Shown here: positions 1 to 64,000 of the stretch, piece by piece
Layout of the letters: every line of letters begins with the position of its first letter
How positions within the stretch are numbered: position 1 is the first letter of the stretch
NCBI GenBank assembly: GCA_031081715.1
Contig: JAVHMA010000004.1
Coordinates: forward strand, 1-64,000
DNA from: Armatimonadota bacterium
GTDB lineage: Bacteria; Sysuimicrobiota; Sysuimicrobiia; Sysuimicrobiales; Humicultoraceae
Length of the DNA stretch: 64,000 nt
Direction: 5' to 3'
Program-made: the position numbers and the translations under genes
Notes under the pieces: model-generated
Told to the model about the DNA's origin: nothing
The model's database searches: none
Seen by the model: the letters and a program-made list of their open reading frames with translations, nothing else

Positions 1-1
1 G

Positions 2-226
2 GCCCGCCGCGAGCCGGACCCCCTGGTCGAGGACCTCACCCAGCGCGAGCATCAGGTCCTGCAGCTCCTGGCCGAGGGCCTCGCCAACCGGGAGATCGCC
101 CGGCGTCTCTCGATCAGCGAGCACACGGTCAACTTCCACGTCGACGCCATCCTGGGCAAGCTGGGCGCCCACAGCCGCACCGAGGCCGTGGCCCGAGCCG
201 CGCGTCTGGGTCTGCTCATCTTGTAG
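2..226 (+). CDS. LuxR-family response regulator, C-terminal HTH (5' truncated)
   Basis: The window opens inside this gene; the frame starting at base 2 runs 74 codons to TAG. What remains is a complete GerE/LuxR DNA-binding domain: the LTQREHQVLQLLAEGLANR segment, then EIARRLSISEHTVNFHV as the recognition helix-turn-helix, then the closing dimerisation helix. This is the usual C-terminus of a NarL-type two-component regulator. The receiver domain, if present, lies outside the window, so a non-receiver LuxR protein cannot be excluded. It is followed after about 100 bp by two S1C proteases that could be part of its regulon, which is inference only. Confidence 0.9.
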   Translation, partial: ARREPDPLVEDLTQREHQVLQLLAEGLANREIARRLSISEHTVNFHVDAILGKLGAHSRTEAVARAARLGLLIL

Positions 227-329
227 GCGGCGAGGCGCGCGTCTGGCCGCGCGTGCGCGCATCCTCCCCAAACGGGCGATGTCCGCCTCCGGCCCCCGAT
301 GGCATCCTGGCTCCGGAGGTGACGTGCCG

Positions 330-1223
330 ATGGAGCTGCTTGCGGATCTGTCCCGCTCGCTGGAAGCCCTGGTCGAGACCGGCGGGGCGTCGGTGGTGCG
401 CGTGGAAGCGCGGCGGTCCCTCGCGGCGTCCGGGGTGATCTGGGCCAGCGACGGGCTGATCGTGGCCGCCGACCACGCGGTCGAGCGCGACGAGGGCGTA
501 CGCGTCGGCCTGCCCGACGGCGCCGCGGTGCCGGCGGTGGTGGTGGGTCGTGACCCGAGCACCGACGTCGCGTTGCTACGCGCCGAGGCCACGGGTCTGG
601 CCTCGCCGCGCTGGGGCGACGCCGCGTCCGCGCGCGCGGGCCGCCTGGTGCTCGGCCTTGGCCGTCCGGGCCGGACGATCCGCGCGACCCTGGCCGTGGT
701 CAGCGCCGCGGCCGACCGGTGGGAGACACCGGGCGGCGGGGTGCTTGACCGCTACGTGGAGATCGACGGCCGGCCGCATCCGGGGTTCTCCGGCGGCCTG
801 CTGGTGGACGCCTCGGGCGGTGCGCTCGGGATGACGACGTCCGGGCTGCTGCGGCGCGCCATGCTGGCCGTGCCGGCATCCACGCTCGGCCGCGTGGCGG
901 AAGCGCTGCTGGCCCACGGCCGCATCCGGCGCGGCTACCTCGGCGTGGGCGCGCAGCCGGTTCGGCTGCCGCCGGCCGCGCGCCAGGCGTACGGTCAGGA
1001 CGCCGGCCTACTGGTGCTGTCGGTTGAGCCCGGCAGCCCGGCCGATCAGGCCGGTGTGATGCTCGGCGACGTCGTGCTCGGGTTGGGCAGCGACCGCGTC
1101 CACGACGTGCATGACCTGCTCCGCGCGCTCCAGGCGGAGCGCATCGGAACCCGCATGCCGCTGCGCATCCTGCGTGCCGGCGCGGCCCGGGAGCTCGCGG
1201 TCGTGATCGGGGAGCGCGGGTAG
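330..1223 (+). CDS. S1C (HtrA/Deg-like) serine protease with PDZ domain, cytoplasmic type
   Basis: A 297-residue trypsin-fold protease with a C-terminal PDZ domain (about residues 200-295, core YLGVGAQPV...GLLVLSVEPGSPADQAG). The triad is recognisable as His49 (AADHAV), Asp79 (STDVALL) and Ser154. The serine loop reads GFSGG rather than the canonical GNSGG, so the oxyanion loop is altered. The ATG at 330 is chosen because GGAGGT lies 9 bp upstream; an in-frame upstream start at 279 has no comparable site. No signal peptide is visible, so it is probably cytosolic. The next protease gene starts 1 bp after its stop, so the two are co-transcribed. It may be a regulatory partner of its neighbour with reduced activity. 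Confidence 0.85.
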   Translation: MELLADLSRSLEALVETGGASVVRVEARRSLAASGVIWASDGLIVAADHAVERDEGVRVGLPDGAAVPAVVVGRDPSTDVALLRAEATGLASPRWGDAASARAGRLVLGLGRPGRTIRATLAVVSAAADRWETPGGGVLDRYVEIDGRPHPGFSGGLLVDASGGALGMTTSGLLRRAMLAVPASTLGRVAEALLAHGRIRRGYLGVGAQPVRLPPAARQAYGQDAGLLVLSVEPGSPADQAGVMLGDVVLGLGSDRVHDVHDLLRALQAERIGTRMPLRILRAGAARELAVVIGERG

Positions 1224-1224
1224 G

Positions 1225-2199
1225 GTGGCGGCGATCGTGGGCGCGCCCACCGAGACCGAGGCGCTCGACGCGTACTCCCGGGCGGTGGTGCACGCGGTCG
1301 AGCAGGTGGGCCCGGCTGTCGTGAGCGTCATGACGGGCGGCGTGCACCGGGGTCGGCGTGGCGAGGCGCGCGGCGGCGGGAGCGGCGTCGTGATCGCGCC
1401 CGACGGCTACGTGCTGACCAACAGCCACGTCGTCGGCGGGGCCGCGCAGATCGAGGTGGTGCTGCCCGACGGCCGGCGCCTGCCCGCGCAGCTCGTCGGC
1501 GCCGATCCCCACACCGACCTGGCGGTCGTCCGCGTGGCCGCCGCCGGGCTGTTGGCCGCGACCCTAGGCGACTCGAGCCGGCTGCGCGTGGGGCAGCTCG
1601 TGATCGCTATCGGCAATCCGCTGGGCTTCCAGGCCACGGTGACCGCCGGGGTGATCAGCGCGCTCGGGCGGACGCTGCGCGCGCAGACGGGCCGCCTGAT
1701 CGACAACGTCATCCAGACCGACGCCGCGCTCAACCCCGGTAACTCCGGCGGCCCGCTCGTGGACTCGCGGGGCACGGTGATCGGGCTGAACACCGCGATC
1801 ATCGCCTTTTCGCAGGGCCTGTGTTTCGCCATCCCGGTCGACACCGCCAGGTGGGTCGCCGCGCAGCTCATCCGCGACGGCCGGGTCCGTCGGGCGTGGC
1901 TGGGCATCACCGCCGAGGCCGCGCCCCTGGGGCGCGAGGCCGTGGTGCGTCACCGGCTCGCCGCCGACCGCGCGGTCAGGGTCATGGAGGTGGTGCCCGG
2001 CAGCCCGGCCGAGCGCGCGGGGCTGCGCGCCGGCGACGTCATCGTCGCGCTGGACGGCACGCCGATCGGCTCGGCCGACGACCTGCAGCGGGCGCTGGGG
2101 CCAGAGCGCATCGGCGTCGCCGTGGCGATCGAGGCGCTGCGCGGCGGCGAGCGCGTGCCGCTCCAGGTGACGCCCGCCGAGGCGCCCGCCGGCGTCTAG
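1225..2199 (+). CDS. S1C (HtrA/Deg-like) serine protease with PDZ domain
   Basis: A 324-residue protease starting at GTG. It carries the full DegP-type triad: His68 (LTNSHVV), Asp98 (PHTDLAVV) and Ser174 in NPGNSGGPLVD, followed by the INTAI-like strand (GLNTAIIAF). A PDZ domain occupies roughly residues 235-320 (VMEVVPGSPAERAGLRAGDVIVAL). The family degrades or refolds misfolded protein. No signal peptide or N-terminal membrane helix is seen, unlike typical periplasmic HtrA, suggesting cytosolic action. It is nearly fused to the preceding paralogue (1 bp gap), so this is a tandem duplication in which this copy keeps the canonical serine loop. Confidence 0.92.
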   Translation: MAAIVGAPTETEALDAYSRAVVHAVEQVGPAVVSVMTGGVHRGRRGEARGGGSGVVIAPDGYVLTNSHVVGGAAQIEVVLPDGRRLPAQLVGADPHTDLAVVRVAAAGLLAATLGDSSRLRVGQLVIAIGNPLGFQATVTAGVISALGRTLRAQTGRLIDNVIQTDAALNPGNSGGPLVDSRGTVIGLNTAIIAFSQGLCFAIPVDTARWVAAQLIRDGRVRRAWLGITAEAAPLGREAVVRHRLAADRAVRVMEVVPGSPAERAGLRAGDVIVALDGTPIGSADDLQRALGPERIGVAVAIEALRGGERVPLQVTPAEAPAGV

Positions 2200-2234
2200 C
2201 CTCAGGCCGCGGCGCGCCGCAGATTTGTCTTGCC

Positions 2235-2278
2235 CTTGACATAGCCATCGCCTGCGCTTCACCTCGGCTTGACCTCGG
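2235..2278 (+). promoter_or_regulatory. Candidate PHO box (tandem 11-bp direct repeats) upstream of pstS
   Basis: Two adjacent 11-mers differ at one base: CTTCACCTCGG (2257-2267) and CTTGACCTCGG (2268-2278). Both resemble the actinobacterial PhoP PHO-box unit G(G/T)TCAYYYR(G/C)G, at about 9/11 and 8/11. Two weaker units in the same 11-bp register lie upstream (2235-2245 and 2246-2256). The placement 86 bp before the pstS start is what a PhoB/PhoP-activated promoter would show. A weak -10-like TACGGT is at 2284-2289. The phoR/phoP genes are not in the window. Confidence 0.55.
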
Positions 2279-2363
2279 GCCGGTACGGTGAGGGTGCAGT
2301 CCGCGGCTGCGAGTTCGAAGCGCCCGGGCTGCACCGACAACCGAACCGCTCAAGGGGGAATCC

Positions 2364-3341
2364 ATGCGCATCCAACGTGCTCTGATGCCGGCGGTCGCCG
2401 CCGCGCTCGTCGCGGTGCTCGCGGCGCCGGTCCTCGGCCAGGTGAGGCTCGATTCGCGCCTGGTCAACTACCGCGCGGTCAGCGGGATCAGCGGCAACCT
2501 GAGCAGCGTGGGCTCCGACACGCTGAACAACCTGATGACGCTGTGGGCCGAGGGGTTCCAGCGGTTTTACCCCAACGTCCGTATCCAGGTCGAGGGCAAG
2601 GGTTCCAGCACCGCGCCGCCCGCGCTCATCGCCGGCACCGCCCAGCTCGGCCCGATGTCGCGGCCGATGCGGGGGAGCGAGATCGACCAGTTCGAGCGCA
2701 AGTACGGATACAAGCCGACCGAGATCCGTGTGGCGGTGGACGCCCTCGCGGTGTTCGTGAACAAGGACAACCCGCTCCGTTGCCTGTCCATGGAGCAGGT
2801 GGATGCCATCTTCTCGAAGACGCGCCGGGCCGGGTACCGTGAAGACATCCGCACGTGGGGCCAGCTCGGGTTGACGGGCGAGTGGGCCAGCCGGCCCCTC
2901 AGCCTGTTCGGCCGCAACTCCGCGTCGGGCACGTACGGGTTCTTCAAGGAGCACGTGCTGCGCAACGGCGACTACAAGGACGAGGTGAAGGAGCAACCCG
3001 GCTCGGCGGCGGTCGTGCAGGGCGTCACCGCCGACCGGTTCGCCATCGGCTACAGCGGCATCGGCTACGCGACCGCGGGCGTCCGCGCGGTTCCGATCGC
3101 GGAGCGCGCGGGTGGCGCATGCATGGAGGCGACGGCGCCCAACGCGTACGACGGGAGCTACCCGATCGCGCGGTTCCTGCTCGTCTACGTCAACCGCAAC
3201 CCGGCCGGGCGGGGCGACCCTCTCGTGCGCGAGTTCGTCCGGTACGTGTTCTCCCGACAGGGGCAGGAAGTCGTGATCAAGGACGGCTACTTCCCGATCC
3301 CCGCGCCGATCGCCGTCGAGGACTTGAAGAAGGTCGAGTAG
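2364..3341 (+). CDS. pstS: Phosphate ABC transporter, periplasmic phosphate-binding protein PstS
   Basis: A 325-residue secreted binding protein of the PstS family. Residues 1-26 form a signal peptide (MRIQRALMPAVAAALVAVLA) with an Ala/Gly cleavage region and no lipobox cysteine. The phosphate-binding loops are visible: SVGSDTL near the N-terminus and GRNSASGTYGFF in the middle, both typical of PBP-like phosphate receptors. It delivers inorganic phosphate to PstCAB. A GGGGG-rich ribosome site lies just ahead of the ATG. It heads a pstSCAB-phoU operon and sits behind a candidate PHO box, so induction by phosphate starvation is expected. Confidence 0.93.
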   Translation: MRIQRALMPAVAAALVAVLAAPVLGQVRLDSRLVNYRAVSGISGNLSSVGSDTLNNLMTLWAEGFQRFYPNVRIQVEGKGSSTAPPALIAGTAQLGPMSRPMRGSEIDQFERKYGYKPTEIRVAVDALAVFVNKDNPLRCLSMEQVDAIFSKTRRAGYREDIRTWGQLGLTGEWASRPLSLFGRNSASGTYGFFKEHVLRNGDYKDEVKEQPGSAAVVQGVTADRFAIGYSGIGYATAGVRAVPIAERAGGACMEATAPNAYDGSYPIARFLLVYVNRNPAGRGDPLVREFVRYVFSRQGQEVVIKDGYFPIPAPIAVEDLKKVE

Positions 3342-3356
3342 GCGGCGGCCGGAGCG

Positions 3357-5621
3357 GTGGGGGACGTTCGAGAAGGGGTGCTCGAGCCAGGCGGGCCGCT
3401 CGGCGGGGTCCGCCTGGCCGACCGCTCGCGCGCATCGCTCGGGCGCCGGCGGCGGCTCGACCGCGTGGCCCGGCGCGTGGTGGCGCTCGGCGGCGTTCTC
3501 GTCATCACCTCCATCCTGGCCATCCTGTTCGTCATCGCCGCAGAGGTCGTCCCGCTGGTCCAGCCGCCGTTTGCAGGCCCGCGTGCGAAAGTGCGCGTGC
3601 CGCTCTCGATGCCGCCGCTCGCGGTCGGCGTGGACGAGTATCGGGAGCTCGTCTACCTGGTTACGGCCAGGGGCGTCTCGGTCGTGCGCGCCGTGGACGG
3701 CGCGGTACTCCGCGCGGTCTCGCTCGACGGGCTGGGCGCGGCCCGGATCGTGGCGACCTCGGCGCTGGGCCGCGGCCCGTTCGGGGTGGGGCTCTCCGAC
3801 GGTCGCGTGATCCCGGTCGAGGTCCGGTTCAACGTCCGTTTCCAGGACGGGCGGCGCGTCAACGAGGCCGAACTGGTGGCCGGGACGCCCATCGACGCGT
3901 CAGTCGGTCGCTCGCTGCGCCACCTCGCGTACGCGGTCACGCCGCGGGGTCCGCTGGTCGTCGCGGTGACCGGACCCCGCGAGCTCACGGTCGCCGGGGT
4001 CCGGGAGAGCCGGCCGCTCGCCGGTCCGTCCCGGCGCGAGGCGGTGCGGGCGACCGCGGCGCTGCGCGTGGACGGCGAGGTTACGCAGGTCGTGATGGAT
4101 GGTCGGGGCGACTACGCGTACGCGGGCACGTCGGCGGGCGAGGTGGTCAGCGTTGCGCTCGCCGATCCCTCGGCGCCGGTCCAGCGCGGCATTGTGGCGG
4201 CCGGCGGGTCTTCCGTCTCGATCAGCGCGCTTGGGCTGCTGCTCGGCGACCGTACGCTCCTCGTGGGCGACGCCGCGGGCGGCGTGAGCACGTGGTTGAT
4301 CCTCCCGGACGTGGAACCGGCCGGGCTGCTCCGTGCCCACGTCTACGCGCCGCACACGGGACCCGTCGTGGCGTTCGCGCCCTCCCGGCGCGACAAAGGG
4401 TTCCTGTCGGTGGACGCCAGCGGCGGCGTCCACGTCAACTACGCCACGACCGGGCGCACGCTTCTGGTACTCCGAGCCGGGATCGAGGGCGCGGGGGCGA
4501 TGACCTATGCCCCGAAGGCCGACGGCTTCCTCATCGCCGGTCCGCACGGTCAGCTGCAAGATTGGGATCTGCACAACCCGCACCCGCAGGTGACCCTGCG
4601 GACGCTGTTCGGCAAGGTACTCTATGAGGGCTATCGGGAGCCCGCCTACGTCTGGCAGTCCACCGGCGGGACCGACGACTTCGAGGAGAAGCTCAGCCTC
4701 ACGCCCCTGGTCTTCGGCACCTTGAAGGGAACGTTCTACGCGCTGCTCGTCGCCGTGCCCCTGGCGATTCTGGGGGCGCTGTACGCCTCGCAGTTCATGC
4801 ACCCGACCCTGCGCGGGATCGTCAAGCCCGTCGTCGAGATCATGGCGGCCCTGCCCAGCGTGGTGCTCGGCTTCCTGGCCGGGCTGTGGCTCGCGCCGAT
4901 GCTCGCGCGCGTCGTGCCCGGCGTCTTTCTCATGCCTGTCTTCATTCCGCTCTGCGTCCTCGCGGCGCTGCTTCTGTGGCGGTGGGTGCCGGCGCGGGTC
5001 CGGCGCCGGCTGCGGCCCGGCACGGAGGTGGCGCTGCTCCTGCCGGTGGTGTGCCTGGGCGGCTGGCTCGCGCTGCGCGCCGGGTCGGCCGTGGAGGCTG
5101 CCCTGCTGGGTGGCGACTACCACGCCTGGCTGCTGCGCACGCTGGGGATCACCTACGACCAGCGCAACTCGCTGGTGGTCGGGTTCGCGATGGGCTTCGC
5201 GGTGATCCCGATCATCTTTACGATCTCCGAGGACGCGCTCTCGAGCGTGCCGCCCTCGCTCGCGGCCGGGTCGCTGGCGCTTGGCGCCACCCGGTGGCAG
5301 ACCGCGCTCCGGGTAGTCCTGCCGACGGCCAGCCCTGGGATCTTTTCCGCGGTGATGATCGGGTTCGGCCGCGCGGTCGGCGAGACCATGATCGTGCTGA
5401 TGGCGACCGGCAACACGCCCGTCATGGACTGGTCGATCTTCAACGGGTTTCGCGCGCTCTCCGCGAACGTCGCGGTCGAGCTCCCAGAGGCACCGGTGGG
5501 ACAGACCCTCTACCGCGTGCTGTTCCTCGCGGCGCTCCTGCTATTCGCGCTTACCTTCGTGGTCAACACCGCGGCCGAGATCGTGCGGCTGCGCCTGCGG
5601 AGGCGGTACCAGACACTATGA
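3357..5621 (+). CDS. pstC: Phosphate ABC transporter permease PstC, long form with large extracytoplasmic insert
   Basis: A 754-residue permease, more than twice the usual 300-330. One membrane helix (about residues 41-66) is followed by about 360 residues of soluble sequence with repeated beta-strand/Gly-Asp motifs reminiscent of a WD40 or beta-propeller fold (for example YAYAGTSAGEVVSV, LLVGDAAGGVSTW). The conserved transport domain starts near residue 440 and includes the EAA loop [19 protein letters not shown]. Long PstC proteins with such inserts are known in some gammaproteobacteria. The start is uncertain: GTG at 3357 or in-frame GTG at 3378, both with purine-rich leaders. The stop overlaps the pstA start (ATGA). 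Confidence 0.9.
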   Translation: MGDVREGVLEPGGPLGGVRLADRSRASLGRRRRLDRVARRVVALGGVLVITSILAILFVIAAEVVPLVQPPFAGPRAKVRVPLSMPPLAVGVDEYRELVYLVTARGVSVVRAVDGAVLRAVSLDGLGAARIVATSALGRGPFGVGLSDGRVIPVEVRFNVRFQDGRRVNEAELVAGTPIDASVGRSLRHLAYAVTPRGPLVVAVTGPRELTVAGVRESRPLAGPSRREAVRATAALRVDGEVTQVVMDGRGDYAYAGTSAGEVVSVALADPSAPVQRGIVAAGGSSVSISALGLLLGDRTLLVGDAAGGVSTWLILPDVEPAGLLRAHVYAPHTGPVVAFAPSRRDKGFLSVDASGGVHVNYATTGRTLLVLRAGIEGAGAMTYAPKADGFLIAGPHGQLQDWDLHNPHPQVTLRTLFGKVLYEGYREPAYVWQSTGGTDDFEEKLSLTPLVFGTLKGTFYALLVAVPLAILGALYASQFMHPTLRGIVKPVVEIMAALPSVVLGFLAGLWLAPMLARVVPGVFLMPVFIPLCVLAALLLWRWVPARVRRRLRPGTEVALLLPVVCLGGWLALRAGSAVEAALLGGDYHAWLLRTLGITYDQRNSLVVGFAMGFAVIPIIFTISEDALSSVPPSLAAGSLALGATRWQTALRVVLPTASPGIFSAVMIGFGRAVGETMIVLMATGNTPVMDWSIFNGFRALSANVAVELPEAPVGQTLYRVLFLAALLLFALTFVVNTAAEIVRLRLRRRYQTL

Positions 5622-7234
5622 AGGGCTTCTGGCGCAGCGGCGATCCGTTCGTCTGGCTCACCGGGGCCGCGCTCGCGTTCGCGCTGTTGATGGTGTTCGG
5701 GCTCGTGGGCCTGGTGCTGGTCCACGGGCTGGGGTTCTTCTGGCCGCGGGATGTCGCGCGGGTCACCCTGGTCGGCGGCGGGGCGGTCGTGGGGGAGATC
5801 GTCGAACGCGAACCTATCCCGGGGCCGCTTTCTCCAGGCGCTCCGCGACCGTTCCGCGTCAAGGTGAAGCAGGGCAACCGCGACGTCGTCGGCGCCGACT
5901 TCGTGTGGATCGACGAGTCGCGGATCGCCAGCGTGGACCGACCGGCCGGCCTGGTGGTGGTCGAACGCCGCGAATGGGGCAACGCCTACGGCACGATCCG
6001 CGACGTCCGCGAGGGCGCCCGTGTGGTCGCCGCCGGCGAGGAGGCCGCGTTGGCCGCGCTCGCCGGGCGGCTGCCGGCCGCGCTCGCGCTCGCGCGCGAG
6101 ATCCGGCGCATCGAGCGGGACGAGGTCGGGCGCATCAACTACGAGCAGGAGCGTATCCGCCTGCGGCTTCGACGCCTGGAGCTGCGAGGGATGCGTGAGG
6201 GGCCGCAGGTGGAGGCGCTGCGCGCCGAGCTCGCGGGACTGCAGAGCCGGTACGATGCCCGGGTCAGAGAGCTCGACGCGCTCAAGGCCCGGCAGACCGG
6301 TACGCTGACCCTGGTCATCGCCGATGGCCGGACGATGGCCATCCCGCTGGCGCAGATCGTGCGTGTCTCCCGTCCGAACGCGGTGGGGCTGGCCGGCCGG
6401 GCCGGTCTGTACGCCGCCAGGGTCTGGGAGTTCGTGGCCGGAGACCCCCGCGAGGCCAACACCGAGGGCGGGGTCTTTCCTGCGATCTTCGGCACCGTGA
6501 TGATGGTCATGCTCATGAGCCTGGCGGTGACGCCCTTCGGCGTGCTCGCGGCCTTCTACCTCCGCGAGTACGCGCACCAGGGGCCGCTGGTCAGCACGGT
6601 CCGGATCGCGGTCAACAACCTGGCGGGCGTGCCCTCGATCGTCTTCGGCGTCTTCGGGTTGGGGTTCTTCGTCTACTTCGTGGGCGGCGCGATCGATCGG
6701 GCGTTCTTCCCCGAGGCGCTGCCGACGCCGACGTTCGGCACCGGTGGCATCCTGTGGGCGTCGCTGACGCTGGCCCTGCTTACGGTGCCCGTGGTCATCG
6801 TGGCCACCGAGGAAGGTCTGGCGGCGATTCCTCGGTCGCTGCGCGAGGGCTCGCTCGCGCTCGGCGCCACCCGGCTGGAGACCACGATCCGGGTTGTCCT
6901 GCCCGCGGTCCTGCCGTCGATCCTCACCGGGCTCATCCTCGCGATGGCGCGGGCGGCGGGCGAGGTCGCGCCGCTCATGCTCACCGGGGTCGTGAAGCTA
7001 GCGCCGGCACTGCCGGTCGATGGATTCCCACCCTACGTGCACCTGGAGCGCAAGTTCATGCACCTGGGGTTCCACATCTATGACGTAGGGTTCCAGTCAC
7101 CCAACGTCGATGCGGCTCGGCCGATGGTCTTCGCGACCACACTGCTGCTGCTGGGTATCGTGCTCGTCCTCAACCTGGTCGCGATCGCGCTGCGCAACCG
7201 GCTGCGGCGCAAGTACGCCGCCTCGGCCGTCTAA
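5618..7234 (+). CDS. pstA: Phosphate ABC transporter permease PstA, long form with coiled-coil insert
   Basis: A 538-residue permease subunit, against about 280-300 in most bacteria. After the first membrane helix (about residues 8-36) comes an extracytoplasmic insert of about 250 residues. It includes a strongly charged coiled coil around residues 160-225 (ARELRRIE-like heptads, [20 protein letters not shown]). The permease core follows, with the EAA motif [19 protein letters not shown] and several hydrophobic helices. The start ATG overlaps the pstC stop by ATGA, so translation is coupled. The paired inserts in PstC and PstA suggest they contact each other or PstS outside the membrane. Confidence 0.9.
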
Positions 7235-7244
7235 GGAGGGAGCG

Positions 7245-8063
7245 ATGCTGGTCAACGTGCAGGTAGGGGCGCCGTCGAGCGGGCAGGGGCGGCCGACGAC
7301 GGCGTCCCCGCCGTCGGTCGTCGAGGCGCACCAGCTCTCGATGTGGTACGGGCGGACACAGGCCCTGTTCGGCGTGACGATGGCGGTTCCCCGACACCGC
7401 ATCACGGCGCTGATCGGGCCGTCGGGCTGCGGCAAGAGCACGCTGCTGCGCTGTATCAATCGCCTCAACGATCTGATCGACGGGGTGAAGGTCGCGGGGC
7501 GCCTCCGCCTGGCTGACATCGACGTGTACCACCCCGCGACGGACGTGGTGGACCTGCGCAGGCGGGTCGGCATGGTATTTCAGAAGTCGAACCCGTTCCC
7601 GAAGTCCGTCTACGAGAACGTGGCGTACGGGCCGCGGATTCTCGGGGTCACGCGCCGCGCCGAGCTGGACGCGATCGTCGAGCGGAGCCTGCGGGCCGCG
7701 GCGCTGTGGGACGAGGTGCGCGACCGGCTGCACGACAGCGCGCTCGGCCTCTCCGGTGGGCAGCAGCAGCGGCTGTGCATTGCCCGGGCCATCGCGGTGG
7801 AGCCCGAGGTGTTGCTCATGGACGAGCCGTGTTCGGCCCTCGACCCGGTGGCGACCGCGAAGATCGAGGACCTGATGACCGGCCTCAAAGAACGCTACAC
7901 CATCGTCATCGTGACGCACAACATGCAGCAGGCGGCGCGGGTGTCGGACTTTACGGGGTTCATGTGGCTCGGCGAGCTGGTGGAGTTTGGTCTGACGCGG
8001 GATCTGTTCACCACCCCGCGCGACCGGCGCACCGAGGACTACATCACGGGACGCTTCGGGTGA
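7245..8063 (+). CDS. pstB: Phosphate ABC transporter ATP-binding protein PstB
   Basis: A 272-residue ABC ATPase that powers PstCA. It shows Walker [10 protein letters not shown], the Q-loop region [21 protein letters not shown] (diagnostic of PstB), signature LSGGQQQR, Walker [13 protein letters not shown] and the H-loop IVIVTHN. The ATG at 7245 is preceded by AAGGAGGG at a good distance; longer in-frame upstream sequence overlaps pstA and is not credible. About 30 residues precede the ABC domain, slightly longer than E. coli PstB. Confidence 0.96.
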
Positions 8064-8070
8064 GGTGACG

Positions 8071-8760
8071 ATGAGCGCCAGCGAGCGCCACACGCGCGTC
8101 GCGTTCGACGACGCCCTGCGGAGCCTGGAAGACGAGGTGCTCCGGATGGGTGGCATGGTGAGCGGTCTGCTCCAGCGCGCGGTCGCGGCCCTCCAGGCCG
8201 GTGATCGGGCCGCGGCCGCCTCGGTCGTGGCCGACGACGCCGGGGTGGACGCGCTCCACCTGGACATCGAGCAGCGGGTGGTGGCCCTGCTCGCGACCCA
8301 GCAGCCCATGGCCGGCGACCTGCGCGTGGTGACCTCGATCTTGGGTATCGCCATCGACCTGGAGCGCCTGGGAGATCACGCCGAGGGGATCGCGCGGCTG
8401 GCGCCCTTTCGCGGCCGAAGCTCCCTTGCCCGGTCGGTGGTGGATCTGTCGTATATGACCGGCGTGGTGCGCGGCATGCTGCACGATGCGCTCGAGGCGT
8501 TTACCCGTCGCGACCCGGTGCTGGCACAGGCCGTGGCCACCCGCGATGCGACCGTGGACGCGCTCAACGAGCAGGTCTTCCGGGTGCTGCTCACCCACAT
8601 GGCCGAGCAGCCACGGCGTCTGTCCGAGGCGATCGACCTGGTGATGGCGGCGATGCGCCTGGAGCGCGCGGGCGACCACGTGACCAACATCGCCGAGCGC
8701 GTCGTCTACGCGGCGACGGGCGTGCTCCGGCCGCTGGGCGGATCACGGGCGCCGGCCTAG
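8071..8760 (+). CDS. phoU: Phosphate transport system regulator PhoU
   Basis: A 229-residue all-helical protein with two PhoU repeats. Each carries the expected acidic/metal motif region: DLERLGDHAEGIARL in the first half and RLERAGDHVTNIAERVVY in the second. PhoU links Pst transporter state to the PhoR sensor kinase and limits phosphate uptake. ATG 8071 is preferred over GTG 8065 because GAGGTG sits just upstream. It is the last Pst gene in the operon. Confidence 0.95.
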   Translation: MSASERHTRVAFDDALRSLEDEVLRMGGMVSGLLQRAVAALQAGDRAAAASVVADDAGVDALHLDIEQRVVALLATQQPMAGDLRVVTSILGIAIDLERLGDHAEGIARLAPFRGRSSLARSVVDLSYMTGVVRGMLHDALEAFTRRDPVLAQAVATRDATVDALNEQVFRVLLTHMAEQPRRLSEAIDLVMAAMRLERAGDHVTNIAERVVYAATGVLRPLGGSRAPA

Positions 8761-8773
8761 TGAGGAGGGCAGG

Positions 8774-8995
8774 ATGACGAGGTTCATCGGGACCGCCGGC
8801 GGTCGGGCGAGCGCGGCCCGACCGCGCGCGGTCCTGCGGCTGTGGGGGATGGGAGATATCCCGGCGTCGGCGCTACTGGAGGCGGCGGAGGAGGTCCGGC
8901 GCGCGCTCGGAACGCTTGGGGTCGCCGAGGTCTCCATCGAGGTCGTTCCCGAGGACGACGAGGCGCCGCAGCCGGCCGCCGTCTTGGTCTCGTAG
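8774..8995 (+). CDS. Small conserved-looking protein of unknown function
   Basis: A 73-residue ORF with a strong AGGAGGGCAGG leader immediately before the ATG, only 13 bp after phoU, so very likely the next gene of the pst-phoU transcript. Residues 30-65 could form an alpha/beta unit (IPASALLEAAEEVRRALGTLGVAEVSIEVVPEDDE) similar in feel to heavy-metal-associated or ACT-like half-domains, but there are no Cys pairs. No signal peptide is seen. I do not recognise the family. Confidence 0.6.
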   Translation: MTRFIGTAGGRASAARPRAVLRLWGMGDIPASALLEAAEEVRRALGTLGVAEVSIEVVPEDDEAPQPAAVLVS

Positions 8996-9079
8996 CTCGC
9001 CGCGGTGCCCGCGGTGTGCGGGGAGGGGGCGGGGCGGCAGCCGCCGAACCCCCCAGCATCCCAGGCGGAGAGGACGCTC

Positions 9080-9508
9080 ATGGCGGAACCGGTCCCACTC
9101 GTTCAGCAGTTGGTGAACGTGCCGATCTTCAAGGACCTGCCGGCGCGGTCGCTGGAGTCCATCGCGCGGTCGATGCGGGAGCGGACCTACGAGAAGGGCG
9201 CGGTCATCGTGCGTCAGGGCGATCCCGGCGTCGGGTTCTTCCTCATCACCGACGGCGTCGTCGAGGTGAGCCACGACGGCCATCACGTCCGCGACCTCGG
9301 GGCGGGAGAGTTCTTCGGCGAGATGGCCCTCATGGAGGAGCGGCCGCGCAGCGCCACCGTGACCGCGAAGGAGCGCACGCGCTGCCTCCAGCTCGTCCGG
9401 TGGGACTTCCGCGCCGTGTTGAAGGAGAACCCCGACCTGGCCGTCCGGATGCTCGAGGTCGTCGTCCAGCGCCTTCGGGAGCACCCGCAGTCGCACGAAC
9501 TCGACTGA
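9080..9508 (+). CDS. Stand-alone cyclic-nucleotide-binding (CRP-like) domain protein
   Basis: A 142-residue protein consisting of one cNMP-binding beta-roll: IFKDLPARSLESIARSM, then GAVIVRQGDPGVGFFLITDGVVEVS, then the phosphate-binding cassette GAGEFFGEMALMEERPRSATVTA. That cassette keeps the Glu and Arg that bind cyclic nucleotide in CRP. There is no C-terminal HTH, so it is not a DNA-binding regulator by itself; it may act as a sensor or binding partner. ATG 9080 is chosen because GGAGAGGA lies 5 bp upstream. It follows the pst-phoU genes on the same strand with an 84-bp gap. Confidence 0.88.
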   Translation: MAEPVPLVQQLVNVPIFKDLPARSLESIARSMRERTYEKGAVIVRQGDPGVGFFLITDGVVEVSHDGHHVRDLGAGEFFGEMALMEERPRSATVTAKERTRCLQLVRWDFRAVLKENPDLAVRMLEVVVQRLREHPQSHELD

Positions 9509-9546
9509 GCGGCGGACCTGCCTGCGCGGGGGTGACCGGGCGGGAC

Positions 9547-9574
9547 GGGGAGGCCGCCTCGTCGTGGCCTCCCC
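9547..9574. terminator. Bidirectional hairpin terminator between convergent genes
   Basis: A perfect 9-bp GC stem, GGGGAGGCC (9547-9555) and GGCCTCCCC (9566-9574), with a 10-nt loop. It lies between the convergent ends of the cNMP-binding gene and the cold-shock gene. There is no clear U-tract on either side, as is common at high GC. Confidence 0.6.
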
Positions 9575-9595
9575 CAGAGGCGTTGTGTGGCGTGC

Positions 9596-9802
9596 CTAGC
9601 TCATGACCTTCACGTTCGCGGCCTGCGGACCCTTCTGGCCCTGCACGACCTCGTACTCGACCTTCTGGCCCTCGTTCAGACTTCGGTAGCCCTCGGCCTG
9701 AATCGCTGAGTAGTGGACGAAGACATCCTTGCCGCCTTCGTCGGGAGTGATGAAGCCGTACCCCTTCTCCGCGCTGAACCACTTTACAGTACCAATCGGC
9801 AT
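9596..9802 (-). CDS. Cold-shock protein, CspA family
   Basis: A 68-residue single cold-shock domain. It begins [20 protein letters not shown] with RNP1 (KGYGFI) and RNP2 (VFVHYSAI), the aromatic residues that stack on single-stranded nucleic acid. These proteins act as RNA chaperones in the cytoplasm. A purine-rich Shine-Dalgarno (AGGAGAAGAAGGTGGG) precedes the ATG on the minus strand. Its mRNA probably has a leader in the 9803-9950 region, as many csp genes do. It converges on the cNMP-binding gene across a hairpin. Confidence 0.97.
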
Positions 9803-10112
9803 GCCCTACCCACCTTCTTCTCCTCTGTACTCGCCGTCTGTGGACGCCGCCTGACGGCTGTTCAGTACCGCCTCAACGCACGACAACTATTGGCACCCCG
9901 GCCGAAGAATCCTCCTGCGTGCTACCGACCCCCCCTGCGGGCTCCCGGCGATCGTGTCATCGGCCACACCCGCGGCGGCGTGCAGTGGAACGAAGGCGTG
10001 GTCGCGATCCGGCCCCGTGGCATGGACTGGCCCGTGGGGGTTCGGCGCTCACCGCCCGGTTCCTGCGGCGCGTCGGCCAGGGGACCGGGGCCCTCTGCGG
10101 AATACCCCGCCC
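9803..10112. other. Intergenic region between divergent cspA-like and MFS genes
   Basis: About 310 bp with no gene I can support. It must contain the cold-shock gene's leader and promoter (minus strand) and the start signals of the MFS gene (plus strand). An in-frame extension of the MFS ORF reaches 9954, but the encoded segment has no hydrophobic or conserved character. I could not identify a convincing -35/-10 pair. Confidence 0.5.
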
Positions 10113-11330
10113 ATGCCCGCCCCGGCCCCGGCCGCCGACCTCCGGCCGCAGATCCGCATCCTGTTCGGCACGGTCTTCATCGCGATGATCGGGTTTGGGA
10201 TCGTGATGCCGATCCTGCCCTTCTACGCCCGCGCGTTCGGGGCGAGCGCGGTCGAGATGGGCCTGCTGGTCACCGGCTGGGCTGGGGCCCAGTTTATCGC
10301 CGCGCCGGTCTGGGGCGTGCTCGCAGACCGCATCGGCCGCAAGCCCGTGCTGGTGGCAGGCCTGGCTGGATACGGCATCACGTTCGTCGGCATGGCGCTG
10401 GCCCCGACCTATGCCGCGCTGCTGGCCGCGCGTGTCGTGGGCGGCCTGCTCTCCAGCTCGGTGCTGCCGTCGGGTCAGGCGATCGCCGCGGATCTCACGC
10501 GGCCCGAAGACCGCGGCGCGGTCATGGGGTTGATGGGCGCGGCCTTCGGGCTGGGCTTCGTCGTGGGCCCGGCGATCGGCGGGCTGGCCGCGCTGCTCGG
10601 CCCCGAGGTCCCGTTCTACGCGGCCGCCGCGGCCTCGGGTCTGGCCCTGCCCCTCGTCGCGCGCTGGGTCCGCGAGCCCGCCGTGGATGCCAGGCAAAAG
10701 CGGGCGGCGCGCCTGGGCCTCGGCGGCATCCCGGCCTCGCTGCGCAGCCCGCAGCGGCCGCTGTACCTGATGTCGCTGGCCGCCACCGCGGGCGGGTCGA
10801 GCCTGTTCTCAATGCTGGGCTACTACGCCATCGACCGGGTAGGCGCCGACCCGGCCACCGTCGGCCTTCTGTTCACCGCGGTCGGGCTGGGGTCGGTGCT
10901 GACGCAGGTCCTGCTCGTCGGTCCGGCGACCCGACGGTGGGGGGAGGCGCGGGCGATCGAGGTGGGCTTCGTGGGCAGCGCGCTGGGCTTCGTGGGGATC
11001 GCGCTGGCGGCCTCTGTGCCGGGAATCGTGGCGGCCCTGGGCCTCGGCGCCGTGGCGCAGGCGCTGCTGCGGCCGTCGCTGGTTGCCCTCAACTCGCGGA
11101 CCACGCGTCTGGGCTACGGCACCTCCTTGGGCGTGCAGACGGCCTTCGACAGCCTGGGCCGCACGCTGGGACCGCTGTGGGCGGGCGCGCTGTACGGTCT
11201 CGATCCGCGCGCGCCGTTCGTCGGGGCTGCCGTGATCTACCTGGCCGGCGCCGCAGGCGGCGGCCGGCTCCCGGGGCGGCGGCCGGAGGCCGCCCCGGAG
11301 GCCATCCGCGGGCCTACTTCTGAACGATGA
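10113..11330 (+). CDS. MFS transporter, TetA/multidrug exporter-like
   Basis: A 405-residue, 12-helix major facilitator. The motif-A loop GVLADRIGRKPV between helices 2 and 3 and the N-terminal GFGIVMPILPFYARAFGAS are characteristic of drug:H+ antiporters of the TCR/Tet group. The central loop is short. The start at ATG 10113 (MPAPAPAADLRPQIRILFG) is placed just before helix 1; it has only a weak ribosome site and is the least certain part. It probably exports a small hydrophobic compound; the substrate cannot be read from sequence. It converges on the multicopper oxidase gene, overlapping it by 17 bp at the 3' ends. Confidence 0.85.
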   Translation: MPAPAPAADLRPQIRILFGTVFIAMIGFGIVMPILPFYARAFGASAVEMGLLVTGWAGAQFIAAPVWGVLADRIGRKPVLVAGLAGYGITFVGMALAPTYAALLAARVVGGLLSSSVLPSGQAIAADLTRPEDRGAVMGLMGAAFGLGFVVGPAIGGLAALLGPEVPFYAAAAASGLALPLVARWVREPAVDARQKRAARLGLGGIPASLRSPQRPLYLMSLAATAGGSSLFSMLGYYAIDRVGADPATVGLLFTAVGLGSVLTQVLLVGPATRRWGEARAIEVGFVGSALGFVGIALAASVPGIVAALGLGAVAQALLRPSLVALNSRTTRLGYGTSLGVQTAFDSLGRTLGPLWAGALYGLDPRAPFVGAAVIYLAGAAGGGRLPGRRPEAAPEAIRGPTSER

Positions 11331-12297
11331 CCGCCGTCACCATCCCGTGCATGCCGTGCTTGGATTCGGCGTGCGACAGGATGTGGCAGTGGAGCGCCCA
11401 GGTGCCCGGCTCGGTCGCCTCGACGATGACGTCCCACCGCTCGCCGGGCGCCACGTTGATCGTGTCGGCCTTCCACGGCTGCGGCTGCGGGTAGCCGTCG
11501 CGCGCGATCACGGTCATGGGCATGCCATGCAGGTGCATCGGGTGGATGAGCTGGCCCTCGTTCATCCAGCGCATGCGGATGCGCTGGCCTTGTCTGACCA
11601 CGATGGGGTGCGTCGCGGGGAAGCCCTTCCCGTTGATCGTGTACCCGTGGAGCCCGTCGTTGAGGATCATGACGACGTCGAGGTCCACCTTTGGCTCGCG
11701 CGCGGCGTCGCGCGGCTCCACGACGAACGCGCCCAGGAGCCCGAGGCTCACCTGCTCGCTGCCAAAGTGCGAGTGGTACATGTGCGAGCCGGCCGGCCGC
11801 GCCGCGAACTCATAGGTGAACCGCTCGCCCGGCTTGACCGAGGGTTGTGTGACGTAGGGAACGCCGTCCATGGCGTTGGGCAGGACGACGCCGTGGAAGT
11901 GGATGGTCGTGGGCTCGCGCAACCGGTTCGTGAGCACCACGCGCACCCGGTCGCCCTCGGTCACGCGGATGGTCGGGCCCGGCACCTGCCCGTTGTACGC
12001 CATCGCGCGGCGCCGGACCCCCGGCGCCACCTCCCACTCGATCTCGGTGGCGGTGATCTCGAAGACCTTCACCCCGCCCACGACGCGGGGCCGCAGCGGC
12101 TCCGCGCCCTGGCCCGCCGTCTTCGCGGGAAACGCCCTGACCGAGGCCTCGTGCGCGCGATCCGTCTCCTCCCAGGCTGCGGGCGCACTCGCCGCCGCGC
12201 GCGCCGGCGCTGAGCCGGACAGCCGTCCGGCGGCGACGCCCGTCAGCGCAACACCGACGGCCAGGGCGATCAGCGACCCCGTGCGATGGACCTTCAT
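11314..12297 (-). CDS. Secreted multicopper oxidase
   Basis: A 327-residue copper oxidase with a signal sequence (about residues 1-35). All four copper-ligand clusters are visible: TTIHFHG, GSHMYHSHFG, HPMHLHG and the C-terminal HCHILSHAESKHGMHGM. The last supplies His-Cys-His plus the type-1 axial Met. The length is short for a three-domain laccase (about 500), so it is closer to two-domain or compact forms. It would oxidise organic or metal substrates with O2 outside the cytoplasmic membrane. It is the third gene of a minus-strand set behind the COX1-like protein and FabH; a role in copper tolerance or Mn/Fe oxidation is possible but unproven. Confidence 0.9.
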   Translation of the reverse strand: MKVHRTGSLIALAVGVALTGVAAGRLSGSAPARAAASAPAAWEETDRAHEASVRAFPAKTAGQGAEPLRPRVVGGVKVFEITATEIEWEVAPGVRRRAMAYNGQVPGPTIRVTEGDRVRVVLTNRLREPTTIHFHGVVLPNAMDGVPYVTQPSVKPGERFTYEFAARPAGSHMYHSHFGSEQVSLGLLGAFVVEPRDAAREPKVDLDVVMILNDGLHGYTINGKGFPATHPIVVRQGQRIRMRWMNEGQLIHPMHLHGMPMTVIARDGYPQPQPWKADTINVAPGERWDVIVEATEPGTWALHCHILSHAESKHGMHGMVTAVIVQK

Positions 12298-12442
12298 CCG
12301 CTCTCCCCCCTCATCGCGGCCGGCGCGGGCGGCGCCCGCCGCGGGAACAGCAGCCCCAGCATGCCAGGCCGCCGGTGTGCGGTGGTATCGGGTGCGGGCC
12401 CGATGTCGGTCGAAGGACCCGTACCGCCGGACGGCTCGACGC

Positions 12443-13477
12443 TCAGGCCCCCCAGGTGAGCGCGCACGCCGACCACGTGAAGCCGCCGCCGAAGGCGACC
12501 AGCACCACGCGGTCCCCCGGGCGCAGGCGGCCGTCGCGGCGCGCCTCGCATAGCGAGATGGGGATCGAGGCGGACGATGTGTTGCCGTAGTGTTCGATGG
12601 TGCTGATGAAGCGCGCGAGCGGTAGGTTCGACGCCCGGGCTACGGCCTCGATGATACGCTGGTTGGCCTGGTGGGGGACGATCCAGTCGATCTCCTCGAT
12701 GCGTAGCCCGGCGGCCGAGGCGACTCGCGCGATGGCCTCTGGCACGATGCGCACGGCCAGCCGGAAGACCGCTTGCCCGTCCATGCGCGCGCGGTGCTGG
12801 CCCCGCGCGATCATCTCGGGGCTGGCCGGAATGCGGCTGCCGGGCGCGGGTAGTTGGAGGATGTCGCCGGCGGACCCGTCGGCCCCCACCACGCTCGCGA
12901 GCAGGCCGCCGCCGCGCCGTGACGGTCCGAGGACCGCGGCGCCGGCGCCGTCGCCGATGAGCACGCATGTCGTGCGGTCGGTCCAGTCCACCAGCCGGGT
13001 GAGCACCTCGGCACCCACGACCAGCACCCGGCGTGCCAGCCCGGCCTCGATCGCCTGCGCGGCCGAGATCACGCCGTAGACGAAGCTCGAGCACGCGGCC
13101 AGCAGATCGAACGCGCCCGCGCGCCGGGCACCGAGGCGGTCGCCGACCAGGCACGCGGTCGCCGGGAACAGCATGTCCGGGGTCGTGGTCGCGCAGATGA
13201 TGAGGTCGAGGTCCTCGGCCGCGACGCCGGCGTCCGCGAGCGCCGCCTGCGCAGCCGGGACCGCGAGGTCCGACGACGCCTGACCGTCCTCGACGATGCG
13301 GCGGGCGCGGATCCCGGTGCGGGCGACGATCCACTCGTCGGTGGTGTGCACCATGCGCTCGAGATCGGCGTTGGTGAGCACGCGCGCGGGGACGTGCATG
13401 CCCAGGCCGAGCACCGCCGCGCGCACGGCGGCAGGCCCGGCGCCTGGCGCGGCGCGCGACCGGTGGGTCTGCTGCAC
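12443..13477 (-). CDS. fabH: Beta-ketoacyl-ACP synthase III (FabH-type)
   Basis: A 344-residue condensing enzyme that starts fatty-acid synthesis by joining acetyl-CoA to malonyl-ACP. The catalytic triad is intact: Cys in LLAACSSFVYG, His in IVPHQANQR and Asn in HYGNTSSAS. The early TTDEWIVARTGIRARR segment is diagnostic of FabH. GTG 13477 is taken as the start because it lies 2 bp after the upstream stop; longer in-frame sequence is out-of-frame shadow of the upstream gene. No other fab genes are nearby, so it may be a stand-alone or specialised KAS III. It is translationally coupled to the COX1-like membrane protein. Confidence 0.93.
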   Translation of the reverse strand: MQQTHRSRAAPGAGPAAVRAAVLGLGMHVPARVLTNADLERMVHTTDEWIVARTGIRARRIVEDGQASSDLAVPAAQAALADAGVAAEDLDLIICATTTPDMLFPATACLVGDRLGARRAGAFDLLAACSSFVYGVISAAQAIEAGLARRVLVVGAEVLTRLVDWTDRTTCVLIGDGAGAAVLGPSRRGGGLLASVVGADGSAGDILQLPAPGSRIPASPEMIARGQHRARMDGQAVFRLAVRIVPEAIARVASAAGLRIEEIDWIVPHQANQRIIEAVARASNLPLARFISTIEHYGNTSSASIPISLCEARRDGRLRPGDRVVLVAFGGGFTWSACALTWGA

Positions 13478-13479
13478 GG

Positions 13480-14802
13480 TCAGCCGGGTTCGGTGGGCGG
13501 CCTGAGGTTCCTGCCCGTCCAGGCCGCCGGCAGCCACGAGTACGCGAGCAGCGCCGCGATGCCCGCGGCGCCGAGGGCGAACAGCGCGCCGCCCAGCCCG
13601 GCGAGGGCCCGGTGCGCGAGCAGCACGCCGGCCGCAATCAGCGGCGGTCCGGCGGCCAGGACCGCGAGGACCACTCCGCCGCCGCGCGGCCAGTAGGGCG
13701 CCTCCAGTCTGGGAATCTCGTACGCGGTCAGGCCGCGGTGGTAGCGGTAATACCACATCAGGAACGGCGTTACCTTGAGCGCTTGACCGGTGATGGCCAA
13801 GGTCACCCACCCAAGGAGAAACAGCACCACCGCGGCCACGCCCCAGCGTACGCCAAGACCGGGCAGCAGGCCGAGCGCCCATGCCGCCGCGCCCGCCGAG
13901 AGCACCACGGTCTTGGCGATCATGACCATCCAGTGGACCCGGGTGAGGTCCCGCGGCCGCGGCGGCCAGGCCCGGACCATGCGGGTGAGATCGGTCGCGT
14001 ACAGCAACCCGCTCCCCCCGGCGAGCAGCATCCCCGCGCGGGCGAGCGTGGGCCAGACCGCGACCCCGGCGACCGTCAGCGCGACGCTCGCCGCGAGGCC
14101 CCCGCCGACCGCCCCCGGGTGCAGCCCGGCCGGTTCACGGAGCCCGGCGAAGCGCGGCACCAGGTAGTAGGACATCCCGACCACGAGCAGGCCGAACCAG
14201 CCGATCATCCCCAGCGCCACATGAATCGCCAGGCCCATCGGACCCAGCAGCGCGAGCGAGAACAGGTGCCGGCGGTTCTCCGCCAGGACCACGCCCCAGG
14301 CGACGGTTGCGGCGAGGCAGGCCAGCGCCCCGGCCGCGAAGGGCAGGACGGGCAGCGTGCGTGTGCGCCGGCGCAGCACCGCCGCGGCGTCGACCAGGAA
14401 GACGACGATGCCGGCGGTGACGAGCAGACCGCCCGCGGCCACCGCCTCGTAGTGGCCGGTCAGGAACCCGACGATCATCGCGGTCAGGCCCACCAGATGG
14501 ACGGCCAGCCGCAGTGCGGGCCGGCCCGCGGCCTCGCGGCGCACACCTGCCGCGGCCGGGAGCAGCTGGCCCAACACGCCGATCGCGACGGTGGTAGCCC
14601 ACCCGAGGGTGAGCAGGTGGTTGGCCGCCAGCGGCACCGGGGCGCGGTGCCGCAGGACGGCGACCTCGGGCGCGGCCAGGGCGGCGGCCAACGCCGCTAC
14701 GGGAAACAGGCCGATCGCCGCCGCGGGCAGGAGGCTCGCGCGCAGCGCGCGGGCCGGAAACAGGTCGGCCGCGGCCGGCGTTGTGGGAGACGGACGACTC
14801 AT
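13480..14802 (-). CDS. Polytopic membrane protein resembling heme-copper oxidase subunit I / NnrS-like proteins
   Basis: A 440-residue protein with about 12 hydrophobic helices. Conserved-looking His-containing segments include NHLLTLGWATTVAIGVLGQLLP, HLVGLTAMIVGFLTGHYE and IHVALGMIGWFGLLVVGMSYYLVPRFA. The last closely recalls the AHAHLGLIGWFGL helix found in COX1/NorB-like and NnrS-like membrane proteins. The GHPEVY active-site motif of true oxidases is absent, so oxygen reduction is unlikely; heme or copper binding is possible. There is no Shine-Dalgarno before the ATG, and only 14 bp separate it from the divergent PPOX gene. It is followed directly by fabH and a multicopper oxidase. Confidence 0.7.
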   Translation of the reverse strand: MSRPSPTTPAAADLFPARALRASLLPAAAIGLFPVAALAAALAAPEVAVLRHRAPVPLAANHLLTLGWATTVAIGVLGQLLPAAAGVRREAAGRPALRLAVHLVGLTAMIVGFLTGHYEAVAAGGLLVTAGIVVFLVDAAAVLRRRTRTLPVLPFAAGALACLAATVAWGVVLAENRRHLFSLALLGPMGLAIHVALGMIGWFGLLVVGMSYYLVPRFAGLREPAGLHPGAVGGGLAASVALTVAGVAVWPTLARAGMLLAGGSGLLYATDLTRMVRAWPPRPRDLTRVHWMVMIAKTVVLSAGAAAWALGLLPGLGVRWGVAAVVLFLLGWVTLAITGQALKVTPFLMWYYRYHRGLTAYEIPRLEAPYWPRGGGVVLAVLAAGPPLIAAGVLLAHRALAGLGGALFALGAAGIAALLAYSWLPAAWTGRNLRPPTEPG

Positions 14803-14816
14803 CGAGGAGGGCTCGT

Positions 14817-15218
14817 ATGGCTGTCGTGTTGAGTCCCGGCGCGCTCGCCCTGCTCTCGGAGCCGCACGTCGGCGTGCTGGCCACGGTGTCGCCCCGCGGC
14901 CGGCCGCAGGCCACGCCGGTGTGGTTCCTGGTCGAGGACGGCCACATCCTCGTCAATACCTCGCAGGGCCGCGTGAAGCTGCGCAACCTCGAGGCCCACC
15001 CGTACCTGGCGCTCACGGTCGTGGACCCGCGCAACGCGTACCGCTGGGTGCAGGTTCAGGGAAAGGTGGTGCGCTTCGACCGCGAGCGCGGCGCGCGCGA
15101 CATCGACCGACTCTCGGTGCGCTACCGCGGCCGGCCGTACACCTATCAGGGCGGTGACGGCCCGCAGCGGCGCGTCAGCCTGCTGATCGAGCCCCTGCGC
15201 GTGCACGGCCCGGCCTAG
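14817..15218 (+). CDS. PPOX-class flavin/F420-dependent oxidoreductase
   Basis: A 133-residue split-barrel protein of the pyridoxamine 5'-phosphate oxidase-like family. The pattern LLSEPHVGVLATVSPRGRPQATPVWFLVEDGHILVNTSQGRVKLRNL is typical of F420- or FMN-binding PPOX proteins such as Rv1155-like enzymes. These reduce diverse small molecules, and which cofactor is used here cannot be settled. ATG 14817 is chosen for the GAGGAGG site 6 bp upstream. Its stop shares the CTAG palindrome with the stop of the convergent HAD gene. Confidence 0.88.
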   Translation: MAVVLSPGALALLSEPHVGVLATVSPRGRPQATPVWFLVEDGHILVNTSQGRVKLRNLEAHPYLALTVVDPRNAYRWVQVQGKVVRFDRERGARDIDRLSVRYRGRPYTYQGGDGPQRRVSLLIEPLRVHGPA

Positions 15219-16009
15219 AGACGGGGCCTGGCCCAGCGCCACAGCGCGCGCAGATCGCGGACTACCAGGTCGGGCGCCGGCCGCCGCGGCCCCCCCCGCG
15301 CGGCGGCGAGCCCGCTCTCCACCAGAATCGCGCGCACGCCCGCCGCGCGGGCGGCCACGATGTCGGTGGCGATCTGGTCGCCCACCATCACGGTCTCCTT
15401 CGGCCGCGTGCCGATGCGTCGCATCCCCTCGCGCAGCAGGCGCGGGCCTGGCTTGCCCATCACCAGCGGCCGGCGACCCGTGGCGTACTGGAGCGCGGCC
15501 ACGGCGGCACCGGTTCCCGGGATCACGCCGCGCGCGGTCGGCAGCAGCGGGTCCGGGTTGGCCGCGACGAACGCTGCCCCGTCGAGCAGCGCGGTCGCCG
15601 CCGCGGCCAGTTTCCGGTAGGTCAGCCGGCGGTCGAGCCCCACCACCACGGCGGCCGGTCGCTCCCAGCCCACGCGAAAGCCCGCCCGTTCGAGGGTCCG
15701 ACGGAACGCGGGTTCACCGATGAGCAGAACCCGGGCGCCGGGGCGCAGCCGGGCGCGGAGGTAGGCGGCGGTGAGGGCGGCGGAGGTCACGATCCGGTCC
15801 TCGGGCACGCGCATGCCCATCCGCGCCAGGTGGCGGACGTACTGCCGGGGTGTGCGGGTGCTGTTGTTGGTGACGAGCGCGAACGGCACCCCGCGGCGGG
15901 CCAGCGCCGCTAGCAGCGTCCGGCTGCCGGGCAGCGGCCGCGCGCCCCGGTAGAGCACCCCGTCCATGTCGAAGAGAAACCCGCGGACGCCTGCGGCCAC
16001 GACGGGCAT
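15215..16009 (-). CDS. HAD-superfamily hydrolase, NagD/phosphoglycolate phosphatase-like
   Basis: A 264-residue HAD phosphatase with a C2-type cap. Motif I is FDMDGVLYRG, motif II TNNSTR, motif III Lys in MGKPGP and motif IV VGDQIATDI. This pattern matches NagD and 2-phosphoglycolate/4-nitrophenyl phosphatases. The start at 16009 follows GGAGAGAAG at good spacing; the longer in-frame ORF to 16153 would cross the promoter/operator of the divergent catabolic operon. It probably dephosphorylates small sugar or nucleotide phosphates; the exact substrate is unknown. Confidence 0.9.
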   Translation of the reverse strand: MPVVAAGVRGFLFDMDGVLYRGARPLPGSRTLLAALARRGVPFALVTNNSTRTPRQYVRHLARMGMRVPEDRIVTSAALTAAYLRARLRPGARVLLIGEPAFRRTLERAGFRVGWERPAAVVVGLDRRLTYRKLAAAATALLDGAAFVAANPDPLLPTARGVIPGTGAAVAALQYATGRRPLVMGKPGPRLLREGMRRIGTRPKETVMVGDQIATDIVAARAAGVRAILVESGLAAARGGPRRPAPDLVVRDLRALWRWARPRL

Positions 16010-16068
16010 CTTCTCTCCGGCGCGGGGCCGACCCTGCCAAGGGGAGCGTGACGGCGCCCGGCGTCTCG

Positions 16069-16098
16069 TTGACAGGCGCCGCCGGGGCGTGCGATGAT
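16069..16098 (+). promoter_or_regulatory. Sigma-70-type promoter of the catabolic operon
   Basis: A perfect -35 TTGACA (16069-16074), 18-bp spacer and -10 GATGAT (16093-16098). The start point would fall inside the LacI-type operator that follows, and the creatininase-family gene begins about 40 bp downstream. Confidence 0.6.
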
Positions 16099-16104
16099 GG
16101 GAAA

Positions 16105-16120
16105 TGGAAACCGTTTTCCA
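16105..16120. promoter_or_regulatory. LacI-family operator
   Basis: The 16-bp near-palindrome TGGAAACCGTTTTCCA has one mismatch between arms and a central CG, the hallmark of LacI/GalR-family operators. It lies 7 bp after the -10 box, an ideal repressor site. A LacI-family regulator (20995-22041) is encoded in the same operon, so autoregulated repression relieved by a pathway metabolite is the simplest model. Confidence 0.7.
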
Positions 16121-16145
16121 TCCCGACCGCCGCACGAGGTGATCG

Positions 16146-17057
16146 ATGGCCACCGCGCACGAGAGCTTCTACGCCCACGACGCGCCCGCGTCCGGACGCA
16201 AGCGCAACCTGCTCGCGATGTCCTTCGCCGAGGTCGCCGCGCGCCTGCGCGAGCCGGGCCAGGACGTGATCCTGGTGCCGCTGGGGTCCACCGAGAAGCA
16301 CGGCGCCCACATTCCGCTCGGCACCGACAGCTACATCACCATGACGGCCGTCGTACAGGCCGCCGAGCTGGCCGACTGCCTGCACACGCCGCTCATGCCG
16401 TTCGGCTACTCGCCCCACCACATGGGCCGGCTGCTCGAGGGCGCCGGGACGATCACCCTGCAGGCCGAGACTTACCGCCGCGTCATGCACGACGTGGCGC
16501 GGAGCCTGATCTACCATGGGTTCACGAAGATCATCTTCGTGAGCCACCACGGGTCGAACACGAAGCCGATCGACGAGATCCTGCGCTACCTCCGCTATCG
16601 GACCGGCGCGTTCTTCGCGTTCTACAAGACGCCGACCGAGCGCGAGGTGAACGTGCTCCACGGCGTCTTCGAGAACCCGCCCGAGGAGACCCCGGGGTGG
16701 CACTCGAGCGAGCTGGAGACCTCGTGCCTGATGGCGGTCAACGAGCGACTGGTGGACATGGCGGTGGCCGTGGCCGACCGCGCCCATGCCCCGCGGTGGA
16801 TGGGGCCGGCGTTCTCGAAGATCGACGGCACCGGGACGGTGAAGTTCCAGGAGTCCGAGAACATCTGGGTGCCGATGGAGCACCACGAGTACTCCGACAC
16901 CGCGGTCATCGGTAACCCGTTCCGGTCGAGCCCCGCGAAGGGCGAGGAGATCTTCCGGCGGATGTCGCGCCACCTGGCCGACTTCGTTGCCGAGGTGCGC
17001 GCCTTCCCGGTGGAGCTCCGCGAACAGGACTACGTCGAGCGCGCCTACAGCGTGTAG
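16146..17057 (+). CDS. Creatininase-family metal-dependent amidohydrolase
   Basis: A 303-residue protein with the metal-binding pattern of the creatininase/ArfB/MftE family: LGSTEKHGAHIPLGTDSY (Glu, His, Asp ligands), then FVSHHGSN and GWHSSELETS, the family's HAGxxETS-like site. The family hydrolyses small cyclic amides or lactam-like bonds. ATG 16146 has GAGGT 5 bp upstream. It is the first gene after the LacI operator and is followed 2 bp later by a class II aldolase, so it belongs to a sugar-acid-like catabolic pathway rather than creatinine metabolism. Confidence 0.88.
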   Translation: MATAHESFYAHDAPASGRKRNLLAMSFAEVAARLREPGQDVILVPLGSTEKHGAHIPLGTDSYITMTAVVQAAELADCLHTPLMPFGYSPHHMGRLLEGAGTITLQAETYRRVMHDVARSLIYHGFTKIIFVSHHGSNTKPIDEILRYLRYRTGAFFAFYKTPTEREVNVLHGVFENPPEETPGWHSSELETSCLMAVNERLVDMAVAVADRAHAPRWMGPAFSKIDGTGTVKFQESENIWVPMEHHEYSDTAVIGNPFRSSPAKGEEIFRRMSRHLADFVAEVRAFPVELREQDYVERAYSV

Positions 17058-17059
17058 CG

Positions 17060-17680
17060 ATGGCCACAAGCCCCGGGGCGGTCGTGGCGCGGCTGCGGCG
17101 GACGCTGGTCGAGCTGTCGCATCGCGCCTACGCGTTCGGCCTGACCCCGGGGGTGAGCGGCAACATGAGCGCGCGGCTCCCCAGTGGCGACCGCGTGCTC
17201 ATCAAGGCCACCGGGCGCTCGCTGGGCGACCTGACCGAGGCGGACACGCTTGTGGTCACGCTCGACGGTGCGGTCGTGGCCGCCGGCGGCGAGGACGCCG
17301 GTGCGCGCCCCTCCAAGGAGATGCACTTCCATCTGGCCATCTACCGCCGGCGGCCGGACGTCGGCGCGGTGATCCACCTGCACCCGCCCTACACGCTCGT
17401 GTTCGCGGCCGACGGCAGTCTGCCGCCCTATCTCACCGGTGCCTCCCGAGCGTTCCTGGGCGACGGCCTGGTGGTCGTGCCTCCGGCGCCGTCCGGGTCG
17501 GCGGAGCTGGTGCGGCTGGTCGAGGAGCGGTTCGCCGACCCGCGCGTGCGGGCCGCGATCCTGGCCGGGCACGGCAGTCTCACCGTGGGAGCGGACCTCC
17601 ACCAGGCGTTTTACCTGACGCAGTACCTGGAGGACGCGGCGCGGACCGCGGTGCTCGCCCGACAGTGGAGGGGATCGTGA
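17060..17680 (+). CDS. Class II aldolase/adducin-family protein
   Basis: A 206-residue zinc aldolase of the L-fuculose-phosphate aldolase/RhaD/AraD fold. Zinc ligands are visible as HLHPP and a later HGSLTVG histidine. The catalytic Glu is in RPSKEMHFH, and the phosphate-binding loops are GVSGNMSAR and KATGRS. It probably cleaves or epimerises a phosphorylated sugar or sugar acid. The start at 17060 is 2 bp after the previous stop, and its own stop overlaps the next GTG start (GTGA). Confidence 0.9.
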   Translation: MATSPGAVVARLRRTLVELSHRAYAFGLTPGVSGNMSARLPSGDRVLIKATGRSLGDLTEADTLVVTLDGAVVAAGGEDAGARPSKEMHFHLAIYRRRPDVGAVIHLHPPYTLVFAADGSLPPYLTGASRAFLGDGLVVVPPAPSGSAELVRLVEERFADPRVRAAILAGHGSLTVGADLHQAFYLTQYLEDAARTAVLARQWRGS

Positions 17681-18927
17681 GCCCCCCCCAGGTCGTCGCC
17701 CTCGTGGCCACGCTGGACACGAAGGGCGCCGAGGCTGACTTCCTGCGCGCGTGGTTCGCCGGCCGCGGGTTCGTCCCGCGACTGGTGGACGTCGGGACCG
17801 GCGCGCCGCCGCAGTGCGCGCTCGGCGAAGAGGACGTCACGCGCGACCAGGTCGCCAGCGCGGGCGGAAGCTCGATAGCGGAGCTGCCGCTGCTGCGCCG
17901 CGACATGGCCATGGCGGCGATGGGGCGCGGCGCCGGCAGGGTGCTGCGCAGGTGGGCCGACGCCGGCGCGCTCGCCGGCGCGCTGGGGCTCGGCGGCAAC
18001 CAGGGCACCGCGATTGCCTGTCTGGCCCTGCGCGCCGTGCCGGTCGGCGTCCCCAAGGTCATGGTCTCCACCGTGGCGTCAGGGAACATCCGGCCCTATA
18101 TCGGCGCGAGCGACATCGCGATGGTCTTCGCGGTCGGCGACCTGCTCGGAGGGCCCAACCGCATTACGCGCGGCGTCCTGGCGCGAGCGGCCGGGATGCT
18201 GGCCGGTGCGATCGAGGCCGGCGCCGCTACGAGCGGGCTCGCGGAGGACGCGCGGCCCGCGGTCGCCCTGACCACGCTCGGGAATACCCACGCGGCCGCG
18301 GTGCGAATCATGGAAACGCTGGGCGGCCGCGGGGTGGAGGTCGTGCCGTTCCACGCGTCCGGGGCCGGCGGGTCGGCGATGGAGACCCTGGTCGAGCGCG
18401 GGGTCTTTGCGGGTGTGATCGACCTGACGCCGCACGAGCTGCTGGGCGAGTTGTTCGGCGACGACATCTACGCGCCGGTGGGCGTGCGGCGGCTGGCCGC
18501 TGCGGCCCGGCGCGGCCTGCCGCTTGTGGTGGCGCCGGGCGGGCTCGACTACTTCGTCTTCGGCCCGCCCGAGGCCGTCCCCCCGCAGTATGTCGGGCGG
18601 CCGACGCACTACCATAACCCGTACAACACCAACGTCCGCGCCGCGCCGGACGAGCTGGCGCGTGTCGGTCGCGTACTGGTGGAGCGGCTCAACGAGGCCG
18701 CCGGGCCCGCCGCGCTCCTCTACCCGCTGCGCGGCTGGTCGGAGATCGGCCGGGAGGGCGGGCCGCTGTGGGATCCGGCGGGGAACGAGGCCCTGCGCGC
18801 CGCGGTCCGCGACGGCCTCCGGCGGGACCGGGTCGGCTATGCCGAGATCGACGCCGCCATCAACGACGCGGCGTTCGCCGACGCGATGGCGGCGGCGTTT
18901 CTCGATCTCTCCCGCGCGCGCGCCTGA
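17677..18927 (+). CDS. Tm-1-like ATP-binding domain protein (UPF0261 family)
   Basis: A 416-residue protein matching the UPF0261/Tm-1 architecture: an N-terminal Rossmann-like nucleotide-binding half beginning VVALVATLDTKGAEADFLR, with GLGGNQGTAIACLALRAVP and KVMVSTVASGNIRPYIGASD, and a second alpha/beta half containing LTTLGNTHAAA, HASGAGGSAME and APGGLDYFVFGPP. In plants the Tm-1 domain binds ATP and blocks a viral helicase; in bacteria the role is unknown but genes cluster with aldolases and isomerases. Coupled by GTGA to the aldolase. Possibly a kinase-like or ligase step on the sugar-acid substrate. Confidence 0.88.
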   Translation: MSPPQVVALVATLDTKGAEADFLRAWFAGRGFVPRLVDVGTGAPPQCALGEEDVTRDQVASAGGSSIAELPLLRRDMAMAAMGRGAGRVLRRWADAGALAGALGLGGNQGTAIACLALRAVPVGVPKVMVSTVASGNIRPYIGASDIAMVFAVGDLLGGPNRITRGVLARAAGMLAGAIEAGAATSGLAEDARPAVALTTLGNTHAAAVRIMETLGGRGVEVVPFHASGAGGSAMETLVERGVFAGVIDLTPHELLGELFGDDIYAPVGVRRLAAAARRGLPLVVAPGGLDYFVFGPPEAVPPQYVGRPTHYHNPYNTNVRAAPDELARVGRVLVERLNEAAGPAALLYPLRGWSEIGREGGPLWDPAGNEALRAAVRDGLRRDRVGYAEIDAAINDAAFADAMAAAFLDLSRARA

Positions 18928-18951
18928 GCGCGGCGGGAAGGGGGGATCGGT

Positions 18952-20058
18952 ATGGCGGTGGAGTCCACGGCCCGCATGCGCATCCCGGAGACGATGCGCG
19001 CCTGGGCGCTCTTCGGGCCCGGCGACTTGCGGCCGGTGCGGAAGCCCGTCCCGCGGCCGGGCCCGGCCGAGGTGCTCGTCAAGATCGAGGCGGTCGCCAT
19101 CTGCGGCACCGACCTCGAGATCCTGCGCAAGGGCCTGCCGGCCATGATTGAGGGGGGCAGCCCGTTCAACGGCGAGCACGTGATCGGTCACGAGTACGTG
19201 GGCACCGTCGCGGCGCTGGGGCCCGCCGTCGACGAGTTCGACGTCGGCGACCGCGTGGTGGTGGAGATCCACGCGGGCTGCGGCCGCTGCGAGCGGTGCC
19301 GGCACGGCGCCTACACCTCGTGCCTCAACTACTCGTACCGCGCCAAGGGCCACCGCGCGAACGGCTTCACCACCGACGGCGGGTTCGCCGAGTACGCCGT
19401 CAACCACGTCAACACGGTCTTCCCACTGCCCGACCACATCCCGTTCGACGAAGCGACGCTGGTCGTCACGGCCGGCACGTCGATCTACGGCCTCGATGTG
19501 CTCGGCGGCCTGATCGCCGGTGAGTCGCTGCTGGTGATCGGGCCGGGCCCGATCGGGCTGATGACCGTGGCGTGCGGCAAGGCGCTGGGCGCCGAGGTGA
19601 TCCTGGCCGGCACGCGGGAGGCACGGCTGCGGCTGGGACGCGAGCTCGGCGCCGACCACGTCGTCAACGTGCGTGACCAGCCGCTCGTCGAGGCGGTTCG
19701 GACGCTCACCCCACGCGGCCTGGGCGTCGATCTGGTCATGGAGTGCTCGGGCGCCCCGGAGGCGGTCAACCAGGCTGTCCACTGCGCCAAGCGCGGCGGC
19801 CGCATCTGCCTGGCCGCCTTCTCGAATGACTTGGTGGCGCTCGACGCGGCGCACCTGGTGCGGAACAACCTCTACCTGTACGGCATTCGCGGCGAGGGCC
19901 ACGGCGCGACGAAGCGCGGCCTGGCGCTGATGGCGCAGGGCAAGATCTCGGGCCGGCCGTTCATCACCCACCGCTTTGCGCTGGACGACCTGCCGCGCGC
20001 GATCGAGACGTTCGAGAAGCGGATCGACGACGCCATCAAGGTGGTGGTGACGCCGTAG
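18952..20058 (+). CDS. Zinc-dependent medium-chain alcohol/polyol dehydrogenase
   Basis: A 368-residue MDR-family dehydrogenase. It has the catalytic-zinc region AICGTDLEIL and GHEYVG, a structural-zinc loop with four cysteines (GCGRCERCRHGAYTSC), and the Rossmann motif VIGPGPIGLM for NAD(P)+. This is similar to threonine, sorbitol or 2-deoxy-scyllo-inosamine dehydrogenases. It likely oxidises a polyol or sugar-acid hydroxyl in the pathway encoded around it. The leader GAAGGGGGGATCGGT precedes the ATG. Gaps to neighbours are 24 and 37 bp. Confidence 0.92.
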   Translation: MAVESTARMRIPETMRAWALFGPGDLRPVRKPVPRPGPAEVLVKIEAVAICGTDLEILRKGLPAMIEGGSPFNGEHVIGHEYVGTVAALGPAVDEFDVGDRVVVEIHAGCGRCERCRHGAYTSCLNYSYRAKGHRANGFTTDGGFAEYAVNHVNTVFPLPDHIPFDEATLVVTAGTSIYGLDVLGGLIAGESLLVIGPGPIGLMTVACGKALGAEVILAGTREARLRLGRELGADHVVNVRDQPLVEAVRTLTPRGLGVDLVMECSGAPEAVNQAVHCAKRGGRICLAAFSNDLVALDAAHLVRNNLYLYGIRGEGHGATKRGLALMAQGKISGRPFITHRFALDDLPRAIETFEKRIDDAIKVVVTP

Positions 20059-20095
20059 GGCGCGACGGAGGCATCGCGACGCCGAGGAGGCGGTC

Positions 20096-21010
20096 ATGGA
20101 CGCGCTCATGAAGCGGTACATGCGGCCGGGGATCGTGCACTTCAAGGCCTACCCCGTCGAGGGCGGCACCGGCCCGATCCTGGAGAGCCTGCGCGCGCTG
20201 GCGGAGGACACCTTCTTCGCGGCCATCGAGGTGGGCTGGATGAAGGACCCGGTCGTGCGGGACGAGGCCCGGGCGATTCTGGCGCAGAGCCACCTCGAGG
20301 TGTGCTACGCGACGCAGCCGGCGATGTTCAGCCAGAAGCTGAGCCTGAACGCGCTCGATCCAGAGGCGCGCCGCCGGGCGATCAACCAGGTCAAGAACTG
20401 CATCCGGGAGGCCTGCCACCTGGGCGCGCGCTGGGTGAGGCTTGCGGCCGGCAAAGACCCGGGCCCCGAACGCCGCGCCGAGGCCAAGCGGCTGCTCGTG
20501 GACTCGCTGGTCGAGATCGCGGCCTTCGCGCGCGACTACGGCGACGTCGGGCTGACGCTGAAGATCTTCGACCGCGCAATCGACAAAGAGTCGCTGATCG
20601 GTCCCTACCAGGACGCGCTCGAGGTGGTCCGCGCGGTGCGCGAGGCCGTCCCGGGGTTTGGTCTGCTGGTGGACGGCTCGCACTTCCCGCTCCTGCGCGA
20701 GGACCCCGCGGTCGTGATCCCGGCGCTGCTGCCCTATCTGGTCGCTGTGCACGTCGGCAACTGCTACATCAAGGATCGCCGGCACCCCGCCTATGGCGAC
20801 CTCCAGCCGCGGTTCGACTTCCCCAACAGCGAGGTCTCGGTGGACGACGTGCGCGCCTTCTTCCGGCTCCTGGTGGACGTCGGGTTCCTCGGCCCCGAGC
20901 GCCGGCCGGTGGTGAGCGCGGAGGTGCGGCCGCTGGTGGCCGGGGAGCGCTCCGAGCTGATCGTGGCCAACGCGAAGCGCGTCATGGAGGAAGCGTGGGC
21001 GCTCGCCTGA
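20096..21010 (+). CDS. Sugar phosphate isomerase/epimerase-like TIM-barrel protein
   Basis: A 304-residue protein that looks like an AP-endonuclease-2/xylose-isomerase-like TIM barrel. Alternating strands and acidic residues suggest metal ligands: AAIEVGWMKD, KIFDRAIDKES, LLVDGSHFPLL, VAVHVGNCYIKDRRHPAYGD and VSAEVRP. GAGGAGG precedes the ATG. It probably interconverts keto/aldo sugars or sugar acids. It overlaps the lacI-family gene by 16 bp. The fold assignment is good; the substrate is unknown. Confidence 0.8.
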   Translation: MDALMKRYMRPGIVHFKAYPVEGGTGPILESLRALAEDTFFAAIEVGWMKDPVVRDEARAILAQSHLEVCYATQPAMFSQKLSLNALDPEARRRAINQVKNCIREACHLGARWVRLAAGKDPGPERRAEAKRLLVDSLVEIAAFARDYGDVGLTLKIFDRAIDKESLIGPYQDALEVVRAVREAVPGFGLLVDGSHFPLLREDPAVVIPALLPYLVAVHVGNCYIKDRRHPAYGDLQPRFDFPNSEVSVDDVRAFFRLLVDVGFLGPERRPVVSAEVRPLVAGERSELIVANAKRVMEEAWALA

Positions 21011-22041
21011 GGGCGGCGCCACGCCGGCGCCGCAGCGCCACGATCCGCGACGTGGCGCGCCGCGCCGGCGTCTCGCCGGCCACCGCCTCGCGCGTGCTCA
21101 GCGCGAGCCGCCACCCGGTCAGCGAGCGCGGGCGCCGGCGCGTGCTCGCCGCGGCGCGCCGGCTGGGCTACATTCCCAACCTGCTGGCGCGCAGTCTGCT
21201 CACGCGCGAGACGGCGGCGATCGGCGTGCTCGTGCCCGATGTCTCCAACCCGTACTACGCCGGCGTCCTGCGCGGTATCGAGGACGCCGCGGGTCCGGCC
21301 CGCCGTACCGTCATCCTCTGCAACACCGACCGGGACCCCGCCAAGCTCCGCTGGTACCTGCGGGCGCTGATGGAGCGCCGGGTGGACGGGCTGGTCGTGG
21401 CCGGCGGCTCCTTCGGCCGCGCGGAGAGCGCGATTACCGGCGGGGCGCTCCCGGTGGTGATGATCGGACGCGGCCCGGCCCGCCTGCCGTGCGTGCGCGT
21501 GGACAACGTCGCGGCCGGCGCCCTGGCCACCCGCCACCTGCTCGAGCTCGGCCACCGCCGCATCGCCTGCCTGGCGGGTCCGGCCGTCTCGACCACCGCG
21601 GCCGACCGTGTGGCCGGCTACCGGCGCGCCCTGCGCGAGGCCGGCGTACCCGCGGCGCACGAGGTGGTGCTGGAGGCCGGCTTCACCCCGGCCGGCGTCC
21701 CGGCGCTCGTGGCGCGGCTGCTCGCGCGCGAGCCGGCGCCGACCGCGCTGCTGGCACCCAACGACCTCGTGGCCATCGCGGTCGTGCGCGCCCTGCACGA
21801 GCAGGGCCGCCGGGTCCCGGAGGATGTCTCGGTGGTCGGGTTCGACGACATTCCGGTCGCGTCGTACGTCGTGCCCGCTCTGACCACGGTCGCCGTCCCC
21901 GCTTACGCGCTCGGCCGCGCGGCCGTGGAGGCGCTGGGGGGCCTGCTGGCCGGCCGGCCGGCGGGGACGGTGGTCCTGCCGACGGAGTTGCGCGTGCGGG
22001 AGTCCACGTCTGTGCTCGACGAGAGGAGGGGGTTGGCGTGA
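20995..22041 (+). CDS. LacI-family transcriptional regulator
   Basis: A 348-residue repressor. The N-terminal HTH/hinge is textbook (ATIRDVARRAGVSPATASRVL, then GRRRVLAAARRLGYIPN), followed by a periplasmic-binding-protein-like effector domain (AIGVLVPDVSNPYYAGVLRGIE, LAPNDLVAIAVVRALHEQG, VVGFDDIPVA). GTG 20995 is chosen because GGAGG is 4 bp upstream. It is embedded in the operon it probably controls, through the palindrome at 16105-16120. Its stop overlaps the TRAP receptor start (GTGA). Confidence 0.95.
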   Translation: MGARLRAAPRRRRSATIRDVARRAGVSPATASRVLSASRHPVSERGRRRVLAAARRLGYIPNLLARSLLTRETAAIGVLVPDVSNPYYAGVLRGIEDAAGPARRTVILCNTDRDPAKLRWYLRALMERRVDGLVVAGGSFGRAESAITGGALPVVMIGRGPARLPCVRVDNVAAGALATRHLLELGHRRIACLAGPAVSTTAADRVAGYRRALREAGVPAAHEVVLEAGFTPAGVPALVARLLAREPAPTALLAPNDLVAIAVVRALHEQGRRVPEDVSVVGFDDIPVASYVVPALTTVAVPAYALGRAAVEALGGLLAGRPAGTVVLPTELRVRESTSVLDERRGLA

Positions 22042-23033
22042 GGACACTGCGGAGGAGTGTCGTGTGGGGCAGCGTCGTGCTGCTCGCCGTCGGGATCACC
22101 CTGGTCGGGACATCCGTCGCACCCGCCCAGGTGCGGCTCACGATCCTCGGCGGCGTCATCGGCGGCGGGCCGTACCTGCAGGCCGCCGGCCTCAACCAGG
22201 TCTTGACGGACACGATGCGTGGGGCCGTCTCCGGGACCGTGCAGGCGACGCCGGGGCTCGGCGCGAACGCGGTCCGACTCGCCGCCGGCCTGGGCGACAT
22301 CGCCGTGATCGTCACCGTGGACGGCCATCAGGTGCTCGGGCGCCGCGGCCCGTTCGCCGAGGCGCGCAAGTTCCCGCTCCAGATGTACCCGACGGTCCCC
22401 CCGCAATATGTCCACTTCATTGTCAAGCAGAGCTCCGGGATCACGCGGTTCGCCGACCTCCACAACCGGCGGATCAACGTGCTCACGCGGGGGTCGCTGG
22501 CGGAGCAGCTTGGGACGCGGCTGCTCGAGGTCCTGCGCATCCGGCCGAGCCGCATCTACCACTACCCGCACGGCGACGCGGCGAGCGCGCTTTCTAGCGG
22601 CGAGGTGGACGTGGTGGTCGCGGGCGGCATCGCCCCGGCGTACTACGAGGTCTCGCTCCGCGATCCCGTCCGCGTGCTATCGCTCTCGGACGAGGAGGTC
22701 GAGCTGGTGCGCGAGCGCATGCCGACCGTCCCGGTGCTGGAGGCCGACTTCAGCGCCTCGTACCGCGGCGCGGGCCGGGCGCGGCTGCTGGCGCCCTGGG
22801 CGGTGATGGCCGCGCGGCACGACCTGGACGCGACGCTGGTCTACCAGATCACCAGGGCGGTCTATGAGAACTTCGGCACGATCGTGCGGATCTACAAGGA
22901 AGCCGAGGGGATGGCGGCGGGCACGGTGCTCCAGACCGGATACCCGCTCCACCCGGGCGCGCTGCGGTACTATCGCGAGGCCGGGGTGCGGATTCCGGCC
23001 TCCATGAATCCGCCCGCGGACCTGCCGCGGTAG
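22038..23033 (+). CDS. TAXI-family TRAP transporter solute-binding protein
   Basis: A 331-residue exported receptor. Residues 1-32 form a signal peptide ending in Ala-Gln. The start of the mature protein (VRLTILGGVIGGGPYLQAAGLNQVL) and ALSSGEVDVVVAGG match TRAP-associated extracytoplasmic immunogenic (TAXI) proteins, which bind organic acids such as 2-oxoglutarate or aromatic acids. It pairs with the fused permease 30 bp downstream. It is coupled to the LacI gene by GTGA, tying substrate uptake to that regulator. Confidence 0.9.
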   Translation: MRTLRRSVVWGSVVLLAVGITLVGTSVAPAQVRLTILGGVIGGGPYLQAAGLNQVLTDTMRGAVSGTVQATPGLGANAVRLAAGLGDIAVIVTVDGHQVLGRRGPFAEARKFPLQMYPTVPPQYVHFIVKQSSGITRFADLHNRRINVLTRGSLAEQLGTRLLEVLRIRPSRIYHYPHGDAASALSSGEVDVVVAGGIAPAYYEVSLRDPVRVLSLSDEEVELVRERMPTVPVLEADFSASYRGAGRARLLAPWAVMAARHDLDATLVYQITRAVYENFGTIVRIYKEAEGMAAGTVLQTGYPLHPGALRYYREAGVRIPASMNPPADLPR

Positions 23034-23063
23034 GGTCCGGCGCCGGTCGGGGACGGGCGGGCA

Positions 23064-24950
23064 ATGGCAGAGGCGCTCGCGCGCGCGTACCGTGGGGCTG
23101 CCCTGGTCTTCGCGGGCGTCTTCATGGTCGGTGCCTGGCGCGGTGGGGTCGATCTGTTCGTCGACCGGCCGCTGTTCGTATTGTGCGCCCTGTCGCTGAT
23201 CTTCCTGGACTCGCTGGCGCGAGCCGGGCGGCTCCGCGCGGCCGAGCTGGCGGCCCTCGGGCTGACGGTCGTCTCCGTGGGCTACATCATCGTCCACCAC
23301 GAGACGGTCGCCTACCAGGCGGGCATCGCCCAGGGGATGCAGGTCTACCTGGCGGTGGTGGCGCTCGTACTGATCCTCGAGGCCACGCGCCGCGTGATCG
23401 GCTGGACGCTCCCGATCCTGGTGCTGCTGATGATCGGCTACGCGGTCGGCGGGCGCGCCATCCCCGGGGAATGGGGACACGCGGGGTTCGGCCTCCGCGA
23501 TGTCCTGGGCTATCTCTACCTGACCGCGGACGGGATGTGGAGCCTGCCGGTGGGCGTGGCGGCGACCTACATCCTCGTGTTCATCGTGTTGGGCCAGGTG
23601 ATGCTCAAGTCCGGGCTCGCCGACTTGCTCAACAGCGTTGCCATGCGCACCGCCGGCCACGTGCGCGGCGGGCCGGCGCAGGTCTCGGTGGTCGGCAGCA
23701 TGGCGTTCGGGAGCGTGTCCGGGTCGGCGCCGGCGAACGTGGCCGTGACGGGCTCGGTCACCATTCCCATGATGAAGCGCTACGGCTTCCCGCCAGCCAT
23801 GGCCGGGGCCGTGGAGCTGGCCAGCTCCGCCGGCGGGCAGCTCATGCCGCCGGTCATGGGCGCCGCGGCTTTCATCATGGCGGAGCTTACGCGCATTCCC
23901 TACGCTCAGATCGTCGTCGCGGCCCTGGTGCCGGCCGTGCTGTACTACCTGGGGGTGGGCGCCTCGGTCTACTTCGGCGCCAGCCGCATGGGGCTGCGGG
24001 GGGTGTCCGCCGAGGAGATCCGCGACGCGTTCATGCCGGTCGGCCAGGCGCTCCGGACGCGCGGCCACATGCTGATCCCGCTGGGCGTGCTGGTCGCGCT
24101 CGTGGTCAGCGGCATGAACCCGCCACGAGCGGCCGCCCTGGTGGCGGTGCTGACCGTCGCCGTCTCCTACCTCAACCGCCAGACCCGCATGGGGCTGCGG
24201 ACGATCGCGGGATGCCTCGCGGACGGCGGGACACGGACGCTGGAGGCCGCGATGGGCACGGCCTGCTCCGCGCTGATCTACTCGATGATCGTGTTCACGG
24301 GGATCGGCCTGAAGTTCTCGTCGCTCGCGGTGGAGGCAGCGGGCGGGTCGGTGTTCATCGTGCTGCTCTTCGTCGTGGCAGCGACGCTGGTGCTCGGCCT
24401 GGCGCTGCCCACGACCGCCGCGTACCTGATCGCGGCGGCCACCGTGGCCCCGGCGCTGGAGTCGGTGGGCATCCCGACGCTGCACGCCCACATGTTCATC
24501 TTCTACTACTCGGTGCTCGCGACGATCACCCCGCCGGAGGGCATGGCCCTGTTCACGGCGTCGGCGATCGCCGGGTCCAACTGGCTGGAGACCGGCCTCA
24601 AGGGGATGATGCTCACGCTCTCCGGGTACCTGGTGCCGTTCGGGTTCGTGTTCATCCCGACGCTGCTGCTCCGCGGCGACCCGGCCGACGCGGCGGTGCA
24701 CATCGCCACCGCGCTCGCGGGTGTCGTGTTCCTCTCCGCCGCGGTCATGGGGTACCTCCGGGGGCCGCTCCACTGGCTGGAGCGGCTCTCGCTGCTTGTG
24801 GGCGCGGCTCTGCTCTTCCTGCCCGGCCTGGAGCCCTCGCTGGCCGGGCTGGCGGTCTGTGGCGGGATGACGCTCTGGCGCGCGGCCGCCGGCCGGCGGG
24901 CCGCCTCCCGGGCGCGGCGGCCGGAGCCGGCGGCGCCCGGGGGAAATTAG
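23064..24950 (+). CDS. TRAP transporter fused 4TM/12TM permease (TAXI type)
   Basis: A 628-residue membrane protein with about 16 helices. It fuses the small (DctQ-like, N-terminal) and large (DctM-like) TRAP subunits, as is normal for TAXI systems. The large-subunit signature region SMAFGSVSGSAPANVAVTGSVTIPMMKRYGFPP and the ELASSAGGQLMPPVMGAAAFIMAE segment are diagnostic. Uptake is driven by an ion gradient and needs the TAXI receptor next door. The substrate is likely an organic or aromatic acid handled by the surrounding catabolic genes. Confidence 0.95.
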   Translation: MAEALARAYRGAALVFAGVFMVGAWRGGVDLFVDRPLFVLCALSLIFLDSLARAGRLRAAELAALGLTVVSVGYIIVHHETVAYQAGIAQGMQVYLAVVALVLILEATRRVIGWTLPILVLLMIGYAVGGRAIPGEWGHAGFGLRDVLGYLYLTADGMWSLPVGVAATYILVFIVLGQVMLKSGLADLLNSVAMRTAGHVRGGPAQVSVVGSMAFGSVSGSAPANVAVTGSVTIPMMKRYGFPPAMAGAVELASSAGGQLMPPVMGAAAFIMAELTRIPYAQIVVAALVPAVLYYLGVGASVYFGASRMGLRGVSAEEIRDAFMPVGQALRTRGHMLIPLGVLVALVVSGMNPPRAAALVAVLTVAVSYLNRQTRMGLRTIAGCLADGGTRTLEAAMGTACSALIYSMIVFTGIGLKFSSLAVEAAGGSVFIVLLFVVAATLVLGLALPTTAAYLIAAATVAPALESVGIPTLHAHMFIFYYSVLATITPPEGMALFTASAIAGSNWLETGLKGMMLTLSGYLVPFGFVFIPTLLLRGDPADAAVHIATALAGVVFLSAAVMGYLRGPLHWLERLSLLVGAALLFLPGLEPSLAGLAVCGGMTLWRAAAGRRAASRARRPEPAAPGGN

Positions 24951-25130
24951 CGCCGTCGGCGAAACCTCCATGTCGTGGCGGCGGGGATCGGGCCGTTGCA
25001 GGTGATGGCGGTGCTGCAGGCGGCGCGCGCCCGTGCGCCGGCCGCGCGCCGCCCGGCACCGCGCACGCGCCGGCGGCGCACCGCGGCCCGGTCCGCGGCC
25101 GGACCGCGGGGCCGGGAGGCCTGACCGCGG
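24951..25130. other. Gap between TRAP permease and thioesterase genes, with a hairpin
   Basis: 180 bp without a confident gene. A perfect 7-bp stem CGGTCCG/CGGACCG with a 4-nt loop lies at 25089-25106 and could attenuate or process the transcript. A GTG-started 49-residue Arg/Ala-rich reading frame runs from 24975 to 25124 but has no ribosome site and looks like composition noise. This is the largest break in the 15-kb plus-strand catabolic run, so a second promoter may lie here; I see no clear -35/-10. Confidence 0.4.
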
Positions 25131-25544
25131 ATGCGCGCCGGGCTCGCTGCGGGCGCCGAGGCCGAGGTAACGGTCACCGTCACCGACGAGATGCTGGCGC
25201 GCTTCGACGACCTCGGCCTCGTCCACCCGGTCTACTCCACCTGGAGCATGGTGAAACACATGGAGCTGGCCTCGCGCCACGTCATCCTCCCCTACCTCGA
25301 GCCGGAGGAAGAGGCGGTGGGCCACGCGGTCAGCGTCACCCACCATTCGCCGACGCCATCCGGGGCCCGGGTGACCGTGCGCGCCCGTCTGGTCACGGTC
25401 CAGGGGAACCAGGTGATCTGCGCGGTAGCCGCGCACAACGACCGCGGGCTGATCGGCGAGGGTACGACCATCCAGATCGTCCTGCCGAAGGACGTGCTGC
25501 GCGCGCGCTTCGCCGCCGCCGGCATCGCCGCGTTTCGTCCTTAG
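25131..25544 (+). CDS. FlK-like hotdog thioesterase
   Basis: A 137-residue hotdog-fold protein resembling fluoroacetyl-CoA thioesterase FlK. The catalytic residues can be matched: Thr in YSTWSM, Glu in HMELAS and His in VTHHSP, with the following TPSGARVTVRARLV strand. The family hydrolyses short acyl-CoA esters, often to clear toxic or dead-end CoA species. Here it sits at the head of the aromatic-degradation genes, where it may release CoA from a trapped arylacetyl or acyl intermediate; this is inference. Confidence 0.85.
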   Translation: MRAGLAAGAEAEVTVTVTDEMLARFDDLGLVHPVYSTWSMVKHMELASRHVILPYLEPEEEAVGHAVSVTHHSPTPSGARVTVRARLVTVQGNQVICAVAAHNDRGLIGEGTTIQIVLPKDVLRARFAAAGIAAFRP

Positions 25545-25632
25545 GGCGGCCGGAGGGGCCCGCCTTCCGCTCCGGCCGCCGATGGCCTACGATGGCTACG
25601 ACGGTGACCGGCACAACCCGGGAGGAGCCTGC

Positions 25633-26541
25633 ATGCTGCGCGGATCGATCGCCCCGCTCGTGACGCCGTTTCGGGACGGCCGGATCGACGAGGCGGCCTT
25701 CGTCGAGCTGATCGAGTGGCAGATCGCCTGCGGCAGTCACGGGATCGGGGTCGCGGGCACCACCGGCGAACCGGCCGCCCTGTCCACCGACGAGCGCGAG
25801 CACCTCATCGCGCTCGCGGTGCGCGCCGCGCGCGGCCGCGTCCCGGTGCTGGCGGGCACGGGCTCGGTCAACCTCGAGGAGACCCTGCGGCTCACGCTCT
25901 TCGCGCAGCGCGCCGGCGCGGCCGCGGCTCTGGTCGTGACCCCGTACTACACGCGGCCCGGGCAGGAGGGGCTCTACCGGTTCTTCCGGCGCGTCGCCGA
26001 CGCGGTCGACCTGCCGATCGTGCTCTACAACATCCCGGGCCGTACCGCGGTCACCCTCGAGGTGGACACGATCGCGCGCCTGGCCCAGGACTGCCGCAAC
26101 ATCGTCGGGGTGAAGGAGTCCAACAAGGACCTCGAGCACGTCTGCCGGGTGATGCACCGGTGCGGTCGCGACTTCCTGGTCTACTCGGGGATCGAGCTGC
26201 TCTGCTTTCCCATCCTGGCGTTGGGCGGCGCCGGGCACATCAGTGCGACCGCCAACGTGATGCCGGCCGAGGTGGCGCGGCTCTACGATCTCACCGCCGC
26301 CGGCCGGTGGGACGAGGCGCGGGAGCTGCACTACCACCTGCTGCCGATGAACGACGCGCTGTTCCTCGAGACGAACCCGGTGCCGGCCAAGGCGGCGCTG
26401 GCGATGATGGGGCGCGCCACCGCGGAGGTGCGGCCGCCGCACGCGCCGTTGCGGCCCGAGACCGAGGCCCGGCTGCGCGAGGTGCTGGCAGGCTACGGGC
26501 TGCTGCCGGTTCCCTCCGGCCGGGCGTCGGGCGGGTCGTGA
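25633..26541 (+). CDS. Dihydrodipicolinate synthase (DapA)/N-acetylneuraminate lyase-family aldolase
   Basis: A 302-residue class I aldolase barrel. The Schiff-base lysine is in IVGVKESNKD, the catalytic tyrosine in TPYYTRPG, and the family signature is GVAGTTGEPAALSTDER. ATG 25633 follows GGAGGAG by 5 bp. Its place beside FAH, HpaE, HpaB, HpaC and HpaD suggests it performs the pyruvate-releasing aldol cleavage (the role of HpaI in E. coli) rather than lysine biosynthesis. The stop overlaps the next start (GTGA). Confidence 0.88.
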   Translation: MLRGSIAPLVTPFRDGRIDEAAFVELIEWQIACGSHGIGVAGTTGEPAALSTDEREHLIALAVRAARGRVPVLAGTGSVNLEETLRLTLFAQRAGAAAALVVTPYYTRPGQEGLYRFFRRVADAVDLPIVLYNIPGRTAVTLEVDTIARLAQDCRNIVGVKESNKDLEHVCRVMHRCGRDFLVYSGIELLCFPILALGGAGHISATANVMPAEVARLYDLTAAGRWDEARELHYHLLPMNDALFLETNPVPAKAALAMMGRATAEVRPPHAPLRPETEARLREVLAGYGLLPVPSGRASGGS

Positions 26542-27287
26542 GGGCCGCGCGCTTCATCGCCGCCGGCCGCGTGCACCGCGGCAGGCTCGAGGGGGACGTG
26601 CTCATCGACGAGGCCGGCCAGCCGCACCCGGCGTCCGCCGTGACCTGGCTGCCGCCAGTGGCGCCGAGCAAGATCATCGGGTTCGTCCTCACCTACCGCG
26701 AGCACGCCGCGGAACTCGGCCTGGCCGCGCCTGCGGAGCCCGCGCCGTTCTTCAAGCCGCCCGGCAGCGTGGTGGGACACCGGGCCGCGGTCGTCCACCC
26801 GCGCGGTGTCGAGTTCATGCACTACGAGGCCGAGCTCGCGGTCGTGATGGGCCGCCGGGTGCGCCGGCTACGGCCCGAGGCGGTCCCCGACGCCGTCCGC
26901 GGGTACACCATCGCCAACGACGTCACCGTGCGCGACTTCATCACCAACACGTTCCGGCCGCCCGTCCGGGCCAAGGGGTGGGACACGTTCTGCCCGCTCG
27001 GGCCGGTGGTCGTCGAGGGCGAGGTGGCCGACCCCCACCGGCTCGGGCTGCGGGCCTACGTGAACGGCGAGCTGCGCCAGCAGGGTAGCACCGCGGACCT
27101 GGCCTACTCGATCTGGGACCTGGTGGCGTTCCTCAGCGAGTTCATGACGCTCGAGCCCGACGACGTGATCCTGACCGGGACCCCGCCGGGTATCTCGCCG
27201 GTGCGGCCCGGCGACCTGATGCGCGTCGAGATCGACGGGCTGGGCGCGCTCGAAAACCCGGTGGTGGAAGAGGAGGCCGGCGGATGA
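26538..27287 (+). CDS. Fumarylacetoacetate hydrolase-family protein (HpaG-like isomerase/decarboxylase)
   Basis: A 249-residue single FAH domain. Metal ligands lie in FMHYEAELAVVMGR (Glu-x-Glu) and GYTIANDVTVRDF (Asp), with the typical KGWDTFCPLGP and LTGTPPGISPVRPGD segments. In homoprotocatechuate degradation such proteins decarboxylate or isomerise 5-oxopent-3-ene-1,2,5-tricarboxylate. It overlaps both neighbours by 4 bp (GTGA and ATGA), indicating one tightly coupled operon. The enzyme class is firm; which half-reaction it performs is not. Confidence 0.9.
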   Translation: MRAARFIAAGRVHRGRLEGDVLIDEAGQPHPASAVTWLPPVAPSKIIGFVLTYREHAAELGLAAPAEPAPFFKPPGSVVGHRAAVVHPRGVEFMHYEAELAVVMGRRVRRLRPEAVPDAVRGYTIANDVTVRDFITNTFRPPVRAKGWDTFCPLGPVVVEGEVADPHRLGLRAYVNGELRQQGSTADLAYSIWDLVAFLSEFMTLEPDDVILTGTPPGISPVRPGDLMRVEIDGLGALENPVVEEEAGG

Positions 27288-28807
27288 GCGAGGCCACCCG
27301 CGGGGCCGCCACGGCCCCGCGCCGGCCGCCCGCGGTGGGGCCGGCGCTGCACTTCGTTGCGGACGCGTTCGTCCCGGCGGCGTCCGGGCGCACGTTCGAG
27401 ACGCTCGACCCCGCGACCAACGAGCCGATCACCGGCGTCGCCGACGGCGCGGCCGAGGACGCCGACCGGGCCGTGCGAGCCGCCCGCGCCGCGTTCGACG
27501 ACGGGCCCTGGCCCCGGTGGCCCGCGGCGCGCCGGGCCGAGGTCCTGCGCCGCGTGGCCGACCTGATCGACGCGCGCGCCGAGGAGATCGCGGCGGTGGA
27601 GTGCCTGGACACCGGGATCCCGTGGGACCAGATTCGCCATGCGCAAATCCCGCGGGCCGCCGAGAATTTTCGGTTCTTCGCGGAGATGGCCCTCCGCCTG
27701 GCCGGCGAGCTGTTTCCGACCGACGGCGTCTTCCACACCTACACTCTCCACCGGCCGGTGGGGGTGGCCGGCCTCATCGTGCCGTGGAACACGCCGTTCA
27801 TGCTCCAGACGTGGAAGGTCGCACCCTGCCTGGCTGCGGGCAACACGTGCGTGCTCAAGCCGGCGGAGTGGGCGCCACTCTCGGCCGGCCTGCTGGCCGA
27901 GATCGTACGGGACGCGGGCCTCCCGCCGGGAGTGTTCAACGTCGTCCACGGCGTCGGCGAGCGCGCCGGCGCCGCGGTGGTGGCGCACCCGGGCGTCCAG
28001 CTCATCTCCTTCACGGGCGAGACCGCGACCGGGCGTGAGATCATGCGCAACGGCGCGTCCGGGCTCAAGCGGTTCTCGATGGAGCTGGGCGGCAAGTCGC
28101 CGGTCGTGGTCTTCGCGGACGCCGACCTGGACCGCGCGCTGGATGCGGCGATCTTCGGCGTCTTCTCGCTGAACGGTGAACGGTGCACCGCGGGCTCGCG
28201 GCTGCTGGTCGAGGCGCCGGTCTACGACGGGCTCGTGGACGCCCTGCTCGCGCGGGTCGCCCGCATCCGCATCGGCGCGCCACTGGACCCGGCGACCGAG
28301 CTGGGGCCGCTGATCCACCCCGACCACTGGCACCGTGTGCGCGGCTACATGGACGTCGCCCGAGCGGAGGGCGTCACCGTGGCCGCCGGCGGCGACCGGC
28401 CGGCGGGGGTGGACCGCGGCAACTACTTTGCGCCCACGGTGCTGCTGGGCGCAGACGCGCGTCACCGCGTCTTCCAGGAGGAGATCTTCGGGCCGGTCCT
28501 GTGCGTGACGCCTTTCGCCAACGAGGCCGAGGCGGTCCGGCTGGCGAACGCGGTGCGCTACGGGCTGGCCGCCTACGTGTGGACGTCGGATGTGGCGCGC
28601 GCGCACCGTGTCGCCGCGCAGGTCGAGGCCGGCATGGTGTGGGTGAACTCGCAGAACGTGCGCGACCTGCGCATTCCGTTCGGGGGCATGAAGGACAGCG
28701 GGATCGGCCGCGAGGGCGGGCTCTATTCCTTCGAGTTCTACACCGAGCGCCAGGCAGTGCACGTAGCGCTCGGCCGGCACCCCATCCCCAGGCTCGGAGC
28801 CGGCTGA
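27284..28807 (+). CDS. hpaE: Aldehyde dehydrogenase, probable 5-carboxymethyl-2-hydroxymuconate semialdehyde dehydrogenase (HpaE)
   Basis: A 507-residue NAD(P)+-dependent ALDH. The catalytic Cys is in NGERCTAGSR, the general-base Glu in FSMELGGKSPVV, and the NAD site segments VPWNTPFMLQTWKVAPCLAAGN and FTGETATGREI are intact. Within the hpa context it would oxidise the ring-cleavage product 5-carboxymethyl-2-hydroxymuconate semialdehyde. It begins in the ATGA overlap with the FAH gene and its stop touches the hpaB start (TGATG). Specificity is assigned from context. Confidence 0.88.
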   Translation: MSEATRGAATAPRRPPAVGPALHFVADAFVPAASGRTFETLDPATNEPITGVADGAAEDADRAVRAARAAFDDGPWPRWPAARRAEVLRRVADLIDARAEEIAAVECLDTGIPWDQIRHAQIPRAAENFRFFAEMALRLAGELFPTDGVFHTYTLHRPVGVAGLIVPWNTPFMLQTWKVAPCLAAGNTCVLKPAEWAPLSAGLLAEIVRDAGLPPGVFNVVHGVGERAGAAVVAHPGVQLISFTGETATGREIMRNGASGLKRFSMELGGKSPVVVFADADLDRALDAAIFGVFSLNGERCTAGSRLLVEAPVYDGLVDALLARVARIRIGAPLDPATELGPLIHPDHWHRVRGYMDVARAEGVTVAAGGDRPAGVDRGNYFAPTVLLGADARHRVFQEEIFGPVLCVTPFANEAEAVRLANAVRYGLAAYVWTSDVARAHRVAAQVEAGMVWVNSQNVRDLRIPFGGMKDSGIGREGGLYSFEFYTERQAVHVALGRHPIPRLGAG

Positions 28808-30288
28808 TGGGCGCGCGCACCGGGGCGCAGTTCCTCGACGGGCTGCGCGCGCACCCCCCCGAGATCTGGGTCAGCGGGGACCGCGTGCGAGACCCCGTGG
28901 CGCATCCTGCTTTCCGCAACGTCGTACGCAGCGTGGCCGCGCTCTACGACATGCAGCACGAGCCCGCGCTCCGCGACGAGATGACCTACGCCTCGCCGTC
29001 ATCGGGGGAGCGCGTGGGCCTCTCATTCCTGGTGCCGCGGACGCACGACGACCTGGTCCGCGTCCGCCGGATGATGAAGCGCTGGGCCGACTACTCAGGC
29101 GGCATGATGGGCCGCTCGCCCGACTACCTCAACCGGGCGCTGGCCGCGTACGCGGCCGCGGCGGACTACATGGCCGCCAACGACCCGCGCTTCGGCGAGC
29201 ACGTCCGACGGTACTACGAGTTCGTCCGCGAAGGCGACCTCTGCCTGACGCACACGCTCATCAACCCCCAGTCTAACCGCGCGGTGGGCCCGGCCCGGCA
29301 GGCCGACCCGTACCTGGCCGCGGGCGTCGTTCGCGAGACCGACGCGGGCATCGTCGTGCGCGGCGCCCGGATGCTGGCGACGCTGCCGCTCGCCGACGAG
29401 ATCATGGTCTTCCCGTCCACCGTGCTGCGCGGGGGAGCCGAGGACGCGCCGTACGCGTTCGCGTTCGCCATTCCGACCGCGACGCCCGGGCTGCGCTTCA
29501 TCTGCCGGGAATCCTTCGACTACGGCCGTGACCCACGCGACCACCCCCTGGCGAGCCGCTTCGAGGAGATGGACGCCGTCGTCGTTTTCGACGACGTCCT
29601 GGTGCCGTGGGAGCGCGTCTTCCTCTTGCGCGACGTGGAGCGGTGCAACCGGGCCTTCGCGGAGACGCGCGCGGTGGTGCACATGGCCCACCAGGTGGTG
29701 GTGAAGAACGTCGCCAAGACCGAGTTCCTGCTGGGTCTGGTCTGCCTGATGGTGGACGCCATCGCGATCGAGGGGTTCCAGCACGTGCAGGAGAAGGTGG
29801 CCGAGGTGATCCAGACGCTGGAGGCGATGCGCGCGTTCCTCCGCGCGGCCGAGGCCGACGCGGCGCTGGACCGGTGGGGCATGATGACCCCCGCATGGCC
29901 GCCGCTGGACGCCGCCCGTAACCTGTTCCCCCGGGCCTACCCACGGATGGTCGAGATCGTTCACCAGCTCGGCGCGAGCGGGCTGATGGCGATTCCCACC
30001 TCGGCGGACCTGGACGGCCCGCTCGGGGCCGTCATCGAGACGTACTACCAGGCGGCGCGCGCGGACGCGCGCAGCCGCATCCGGCTCTTTCGGCTGGCCT
30101 GGGACGCGGCGCTATCCGCGTTCGGGGGTCGCCAGGCGCTCTACGAGCGGTTCTTCTTCGGCGATCCGGTCCGCATGGCCGGCGCGATGTTCGCGAACTA
30201 CGACAAGGCGCCGTACATGGAGCGCGTGCGCGCGTTCCTCGGCCGCGTCGAGGACGAGGCGGCGCGCCCCGCGGGTGAGCGGCCGTGA
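28807..30288 (+). CDS. hpaB: 4-hydroxyphenylacetate 3-monooxygenase, oxygenase component (HpaB family)
   Basis: A 493-residue acyl-CoA-dehydrogenase-fold, FADH2-using hydroxylase. Recognisable features are the N-terminal RTGAQFLDGLR, the FLVPRTHDDLVRVRRMMKRWAD helix, LTHTLINPQSNR, and FDDVLVPWERVFL. It hydroxylates 4-hydroxyphenylacetate to 3,4-dihydroxyphenylacetate using reduced flavin from the reductase encoded immediately downstream. Related enzymes act on other phenols or pyrrole-2-carboxylate, but the adjacent HpaC, HpaD and HpaE genes favour 4-HPA. The 3' end overlaps hpaC by 4 bp. Confidence 0.92.
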   Translation: MGARTGAQFLDGLRAHPPEIWVSGDRVRDPVAHPAFRNVVRSVAALYDMQHEPALRDEMTYASPSSGERVGLSFLVPRTHDDLVRVRRMMKRWADYSGGMMGRSPDYLNRALAAYAAAADYMAANDPRFGEHVRRYYEFVREGDLCLTHTLINPQSNRAVGPARQADPYLAAGVVRETDAGIVVRGARMLATLPLADEIMVFPSTVLRGGAEDAPYAFAFAIPTATPGLRFICRESFDYGRDPRDHPLASRFEEMDAVVVFDDVLVPWERVFLLRDVERCNRAFAETRAVVHMAHQVVVKNVAKTEFLLGLVCLMVDAIAIEGFQHVQEKVAEVIQTLEAMRAFLRAAEADAALDRWGMMTPAWPPLDAARNLFPRAYPRMVEIVHQLGASGLMAIPTSADLDGPLGAVIETYYQAARADARSRIRLFRLAWDAALSAFGGRQALYERFFFGDPVRMAGAMFANYDKAPYMERVRAFLGRVEDEAARPAGERP

Positions 30289-30872
30289 GCGGGCCGGACC
30301 CGCGGGCCTACCGCCGGACGATCGGCCTGTTCGCAACCGGGGTCACGGTCGTGGCGGCCTCGGACGGGGCGGCGGTCGTGGGGATGACCGCGAACGCGGT
30401 CTGCTCGGTTTCGCTCGCCCCCCTGCTGCTGCTTGTGTGCGTGGGCCGCACCGCGCGGCTGGCCGCCCACCTGGCCCCGGGAACGCCGTTTTCGGTGAAC
30501 GTGTTGCGGACCGACCAGGAGGTGCTGGCACGCTACTTCGCGGGCGGCTGGCGCCACCTGCCGCGGCCCGAGTTCCGGTTCGAGCCCTGGGGCGCCGGGC
30601 ACCGGCTGGTGGGCGCGCTGGCCTCGATCCGGTGCACGATCGACCGCTGCCTGGACGGCGGCGACCACTGGATCGTGCTCGGACGGGTCACCGACCTCCA
30701 CGACGGCGGCCCGCCCGCGGACCCGTTGCTCTTCTTCGCAGGGCGGTATCGCGCGCTCGCGCCGCTGGCGGCCGAGGTCCCGCCCGAGGTCGTGGGACCC
30801 GACGGCGTCTCGGTCTACTACGAGGAGTGGAGCGCGGCGCCTCCGGCCGCGCCCGTGGAGCCCGGCGAGTGA
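30285..30872 (+). CDS. hpaC: Flavin reductase component (HpaC-like)
   Basis: A 195-residue flavin reductase-like split barrel. The family motif region FATGVTVVAA...GMTANAVCSVSLAPLLLLVCVGR near the N-terminus and a C-terminal strand with FFAGRYRAL mark the HpaC/PheA2 group. It uses NAD(P)H to supply reduced FAD to HpaB. Start GTG 30285 overlaps the hpaB stop, and its own stop overlaps the hpaD start (GTGA), so stoichiometry is likely set by coupled translation. Confidence 0.92.
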   Translation: MSGPDPRAYRRTIGLFATGVTVVAASDGAAVVGMTANAVCSVSLAPLLLLVCVGRTARLAAHLAPGTPFSVNVLRTDQEVLARYFAGGWRHLPRPEFRFEPWGAGHRLVGALASIRCTIDRCLDGGDHWIVLGRVTDLHDGGPPADPLLFFAGRYRALAPLAAEVPPEVVGPDGVSVYYEEWSAAPPAAPVEPGE

Positions 30873-31858
30873 CGGCGCCGGCGATCCTCCGGGCCGCGCA
30901 TGCGGCCTTCCGTGTCACCGATCTTGGGCGCGCGCGCGCCTTCTACGTGGACCTGCTCGGCCTGGTCGAGACCGCGGCGAGCCCCGACGCCCTGTGCCTG
31001 CGCGGCTACGAGGAAGACGACCACCACAGCCTGCTGCTCGTCCGCGCGTCGTCGCCGGGTGTGGCGCACATGGCCTACCGCGTGGCGTCGCCCGACGACC
31101 TGGACTGGCTCGAGGTAAACGCCCGCGAGGCCGGACTGCCGGCGCGCCGGGTCGCCGCCGGCGAGGAGCCGGGCCAGGGACCGGCGCTGCGGCTTCAGGA
31201 TCCCGCCGGGCTGCCCGTGGAGTTCGTCGCCTCGATGGAGCGCACCGGCCGGCTCCTGCAACGGTTCGACCTCCACCGCGGGGCGCGCATCATGCGGATT
31301 GACCACTTCAACTGTCAGGTGAGCGACGTAGAGGCGGCGTCTGCTTGGTACCAACGACAGTGGGGGTTCCGGTGCTCGGAGTACACGGAGACGGACGACG
31401 ACCCGCCCCGGCTGTGGGCTGTCTGGCTGCACCGCAAGCAGAACGTCCACGACCTGGCGCTCATGACCGGGATCGGTCCGCGCCTGCACCACGCCGGGTT
31501 CTGGGTGCCCGAGGCCCTGGACGTCATCCGCGCCTGCGACCTGCTCGCCGGGGCCGGCTGGCACGGCGCCATTGAGCGTGGCCCTGGCCGACACGGCATC
31601 TCGAACGCGCTCTTCCTCTATTTGCGCGACCCCGACGGTCATCGCATCGAGGTCTACACCGGCGATTACCTGACGGCTGATCCCGACCGGCCGGCTATCC
31701 GGTGGGCCCTCAACGACCCACGCCGCCAGACCTTCTGGGGCCACGCGGCGCCGGCCAGCTGGTTTGACGAGGCCTCGCCGGTGGAGTCGGTCCTGACCGG
31801 CGACCTGCTGCCGACGCACGCGCCGGCGCTGCAGGATCGGCCGCAGTTCCTTACCTGA
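30869..31858 (+). CDS. hpaD: 3,4-dihydroxyphenylacetate 2,3-dioxygenase (HpaD-like, type I extradiol)
   Basis: A 329-residue vicinal-oxygen-chelate dioxygenase with two VOC modules. The metal triad is visible in the C-terminal module: His in MRIDHFN (about residue 150), His in RLHHAGFW (about 210) and Glu in GHRIEVYTGDY (about 265). It opens the catechol ring of homoprotocatechuate next to the hydroxyls using Fe(II) or Mn(II). The C-terminal RPAIRWALNDPRRQTFWG tail resembles the Brevibacterium/Arthrobacter enzymes. It is the last gene before a strong terminator hairpin. Confidence 0.92.
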   Translation: MTAPAILRAAHAAFRVTDLGRARAFYVDLLGLVETAASPDALCLRGYEEDDHHSLLLVRASSPGVAHMAYRVASPDDLDWLEVNAREAGLPARRVAAGEEPGQGPALRLQDPAGLPVEFVASMERTGRLLQRFDLHRGARIMRIDHFNCQVSDVEAASAWYQRQWGFRCSEYTETDDDPPRLWAVWLHRKQNVHDLALMTGIGPRLHHAGFWVPEALDVIRACDLLAGAGWHGAIERGPGRHGISNALFLYLRDPDGHRIEVYTGDYLTADPDRPAIRWALNDPRRQTFWGHAAPASWFDEASPVESVLTGDLLPTHAPALQDRPQFLT

Positions 31859-31889
31859 CGACGGTGTGCGGTGGGGGCCGCTAGAGAGG

Positions 31890-31920
31890 CGCGACGCCCC
31901 GCTATCGGCGGGGCGTCGCG
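31890..31920 (+). terminator. Strong GC hairpin ending the hpa/catabolic operon
   Basis: A perfect 13-bp stem, CGCGACGCCCCGC (31890-31902) and GCGGGGCGTCGCG (31908-31920), with loop TATCG. It begins 31 bp after the hpaD stop. There is no U-tract, so it may work as a Rho-assisted or 3'-protective structure, and it could also serve the minus-strand small gene. Confidence 0.7.
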
Positions 31921-32001
31921 TCGTGTGAAGGGTCGGAAGCGGTCACCGGAACGACGCCCTCCGGCACCGTCGGTCCCGGAGGCTCCGCTCCCGACCCAGC
32001 C

Positions 32002-32199
32002 CTAGGCTGGCTGCATCCTCCCGCGACCGCCTTGGGCCGCGTCGTCCCGCGCCGCGGCGACCACCGCGGCCAGATCGGCCACCATCGGGCCGAACTCCGC
32101 CACAGCGCGGCCGTCCGGGTCGACCAGGACCAAGCCGTCCTCCTTCTCTATCACCTGGTACCCGTCCGGCAACCCCTCCACGGGGAGCCGCCAGCTCAT
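32002..32199 (-). CDS. Small hypothetical protein
   Basis: A 65-residue ORF (MSWRLPVEGLPDGYQV...) whose sequence looks genuinely coding: a beta-rich segment GYQVIEKEDGLVLVDPDGRAVAEFG followed by an Ala-rich helix. ATG 32199 or GTG 32205 could start it; neither has a good ribosome site. No signal peptide, cysteine or known motif. It lies alone between two terminator-like or regulatory regions and is divergent from the secreted-peptide gene. Function unknown. Confidence 0.5.
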   Translation of the reverse strand: MSWRLPVEGLPDGYQVIEKEDGLVLVDPDGRAVAEFGPMVADLAAVVAAARDDAAQGGRGRMQPA

Positions 32200-32493
32200 G
32201 CGCACACCCGCCCGGCAACGCTTGCAAAGAAGCGAAAGTCGTCAAACGGTTCTGGAGCACAGCGCCCGGTCCCTCCGTCGCGGTCTGATTCTGATGGGAT
32301 CAGAGCCGGCTTCAGCATCGACATACCCTTCGACTTCACTAGCGATGAAGTCTATGGGGCTGCTAGGCAGGAACTTCACCAGAGGTCGTCGAACCAGCGC
32401 GGCAACTTCAGCGCTACCATACCCGACCCGCGCTTCGTCCGACCAGCCGCCGTCGCACATCTACTCTCGTCCGAGCCTGAGGAGGGAGCATCC
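32200..32493. other. AT-richer intergenic region with two perfect inverted repeats
   Basis: About 290 bp with visibly lower GC than the flanks. It holds TCTGAT-GGG-ATCAGA (32290-32304) and GACTTCA-CTAGCGA-TGAAGTC (32332-32352). Short reading frames exist on both strands but none has a ribosome site or recognisable sequence. It most likely holds promoters and operator sites for the divergent small genes, the second repeat lying about 140 bp before the secreted-peptide start. Confidence 0.5.
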
Positions 32494-32670
32494 GTGACGA
32501 AAGTCATCGCCGCTGTTCTGGCTGCCATGCTGCTCGGTGCCGCGTGGGCGCCGGCAGCGCTCGCGCCCACCGCCGGTCACGGCGACGGCGGCGCGGTCGG
32601 CATGCCCGGGCACGGCGACGGGGTCGTGCTCCGGACCGCCGGTCACGGTGACGGCGGCGCAGTGGGCTAG
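32494..32670 (+). CDS. Small secreted repeat peptide, candidate signalling pro-peptide
   Basis: A 58-residue ORF starting at GTG with GGAGGGAG 5 bp upstream. Residues 1-24 form a clear signal peptide (Lys, then VIAAVLAAMLLGAAW, ending ALA). The mature part is a repeat: TAGHGDGGAVG occurs twice (codons 26-36 and the last 11 codons), with a third degenerate PGHGDGVV between them. The two 33-nt copies (32569-32601 and 32635-32667) differ at three bases, all synonymous, implying selection on the peptide. It sits 57 bp before an XRE-TPR regulator, the arrangement expected of an RRNPP-type pheromone precursor. A His/Asp-rich metal-binding peptide is the alternative. Confidence 0.65.
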   Translation: MTKVIAAVLAAMLLGAAWAPAALAPTAGHGDGGAVGMPGHGDGVVLRTAGHGDGGAVG

Positions 32671-32727
32671 GCCCTCGTCTTCTGTCACAACCAAGGTGGC
32701 GCGCTCGCGCCGAGCGGAGGGAGTCGT

Positions 32728-34020
32728 GTGACCCTGGGGCAGAAGATCCGCGCTGCGCGAAAGAGCCGTGGCCTGACGCAGCGGCAGCTCGCCGGCGGGG
32801 ATCTCTCAGAGAGCTTCGTCAGCATGCTCGAGCACGACAAGGTCCGGCCTTCGCTGGAAACCCTGCGGATTTTGGCGAGCCGGCTGCACGTGGACCCCGC
32901 CGATCTGGTCGCGACCGAGCCGACGCCCCGGCGCCACGTCGGCGTGAAGCTCGAGCTCGGCCGGGCGCTGCTGCGCCAGCACCGCTTCACCGAGGCGATG
33001 GAGGCGTTCCAGGAGGCCGAGCGGGCGTGCGCGCCCGACTCGCCGCCGGAGACCATGTTCCGCGTTCGCGTGGGATTGGGCCAGGCCCTTACCGGACTGG
33101 GCCAGTATGAACTCGCGGAGCGTCACCTGGCCGAGGCGCAGACGCTCGCGACGTCGCTGGGGCGGCCGGATCTGGTTGCGCGGGTGGCGAGTGCCACCGG
33201 GTATCTCTCCCTCCGGCGGCGCGACCTTCCGGCCGCCCGCGACGCCTTCGCCCGGGGCCTGGACGCCGTGCGGGCCGCCAGCCCGGTCGATGTCGAGTTC
33301 GAGGGCGCGTTGCTCAACAACCTGGGTCGCACCTACTCGGACCTGGGCCTGCCGGCCCAGGCGCTCGAGTGCCTGAGGGCCGCGCTGGAGCGGATCGCGC
33401 CGCTCGGCGACCTGGTCACCCTGGGCCTGCTCCACTTCAACCTGGGCGTCACCCACGAGCGCCAGCAGGCGTTCGAGCAGGCCCGCGCGCACCTCGAGAA
33501 GGCCGCGGCGCTGTTCGAGGCACAGGAGAGCCTGCGCCTGCTCGGTACCGTGAAGCGGAGCATCGGCATCCTGCTGATCAACCGCGGGCAGCCCGCCGAA
33601 GGCGCGGAGGTCCTGCAGCAGAGCCTGGCGCTGGCCAACCAGACCGCGGATGACCTGGGTCGGGCCCAGACCCTGACCGAGCTCGCGCGCGCCTCGCTCA
33701 TGCACGGCGACCTGCCGGCAGCGCGAGCGCAGGCCGAGGAGGCCATCCGGTTGTCTGTCAGGTTGCAGGACCCGGCCGAGGCGGCGCGCGCCGAGTCAGT
33801 GATGGCCGCGGTCTGTCACCGTGAGGGCCGCGTCGAGGAGGCCGAGCACCGCTACGCCTACGCGCTCCGCGAGTTCGAGCGCGTGCGCGCGGCGGACGAG
33901 GTCGCGCGGGTGAGCCGCGAGTACGCGTTCCTGCTCCTGGAACGGGGCGAGGAGGCAGTGGCCGCGCGGCTGTTCGCAAAGGCGTTCCGCGCGCAGGACG
34001 CCGCGCTCGCCGCCCGCTGA
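32728..34020 (+). CDS. XRE-family HTH regulator with TPR domain (RRNPP-like)
   Basis: A 430-residue protein. Residues 1-65 are an XRE helix-turn-helix (LGQKIRAARKSRGLTQRQLAGGDLSESFVSMLEHDKVRPSLETLRILASRL). The rest is a run of about eight to nine TPR units (for example LLNNLGRTYSDLGLPAQALECLRAAL, GLLHFNLGVTHERQQAFEQARAHLEKAA, RAESVMAAVCHREGRVEEAEHRY). This is the layout of PlcR/NprR/Rap-type peptide receptors and of some actinobacterial regulators. GTG 32728 follows GGAGGGAG at 4 bp. Adjacent upstream is the secreted repeat peptide, its likely partner. Confidence 0.9.
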   Translation: MTLGQKIRAARKSRGLTQRQLAGGDLSESFVSMLEHDKVRPSLETLRILASRLHVDPADLVATEPTPRRHVGVKLELGRALLRQHRFTEAMEAFQEAERACAPDSPPETMFRVRVGLGQALTGLGQYELAERHLAEAQTLATSLGRPDLVARVASATGYLSLRRRDLPAARDAFARGLDAVRAASPVDVEFEGALLNNLGRTYSDLGLPAQALECLRAALERIAPLGDLVTLGLLHFNLGVTHERQQAFEQARAHLEKAAALFEAQESLRLLGTVKRSIGILLINRGQPAEGAEVLQQSLALANQTADDLGRAQTLTELARASLMHGDLPAARAQAEEAIRLSVRLQDPAEAARAESVMAAVCHREGRVEEAEHRYAYALREFERVRAADEVARVSREYAFLLLERGEEAVAARLFAKAFRAQDAALAAR

Positions 34021-34088
34021 GCACACGTGCGTTACCCCGGTCCGGCCTCTTCGTCGCCGGCCTGACCGTCTGGAGGACCTGAGCCCGG

Positions 34089-36539
34089 GTGGCACTGCGC
34101 GACGAGATCCGCCTGGCCGTCGCGCTTTACGGCGGGGTGTCGCTCGCCGTCTACGAGGCCGGGGTCGCCCACGAACTCTACCGCGCGGTGCGCGGCGCGG
34201 GCGCATACGGCAAGGCGCTGGGAGACGGTCGCCGGGTGGTCGTGGACGTGGTCGCCGGCACCTCGGCCGGGGGTATCACGGGCGGCATGCTGGCGGCCGC
34301 GCTCGCGACCGGCGCCGACCTGACCGCGCTGCGGCGGGTCTGGTTGGACCGGGGAGACCTGGCGGCGCTCGTCCATCCGCCCGACGGCGCGGTCCCATCG
34401 TTGCTCGACGGTGACCGGCTCCGCGCCGCGATCGCCGAGGCCCTGCCCGCCGCGGGCCGTGCGCCGCTGGTGGATGACCTGGTCGCGTACCTGACGCTCA
34501 CCGACCTGGCGGGCCGGCCCGTCTGGTATCTGGACAGTCTGGACCGACCGATCCTTGCCACCAGCGGTCGGGACCACGTGGTCTTCGACCGCGACGCGCT
34601 GAGAACCGCGCCAGGCGAGGACGGGAGGCTGGCCCGCGCGCGACTGGCGGACGCGATGCGGGCGACCGCGGCGTTCCCGGGCGCGTTCGCCCCGCACCGC
34701 CTGGACGGTCGGTGGTACGCCGACGGCGGAATACTGGACAACAAGCCGCTGGGGCTCGCGCTGCGCGGCATCCGCGATCGGCACAGCGCCGTCCGCGAAC
34801 ACCGCATGCTCGTCTTCGTCGAGCCGCACCCGGCGAGCGGGCCCGCGGCGCTGGATGCGGCGGTCGTCCCGCACCCGCTGGAGACGCTGGCGGCGGCGCT
34901 GGCGCTCGCGCTCGACGACTCGGTGCTCGAGGACCTGCACACCGTCGACGACGTCAACATGCGGATCGCCTGGTATCAGGCGTTCCGCGAGCTCTTCGAC
35001 CTGTTCGTCGCGGACCGGGAGCGGCGGGGAGACGACGTGCTCGCCGACCCCGTCCTGGGCCCGCCGCTGCACGACCTGGCCGTGGAGGTACGCTTCTGTC
35101 TGGCGATGCTTGGGGGACGGTCCGCAGCCTGGGCGGCCTGGCAGCGCCTTGCGCCGCGGCTGCGGGCGGAGGGGGTCGATCCCGCCCGGCTAGCCCGCCG
35201 GCTGGTCGAGGACGCGGCGGCCGACGCGGACCTGCACCTGCGCTGGTTTGGCTGGATCGTCCGCGAGCGCATCGACCCGGTGCTCGACGCCGCGGAGGCC
35301 TCCGCGGATCTCGCCGAGGCCGCGCGCCGGTTCACGGGCGCAGACGGCGGCGATGCAGGGCTCAAGGATTGGATCGCCGACGAGTGCATTGCCCCGCTGC
35401 GCGCCGCCTGGCGCGCGTCCGGGCTGCCCGAGGCGGTGGTGGCCTGGGTCACCGACCCGCCGGGCGATCTCGCTGCCGGCGCCGAGGCGCTCATCGCCGA
35501 CGCGCTCCGCTTGGCCGATGCCGCCGGCCTGCGCGCCACGGTGGCGCGCTGTCGCGGTGCGCTCGAGCGCGCCGCAGCCGAACCCGTGGCGGCGCGTGCG
35601 TTCGTCGCCTTCGAGACCTTCCGGCGTTACGACGCCTACTCTCTGGTGGTGGAGGCGGCCGGCGACCTCGCCGGAAAGCGCCGCGTGGACGTGGTCCGGG
35701 TGAGCCCGCGCGACGCCGACAACCTCAGCCTGATCGGCCGCACCGGGCCGCCCGCGGACCAGGCCGGGGAGAAGCTGGCCGGTGAGGTGCTCGGCCACTT
35801 CGGCGGGTTTCTGGAGCGGGGATGGCGCCGCAACGACTACATCTGGGGCCGGCTCGACGCCGCGGAGATCTTGTTGCGCGCGATCGCGACGACGCCACCG
35901 GCCCCCCCGGAGGGGTCCATTGCCACCCTCGTCACGGATGCGCGCCGCGAGATCCTGATCGAAGAGCATCGCGCGTACAACGCCGAGCTCGGTCGTGCCG
36001 ACGCCCCGGTGCCAGATCCCATCGCGCACCCCCACCGCAACCGGCCGCTGATCGGTCGCGGCCGCGAGCGGTTCACCGACCTGCCGCCTGCACGTCGGGC
36101 GTACGCGTTGGGCTACCTGTTGCAGACCGTGCCCCGGATGCTGGAGGCGCCTGGCTCAATACCCGCGACGGCCGCGGTGCTGGGCGCGCTGCGCGCGGTC
36201 GGGACGGTGCTGCGCGTGCTCGCCGGGCCGCTCTTGCTGCTGGCCATGCCCGCGCAGACGCGCTGGAGCCGGATCGTTTGGGCGTTGGCCACGTGGGGCG
36301 CGCTGGCTGCGGCGCTCACGCTGGCCGCTGTCTACGCGGCCGACCGCGTCGGCGTGACCGCGACTGCCGCCTTGGGGGCCGTCGTGCTCGGAGCGCTCGC
36401 GCTCGCCTTCGTGCTGGGCGCGGCTGCGGGCCGGCCGGGCCGCCCCTGGTTCATCGCGCTCTTCGCGGCCGGCGCCGCCTCGGGCGCGGCGTTGCGGCCC
36501 TTCATCGAGCGGCTCTGGGTCTGGCTGCGGGTACCGTAG
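34089..36539 (+). CDS. Patatin-like phospholipase with C-terminal membrane helices
   Basis: An 816-residue protein. The N-terminal third is a patatin domain: oxyanion motif YGGVSLAVYEAGVAHELY, nucleophile elbow VAGTSAGGITGG (Ser in GxSxG) and catalytic Asp in WYADGGILDNKPL. A long helical middle (residues 260-660, DUF3376-like in layout) follows. About three to four hydrophobic segments near the C-terminus (LLLLAMPAQ, ALATWGALAAALTLAAVYA, ALGAVVLGALALAFVLGAAA) would anchor it in the membrane. It would hydrolyse acyl lipids. It lies between two XRE-TPR regulators; the start GTG is 11 bp from GGAGGA. Confidence 0.88.
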   Translation: MALRDEIRLAVALYGGVSLAVYEAGVAHELYRAVRGAGAYGKALGDGRRVVVDVVAGTSAGGITGGMLAAALATGADLTALRRVWLDRGDLAALVHPPDGAVPSLLDGDRLRAAIAEALPAAGRAPLVDDLVAYLTLTDLAGRPVWYLDSLDRPILATSGRDHVVFDRDALRTAPGEDGRLARARLADAMRATAAFPGAFAPHRLDGRWYADGGILDNKPLGLALRGIRDRHSAVREHRMLVFVEPHPASGPAALDAAVVPHPLETLAAALALALDDSVLEDLHTVDDVNMRIAWYQAFRELFDLFVADRERRGDDVLADPVLGPPLHDLAVEVRFCLAMLGGRSAAWAAWQRLAPRLRAEGVDPARLARRLVEDAAADADLHLRWFGWIVRERIDPVLDAAEASADLAEAARRFTGADGGDAGLKDWIADECIAPLRAAWRASGLPEAVVAWVTDPPGDLAAGAEALIADALRLADAAGLRATVARCRGALERAAAEPVAARAFVAFETFRRYDAYSLVVEAAGDLAGKRRVDVVRVSPRDADNLSLIGRTGPPADQAGEKLAGEVLGHFGGFLERGWRRNDYIWGRLDAAEILLRAIATTPPAPPEGSIATLVTDARREILIEEHRAYNAELGRADAPVPDPIAHPHRNRPLIGRGRERFTDLPPARRAYALGYLLQTVPRMLEAPGSIPATAAVLGALRAVGTVLRVLAGPLLLLAMPAQTRWSRIVWALATWGALAAALTLAAVYAADRVGVTATAALGAVVLGALALAFVLGAAAGRPGRPWFIALFAAGAASGAALRPFIERLWVWLRVP

Positions 36540-36547
36540 CCCGTCGG

Positions 36548-37507
36548 TCAGAGGAGGACAAGCGCGTCGAGCGGCCAGCGCGGCGGTTCGGTGCCATCCG
36601 GCGCCTCGCCCCGGTCGCTCTGGTCGAGGAAGGCGCGGACGCGCGCCACCTCGGCGCGCGCCTGAGGATCGGCGTGGCCGTCGACGACGGCCGCGGCCTC
36701 GGCCAGGCGCGCGGCCCCCTCCTCGGCGCGGCGCTCGCGCGCCGCCAGCCAGGCTAGCCGTACGAGCCCTCGCCCGGCCACGCCGGGTTCGCGCGCGCGG
36801 CGGGCCGCGCTCACCGCGGATTGGAGCCGGCGCCGGGCCTGCCGCGTGTCGCCGCCGTCCAGCGCCGCCGCGCCGAGTCCGAGCAGCGCGCGCGCTACCA
36901 GGTCGGCGTGCCGGCTGGCTTTCCGCGCGTGGCCGAGCGCGCGCCGGAAAGCCGCCTGAGCCTCCACCGGCTCGCCGCGCCGCAGGGCCAGCCAGCCGGT
37001 GGCCAAATCCGCGCGCATGCGCGCGCGCAAACCGAGCGGGCCGGCTAGCTCCGTGGCGTCCCGCACCGCGGCTGAGGCGGCGTCCAGCCGTCCGGCGACG
37101 ATCTCGAGCTCGGCCAGCGCCAGGGCGGCGTCGAGCTCGTGGTGCGCGGATTGCGCCTGGTGGGCGAGTTCGCGCGCGATGGCGAGCGCGGCCCGTTCGG
37201 TCTCGCCGCCGGGCCCTCCGCGCTCGCGCACCCACGCCACGAGCCCCGCGGCGGTGGCCAGGCGCTGGTCGGTGGCGTCGCCGGCGATGGTGGACAGCGC
37301 GAGATGCAGGCGCCGGGCCAGAAAGCGCAGGGTGTCCAGCGAGGGCTCGGCGTAGCCGCCCTCGAGCTGGCTGATGAAGCTCTTGGTGTACTCGGCGCCC
37401 GCCAGTTCGGCCTGGGTGAGGTCCAGGTCGCGGCGGCGCCGCCGCAGACGCGCGCCCACCGGCGGATCGCCCGGGCGCGCGTGTCGCCTCGAGGGATGCC
37501 GGCCCAT
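36548..37507 (-). CDS. XRE-family HTH regulator with TPR-like helical repeats
   Basis: A 319-residue protein. Residues 15-70 form an XRE HTH (GARLRRRRRDLDLTQAELAG, TKSFISQLEGGYAEPSLDTLRFLARRL), followed by Ala/Leu/Arg-rich TPR-like helix pairs to the C-terminus. It resembles the regulator at 32728-34020 in layout but is shorter and diverged. It converges on the patatin gene with an 8-bp gap and reads away from the threonine operon. It may respond to the same or another peptide, or act as a stress regulator of the lipase. Confidence 0.85.
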   Translation of the reverse strand: MGRHPSRRHARPGDPPVGARLRRRRRDLDLTQAELAGAEYTKSFISQLEGGYAEPSLDTLRFLARRLHLALSTIAGDATDQRLATAAGLVAWVRERGGPGGETERAALAIARELAHQAQSAHHELDAALALAELEIVAGRLDAASAAVRDATELAGPLGLRARMRADLATGWLALRRGEPVEAQAAFRRALGHARKASRHADLVARALLGLGAAALDGGDTRQARRRLQSAVSAARRAREPGVAGRGLVRLAWLAARERRAEEGAARLAEAAAVVDGHADPQARAEVARVRAFLDQSDRGEAPDGTEPPRWPLDALVLL

Positions 37508-37706
37508 CAGTTAGCTGGGCGGCCCAGTTGCCGCGGCGATGTGCATCGTACGACCTCCGGCGGCCAAGGCTACCGACCGGCTCCGGTGTCCGCGGCCACG
37601 CCTCTGGAGACGCGAGGTGAGGTTGGTTGGACAATACCGGACCGCGCGGCGCAGCGTCAAGCGGTGCATGCGCGGGACGCTCCGCACGCGGCGCGCTCCG
37701 CCCGCC

Positions 37707-37735
37707 TTGACACCGGCAGGAGGCTCTGCTATGGG
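37707..37735 (+). promoter_or_regulatory. Promoter of the hom-thrC-lysC operon
   Basis: TTGACA (37707-37712), a 17-bp spacer and TATGGG (37730-37735) preceded by TGC, giving an extended -10. Transcription would begin about 18 bp before the homoserine dehydrogenase ATG. The rest of the 37508-37759 gap shows nothing else I can name. Confidence 0.55.
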
Positions 37736-37759
37736 ATGGGCATTGTGCCAGGGGTGGCG

Positions 37760-39043
37760 ATGCCGCGCGCGTGCGGAGTGGGGATGATCGGTCTAGGGAC
37801 CGTGGGCGGGGCCGTGGCCGGGCTGCTCCTGCGCCACGGGGAGGAGATCGCCCGCCGCGCTGGCGGGTCGCTCGTGCTGCGGCGCGTGGCGGTCGCCCAC
37901 CCCGGGCGGCCTCGCGCCGTCGCGCTCCCCGACGGCGTCCTGGTCGGCGACGCGCGCGCGGTGATCGGCGATCCCGGCGTGGACGTCGTGGTGGAGGTGA
38001 TGGGCGGGCTGGAGCCCGCGCGCACCTATGTGACCGAGGCGCTCGCAGCGGGCAAGTCGGTCGTCACCGCCAACAAGGTGCTCATGGCCGCGCGGGGCGA
38101 GGAGCTGCTGGCGGCCGCGGCCGCGGCCGGCACCGACCTGTTCTTCGAGGCCAGCGTTGGCGGCGGCATCCCCGTGGTCAAGGCGATCGTGGAGTCGCTC
38201 GCCGGCAACGAGATCCGCGAGATCGTGGGAATTCTCAACGGCACGACGAACTATATCCTGACGCGGATGGCCCGCGACGGGATGGGGTTCGGCGAAGCCC
38301 TCGTCGCCGCGCAGCGCCAGGGCTTCGCCGAGAGCGACCCGACGGACGACATTGACGGCCACGACGCGGCGGCCAAGCTGGCGATCCTGGCGACGGTCGC
38401 GTTCGGCGCCCGCGTCGTGGACGAGGACGTCTACCGTGAGGGCATCAGCCGCATCACCGCGCGCGACATCGCCTACGCTCGCGAGCTAGGGTATGCGGTG
38501 AAGCTGCTGGCCGTGGCGCGTCAGAGCGACGGCGGCATCGAGGCGCGGGTGCACCCCGCGCTGCTGCCGGCCGACCACCCGCTCGCCGCGGTCAACGAGG
38601 AGTTCAACGCGATCATGATCGAGGGCGATCCGGTGGGGCCGGTCGTGCTGGAGGGGCGCGGGGCCGGGGGCGGCCCAACCGCCAGCGCCGTGGTCGGCGA
38701 CATCGTGGACGCCGCGCGCAACCGATGGCGCGGCGCGTGCGGCCGGCTCGCCTGGGGCGGCGCGGTCCGGCGTCCGGTCCTGGAGATCGAGGAGATCGTC
38801 GTGCCGTACTGCGCGTTTCTGGAGGTCGCCGACCGGCCCGGCGTCTTCGCGCGGGTGGCCGCGGCGTTCGGCGACGAGGCGGTGAGCATCGCGTCGATCG
38901 TGCAGAAGAGCCGGGGCGAGACCGCCGACGTCGTGTTGCTCACGCACGAGGCGCGCGAGGCAGCGATGCAGCGGGTGCTGCGGCGGTTGCGGGCGCTGGA
39001 CGTCGTGGCCGCGATCCACGCCGTGCTGCGCATCGCGGGCTAG
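37760..39043 (+). CDS. hom: Homoserine dehydrogenase
   Basis: A 427-residue enzyme reducing aspartate semialdehyde to homoserine in threonine/methionine synthesis. The N-terminal Rossmann motif is GLGTVGGAV. The catalytic domain contains VVEVMGGLEPA, TANKVLMA, FEASVGGGIPVVK, LNGTTNYILT and DPTDDIDGHDAAAKL. A C-terminal ACT domain (about residues 355-425, VADRPGVFARVAAAFGDEAVS) suggests feedback control by threonine. ATG 37760 is chosen from the conserved start of the Rossmann domain. First of three co-directional threonine-pathway genes. Confidence 0.96.
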   Translation: MPRACGVGMIGLGTVGGAVAGLLLRHGEEIARRAGGSLVLRRVAVAHPGRPRAVALPDGVLVGDARAVIGDPGVDVVVEVMGGLEPARTYVTEALAAGKSVVTANKVLMAARGEELLAAAAAAGTDLFFEASVGGGIPVVKAIVESLAGNEIREIVGILNGTTNYILTRMARDGMGFGEALVAAQRQGFAESDPTDDIDGHDAAAKLAILATVAFGARVVDEDVYREGISRITARDIAYARELGYAVKLLAVARQSDGGIEARVHPALLPADHPLAAVNEEFNAIMIEGDPVGPVVLEGRGAGGGPTASAVVGDIVDAARNRWRGACGRLAWGGAVRRPVLEIEEIVVPYCAFLEVADRPGVFARVAAAFGDEAVSIASIVQKSRGETADVVLLTHEAREAAMQRVLRRLRALDVVAAIHAVLRIAG

Positions 39044-39046
39044 GGC

Positions 39047-40102
39047 GTGGCGGGCGTGCGCTGGCCGGGCATCGTCGCGGCGTACCGTGATCTGCTGCCG
39101 GCGGCGGCGCGCGTGGTCACGCTGGGCGAAGGCGGCACGCCACTGGTGCCCTCGCCGTCGTTGGAGCGACGGCTGGGCCGTCCGGCCTGGCTGAAGCTGG
39201 AGGGCTGCAACCCGACCGGCTCGTTCAAGGACCGCGGGATGACGATGGCGGTCAGCCGCGCCCTCGAGGCCGGTGCGCGCGGGGTCGTTTGCGCGTCGAC
39301 CGGCAACACCGCGGCGTCTGCGGCGGCGTACGCGGCGCGGGCCGGGCTACCGTGTTGGATCGTGTTGCCCGCCGGCGCGGTGGCCCGCGGGAAACTGGTG
39401 CAGGCCTCGGCGCACGGCGCGCGCGTCGTGGCCGTGGACGCCGGGTTCGAGGCAGCCCTCGACCTGGCGCGCGAGGCGGCCTCGGAGCGCCACGTGCTGG
39501 TGAACTCCCTCAACCCGATGCGGCTGGAGGGGCAGGCGACGGTGGCGTACGAGCTCTGCGAGGCGTTGGGCCGCCCGCCGGCGGTCGTGGTGCTGCCGGT
39601 GGGGAACGGCGGCAACATCACCGCGTGCTGGATGGGATTCCGCCGCTGGCGCGACGCCGGACGGTGCTCGGCGCTGCCGCGCATGGTCGGGGTCCAGGCC
39701 GAGGGTGCGAGCCCGCTGATCCGCGGCGCGCCGGTGGAGCGGCCACAGACCGTGGCCTCGGCGATCCGCATCGGTCGGCCCGCGAGCTGGGCCGGCGCGG
39801 TCGAGGCGGCGGCGGCCTCCGGCGGCCGGTTCGTGGCGGTGAGCGACGACGACATCCTCGCGGCCCAGCGCGCGCTGGCCGGGGAGGGGGTGTTCGTCGA
39901 ACCCGCCTCGGCCGCGGCGTACGCGGGCGCCGGTCGACTGGACCCGGCGGTGCTGCCGGACGGTGACGTGGTGTGCGTGCTGACCGGACACGGGCTGAAG
40001 GATCCCGACGCCGTGCCCGCTCCCTCCCCGGAGCGCGTGGCGGCCACGCCGGAGGCGGTGCGGGCGCTGATGGAGGGCGGAGGAGGGGCGCGGTGGCCCT
40101 GA
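39047..40102 (+). CDS. thrC: Threonine synthase
   Basis: A 351-residue PLP enzyme converting O-phosphohomoserine to threonine. The PLP lysine is in [12 protein letters not shown], the STGNTAAS loop binds substrate phosphate, and the glycine-rich PVGNGGN loop holds the cofactor phosphate. Starts at GTG 3 bp after the hom stop and overlaps lysC by 10 bp, so all three enzymes are translationally coupled. Confidence 0.95.
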
Positions 40103-41313
40103 TCGTTCAGAAGTACGGGGGGAGCTCGGTCGCGACGACCGAGAAACTCCAGCATGTCGCGCGGCGCGTGGCCGCTACCCGGCGCGCCGGCGCCGACATG
40201 GTGGTGGTCGTCTCGGCGCCCGGCGACATGACCGACGATCTGATCGCCCGGGCGCGCGAGATCACCGACCGACCGCCGGCCCGCGAGCTGGACATGCTCA
40301 TGGCGGTGGGCGAGCAGGTCTCGATCGCCCTGCTGTCGATGGCGCTCCAGGCGCTGGGGGAGCCCGCGATCTCGCTGACCGGCCCGCAGGTGCGCATCCT
40401 GACCGACAGCGTGCACACCAAGGCGCGCATCCTCGAGATCGACCGCCGCCGCATCGACGAGGAACTGGCGAGGGGCCGCATTGTGGTTGTGGCCGGGTTC
40501 CAGGGGACCACGCCCGACCACGAGATCACGACACTGGGCCGCGGCGGCTCCGACCTCTCCGCGGTGGCGCTCGCCTCGGCCCTGGGCGCGGTCTCCTGCG
40601 AGATCTATACCGACGTGCCGGGTGTCTTTACGGCCGACCCGCGGATCGTGCCCGAGGCGCACAAGCTCGACCGCCTCTCCTACGACGAGATGCTCGAGAT
40701 GGCCAGCAGCGGCGCCGTGGTCCTGCAGACCCGGTCGGTGGAGTATGCCAAGACCTACGGCGTCCGGCTGCACGTCCGGTCCACGTGGAGCGAGGAGCCG
40801 GGCACGGTCGTCGAGGAGGTCACCGACGTGGAACGTGTTCGCCTGGTCACCGGCGTCACGCACGATACGGACGTGGCGCGCATCACCATCACCAACGTCC
40901 CCGACATCCCGGGCATCGCGCACCGCATCTTCTCGGCGCTGGCCGAGCGCCACATCAACGTGGACATGATCGTCCAGACCGCCAGCCGCGGCGGCCGGGC
41001 CGACATCTCGTTCACGGTCACCAAGGCCGACGCGCCGCTCGCCGGGGAGACCATGCGCGAGGTGGGCCGGGAGATCGGCGCCGGCGCGATCGAGGCGGGC
41101 GAGGGCGTGGCCAAGGTCTCGATCGTCGGCGCCGGGATGGCGAGCAACCCCGGGGTGGCCGCCAAGATGTTCGGGGCGCTCGCGGGGGCCGGCGTCAACA
41201 TCCAGATGATCAGCACCTCGGAGATCAAGGTGTCCTGCGTGGTCCCGCTGGAGGACATCCAGAAGGCGGTGCGCGCCGTCCACCGGGCCTTCAACCTCGA
41301 CGCGCTCGGCTAG
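40093..41313 (+). CDS. lysC: Aspartate kinase
   Basis: A 406-residue kinase making aspartyl phosphate, the first step to lysine, threonine and methionine. The amino-acid-kinase domain begins [11 protein letters not shown] and has [26 protein letters not shown]. Two ACT domains follow ([20 protein letters not shown] and [22 protein letters not shown]...[14 protein letters not shown]), typical of feedback-regulated LysC. GTG 40093 is preceded by a GGAGGAGGGG site inside thrC. An internal start for a regulatory beta-subunit, as in actinobacterial ask, is possible but not evident. Confidence 0.96.
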
Positions 41314-41407
41314 GCACGCAGGAACTCGGCCGCCGATGTGGAAATGGTTGGCCCCGCTCAACGAGCGAGGGACGGAAGCGGTGCTCCAGCGGGGCCGGAG
41401 GGAGGCC

Positions 41408-42178
41408 GTGGCGATCTCTGAGCGCGGTGCGACCGTCCGCGCGCGGGCCGGGGCCGACGCGCTGGCCGCGCGGTACGCGCGGACGCGCGACCCGCGGGCG
41501 CGCGACGACCTGGTCGCCGCCTGCACGGGCCAGGTCCGCGCCATCGCCGCGGAGCTCGCTAGCGGCGGCGCGCCCGGCGACGACCTGCTCCAGGTCGGTT
41601 TCCTCGGGCTGCTGAACGCCGCCGACCACTTCGACCCGTCCCGCGGCACGCCGTTTGCGGCGTTCGCCCGCCATTACATCCGCGGCGAGATCCAGCACTA
41701 CCTGCGCGACCACCACGCCCTCGTCCGCAGGCCCCGCTGGCTCGACCGCCTGAACGGCGAGGTCGAGCGGGCGGTCGGGGAGCACCTCAGCGCGCAGGGG
41801 CGATACCCGGCGCAGGCCGAGCTGGCGGCGCGGCTGGGGATCGACGCCGGGACGCTGGCGGCGATGCTCGGCGCGCGCCGGGTCGTGCGGCCGCTGTCGC
41901 TGGACGCCGAGGACGCCGACGGCGGACGGGTCACGGAGGCGACGCCCGGCGGCGACGGCATCGGGCGCGCGGTGGAGGACCGCGTCGTGCTCCTCGGCGC
42001 GCTGGGGGCGCTGAATCCCCTCCAGCGGGCCGTGGTGTTCCTTGTCTACTTTACGGACCTGACCCAGGCCCAAGCCGCCGCTCGGCTCGGCGTCTCACAG
42101 AAGCACGTCTCGCGGGTGCTGGCCTCCGCGCTCCACCGTCTGCGGTTCCTGCTGCGGCCCGAGGCGCCGGCGGGCTGA
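41408..42178 (+). CDS. RNA polymerase sigma factor, SigB/SigF-like
   Basis: A 256-residue sigma-70 family protein. Region 2 is DDLVAACTGQVRAIAAEL...DDLLQVGFLGLLNAADHFDPSRGTPFAAFARHYIRGEIQHYLRDH, region 3 is RYPAQAELAARLGIDAGTLAAML and region 4 is LTQAQAAARLGVSQKHVSRVLASALHRLR. This is the group 3 layout of stress or sporulation sigmas. GTG 41408 is preferred for its GGAGGGAGG leader; an in-frame ATG at 41336 lacks a ribosome site. No anti-sigma or anti-anti-sigma gene is next to it, which is unusual for SigB/SigF. Confidence 0.88.
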   Translation: MAISERGATVRARAGADALAARYARTRDPRARDDLVAACTGQVRAIAAELASGGAPGDDLLQVGFLGLLNAADHFDPSRGTPFAAFARHYIRGEIQHYLRDHHALVRRPRWLDRLNGEVERAVGEHLSAQGRYPAQAELAARLGIDAGTLAAMLGARRVVRPLSLDAEDADGGRVTEATPGGDGIGRAVEDRVVLLGALGALNPLQRAVVFLVYFTDLTQAQAAARLGVSQKHVSRVLASALHRLRFLLRPEAPAG

Positions 42179-42203
42179 CGCCGGCCGGGACCGCCTCGCC
42201 CGG

Positions 42204-44159
<1,956 letters not shown>

Positions 44160-44230
44160 GCCACTCCTCCCCCTCGCCTGGTGGTGCGAGTGGAGTATGT
44201 TCCAGCCACACCGGGAGGAGTCCTACACCT

Positions 44231-45652
44231 ATGAGCGACCTCACGCACAGAAGCGCCGTGCAGCTGGCCCGGGCCATCCGCGAGGGCCGGACCACGGCAC
44301 GCGCGGCGGTGGAGGCCTACCTGTCGCGGATCGCGGCGGTGGACCCGCAGGTTCGGGCGTATGTCACCATGCTGACCGACCGGGCGCGGGCGCAGGCCGA
44401 GGCGCTCGACGCCGAGGCCCGCGCGGGCCGCCTGCGCGGCCCGCTGCACGGGGTGCCCGTGGCGGTGAAAGACCTGCTGGCGGTCCGGGGCGTGGTGATG
44501 CGCGCCGGGTCCTCGGTGCTGGAGGAGGTGCCGGCCGCGGAGGATGCGACCGTCGTGCGCCGGCTGGAGGAGGCGGGTGCAATCGTGCTGGGCACGACCG
44601 CGCTGCACGAGGTCGCGCTCGGGGTGACCAGCGTCAACCCGGCTGGCCAGACCCCGCGCAACCCCTGGGGGCTCGACCGCATCACCGGCGGCTCGAGCGG
44701 CGGGTCGGCGGCCGCGGTCGCGGCCCGGCTCGCCGCCGCGGCGATCGGCTCGGACACCGGCGGCTCGATCCGGATTCCCGCGGGGTACTGCGGGATCGTC
44801 GGGCTCAAGCCCACCTTCGGGCGGGTGAGTCGCGCGGGCGCGCTCCCGCTCGCGGGTTCGTTCGACACCGTGGGACCGATGACGCGCACCGTGGAGGACG
44901 CGGCCTCGCTGCTGGAGGCCATCGCTGGGCACGACCCCGCCGATCCCGCCAGCCGCGACCATCCGACCGAGCCGTACCTGGAAGCGACCCGCCGAGACCC
45001 CGGGCCGGTGCGGCTGGGCCGGCTGGCGGGTCCCTTCTTCGAGGACGACCTGGACCCGGCTGTCGCCGCGGCGCTGGACGCCGCGCTCACCGCGGCCCTC
45101 GGCGCAGGCTGGACCGTGCAGGACGTTCGCCTGCAGACGGTCGCCGACGCCCAGGCCGCGCAGGTCGTTGTGCTGCTCGCCGAGGCCGCCGCGTTCCACG
45201 CGGCGCGGTTCCCCGGGCGGTGGGACCGCTACGCGCCCGACGTGCGCGCGCTGCTCGAGCAGGGCCGGGCCACGCCGCCCGAGGCGGTGGCGGCCGCGCG
45301 CGAGGTGCTCTCCCGCGTGCAGGCCGAGGTCGCGGACGTCTTCGCGCGGGTGGACGTCCTCCTCGGGCCGGCCCTGCCAGGCGGCGCACCGCGGGCAGCC
45401 GAGGTCCACCCCGATGCGCCGTCGTGGATGGAGGCGCGTCGGCGCATCGCCCGGTTCTCGCGGCTCTACAACGCCACGGGCCTTCCGGCGCTGGTCCTGC
45501 CGGCCGGGCTGACGTCCGAGGGGTTGCCCGTCGGCGTGCAGCTCGCCGCCCCGGCGTTCGGTGAAAGCCGACTGCTCGCCGCGGCGCGCCGTCTGGAGGC
45601 CGCGCTCGGCTGGACACTTCCGGTGCTGCCGGAGAGCCGCGCGACAACGTGA
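44231..45652 (+). CDS. Amidase-signature-family hydrolase
   Basis: A 473-residue amidase. The Ser-cisSer-Lys triad is visible: Lys in VAVKDLLAVRG, cis-Ser in ITGGSSGGSAAAVA and nucleophile Ser in GSDTGGSIRIPAGYCG. Family members include indoleacetamide hydrolase, allophanate hydrolase and GatA. The absence of gatB and gatC nearby argues against tRNA amidotransferase. GGGAGGAG lies upstream of the ATG. The substrate is not predictable. Confidence 0.92.
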   Translation: MSDLTHRSAVQLARAIREGRTTARAAVEAYLSRIAAVDPQVRAYVTMLTDRARAQAEALDAEARAGRLRGPLHGVPVAVKDLLAVRGVVMRAGSSVLEEVPAAEDATVVRRLEEAGAIVLGTTALHEVALGVTSVNPAGQTPRNPWGLDRITGGSSGGSAAAVAARLAAAAIGSDTGGSIRIPAGYCGIVGLKPTFGRVSRAGALPLAGSFDTVGPMTRTVEDAASLLEAIAGHDPADPASRDHPTEPYLEATRRDPGPVRLGRLAGPFFEDDLDPAVAAALDAALTAALGAGWTVQDVRLQTVADAQAAQVVVLLAEAAAFHAARFPGRWDRYAPDVRALLEQGRATPPEAVAAAREVLSRVQAEVADVFARVDVLLGPALPGGAPRAAEVHPDAPSWMEARRRIARFSRLYNATGLPALVLPAGLTSEGLPVGVQLAAPAFGESRLLAAARRLEAALGWTLPVLPESRATT

Positions 45653-45734
45653 CGAGCGACGGCGTGAGAGGAAGGCGTTCGGGCTGACGCGAAAGGGTGG
45701 GCCGGGCTTGCACGGACGGCAGGTGAACGCCCGT

Positions 45735-47528
45735 ATGAATGCATCCACGCTGACGAGACCGGACGCGTGGCACGCGGTCCGGCGCCTGGCGCTGGCGACC
45801 AGCATCGCCACCTGGGTCCTCCTGCTGGTCGGCGCCACGGTCAGCACCATGGGCGCCGGCCTGGCGTGCCCGGACTGGCCGCTGTGCCACGGCCGACTCA
45901 TCCCACCGCTGGACCGTCTGGTCCTGATCGAATACGGGCACCGACTGCTGGCCTCGGCGGTGGGCGCGATGATGCTCGCGCTTGCGGTAATGGTCTGGCG
46001 GCGCGAGCCCCGGGGGGGGCTTCGCGGGCTGTCCGCGGCGCTGCTCGGGTTACTGGCGGCGCAGGTGCTCCTGGGTGGGGCCACCGTGCTGTCGCGACTC
46101 ACGCCGGCCGTCGTGGGCACGCACCTGCTTGTGGCCGTGACGTTCCTCGCGCTGCTGGCCGCCTTCACCGCGAGGGCCTGGTGGGCGACCGGCGCCGGGG
46201 CACCGCCGGCGCCCGCGCCGGGGTTCGCGCGCCTGGCGCACGTCGCGCTCGCGCTCGCCTTCGTGCAGGTCGCGCTGGGCGGCTACACCAGCGCGTTCGG
46301 CGCGGGCCTCGCGTGCCCGGACTTCCCGCTGTGCCGGGGCCGGCTGTTCCCGTCGCCCGACCCACTGATCCTCTTGCACTACACGCACCGCCTCGTCGCG
46401 CTGGCGCTGACCGTCGCCGTGGCCGCGCTCGCCGGCCGCGCCCGCGGAAGCGCCGACCGCGCCACGCGCGTGGCGGCCGCGGCCGCCGCGGCCGCGGTGA
46501 TCGCGCAGGTCGTGCTGGGCGCATTCGTCGTCTGGACGCGCATCGCGCCGGCCGTGCGAATCGCCCACCTGGGCGGCGCCGGCGCGCTGATGGCGGCGCT
46601 CGCGGTCTTGCTGGTGCGCGTGCGCCTGGTCGCGGCCGACGCGGCGGCGCCCGCGGCGGCGGGCCGGCGGCCGGTCGTGGCGGACTATCTGGCACTCACC
46701 AAGCCGCGGATCATCGTGCTCCTGCTGGTGACCACGATCACCACGATGGTGGTCGCCGCGGGCGGCATGGTGGCGTGGACGCTGGCGGTCTACACCCTGC
46801 TCGGCGGCGCGCTGGCCGCCGGCGCCGCCAACGCCATCAACTGCTACTGGGACCGCGACGTGGATGCGCTCATGCGCCGCACCCGCGGCCGGCCGCTGCC
46901 GGCCCGGCGGGTCGCGCCGGCCTCGGCGCTCGCCTTCGGGGGGGTGCTGGCCGCGGCGTCGGTGTTGTTGCTCGGGCTCAACGTGAACTGGCTGGCGGCC
47001 GGGCTCGCCCTCGCCGGCATCGTCTACTACGTCGGCATCTACACGATCTGGCTGAAGCGGACCACGCCGCAGAACATCGTCATCGGCGGCGCGGCCGGCG
47101 CCGTGCCGCCGCTCGTCGGCTGGGCGGCGGTCAGGGGTGACGTCGGGCTGCCGGCGATCCTGCTGTTCGCCGTCATCTTCTTGTGGACGCCGCCGCACTT
47201 CTGGGCGCTGGCGCTCCACCGCGCCGACGACTACCGCGCCGCGCGCATCCCGATGCTGCCGGTCGTGCGCGGGACGGCCGAGACGGTCCGTCAGATGATG
47301 CTCTACACCGCCGCGCTGGTCGCGGCCACGTTCCTGCTCGCGGCGTACGGCGGACTCGGCCGCCTCTACCTGGCGGCGGCGGTGGCGCTGGCCGTGCCGT
47401 TCATAGGGTTGGTCGCGCTGCTCGCGCGGCGCACGACCGCGGGCAGGGCGCGGGCGCTCTTCGGGTACTCGATCGTCTACCTGGGCCTGTTGTTCGTGGC
47501 CATGGCGGTGGATCGTCTGATCGGATGA
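45735..47528 (+). CDS. ctaAB: Fused heme A synthase-protoheme IX farnesyltransferase (CtaA-CtaB)
   Basis: A 597-residue fusion. Residues 1-305 are CtaA-like, with two repeats each containing a Cys pair (LACPDWPLCHG and LACPDFPLCRG) and heme-ligand His residues (EYGHRLLAS, HYTHRLVAL). Residues 315-597 are CtaB/Cox10, with the prenyl-diphosphate motif NCYWDRDVDALMRRTRGRPLP and DDYRAARIPMLPVV. One polypeptide would convert heme B to O and then A for the aa3 oxidase encoded downstream. ATG 45735 has AGGTGA 8 bp upstream. Confidence 0.94.
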   Translation: MNASTLTRPDAWHAVRRLALATSIATWVLLLVGATVSTMGAGLACPDWPLCHGRLIPPLDRLVLIEYGHRLLASAVGAMMLALAVMVWRREPRGGLRGLSAALLGLLAAQVLLGGATVLSRLTPAVVGTHLLVAVTFLALLAAFTARAWWATGAGAPPAPAPGFARLAHVALALAFVQVALGGYTSAFGAGLACPDFPLCRGRLFPSPDPLILLHYTHRLVALALTVAVAALAGRARGSADRATRVAAAAAAAAVIAQVVLGAFVVWTRIAPAVRIAHLGGAGALMAALAVLLVRVRLVAADAAAPAAAGRRPVVADYLALTKPRIIVLLLVTTITTMVVAAGGMVAWTLAVYTLLGGALAAGAANAINCYWDRDVDALMRRTRGRPLPARRVAPASALAFGGVLAAASVLLLGLNVNWLAAGLALAGIVYYVGIYTIWLKRTTPQNIVIGGAAGAVPPLVGWAAVRGDVGLPAILLFAVIFLWTPPHFWALALHRADDYRAARIPMLPVVRGTAETVRQMMLYTAALVAATFLLAAYGGLGRLYLAAAVALAVPFIGLVALLARRTTAGRARALFGYSIVYLGLLFVAMAVDRLIG

Positions 47529-47548
47529 CGGGAGCACGGAGGAGTCGG

Positions 47549-47585
47549 CGCGCCGCGGGCCTAATACCCCTTGTATCGCGGCGCG
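47549..47585 (+). other. Inverted repeat between ctaAB and ctaC
   Basis: Nine-bp arms CGCGCCGCG (47549-47557) and CGCGGCGCG (47577-47585) enclose 19 nt that are AT-richer than the surroundings. It could be an mRNA processing hairpin or an operator for ctaC. There is no U-tract, so it is not a clear terminator. Confidence 0.35.
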
Positions 47586-47639
47586 ACGGGTCGCGCACTC
47601 CCCTCGACGGCGGACGCCCAGCGGGATAGGATCGGAGAG

Positions 47640-48488
47640 ATGGCGAACGCGCCACAGCACAGCGACGCACGCGGCACCGGGCTGGCGGTGGCGCTGCTCA
47701 TCGTCGGCCTGGTCGTAGTCGGCGGGGTGGGCGCGACGCTGTACGCGACCGGCCGATGGTGGCTGCCCCCGGTTGCCTCCGCGCACGGCGTCGCCATCGA
47801 CCGGCTCTTCTACTCGACACTCGTCATCACCGGCGTCGTCTTCATCGGCGTCCACGTGCTGCTGGCCCTGTTCGTGTGGCGGTTCGCCGCCCGCGGCGCG
47901 GGGCGCGCGGTCTACTTCCACGACCACCGCCGGCTCGAGCTCACGTACACGATCATCCCCGCGATCGCGCTCGCGATCATGGTGGCGATGAGCGGGATCG
48001 TCTGGGCGCGCGTGCGCCTGGGTGCGCCTCCGGCCGACGCGCTGGTGGTGGACGTGCGCGGCGAGCAGTTCGCCTGGCTGGCGCGCTATCCCGGGCCCGA
48101 CGGTCGGTTCGGCCGGGTGGACCCGAGGCGCATCGACGCGCGGACGAACCCCATGGGTCTGGACCCCGAGGACCCGGCAGCCCGCGACGACGTCGTCTCG
48201 CGGACCCTGCACCTGGTCGTCGGCCGGCCGGTGCGCGTCCAGCTGCGGTCCACCGGCGTGCTGCACAGCTTCTTCGTCCCGGAGTTTCGGGTGAAGCAGG
48301 ACACCGTGCCGGGAATGACGATCGAGATCTGGTTTACCCCCACGCGGGAGGGGCAGTTTGAGATCGCCTGCGCGGAGCTGTGCGGCATCGGGCACTACGC
48401 GATGCGGGGCCAGGTCGTGGTGCAGTCGCCGGAGGCGTTCGCGGCCTGGCTGGCCCAGCAGCGCCCGGCGTTGGCGCCGGCGCCCTAG
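47640..48488 (+). CDS. ctaC: Cytochrome c oxidase subunit II
   Basis: A 282-residue subunit with an N-terminal membrane anchor (about residues 14-36), a second helix near 55-80 and a third at 100-120, then a cupredoxin domain. The CuA site is intact: CAELCGIGHYAM, with the earlier His in STGVLHSFFVPEFRVKQD. It accepts electrons from cytochrome c; no fused heme c domain (CxxCH) is present. GGAGAG lies directly before the ATG. It is followed by ctaD after 23 bp. Confidence 0.95.
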   Translation: MANAPQHSDARGTGLAVALLIVGLVVVGGVGATLYATGRWWLPPVASAHGVAIDRLFYSTLVITGVVFIGVHVLLALFVWRFAARGAGRAVYFHDHRRLELTYTIIPAIALAIMVAMSGIVWARVRLGAPPADALVVDVRGEQFAWLARYPGPDGRFGRVDPRRIDARTNPMGLDPEDPAARDDVVSRTLHLVVGRPVRVQLRSTGVLHSFFVPEFRVKQDTVPGMTIEIWFTPTREGQFEIACAELCGIGHYAMRGQVVVQSPEAFAAWLAQQRPALAPAP

Positions 48489-48511
48489 CGCCGGACGGGA
48501 GGGAGCGAGCG

Positions 48512-50494
48512 GTGGAAGGCACGGAAGGCGGGCTGCGGGACGCGCAGGGGCGCCGGATCGCGCCGGGCGCGAAGGTCCGCAGCGGCGAGCTCGAGGGCAC
48601 CGTGGCCCGCGTCGAGCCGGCCTACGGCGTCCTGACCATCATCACCGAGGCCGCCCGCGCCGGCAAGACCGAGCGCATGGTCCGCGCGTCCACGGTGGAG
48701 GTGCTCGAGGAGGCCCCACAGCGCCCGCACCACGAGCCGTTCATCCGGCGCTACATTTTCAGCCTGGATCACAAGGTCATCGGCATCCAGTACCTGTTCA
48801 CCTCGCTGTTCATGGCGCTGGTCGGCGGCGTGCTGGCGATGCTGATCCGCCTGCAGCTCGGCTGGCCCGGGGTCCGGTGGGGCCTGGCCGCCGCGCTCTT
48901 CCCCGGCGGGTTCGCCGGCGGCCAGATGAAGCCCGACTTCTACCTGGCCGTGGTGACGATGCACGGGACCATCATGGTCTTCTTCGTGCTCACCACGGTG
49001 CTCTCGGGCGGGTTCGGGAACTTCCTGATCCCTCTGCAGATCGGTGCGCGGGACATGGCGTTCCCGTGGATGAACATGATGTCCTACTGGCTGCTGGTGC
49101 CGGCGATCGTCGTGCTGCTGGCGTCGTTCTTCGTCACCGGCGGCGCCGCCGGCGGCGGGTGGACCGCCTACCCGCCGCTCTCGGCCATTCCGGCCGCGGC
49201 GCCGGGGTCCGGGCTGGGCCAGACGCTCTGGCTGGTGGCGCTGGCGATCCTGATCGTCGCGCTCCTGTTCGGATCGCTCAACTACATCACCACCATCCTC
49301 CAGCTCCGCACGCGCGGCATGTCCATGATGCGGCTCCCGCTGACCATCTGGGGGCTCTTCGTCACCGCGGTGCTGATGCTGCTTTCCTTCCCAGTGCTCT
49401 TCGCCGCGGCGATCATGCTGCTGTTCGACCGCCTGGGCGGGACGAGCTTCTTCGTGCCCGCCGGGGTCTACGTCGGCGGCGAGGTGCTCTCGCACGCCGG
49501 GGGCAACCCGCTGCTCTGGCAGCACCTGTTCTGGTTCCTCGGCCACCCCGAGGTCTACGTGCTCATCCTGCCCGCGATGGGCATGGTCTCCGACATCATG
49601 GCGACCCACGGCCGCAAGCCGGTGTTCGGCTATCAGTTCATGGTGGGGTCGATCGTCGCGATCGGCGTGCTCAGCTTCCTGGTGTGGGCGCACCACATGT
49701 ACACGAGCGGGATGAACCCCCTGGTGGCCATGGCGTTCATGACCACGACGCTGGCCATCGCGGTGCCGTCGGCGGTCAAGACGTTCAACTGGCTGGCCAC
49801 GCTGTGGGGTGCGCGCATCCAGTTCACGACGTCGATGCTCTACGCGATCGGGTTCGTCTCGCTGTTCGTCACCGGGGGCCTGACGGGCGTCTTCCTGGCG
49901 CAGCCGCCGGTGGACATCTACATGCACGACACGTTCTTCGTGGTGGCGCACTTCCACTTCGTCATGGCGTCCGCGGCGCTGTTCGGCGTCTTCGCCGGCA
50001 TCTACCACTGGTTCCCCAAGATGTTCGGCCGCTTCATGAACGAGCGGCTCGGCAAGATCCACTTCTGGCTGACCTTCATCGGCATCTACGCGACATTCTT
50101 CCCGATGCACTTCGCCGGCTTCTCCGGGATGATGCGGCGGATCTACTCGACCCAGGTCTACGCCTTCCTGGCGGACCTGGCGCCGCTGAACGTGTTCATC
50201 TCGGTGGCGGCCTTCGGCCTGGGGCTGGCGCAGCTCCTCTTCGTCTATAACTTCCTCTACAGCCTCCGCCGCGGCCCGGTGGCCGACCGCAACCCGTGGC
50301 GCGCGACCACCCTGGAGTGGGAGACGCCCTCGCCTCCGCCGCACGGCAACTTCCCGGACGAACTGCCGGTGGTGCACCGCTGGGCCTACGACTACAGCCT
50401 GCCTGGCGCGCCGGACGACTTCGTGCCGCAGACCACCCCGCTGCGGCCCGCGCCGGTGGCGGGCGGGCAGGACGCGGGGGGCCCGCAGGGCTGA
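48512..50494 (+). CDS. ctaD: Cytochrome c oxidase subunit I with N-terminal small beta-barrel-like extension
   Basis: A 660-residue heme-copper oxidase subunit I. Heme and CuB ligands and the cross-linked Tyr are in TMHGTIMVFF, WQHLFWFLGHPEVYVLILP, VWAHHMYTSG and VVAHFHFVMASAALFG, so this is an A-type oxidase with a full active site. The first 70 residues are unusual: GAKVRSGELEGTVARVEPAYGVLTIITEAA...TERMVRASTVEVLEE looks like a PRC-barrel/DUF2171-type cytosolic module ahead of the core, which begins at PFIRRYIFSLDHK. GTG 48512 follows GGGAGGGAGCG. The stop overlaps the next start (TGATG). Confidence 0.95.
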   Translation: MEGTEGGLRDAQGRRIAPGAKVRSGELEGTVARVEPAYGVLTIITEAARAGKTERMVRASTVEVLEEAPQRPHHEPFIRRYIFSLDHKVIGIQYLFTSLFMALVGGVLAMLIRLQLGWPGVRWGLAAALFPGGFAGGQMKPDFYLAVVTMHGTIMVFFVLTTVLSGGFGNFLIPLQIGARDMAFPWMNMMSYWLLVPAIVVLLASFFVTGGAAGGGWTAYPPLSAIPAAAPGSGLGQTLWLVALAILIVALLFGSLNYITTILQLRTRGMSMMRLPLTIWGLFVTAVLMLLSFPVLFAAAIMLLFDRLGGTSFFVPAGVYVGGEVLSHAGGNPLLWQHLFWFLGHPEVYVLILPAMGMVSDIMATHGRKPVFGYQFMVGSIVAIGVLSFLVWAHHMYTSGMNPLVAMAFMTTTLAIAVPSAVKTFNWLATLWGARIQFTTSMLYAIGFVSLFVTGGLTGVFLAQPPVDIYMHDTFFVVAHFHFVMASAALFGVFAGIYHWFPKMFGRFMNERLGKIHFWLTFIGIYATFFPMHFAGFSGMMRRIYSTQVYAFLADLAPLNVFISVAAFGLGLAQLLFVYNFLYSLRRGPVADRNPWRATTLEWETPSPPPHGNFPDELPVVHRWAYDYSLPGAPDDFVPQTTPLRPAPVAGGQDAGGPQG

Positions 50495-51141
50495 TGGCCG
50501 CGCCCGCGCTCCGCGAGCGCCACGCCGCGCCGGGGCCGCCCCCTGCGCCCCCAGGGGACGGCGGCCGCTGGGAGCCCTCGCCCTCGCCGGCCGGCCGCGC
50601 GCCGGCGCGGGGGAGCGCCGCAGTCACCGGCGTCTGGTTGCTCGCTGGCGCGGTCGCCATCCTGTTCGTCGCGTTCACCAGCACCCTGCTCGTGCGTCGC
50701 GCCGAGGCCGACTGGCGCGCGGGCCCGTTCCCGCCCGCGTTCTGGGCCACCACGGGGGTGCTGCTGGCCAGCAGCGCGGCCGTGGAGCGCGCGCGCGCCC
50801 GCGGCCGGGCCGGCGACCTCGACGGGTTGCGCCGGGGCCTGTGGGTGGCGACCGCGCTCGGCGGGGCGTTTCTGGGCGGCCAGGTGGTCGCCTGGGGGGG
50901 GTTGCTGGCCGCCGGGGTGGGGCTGGCGACCAGCGCGCACGCGTCCTTCCTCTATCTGTTGACCGGGGCACATGCGCTCCACGTCGCCGGCGGCGTGGGC
51001 GCGCTGGCCTACGCCGGGTGGCGGGCGCACCGCGCGCTGGTCGCGCCGTCGGCGATGGAGGCCGCGACCCCGGCCGCGATCTACTGGCACGTCGTGGACG
51101 GGCTGTGGCTGTACGTGCTCGCCGTCCTCTTCATCCTGTGA
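50494..51141 (+). CDS. Cytochrome c oxidase subunit III-like membrane protein (first of two)
   Basis: A 215-residue protein with about five to six helices. The C-terminal half carries the subunit III pattern FLYLLTGAHALHVAGGVGALAYAG and YWHVVDGLWLYVLAVLFIL. The N-terminal 45 residues are Pro/Ala-rich and probably cytosolic. It is followed by a second CtaE-type gene, so the operon encodes two subunit III-like proteins, as in some Thermus/Rhodothermus-type oxidases where COX III is split or duplicated. It overlaps ctaD by 1 bp. Confidence 0.85.
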   Translation: MAAPALRERHAAPGPPPAPPGDGGRWEPSPSPAGRAPARGSAAVTGVWLLAGAVAILFVAFTSTLLVRRAEADWRAGPFPPAFWATTGVLLASSAAVERARARGRAGDLDGLRRGLWVATALGGAFLGGQVVAWGGLLAAGVGLATSAHASFLYLLTGAHALHVAGGVGALAYAGWRAHRALVAPSAMEAATPAAIYWHVVDGLWLYVLAVLFIL

Positions 51142-51162
51142 GGCGCGCCGGGGAGGCAGACG

Positions 51163-51783
51163 GTGGCATCGGCTGAGGCGACCCAGGATCAGGTGCTGCG
51201 CTCGGAGTGGGGCGGCGGGCGGTCGCCGTTCGCGGTGGGCTGGCCGAAGCTCATGATGTGGCTGTTCCTGGTGCAGGACACGCTGACGTTCGCCGGCCTG
51301 CTCACCGCGTACGGCTTCGTGCGAATCGCCGCCGGCCGCTGGCCCGTCCAGGAAGAGATCTTCAACCTCTACCTGGTCGGGTTTATGTCGTTCGTGCTGA
51401 TCTGCAGCAGCGCCACCATGGCGGTGGCGGTGGCGGCCTCACGCGCCGGAGAGCGCGACCGCGCGCTGCGCTACCTCCTCTACACCGTGCTCGGGGGGCT
51501 TGTCTTTCTCGGTTGCCAGGTCTACGAGTGGTCCCACTTCATCCACGAGGGCGCGCGGCTGTTCAACAACCCGTGGGGCGTGCCGCTGTTCTCGGCGACG
51601 TTCTTCATCATCACCGGCTTCCACGGCGCGCACGTGACCGCCGGCGTGATCTACCTGCTGGTCACGGCGGTGCGCCACCAGCGCCGCGAGATCCAGCCGG
51701 AGAGCGTGGAGATCGCGGGCCTGTACTGGCACTTCGTGGACCTGGTCTGGGTCTTCATCTTCGTCCTGCTCTATCTGCTCTAG
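51163..51783 (+). CDS. ctaE: Cytochrome c oxidase subunit III (second of two)
   Basis: A 206-residue, five-helix subunit III. Diagnostic segments are GWPKLMMWLFLVQDTLTFAGLL, LGCQVYEWSHFIHEG, FFIITGFHGAHVTAGVIYLL and the terminal GLYWHFVDLVWVFIFVLLYLL. It stabilises subunit I and its proton uptake side. GTG 51163 has GGGGAGG upstream. The next gene follows after 11 bp. Confidence 0.94.
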   Translation: MASAEATQDQVLRSEWGGGRSPFAVGWPKLMMWLFLVQDTLTFAGLLTAYGFVRIAAGRWPVQEEIFNLYLVGFMSFVLICSSATMAVAVAASRAGERDRALRYLLYTVLGGLVFLGCQVYEWSHFIHEGARLFNNPWGVPLFSATFFIITGFHGAHVTAGVIYLLVTAVRHQRREIQPESVEIAGLYWHFVDLVWVFIFVLLYLL

Positions 51784-51794
51784 GGAGGGAGACG

Positions 51795-52100
51795 GTGTCG
51801 GAGGGCGAGGGCGGCCGGCCGCACGGCGGGTACCGGGTCTACTGGGTGGTCTGGTTCTGGCTGCTGGTCATTACCGTGCTCGAGCTCGGCGTGGTGCTGG
51901 TGCACGTGCCCCGGACGTTGCTCGCGATCATGCTGGTGGTGCTGGCGCTGATGAAGGCCTGGCTCATCATCGCGTACTTCATGCATCTGAAGTACGAGCG
52001 GCTGAGCTTCATCTACGCGGTCATCACGCCGCTGTTCCTCGGCGTCATCCTCTTCTTCGCCCTGGTGCCCGACGCGCTGGACGTGCTGCGCCTGCGCTGA
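51795..52100 (+). CDS. ctaF: Cytochrome c oxidase subunit IV (CtaF-like)
   Basis: A 101-residue protein with three helices. The pattern YWVVWFWLLVITVLELGVV, then MLVVLALMKAWLIIAYFMHLKYE, matches the prokaryotic COX IV/CyoD-type small subunit. GTG 51795 is preceded by GGGAGGGAG. It is the last gene of the oxidase operon; a weak 6-bp hairpin (52126-52142) follows. Confidence 0.9.
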   Translation: MSEGEGGRPHGGYRVYWVVWFWLLVITVLELGVVLVHVPRTLLAIMLVVLALMKAWLIIAYFMHLKYERLSFIYAVITPLFLGVILFFALVPDALDVLRLR

Positions 52101-52143
52101 CCGCCCCTGGGCTGCCCGAGTCGCGGGCACGTGGCCCGTGCCG

Positions 52144-52173
52144 TTGAGCCGCTGCGGCGAGGGAGTGTAGACT
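52144..52173 (+). promoter_or_regulatory. Possible promoter of the nucleotidyltransferase-fold gene
   Basis: TTGAGC (52144-52149), an 18-bp spacer and TAGACT (52168-52173) upstream of the GTG start at 52224. Both boxes match the sigma-70 consensus at 4/6. It is the only reasonable pair in the gap. Confidence 0.35.
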
Positions 52174-52223
52174 GGAGCGGGACAGGCGCCTCGTTCCCCT
52201 TCGCGACACCCTGGAGGCAGACT

Positions 52224-53126
52224 GTGCGGGCGATCGCAGCCCTGGCGGAGTTCTTCGGCGGCGCGCGTGAGGTTGCCGCGGCGTACCTCTACGGCCGCTA
52301 CCCCAGCGGGCCGAGCTTCCCGGACACCGACCTGGAGGTCGGCCTGGTGTTCCCACCGGGGGCGCAGGAAGACGAGATCCGGGAGTACCTGGAGCGGCTG
52401 TCCGAGGCCAACCCGCTCGGCGGCGAGCCGGGCATGCTCATGCCGTTCGCGCTGAACACGCACATCCCGCAGGTGGTACACGAGGTCCTGACGGGCGGGA
52501 CCGTGCTGGTGGACAACGACCCCGCGGCGCGGGCCGCGTTCGCCGAGACCGCGAGAGCCCGGATCGAGCGCGAGTGGCCGGCGATGCTGGACGACGCGCG
52601 TGAGGCGATCGCGCAGGCGCGCTCGCTCGGGCTGGCGGCCACGGCCGCCTCCGGCTACGTGGTCCCCCAGCCGCCGCGGTTCCTGGATCCCATCCGGGTA
52701 GGCTGGCGCCTGGGCCGCGTGCTGGCCTCGGTGGCCGTGATCGAGGCCACCACCCGCGACCTCGAGGCCGTCACGCGCGACCCCGACCGTCTCGGGCAGG
52801 TCGTCGGCTGGTTCAGCAACGCCTCGGGCGCGGCCACCGGGATCGCCAAGGCGATGCTGAACATTTTCGAGATGGAGCGCCCGCCGCGGCGGTGGCAGGT
52901 GTTCATCCCGATCGCCGACACGGGCCTGATCCCCATGGACCTGGCCCTGGCGCTGGGCGGGCTCGTCGAGCTGCGCTGGCAGTTCCTGGCTGGTAGCGGC
53001 ATGGTCGCCGCCGACCGGATCGTGACCGGCGTGCGGGGCGCCCTGCCGCATCTGCTCGCGTTCGCGCGGCAGGCAGCGTGGTACTGCGAGCTGCCGGGCG
53101 GCCGCGGGGACGCGAAGGTCCACTGA
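52224..53126 (+). CDS. Nucleotidyltransferase-fold (MNT-like) protein with C-terminal helical domain
   Basis: A 300-residue protein of uncertain function. Residues 15-45 resemble the minimal nucleotidyltransferase core (AAYLYGRYPSGPSFPDTDLEVGLVF). The D-x-D/E metal pair is kept, but the usual GSxARG start has become YGRYPSG. The remaining 200 residues are mostly helical, in the way HEPN-type domains are, but I cannot identify the R-x4-6-H motif of an active HEPN RNase. GTG 52224 follows GGAGG by 6 bp. It may be a degenerate MNT/HEPN fusion; this is not certain. Confidence 0.6.
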   Translation: MRAIAALAEFFGGAREVAAAYLYGRYPSGPSFPDTDLEVGLVFPPGAQEDEIREYLERLSEANPLGGEPGMLMPFALNTHIPQVVHEVLTGGTVLVDNDPAARAAFAETARARIEREWPAMLDDAREAIAQARSLGLAATAASGYVVPQPPRFLDPIRVGWRLGRVLASVAVIEATTRDLEAVTRDPDRLGQVVGWFSNASGAATGIAKAMLNIFEMERPPRRWQVFIPIADTGLIPMDLALALGGLVELRWQFLAGSGMVAADRIVTGVRGALPHLLAFARQAAWYCELPGGRGDAKVH

Positions 53127-53172
53127 CGGCGGTCATCGCGCGGCCGCCGTCGGAGAACGGAGGAGGGAGAAC

Positions 53173-53454
53173 GTGAGCGACGCGGTGCAGGTCGACGTGC
53201 AGCCCACACCCAACATCAACGCGCTGAAGTTCGTGGTCAACCGCCGCGTGACCGAGGGGCGGAGCCGCACCTTCCGATCGGCCGAAGAAGCCGCCGCGGA
53301 CCCGCTCGCCGCCCGGCTGTTCGCCATCCCGGGCGTGGTCCAGGTGTTCCTGTTGAACGACTTCGTGACGGTAACGCGCGACCCGGCGCGGGACTGGGAG
53401 GAGATCGCCGCGGGCGCGGAGGCGGCGATCCGGGAGCACTTCGGGGCGGATTAG
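53173..53454 (+). CDS. Nfu/NifU N-terminal-type scaffold protein
   Basis: A 93-residue protein matching the Nfu_N domain: PTPNINALKFVVNRRVTEG, SAEEAAADPLAARLFAIPGVVQVFLLNDFVTVTR and DWEEIAAGAEAAIREHF. It lacks the CxxC of the NifU C-terminal cluster-binding domain, so it is the stand-alone N-domain form implicated in Fe-S protein maturation or targeting. Its stop overlaps the convergent E2 stop (shared TTAG). It lies 4.6 kb from the SUF operon. Confidence 0.88.
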   Translation: MSDAVQVDVQPTPNINALKFVVNRRVTEGRSRTFRSAEEAAADPLAARLFAIPGVVQVFLLNDFVTVTRDPARDWEEIAAGAEAAIREHFGAD

Positions 53455-54689
53455 GCCTCGGGCCGGCTCGCCACCAGCCACACCGGCTGCTCGAGCAGCC
53501 GCCGCAGCTCGGCCAGGAACCGCGCCACCTCGGCGCCGTCGGTCACGCGGTGGTCGGCGGAGCAGGTCATCTGCATCATCGTCGCCACCGCGAGGGCGCC
53601 GTCGCGCACCACCGGCTGCGGCTTCGCCGCGCCCACCGCCAGGATCGCGGCCTGCGGGGGGTTGACGATCGCCGAGAAGACGTCCACGTCGAACATGCCC
53701 AGGTTGCTGATGGTGAAGGTCCCGGGCTGGAGGTCTTCGGCGCGGAGCTTGCCGGCGCGCGCGCGCTCGGCCAGCGCCCGCGCCTCGGCGGCGATCTCCC
53801 AGACCGACTTGCGGTCGCAGTGGTACAGCGTGGGCGCGATGAGCCCCTCGGGGAGCGCGACCGCGACGCTGATGTTGACGTCGCCGTAATAGCGCACCGC
53901 GCCCTCCACGAACGCCGCGTTCAGCGCCGGGAACCGACGCAGCGCGAGCGCCGTGGCGCGGACCACCAGGTCGTTCACCGAGACTTTGCGCGCATCGTCG
54001 GCGCCCTCGTTGAGCTGCCGGCGGAGCGCGAGCGCCGCGTCCATGCCAACCGCCATCGTGATGTAGATGTGCGGGATCTGCTGCTTGGCCTCGGTCATCC
54101 GGCGCGCGATGGTCTGGCGCATCCGGCTGAGCGGCTCATCGCGGTCGCCGGCGGCTGCCGGGGCGGCCGGCATGCCGTCCGCCGCCCGCGGGGTGGCCTC
54201 GCGCGCGGCGACCGCGGCCTCGACGTCTTCTTTCGTAATGCGGCCCTCGGGACCGGTGCCCGTGATCGAGGCGAGGGGGATGCCGTGCTGCTCGGCCAGG
54301 CGGCGCGCGAGCGGCGAGGCGCGGACCGGGCCGGCCTCGGGCGCTGCGGGGGCTGGAGCGGCGACCGCGGCCTGTCGGGGGACCGTCGTCGCCGCGGGGG
54401 CCTGCGCGGGCCGCCCGGCGGGCGTCTTCGCCGCCGGCGTCCCGGCCGGCTCGCCCTCGCGCCTGATGATCGCGATGGTCGCGCCCACCTGGGCGACCTC
54501 ACCCGCGGGCACGACGATCTCGGCGAGCGTCCCCTCGTCCTCGGCCTCCAGATCCACGTTGACCTTGTCGGTCTCGATCTCGGCGATCGGCTCGCCGCGC
54601 GCCACGGGGTCGCCGGGCTGCTTCATCCAGCGCAGCACCTTGCCCTCGGTCATCGCGTCGCCCATCTTCGGCATGATGACCTCAGCCAT
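53451..54689 (-). CDS. 2-oxoacid dehydrogenase E2, dihydrolipoyl acyltransferase
   Basis: A 412-residue E2. It has one lipoyl domain (residues 1-76, lipoyl Lys in IETDKVNVDLEAE), a Pro/Ala-rich linker, a peripheral-subunit-binding domain (about 125-160, ASPLARRLAEQHGIPLASITGTGPEGRITKEDV) and a catalytic core with the active-site SADHRVTDGAEV (His and Asp). It accepts the acyl group from E1 and passes it to CoA. ATG 54689 overlaps the E1beta stop by 8 bp. Pyruvate is the likely substrate, but branched-chain 2-oxoacids or acetoin are possible. No E3 gene is adjacent. Confidence 0.94.
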   Translation of the reverse strand: MAEVIMPKMGDAMTEGKVLRWMKQPGDPVARGEPIAEIETDKVNVDLEAEDEGTLAEIVVPAGEVAQVGATIAIIRREGEPAGTPAAKTPAGRPAQAPAATTVPRQAAVAAPAPAAPEAGPVRASPLARRLAEQHGIPLASITGTGPEGRITKEDVEAAVAAREATPRAADGMPAAPAAAGDRDEPLSRMRQTIARRMTEAKQQIPHIYITMAVGMDAALALRRQLNEGADDARKVSVNDLVVRATALALRRFPALNAAFVEGAVRYYGDVNISVAVALPEGLIAPTLYHCDRKSVWEIAAEARALAERARAGKLRAEDLQPGTFTISNLGMFDVDVFSAIVNPPQAAILAVGAAKPQPVVRDGALAVATMMQMTCSADHRVTDGAEVARFLAELRRLLEQPVWLVASRPEA

Positions 54690-55692
54690 CGGCGCGCCCT
54701 CCCGCTGGCGCCGGCTCTCGGTAGAGGGTGCGCCGCGCTGCTCGGACGACGTCGTCGGCATCCGGAAGCGCCAGCAGTTCGAGGTTGCGGGCGTAGGGCA
54801 TCGGCACATCCTCGCCGGTCACGCGCTCGACCGGGGCGTCGAGCAGGTCGAACGCGCCCTCGGCGATGGTCGCGGCGATCTCCGCGGCGGCGCCGAACAG
54901 CCGCCACTGCTCCTGCACGACCACCGCGCGGTGGGTCCGCCGCACCGACGCGAGCACGGTGGCGACGTCCAGCGGCCGCAGGGTGCGCAGGTTGATCACC
55001 TCGGCCTCGATGCCGTCGGCCGCCAGACGCTCGGCCGCCTCCAGCGCGACGCCGACCATGCGGCTGTAGGCCACGACGGTCACGTGGTCGCCGCCGCGGA
55101 CGACCTCCGCACGGCCGAACGGCAGCGCGCTGTCGCCGTCGGGCACCTCGCCCTTGGACGCGTACAGCGCGGCATGCTCGAGGAAGATCACCGGGTCGCG
55201 GCCGCGGATCGCGGTGCGCAGCAGCCCCCGGGCCTCGGCCGGCGTCGCCGGCGCCACGACGTAGAGGCCGGGGACGTGGGCGTAGATCGCCTCCAGGCTC
55301 TGCGAGTGCTGCGCGGAGAGCTGCACGCCCGCGCCGTTGGGCCCGCGGATCACCAGGGGCACCTCGACCTGGCCGCCGGAGAAGTACCGAAGCTTGGCGG
55401 CGTTGTTCACGATCTGGTCGAAGGCGAGCAGCGAGAAGTTCCAGGTCATCATCTCGACGACCGGCCGCAGCCCCAGCATCGCCATGCCGATGGCCGCGCC
55501 GACGAACCCGAGCTCGGAGATCGGCGTGTCGATCACCCGGGTGGGGCCGTAGCGGCCCAGCAGGTCGGCGGTGATGCGGAACGTGCCCTGGTAGGCGCCG
55601 ATGTCCTCGCCGAGCAGCACGACCGCCGGGTCGCGGTCCATCTCCTCGATCAGGGTGGCGCGGATCGCGTCGCGGTAGGAAAGCTCGGGCAT
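54682..55692 (-). CDS. 2-oxoacid dehydrogenase E1 beta subunit
   Basis: A 336-residue transketolase-like subunit. Features are the N-terminal YRDAIRATLIEEMDRDPAVVLLGEDIGAYQGTF, the ISELGFVGAAIGMAMLGLRPVVEMM segment and RGPNGAGVQLSAQHSQSLEAIYAHVPGL, which contribute to the TPP site shared with E1 alpha. The start at 55692 is 2 bp from the E1 alpha stop. It decarboxylates the 2-oxoacid together with E1 alpha. Confidence 0.95.
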   Translation of the reverse strand: MPELSYRDAIRATLIEEMDRDPAVVLLGEDIGAYQGTFRITADLLGRYGPTRVIDTPISELGFVGAAIGMAMLGLRPVVEMMTWNFSLLAFDQIVNNAAKLRYFSGGQVEVPLVIRGPNGAGVQLSAQHSQSLEAIYAHVPGLYVVAPATPAEARGLLRTAIRGRDPVIFLEHAALYASKGEVPDGDSALPFGRAEVVRGGDHVTVVAYSRMVGVALEAAERLAADGIEAEVINLRTLRPLDVATVLASVRRTHRAVVVQEQWRLFGAAAEIAATIAEGAFDLLDAPVERVTGEDVPMPYARNLELLALPDADDVVRAARRTLYREPAPAGGRADG

Positions 55693-55694
55693 CG

Positions 55695-56753
55695 TCAGGC
55701 GTCGGCCCCGTAGACGTCGGTGTGGAGCGCCTCGGCCGGTGGCGCCGGGCTCTCCTCGGCGAAGCGCACGGCGTCGGCGACGATCGCCTCGGCCTCGGCG
55801 GCCGCGGCGGCGACCGCCGCGTCGTCGAGCAGCCCGGCCTCGCGGAGCCGGCGCTCCAGGATGAGGATCGGGTCGCGGCCGCGCGCCCGCTCCACGTCCT
55901 CGCGCGAGCGGTAGGGCTGGAACAGGTCGGCCGCGCCGTGGCCGGCGAACCGGTAGGTCAGGGCTTCGATCGCCACGGGCCGGCCCGAGGACCGCACGGC
56001 GGCGATCGCGCGGCGCGCCGCGGCGCGCACGGTGAAGAAGTCCATGCCGTCGATCCGCTCGGCGGGGATGCCGTAGGCCGCGAACCGCGACGCCAGGTCG
56101 GTGACCGCCGACGAGCGCGCCACCGGCGTTCCCATCGCGAACTGGTTGTTCTCCACGATCACGAGCAGCGGGCAGAGTCCTTCCTGGCCCCACAGGCCGG
56201 CCATGTTCATCGCCTCGTGGAACCCGCCGCTGTTGATCGCGCCGTCGCCCATGAAGCACAGGCAGACGCGGTCGCCGCCCTGGTAGCGCAGCGCGTACGC
56301 GGCACCCACAGCCAGCGGGATGTGGCCGCCGACGATCCCATAGCCGCCGTAGAACCCGCGCGGCACGTCGAACAGGTGCATCGAGCCGCCCTTGCCCCGC
56401 GCTACGCCCGTCGCCTTCCCGAACAGCTCGGCCATCACGGCGCCGGGCGGGGAGCCGCGGAACAGCGCGTGCGCGTGATCGCGGTAGGCGGTGAAGAAGA
56501 TGTCGTCGTCGCGCATCTCGGCCAAGAACCCGGCGGCGACGGCCTCCTGCCCGGAGTAGACGTGCAGGTAGCCGCCGATCTTGCCGCGCCGGAACGCGCG
56601 CTCGGTCTCCTCCTCGAAGCGGCGCGCGACGACCATGCGGCGGTACCAGGCGAGCGCGTCGTCCGGATCGCGGATCTGGCGCGGCGGCGTGGCCACCGCG
56701 GTCCCGGCCCCGTCCCCGGTGGATGCAGGCTCATGCCGGCTCGGCTCAGCCAT
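55695..56753 (-). CDS. 2-oxoacid dehydrogenase E1 alpha subunit
   Basis: A 352-residue thiamin-diphosphate subunit. The TPP motif is FMGDGAINSGGFHEAMNMAGLWGQEGLCPLLVIVENN, preceded by MHLFDVPRGFYGGYGIVGGHIPLAVGAAYA. The phosphorylation-loop region YRFAGHGAADL is typical of PdhA/AcoA/BkdA. ATG 56753 is chosen by homology; an in-frame GTG 12 bp upstream sits against AAGGAG and could be used instead. First gene of the E1alpha-E1beta-E2 operon; its promoter contains a tandem 11-bp repeat. Confidence 0.95.
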   Translation of the reverse strand: MAEPSRHEPASTGDGAGTAVATPPRQIRDPDDALAWYRRMVVARRFEEETERAFRRGKIGGYLHVYSGQEAVAAGFLAEMRDDDIFFTAYRDHAHALFRGSPPGAVMAELFGKATGVARGKGGSMHLFDVPRGFYGGYGIVGGHIPLAVGAAYALRYQGGDRVCLCFMGDGAINSGGFHEAMNMAGLWGQEGLCPLLVIVENNQFAMGTPVARSSAVTDLASRFAAYGIPAERIDGMDFFTVRAAARRAIAAVRSSGRPVAIEALTYRFAGHGAADLFQPYRSREDVERARGRDPILILERRLREAGLLDDAAVAAAAAEAEAIVADAVRFAEESPAPPAEALHTDVYGADA

Positions 56754-56813
56754 GCGGGCGGTCACTCCTTGGCGGCGCGCGCGGGGGGCACCTCGCATCG
56801 TCACATCCCCCCT

Positions 56814-56842
56814 ACTATACCAGAATCGTTCGAGAATCGTTC
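56814..56842 (-). promoter_or_regulatory. Promoter of the 2-oxoacid dehydrogenase operon
   Basis: On the minus strand a good -10 TATAGT (56819-56814) lies 17 bp after a poor -35 (GAACGA, 56842-56837). The weak -35 falls inside the tandem 11-bp repeat, consistent with an activator-dependent promoter or an operator. The leader would be about 55 nt. Confidence 0.5.
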
Positions 56843-56843
56843 C
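56822..56843. repeat. Tandem 11-bp direct repeat in the divergent promoter region
   Basis: AGAATCGTTCG (56822-56832) is followed without a gap by AGAATCGTTCC (56833-56843), 10/11 identical. The 11-bp spacing (one helical turn) is typical of a regulator binding as a head-to-tail dimer. It covers the -35 position of the E1 alpha promoter. Confidence 0.6.
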
Positions 56844-56875
56844 GCGATCCGCCGGCGTTCGCGCGGCGGCCGCGA

Positions 56876-56904
56876 TTGCCCGTCCGCGGGCCGGAGGCTA
56901 TAAT
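56876..56904 (+). promoter_or_regulatory. Promoter of the adenosine-deaminase-family gene
   Basis: A perfect -10 TATAAT (56899-56904) with TTGCCC (56876-56881) 17 bp upstream. The start point would be around 56911, giving a leader of about 17 nt before the GTG start. Confidence 0.7.
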
Positions 56905-56927
56905 ACACCACAACCGCGGAGACAGGT

Positions 56928-57992
56928 GTGAGCCACGCGTCGTCGGCGTTTATCGCAGCGCTCCCCAAGGTTGAACTGCACCTTCACCTCGAGACGTCGC
57001 TGCGGCTGCGACGGCTGCTTGGGCGTGGCGGCGCCGCGCCGCCGCTTGAGCGACCCCACCTGATCGCCGACCCCGCGCTGTTTGTCGGTTACGACCGGCT
57101 CCGGCGGCTGCGCTACGCGAGCCGGGCAGGGTTGATCCCCGACGCCGCCTACACGCCGGCCAACATCGCCGCTATCACCGCGGAACTCCTCGAGGAGGCC
57201 GCCGCGCAGGGCGTGCGCTACGTCGAGATCCGCGTCGGCGGCCGGCGCGCGTTCAGCCTGCTCGGCGTGCGCGGCATGCTCGAGGCGATGGCCGAGGGCG
57301 CCCGCGCGGCCGCAGTCGGGGTGCGGTACGGCGTGATCATCACGCTCGTCCGCGAGCGCGGCCCCGAGGAGGCGGAGCGTCTGGTCGAGGAGGCCGTCCG
57401 TGGCCGCGACGCGTTCGTGGTCGGCGTGGACCTGGCCGGCGACGAGGAAAACTACCAGCCCGCCATGTTCGCCTCGGCGATCGGCCGCGCGCGCGATGCC
57501 GGGCTCGGCGTCACCGTGCACGCGGGCGAGTTCACCGGACCCGCGGGCATCTGGACCGCGGTCTACCAGCTCGGCGCCACGCGCATCGGCCACGGCATCC
57601 GGGCCGTGGACGACCCGATTCTGCTGGACCGGCTGCGCGACCGGCGCGTGACCCTCGAGCTCTGCCCGACGAGCAACGTTCGTCTCGGGCTCGTCGGCGG
57701 CCTGGCCGGCCACCCGCTGCGCCGGCTGATGGCCGCGGGGGTCCCGGTGACCCTCAACAGCGACGATCCCGTGCTGCTCGGCGTGACGCTGGCGCGCGAG
57801 CTCGCCACGACGGCCCGGGTCCTGGAGCTGGACGAGCCGGTCCTGGTCGAGCTCATGGCGGCCGCCGCCCGGGCCGCGTTCCAGCCGGCCGACGTGCGGG
57901 ACGCCCTCGAAGCCGAGGTGCGCGCCGCCTCCCTCCCGGCACCCGGCGGGGGTGCCGCGACGCGCGGGCCGCGCATCTCACGGCCACCTTGA
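56928..57992 (+). CDS. Adenosine deaminase-family amidohydrolase
   Basis: A 354-residue zinc hydrolase. Metal and catalytic motifs are complete: PKVELHLHLE (HxH), VTVHAGEF (His and catalytic Glu), RIGHGI (His) and LNSDDPVLLG (Asp). It deaminates adenosine, adenine or a related purine (aminofutalosine deaminases share the pattern). The HLHLET start differs from the HxHLDG of classical Ada, so adenine or 6-aminodeoxyfutalosine are alternatives. GTG 56928 is used with a short leader. Confidence 0.88.
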   Translation: MSHASSAFIAALPKVELHLHLETSLRLRRLLGRGGAAPPLERPHLIADPALFVGYDRLRRLRYASRAGLIPDAAYTPANIAAITAELLEEAAAQGVRYVEIRVGGRRAFSLLGVRGMLEAMAEGARAAAVGVRYGVIITLVRERGPEEAERLVEEAVRGRDAFVVGVDLAGDEENYQPAMFASAIGRARDAGLGVTVHAGEFTGPAGIWTAVYQLGATRIGHGIRAVDDPILLDRLRDRRVTLELCPTSNVRLGLVGGLAGHPLRRLMAAGVPVTLNSDDPVLLGVTLARELATTARVLELDEPVLVELMAAAARAAFQPADVRDALEAEVRAASLPAPGGGAATRGPRISRPP

Positions 57993-58017
57993 TTTCTTGA
58001 CTGTTTTACTCTAGAAT
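57989..58017 (+). promoter_or_regulatory. SUF operon promoter with IscR type-1-like site
   Basis: TTGATT (57989-57994), a 17-bp spacer and TAGAAT (58012-58017). Overlapping it, 57993-58017 matches the E. coli IscR type-1 consensus ATASYYGACTRWWWYAGTCRRSTAT at about 20 of 25 positions (core TTGACTGTTTTACTC). The site covers the spacer and -10 box, so a 2Fe-2S Rrf2-family repressor could shut the operon when Fe-S clusters are plentiful. No Rrf2 gene is in the window. Confidence 0.6.
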
Positions 58018-58083
58018 AGCGCCCGGACGGACGCGCCGTCCCCGCGGGCGGGCGTGTCCGTGACCCGGCACAGGAGGCACCGC

Positions 58084-58914
58084 ATGGCGGACCTGGCAAT
58101 CCGCGACCTGCACGTCCAGGTCGAGGAGAAGGTGATCCTCAAGGGCATCAACCTGGAGCTGTCCAGGGGCGAGATCCACGCGGTCATGGGTCCCAACGGC
58201 TCGGGCAAGAGCACGCTCGCCAACGTGCTGATGGGCAACCCCTTCTACCAGATCACCCGGGGCGACGTGCTCTACAAGGGCGAGGACCTGCTGGCGATGT
58301 CACCCGACGAGCGGGCGCGCAAGGGGCTGTTCATCGCCTTCCAGTACCCCGTGAGCATTCCGGGCGTCACCATGGCGAGCTTCCTGCGCACGGCAGTTTC
58401 CGCACGGCGCGGCTACGAGCAGGAGCTGATGCCCGTGGCCGAGTTCCAGAAGCTGCTCCGCGAGAAGATGGAGGCGCTGCGGGTGGACCCGGCGATCGTC
58501 GGCCGATACGTGAACGAGGGGTTCTCCGGCGGCGAGAAGAAGCGCGCGGAGATCCTCCAGATGGCGCTGCTGGAGCCCGAGATCGCGATCATGGACGAGA
58601 CCGACTCCGGGCTCGACATCGACTCGGTGAAGATCGTCGCCGACGGCATCATGCAGATGCACCGGAACGCGTCCGGCGGCATGGGGGTGCTGGTCATCAC
58701 GCACTACTCGAGGATTTTGCAGTTCTTGCGGCCGCACCACGTGCACATCATCTACGACGGGCGGATCGTGGTCTCGGGCGGGCCCGAGCTGGCGCAGGAA
58801 CTGGAGGAGCGCGGGTACGAGGGCATCCGCCAGCAGTTCGAGGTCATCGCGGCGGAGGTGCAGGAGTCGGGCGCGATCCGCCGCGCGGGCAAGGTGTTCT
58901 GGGTCACGCACTAG
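58084..58914 (+). CDS. sufC: Fe-S cluster assembly ATPase SufC
   Basis: A 276-residue ABC-type ATPase of the SufBCD complex. Walker A is GPNGSGKST, signature FSGGEKKR, Walker B IAIMDETDSGLDID and the H-loop VITHYSR. The ETDSGLD variant of Walker B is diagnostic of SufC. ATP binding drives rearrangement of the SufBCD scaffold for cluster assembly. ATG 58084 fits the conserved start. First gene of the operon; sufB follows after 17 bp. Confidence 0.97.
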   Translation: MADLAIRDLHVQVEEKVILKGINLELSRGEIHAVMGPNGSGKSTLANVLMGNPFYQITRGDVLYKGEDLLAMSPDERARKGLFIAFQYPVSIPGVTMASFLRTAVSARRGYEQELMPVAEFQKLLREKMEALRVDPAIVGRYVNEGFSGGEKKRAEILQMALLEPEIAIMDETDSGLDIDSVKIVADGIMQMHRNASGGMGVLVITHYSRILQFLRPHHVHIIYDGRIVVSGGPELAQELEERGYEGIRQQFEVIAAEVQESGAIRRAGKVFWVTH

Positions 58915-58931
58915 CGCGAGAGAGGAGATCC

Positions 58932-61352
58932 ATGGCGATCACGAACCCGCTCGGCATCGACCTCGACCACTACCGGTGGGGGTTCCGCGACCCGGAGCGC
59001 TACGTCTTCCGGGCGCGCAAGGGCCTCGACCGTGAGGTCGTCGAGGAGATCTCCCACATGAAGGGCGAGCCGGACTGGATGCGGGCGTTCCGGCTGCACT
59101 CGCTGGAGCACTTCCAGCGCCGCCCGACCCCCGCGTGGGGGGCCGACCTCGGCCAGATCGACTTCAACGACATCTACTACTACCTGAAGCCGAGCGAGCG
59201 CGCCGAACGCTCCTGGGACGAGGTGCCCGAGGACATCAAGCGAACCTTCGACCGCCTGGGCATCCCCGAGGCCGAGAAGAAGTACCTGGCCGGCGTGGGC
59301 GCCCAGTACGAGAGCGAGTCGGTCTACCACAACCTCAAGGAGGAGTGGGAGAAGCTCGGCGTCATCTTCCTGGACACCGACTCGGCCCTGCGCCTGCACC
59401 CGGACCTGTTCCAGCAGTACTTCGGCACCGTCGTGCCGCCGGAGGACAACAAGCTCGCGGCGCTCAACAGCGCGGTCTGGTCGGGCGGGTCGTTCGTCTA
59501 TGTGCCCGAGGGCGTGCGCGTGGACATCCCGCTCCAGGCGTACTTCCGCATCAACGCCGAGAAGGCGGGGCAGTTCGAGCGGACGCTGATCATCTGCGAA
59601 CCGGGCTCCTACGTGCACTACGTCGAGGGCTGTACGGCGCCGATCTACACCACCGACTCGCTCCACTCGGCGGTGGTCGAGATCATCGTCAAGGAGGGCG
59701 CCCGCTGCCGGTACACGACCATCCAGAACTGGTCGAAGAACGTCTACAACCTGGTGACCAAGCGCGCGGTCGCCTACCGCGATGCGACGATGGAGTGGGT
59801 GGACGGGAATTTGGGGTGCCTGACCGGAGATACTAGGGTCCTGCTCAACAACGACGTCAGGCCCATCAACCAGGTCGAGGCCGGGGACACGGTCTATGCC
59901 GTCGATGCGAACCTGCAGTTGGTCCGCCACAAGGTTGTCGCGAAGAAGTTCAGCGGCCGGCAGCGCGTGTTCCGCCTGCGCGGCGCCAATCACCGGGAGA
60001 TCCGGGCGACGGCCAACCACCCGTTCCTGGTCCTGAGCAAGCGCGGGCGTCACGTCGCGCTAGGGTGGAGGCGGCTGGACCAGGTCGCGGTCGGGGACTT
60101 CGTTGCCATCGCCGGTGATGTGCCCGACAGCGGGGTGCCGAAGGTGTTCGAGGCCGCGCCGCGACGGGGGCTGAAGAGCGTCATGCTGCCGGCGGAGAGC
60201 ACCGAGGACCTGCTCTGGGTCCTGGGTTTCTACGTGGGCGACGGCTATGTCGATCGCGCCCGCGTCTACTTCGCGGCGCCGCAGACCGACCGCTCGCAGG
60301 CGAAGCTCGTGGCGTTGCTCAAGGCGATCTTCGGCGTGGACGCCGAGATCCGGGGCAACGTCGTGCGCGTGAACTCCGTGCAGTTGCGGGACTTCATCCT
60401 GACGCAGGGGTTCGCCGGCACCGCTCGGCAGAAGCGCGTTCCGGCCTGGGTCTATCGGTTGCCCAAGGCTCAGCGGGTGTCGTTCCTGGAAGGCTACATC
60501 GCCGCCGACGGTTACCGGCGGGCCAACCACACCAACCTGTCGATCACAAGTGTCAACCGGCCGCTGCTCGAGGACGTCAAGGCCCTGGCCATTTCCTGCG
60601 GGTGGGACGCCCGCAAGATCAGCCGTTGGTCGCGGGTGGAGCGCAAGCCGCTCTCGCGGGAGGCGAAGGAGTACGCGCACTACTTCCTGTATTTTGGGGA
60701 GCGGGCGTACGATCAGCCCGTCCACTTCACCCGCGTCGCCGCGATCGAGCCCGAGGGCGTCGAAGACACGTGGGACCTTGAGATCGAGGGCGCACACAAC
60801 TTCGTGGCGGACGGGTTCGTGGTGCACAACAGCAAGATCACGATGAAGTACCCGTCCGTCTACATGGTCGAGCCCGGCGCGAAGGCCGAGATTCTCTCCG
60901 TCGCGTTCGCCGGCGCGGGTCAGCACCAGGACCCCGGCGGCAAGGTCATCCACGCGGCGGCGCACACGCAGTCGAGCGTGGTCAGCAAGTCGATCAGCAA
61001 GGACGGCGGCCGCGCGGGCTACCGGGGACTCGTCCGGGTCTACGAGGGCGCCCGCGGGAGCAAGTGCGCGGTTCGCTGCGACGCCTTGATCCTCGACGAC
61101 CGCAGCCGCTCCGACACCTACCCGTACATGGAGATCGACGAGGAGGATGTCTCGATCACGCACGAGGCGACCGTCTCGAAGGTGAGCGACGAGCAGCTGT
61201 TCTACTTGATGAGTCGGGGCATCAAGGAAGACGAGGCCATGAACATGATCGTGCGGGGCTTCATCGAGCCGATCGTCAAGGAGCTGCCGCTGGAATACGC
61301 GGTTGAGCTCAACCGGCTCATCGCCCTCGAGATGGAGGGCTCCGTCGGCTAG
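58932..61352 (+). CDS. sufB: Fe-S cluster assembly scaffold SufB containing an intein
   Basis: An 806-residue precursor. Extein residues 1-295 (ending ...MEWVDGNLG) and 634-806 (starting SKITMKYPSVYMVEPG) join to a normal 468-residue SufB, including the DALILDDRSRSDTYPYMEI segment of the SufBD beta-helix. The 338-residue insert breaks the strongly conserved GNLG-SK site. The mature protein scaffolds nascent clusters with SufC and SufD. AGAGAGGAGA precedes the ATG. Splicing must succeed for the SUF pathway to work. Confidence 0.97.
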   Translation: MAITNPLGIDLDHYRWGFRDPERYVFRARKGLDREVVEEISHMKGEPDWMRAFRLHSLEHFQRRPTPAWGADLGQIDFNDIYYYLKPSERAERSWDEVPEDIKRTFDRLGIPEAEKKYLAGVGAQYESESVYHNLKEEWEKLGVIFLDTDSALRLHPDLFQQYFGTVVPPEDNKLAALNSAVWSGGSFVYVPEGVRVDIPLQAYFRINAEKAGQFERTLIICEPGSYVHYVEGCTAPIYTTDSLHSAVVEIIVKEGARCRYTTIQNWSKNVYNLVTKRAVAYRDATMEWVDGNLGCLTGDTRVLLNNDVRPINQVEAGDTVYAVDANLQLVRHKVVAKKFSGRQRVFRLRGANHREIRATANHPFLVLSKRGRHVALGWRRLDQVAVGDFVAIAGDVPDSGVPKVFEAAPRRGLKSVMLPAESTEDLLWVLGFYVGDGYVDRARVYFAAPQTDRSQAKLVALLKAIFGVDAEIRGNVVRVNSVQLRDFILTQGFAGTARQKRVPAWVYRLPKAQRVSFLEGYIAADGYRRANHTNLSITSVNRPLLEDVKALAISCGWDARKISRWSRVERKPLSREAKEYAHYFLYFGERAYDQPVHFTRVAAIEPEGVEDTWDLEIEGAHNFVADGFVVHNSKITMKYPSVYMVEPGAKAEILSVAFAGAGQHQDPGGKVIHAAAHTQSSVVSKSISKDGGRAGYRGLVRVYEGARGSKCAVRCDALILDDRSRSDTYPYMEIDEEDVSITHEATVSKVSDEQLFYLMSRGIKEDEAMNMIVRGFIEPIVKELPLEYAVELNRLIALEMEGSVG
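59817..60830 (+). mobile_element. Intein in SufB with LAGLIDADG homing endonuclease
   Basis: 338 residues (codons 296-633 of sufB). Splicing motifs are present: N-terminal Cys1 in CLTGDTRVLL (block A), block B RATANHPFLV with TxxH, block F VEDTWDLEIEGAHNFVADGFVVHN ending in His-Asn, and Ser as the +1 residue. A two-motif LAGLIDADG endonuclease is between them (LLWVLGFYVGDGYV and FLEGYIAADGYR), both with the catalytic Asp kept. So it is probably still splicing and potentially mobile. Insertion at the GNLG/S site agrees with a known SufB intein position. Confidence 0.93.
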
Positions 61353-61400
61353 GGCGTCCCGCGCCCCGTCGCCGCACGTCGCACGCTCGGAGGAAACCGC

Positions 61401-62729
61401 GTGAGCACGGAAGGGACCACGCAGGTGGCGGCCGCGGCGCTCTCGCGCGCGACCGTCGAGCAGCAGTCCGCGCGCCTGGGTGAGCCGGCCTGGGCGCGCG
61501 AGCGCCGGCTGGCGGCGTGGGAGGCGTTCGAGCGGCTGCCCGCGCCCGCCGTCGCGCGTCCCGAGGAGTGGCGCCGCACCGACGTCGGCGCGCTGGACCT
61601 GGGCGCGCTGGCCGTCCCCGACCCGCAGGGGTCGCCGGCCCGCCAGGGCCGCCACGGGCCGCTGGTGCGCGACGAGGCCACGCGGGCCGGGTGGCTGGCC
61701 CACGCTGACGGCCGGACGGTTGGCCGGGCGCTGCGGGCCGAGCTCGCACGGGCCGGGGTCGTCTTCACCGACCTGGCGTGCGCGATGCGAGAGCACGAGG
61801 CCCTGGTGCGCGAGCACCTCTTCGCGCTCGCGTCGCCCGAGGAGCACCGGTTCCGCGCGCTCCACGGTGCGCTGTGGAGCGCCGGGACGTTCCTGTACGT
61901 GCCGCCGGGCGTGGAGGTGGCCCTGCCGCTCGTCGCGCAGACCTGGCTGGGGACGCCAGGCGGGGTGGTCTTCCCGCACACGCTCGTGGTCGCGGATCAG
62001 GGCAGCCGGGTGGCCCTGATCGAGACGTTCGCCTCGGCCCCCGCCGAGCGCCGCGCGCTCGCCTCGGGCGTGGTGGAGCTGATCGCCCGGCCGGGCGCCC
62101 AGGTGCGGTACGCCGCCGTGCAGGAGTGGGGCCCGTCCACCTGGGAAGTCGGCAGCGTCGTCCGCGCGCGCGTCGAGCGCGACGCCCTGGTGCACACGAC
62201 GATGGTGGCGCTCGGCGGCGACCTGGTGAAGGTGGACGTGGAGGCGCACCTCGGGGGGCCGGGCGCGAGCGCGGAGATGCTCGGGCTCTACTTCGGCACC
62301 GGCGGACAGCACGTGGACGTCCACACGCTGCAGGAGCACGCGGCCCCGCACACCACCAGCGATCTGCTCTACAAGGGCGCGGTGCGCGACGCGGCGCGGG
62401 CGGTCTTCGCCGGGCTCATCCGTGTGCACCCCGGCGCCCAGAAGACTAACGCGTTCCAGGCCAACCGGAACCTCGTGCTCTCCGCGGGCGCGCGGACCGA
62501 TAGCATCCCCAAGCTCGAGATCATGGCCAACGACCTGCGGTGCACGCACGGTTCGGCCACGAGCCGGCTCAACGAGGAGCACATCTTCTACCTGATGAGC
62601 CGCGGCCTCACCCGCCGCCAGGCGACGTTCATGATCGTGGAGGGATTCTTCGCGGACGTCTTCGACCGTCTCCCGTTCGAGACGCTGCGCGGCTACCTCC
62701 AGGCGCGTGTCGCGGAGAAGATGATCTGA
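61401..62729 (+). CDS. sufD: Fe-S cluster assembly protein SufD
   Basis: A 442-residue SufB paralogue. The C-terminal beta-helix region is clear: GVVELIARPGAQVRYAAVQEWG, HPGAQKTNAFQANRNLVLS and EIMANDLRCTHGSATSRLNEEHIFYLMSRGL, with the conserved Cys-Thr-His. It completes the SufBC2D complex. GTG 61401 follows GGAGGAAA. Its stop overlaps the ferredoxin start (TGATG). Confidence 0.96.
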   Translation: MSTEGTTQVAAAALSRATVEQQSARLGEPAWARERRLAAWEAFERLPAPAVARPEEWRRTDVGALDLGALAVPDPQGSPARQGRHGPLVRDEATRAGWLAHADGRTVGRALRAELARAGVVFTDLACAMREHEALVREHLFALASPEEHRFRALHGALWSAGTFLYVPPGVEVALPLVAQTWLGTPGGVVFPHTLVVADQGSRVALIETFASAPAERRALASGVVELIARPGAQVRYAAVQEWGPSTWEVGSVVRARVERDALVHTTMVALGGDLVKVDVEAHLGGPGASAEMLGLYFGTGGQHVDVHTLQEHAAPHTTSDLLYKGAVRDAARAVFAGLIRVHPGAQKTNAFQANRNLVLSAGARTDSIPKLEIMANDLRCTHGSATSRLNEEHIFYLMSRGLTRRQATFMIVEGFFADVFDRLPFETLRGYLQARVAEKMI

Positions 62730-63073
62730 TGGCCGGGTTCGTGAAGGTCGCCACCCTGGGGGAGGTACCGCCGGGCACCGCGAAGCAGGTGCGGGTGGAC
62801 GGCCGGCTCGTCGCGATCGCCAACGTCGGGGGCACGATCTACGCGGTGGACGACACGTGTACCCACGAGGACGAGTCGCTCTCCGCCGGGCCGGTGGTGG
62901 GGGAGATCATCGTGTGCCCCAAGCACGGCTCGCGGTTCCACCTGCTGACCGGCCGCGTGCTGTCGCTGCCGGCCGTGCGGCCGGTTCGGACGTACGCGGT
63001 GAAGGTGGAGGGCGACGACATCCTGCTGTCGCCGGAGCCCCGCCCGGGACAGGGGATGCCCCACAAAGCCTGA
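62729..63073 (+). CDS. Rieske-type 2Fe-2S ferredoxin
   Basis: A 114-residue Rieske domain of the NirD/BphF ferredoxin type. Cluster ligands are DDTCTHEDESL (Cys-x-His) and VCPKHGSRF (Cys-x2-His). It carries no membrane anchor, so it is a soluble electron carrier. Encoded between sufD and sufS and overlapping sufD by 1 bp, it may deliver electrons for cluster assembly or persulfide reduction; Rieske/NirD-like genes are found in SUF operons of several bacteria. Confidence 0.9.
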   Translation: MAGFVKVATLGEVPPGTAKQVRVDGRLVAIANVGGTIYAVDDTCTHEDESLSAGPVVGEIIVCPKHGSRFHLLTGRVLSLPAVRPVRTYAVKVEGDDILLSPEPRPGQGMPHKA

Positions 63074-63093
63074 CGCGCGAGGGGGAGGACGCC

Positions 63094-64000
63094 GTGGCCC
63101 TGGGCCCGCACGTGCGCGACGACTTCCCGCTGCTGCAGCGGCACATCCACGGGCGGCGCCTGGTCTACCTGGACAGCGCCGCGACGTCGCAGAAGCCGCG
63201 CGCCGTGCTCGACGCGCTCCTGCGCTACTACCAGGAGTCCAACGCCAACGTCCACCGCGGCATCTACCGCATCGCCGAGGAGGCGACGGCCGCCTACGAG
63301 GCCGCCCGGGCGACGGTCGCCGCGTTCCTCGGGGCCGGACGGCCCGAGGAGGTGGTGTTCACCCGCGGGACCACCGAGGCCCTTAACCTCGTGGCGGCCA
63401 CCTGGGGCCGTACGCGCGTGGGGCCCGGCGACGAGATCGTGCTGACCGAGATGGAGCACCACAGCAACATCGTTCCCTGGCAGCTCGTGGCCGCCGAACG
63501 CGGCGCGCGGCTGCGTTACGTTCCGGTCACCGACGAGGGGCGGCTCGACCTGGAAGCCTTCGACCGGCTGCTGGGCCCCCGCACGCGGATCGTGGCCGTG
63601 ACCCACCAGTCGAACGTGCTCGGGACCGTGAACCCTATCCCGCGGATCGCGGAGCGCGCGCATGCCGCGGGCGCGGTTGTGGTCGTGGACGCCGCCCAGA
63701 GTGTGCCGCACCAGCCCGTAGACGTCCGCGCGCTGGGCGCCGACTTCCTGGCGTTCTCGGGCCACAAGATGCTCGGGCCCACCGGCACCGGCGGGCTGTG
63801 GGCGCGCTACGAGCTGCTGGAGGCGATGCCCCCCTACCACGGCGGTGGCGAGATGATCGCCCTCGTCGAGCCCGACCGCTCCACCTACAAGGCGCCGCCG
63901 CACAAGTTCGAGGCCGGCACGCCCAACATCGCCGACAGCATCGCGCTCGGCGCGGCCGTGGACTACCTGCGCGCGATCGGTCTGGAGGCGGTCGCCGCGC
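63094..64000 (+). CDS. sufS: Cysteine desulfurase SufS (3' truncated by window)
   Basis: 302 codons of a class V aminotransferase-fold enzyme, cut by the window end. Group II (SufS) features are visible: VRDDFPLLQR...YLDSAATSQKPRAVLDALLRYY, HRGIYRIAEEATAAYE, TEMEHHSNIVPWQ, the PLP lysine in AFSGHKMLGPTG and the RSTYKAPPHKFEAGTPN loop. The active-site Cys lies further downstream, outside the window. It removes sulfur from cysteine for the SufBCD scaffold. GTG 63094 follows GGGGGAGGA. Confidence 0.95.
   Translation, partial: MALGPHVRDDFPLLQRHIHGRRLVYLDSAATSQKPRAVLDALLRYYQESNANVHRGIYRIAEEATAAYEAARATVAAFLGAGRPEEVVFTRGTTEALNLVAATWGRTRVGPGDEIVLTEMEHHSNIVPWQLVAAERGARLRYVPVTDEGRLDLEAFDRLLGPRTRIVAVTHQSNVLGTVNPIPRIAERAHAAGAVVVVDAAQSVPHQPVDVRALGADFLAFSGHKMLGPTGTGGLWARYELLEAMPPYHGGGEMIALVEPDRSTYKAPPHKFEAGTPNIADSIALGAAVDYLRAIGLEAVAA

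Follow-up and report, generated by a model that had tools for sequence, protein, structure and literature searches.

A short gene with an export signal and internal repeats, lying immediately ahead of an HTH-TPR regulator, raises the question of whether peptide signalling of the RRNPP type extends to bacteria far from the Firmicutes. The pair lies in a 64,000-nucleotide stretch of DNA, hereafter the window, taken from a 2.98 Mb Sysuimicrobiota genome; contigs titled Armatimonadetes bacterium CSP1-3 and Terrabacteria group bacterium ANGP1 are among its close relatives, within the same family and order. Sysuimicrobiota is the present name of candidate phylum CSP1-3, for which a chemoautotrophic enrichment has been reported in a paper whose main text makes no mention of quorum sensing (PMC11604079). 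A preliminary description had read the locus as a peptide-pheromone cassette, and this reading is largely supported by clade-wide pairing, by conservation of the peptide and by the generality of the repeats, which together suggest a pheromone function. The peptide-receptor gene pair is real and phylum-wide, and an RRNPP-like working is its most likely explanation.

The gene pair and its conservation

The precursor ORF starts with GTG, encodes 58 residues (VTKVIAAVLAAMLLGAAWAPAALAPTAGHGDGGAVGMPGHGDGVVLRTAGHGDGGAVG) and follows a ribosome site, AGGAGGG, at 32480-32486; its charged N-terminus runs into a long hydrophobic stretch. The ribosome site and signal peptide described earlier were confirmed by direct reading. 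The same holds for the two copies of TAGHGDGGAVG, the second of which ends the protein, and for a degenerate third copy, which reads PGHGDG. Base by base, the two full copies differ at three positions, all synonymous as had been stated; by our computation, the 9-mer would survive three random substitutions intact in about 1.7% of cases. The signal-peptidase cleavage site is less clear here than in paralogues of the AXA type. Starting with GTG 57 bp past the end of the precursor, the regulator is 430 aa long, both figures agreeing with those first given. The features of the locus are collected in Table 1.

Table 1. Features of the peptide-receptor locus, in positions of the window
Feature	Position	Strand	Basis or remark
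Candidate operator, inverted half-sites GACTTCA-N7-TGAAGTC	32332..32352	+	Direct reading
Conserved cis element GGAACTTCA-N9-GTCGAA upstream of peptide gene	32370..32393	+	One match per genome
Further AACTTCA half-site	32403..32410	+	Direct reading
Putative pheromone precursor gene, signal peptide and repeated GHGDGGAVG	32494..32670	+	Direct reading and conservation
Peptide copy 1, GHGDGGAVG	32575..32601	+	Preceded by Ala
Degenerate copy, GHGDG	32608..32622	+	Preceded by Pro
Peptide copy 2, GHGDGGAVG	32641..32667	+	C-terminal end of protein; preceded by Ala
HTH-TPR receptor-like regulator; HTH_3 residues 7-60, nine TPR helix pairs 67-429	32728..34020	+	Pfam, AlphaFold, Foldseek
Patatin-like phospholipase (DUF3376), candidate output gene	34089..36539	+	Pfam, position

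We sampled 43 Sysuimicrobiota genomes and examined the loci of homologous regulators, which are present in 35 of them. A same-strand ORF of 38-141 codons, with a signal peptide as judged by hydrophobicity and charge and usually with a strong ribosome site, recurs upstream of these regulators. Within the receptor clade of the window it was found in 15/15 members with readable upstream DNA, as the preliminary description had expected of homologues; the contig of the sixteenth regulator ends 23 bp upstream. The expected conservation among relatives was likewise borne out, since the peptide is kept and dN is below dS for most pairs of orthologous precursors (dN/dS of about 0.2-0.5, with a few near 1). 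The pairing of regulator and peptide ORF thus stands for the window clade but not for several more distant receptor clades of the phylum, near which no peptide gene was detected. Under a fixed criterion 36 of 79 receptors were scored positive, one of them (L137) probably falsely, its upstream match having been set aside as a probable membrane protein; the controls gave 0/79 in antisense, 0/73 downstream, 2/1580 in shuffles and 1/51 among other genes of the window. Because orthologues occupy the same position in four genomes of the sister genus and the controls are near zero, the precursor ORF of the window is more than a chance ORF. With relaxed criteria and inspection by eye we count 44 pairs in 31 of the 43 genomes, paralogues included, and up to three pairs in one genome.

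Several loci deserve mention in their own right. The window's genome holds a second pair (L118, G000:C36:21116-22309), whose precursor, MKTLLRL...RQVADGDFPGGG, lies 185 bp upstream of its HTH-TPR gene. At L036 (regulator at 1501) the upstream region lacks a signal-peptide ORF, yet the clade motif AAAAGCAAAGGAATACATTAC is present; an in-frame ...IAGDVGPGGG, directly followed by a stop codon and devoid of a clear signal sequence, may reflect decay, a frameshift or an assembly error. In one receptor subclade of a single family (L085, L090, L091, L133 and L035), the slot that elsewhere holds the peptide gene encodes a conserved protein, exported and about 145-155 residues long, that looks cupredoxin-like by eye. 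The window also contains a shorter, convergent HTH-TPR paralogue (36548-37507, minus strand), for which no peptide ORF was detected; the sister genus has retained it, again next to the genes for threonine synthase and aspartokinase. Viral contigs gave matches at the level of the HTH only, and a phage origin is therefore without support.

Repeated peptides, receptor clades and the upstream element

The repeat-type precursor proposed from this single gene turns out to be general: a short peptide is present two to five times in 19 precursors, and in a frequent layout one copy directly follows the signal sequence and an identical one closes the protein. The peptides seen include AGDSLPGGS, AGDIGPGS, AGDVGPGDS, AGDTWPGGG, GDDPPDSD, GQDGPGQ and APELPGEN among others, and in the sister genus AGHGDGELL(N/S)GGW is found in 2-4 tandem copies. 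When the first copy was compared with the last in 18 precursors, 82 of 182 codons proved to differ with no effect on the amino acid, a figure that is not an unbiased rate because the compared segments were picked for identical residues. At L104, 10 of 27 bases have changed between the copies and serine codons have switched between the TCN and AGY sets; silent divergence of this kind is not expected by chance. One copy at L028 has Pro changed to Ser. Ala precedes 49 of the 63 copies, and many first copies start at an AXA signal-peptidase site (VFA↓GHGGGELL, AFA↓GRGD, VGA↓GDSLPGGS). The window precursor and many paralogues end on an exact repeat copy, which may be the mature product. In a tree of 83 receptors, none of them a known RRNPP receptor, the GHGDG, GHGGGELL and GxGDxDxFG peptides fall into one well-supported clade each, and other peptide types likewise tend to track the receptor clade.

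Each of eight family genomes contains a single match to the pattern GGAA(C/G)TTCA-N6-11-GTCGAA, always before the orthologous peptide gene and, in the window, 101 to 124 bp ahead of the precursor start codon; the reversed pattern had no match in these eight genomes, and the element itself had none in two genomes lacking a receptor of the window type. As the pattern was derived from these loci, its presence there is by construction and the finding is its uniqueness. Inverted AACTTCA/TGAAGTT half-sites flank the element, and most other members of the family have similar ones in the corresponding position; another receptor clade has a separate upstream motif of its own. A wider regulon was not found in the window's genome, where the pattern with up to three mismatches matched 13 times against 11 for the control. 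To judge from the sequence, the locus-specific element and its half-sites would fit autoregulation of the operon.

Turning to the neighbours, the slot after the receptor is filled in the sister genus by a patatin of a different subtype, and muramoyl-amidase genes also adjoin the pair there. Five genomes outside the genus of the window and its sister carry a LuxR-type HTH gene after or overlapping the receptor; at L145, L146, L147, L151 and L152 this small protein is encoded directly 3' of the receptor, in some cases with overlap. Judged by position only, the patatin and LuxR-type genes are likely direct outputs. It is also worth recording that the window's genome (G000) encodes about 42 SBP_bac_5 oligopeptide-binding proteins in 3 Mb, a notably large uptake repertoire.

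Receptor, envelope and competing explanations

The regulator matches HTH_3 and TPR_12 in Pfam, and its AlphaFold model (mean pLDDT 92) raises the number of TPR units from the eight or so first estimated to nine. The best Foldseek E-values for this model are to LGN, a eukaryotic protein, which makes the structural match a generic TPR one; Rap with its pheromone (phage phi3T, TMq about 0.64) and PlcR with PapR7 appear further down the list, and the sequence match to PlcR is confined to its HTH. The polar A-helix residues R112, Q119, N198, R201, N238, R277, Q314, E318, R321 and R354 are invariant, most of them at the standard ligand-facing positions 2, 5, 6 and 9, and in the model the concave TPR face carries a stripe of invariant polar residues, Asn198 and Asn238 among them. 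These two residues may tentatively be likened to Asn227 of RapF, which is described as strictly conserved across RNPP superfamily receptors and anchors the peptide backbone (PMC3601957). Asn198 is found in 16/16 receptors of the window clade and in 6/7 of one other clade; several further clades with peptide genes lack it. When peptide and receptor were folded as one tethered chain through the stop codon, with TAG read as Q, the peptide was disordered (pLDDT 21-28) and did not dock onto the receptor. This outcome, the generic fold match, the Asn198 missing from several clades, the receptor clades that have no nearby peptide gene and the additional step that secretion past an outer membrane would require all speak against an RRNPP-like explanation.

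On balance, we put at about three in four the probability that an RRNPP-like exported peptide is read by a cytoplasmic HTH-TPR receptor controlling its own operon. The precursor would be exported by Sec and cut by signal peptidase and by a second protease acting after Ala, yielding identical short Gly/Asp/His-rich peptides, in the window GHGDGGAVG of some 726 Da. Oligopeptide permeases would carry these into the cytoplasm, where binding to the concave face of the neighbouring receptor's TPR domain would alter how that receptor binds DNA at the AACTTCA-type half-sites upstream of the precursor. The operon, comprising precursor, receptor and a third gene (the patatin in the window, one for a LuxR-type regulator in other genera), would in this manner be autoregulated.

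The route outside the cell depends on the envelope. LpxC and Omp85 were present in 8/8 genomes of the phylum tested, and for this reason Sysuimicrobiota looks LPS-diderm by gene content. The "different, high-GC lineage" of the preliminary description was right as to a non-Firmicutes host but too narrow, and the case is more unusual than was then assumed. In such an envelope an exported peptide would enter the periplasm, and getting it across the outer membrane needs an extra step beyond Sec. Whether the peptide leaves the cell is what separates quorum sensing from a private export-import sensor, in which the same pair would handle a peptide trimmed in the periplasm and re-imported by the same cell, and would therefore report the state of export, envelope or permeases and not population density. 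This explanation, which overlaps the main one, is possible and we hold it tentatively: the LPS-diderm gene content, a Sec signal that alone reaches only the periplasm, the many peptide permeases of the genome and the patatin and muramoyl-amidase genes beside the pair in the sister genus favour it, whereas small hydrophilic peptides could pass porins and the divergent peptide codes of the receptor lineages resemble inter-cell or inter-paralogue specificity.

Repeated cores also occur in RiPP precursors, and the small gene might encode an effector that is secreted, whether bacteriocin-like, a RiPP or an envelope peptide, and that the HTH-TPR protein controls through another ligand; a TPR protein of RiPP clusters in NCBIfam gave a weak match, far below cut-off, that could hint at this. 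Such an effector seems unlikely given the shortness of the peptides, their mostly acidic or near-neutral character and their differences from one receptor clade to another, and given that the gene precedes the receptor, apparently within a single operon; moreover, no maturation enzyme was recognised among the neighbours of the window gene or of the other loci inspected, a minority of which were scanned with Pfam. A translated leader (attenuator) or chance ORF, suggested by the short distance to the next gene, is largely refuted by the conservation of the precursor and was discarded as very improbable for an ORF that has a signal peptide, a ribosome site, purifying selection and identical repeats and has no counterpart among the antisense controls and hardly any among the shuffled ones.

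Relation to known systems and significance

The pair shares with RRNPP systems a C-terminal TPR domain joined to an N-terminal HTH (Pfam, AlphaFold) in a presumably cytoplasmic receptor, and a short precursor with a predicted export signal immediately beside it; it departs from their host range, Bacillota or their mobile elements, in belonging to Sysuimicrobiota. This architecture is that of PlcR-PapR and NprR-NprX of Bacillus, whereas in the present pair the precursor gene comes first, the receptor is distant in sequence and contains nine TPRs, the peptides are Gly/Asp/His-rich and the host, outside Bacillota, appears LPS-diderm. With Rap-Phr, the pair has in common the TPR fold and, as in Phr105 of phage phi105 with its two identical ERPVGT copies (PMC11343458), an internal and a C-terminal copy of one peptide with a spacer between them; Rap, however, has no HTH for binding DNA, and Phr is a product of Bacillus hosts. 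In Paenibacillus polymyxa, AloR-AloP likewise combines HTH-TPR receptors, many paralogues with private peptides and a Gly/His-rich mature peptide, SHGRGG for AloP13 (PMC7425212), but its peptide gene lies downstream of the receptor instead of upstream and its host is one of the Bacillota. The 21 candidate RRNPP subfamilies of RRNPP_detector were defined by the same anatomy, a TPR receptor adjoining a Sec-tagged small ORF, in complete Firmicutes and viral genomes only (PMC10075063), so Sysuimicrobiota fell outside that survey; another survey treats the family in Firmicutes (PMC9765709). Sysuimicrobiota lies outside the described RRNPP range, mainly Firmicutes and their mobile elements, and we found no such system for this phylum or for LPS-diderms in the open-access literature. 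The two full-length matches that came from outside the phylum were not preceded by a peptide ORF.

A more ambitious picture, on which we are evenly divided, is that of an LPS-diderm phylum with a large, possibly independently evolved HTH-TPR repertoire and private peptides (about 20 codes, at most three pairs found per genome), in which signal peptidase sets many N-termini and selection keeps the internal duplicate identical. If the RRNPP-like explanation is true, this would be the first signalling system proposed for Sysuimicrobiota, as far as the open-access literature shows, and it would provide some twenty natural peptide-receptor codes for the study of specificity. It would also pose the problem of how peptides of this kind get past an outer membrane, and phylum-wide pairs in outer-membrane bacteria would mean either an older principle or one that evolved twice.
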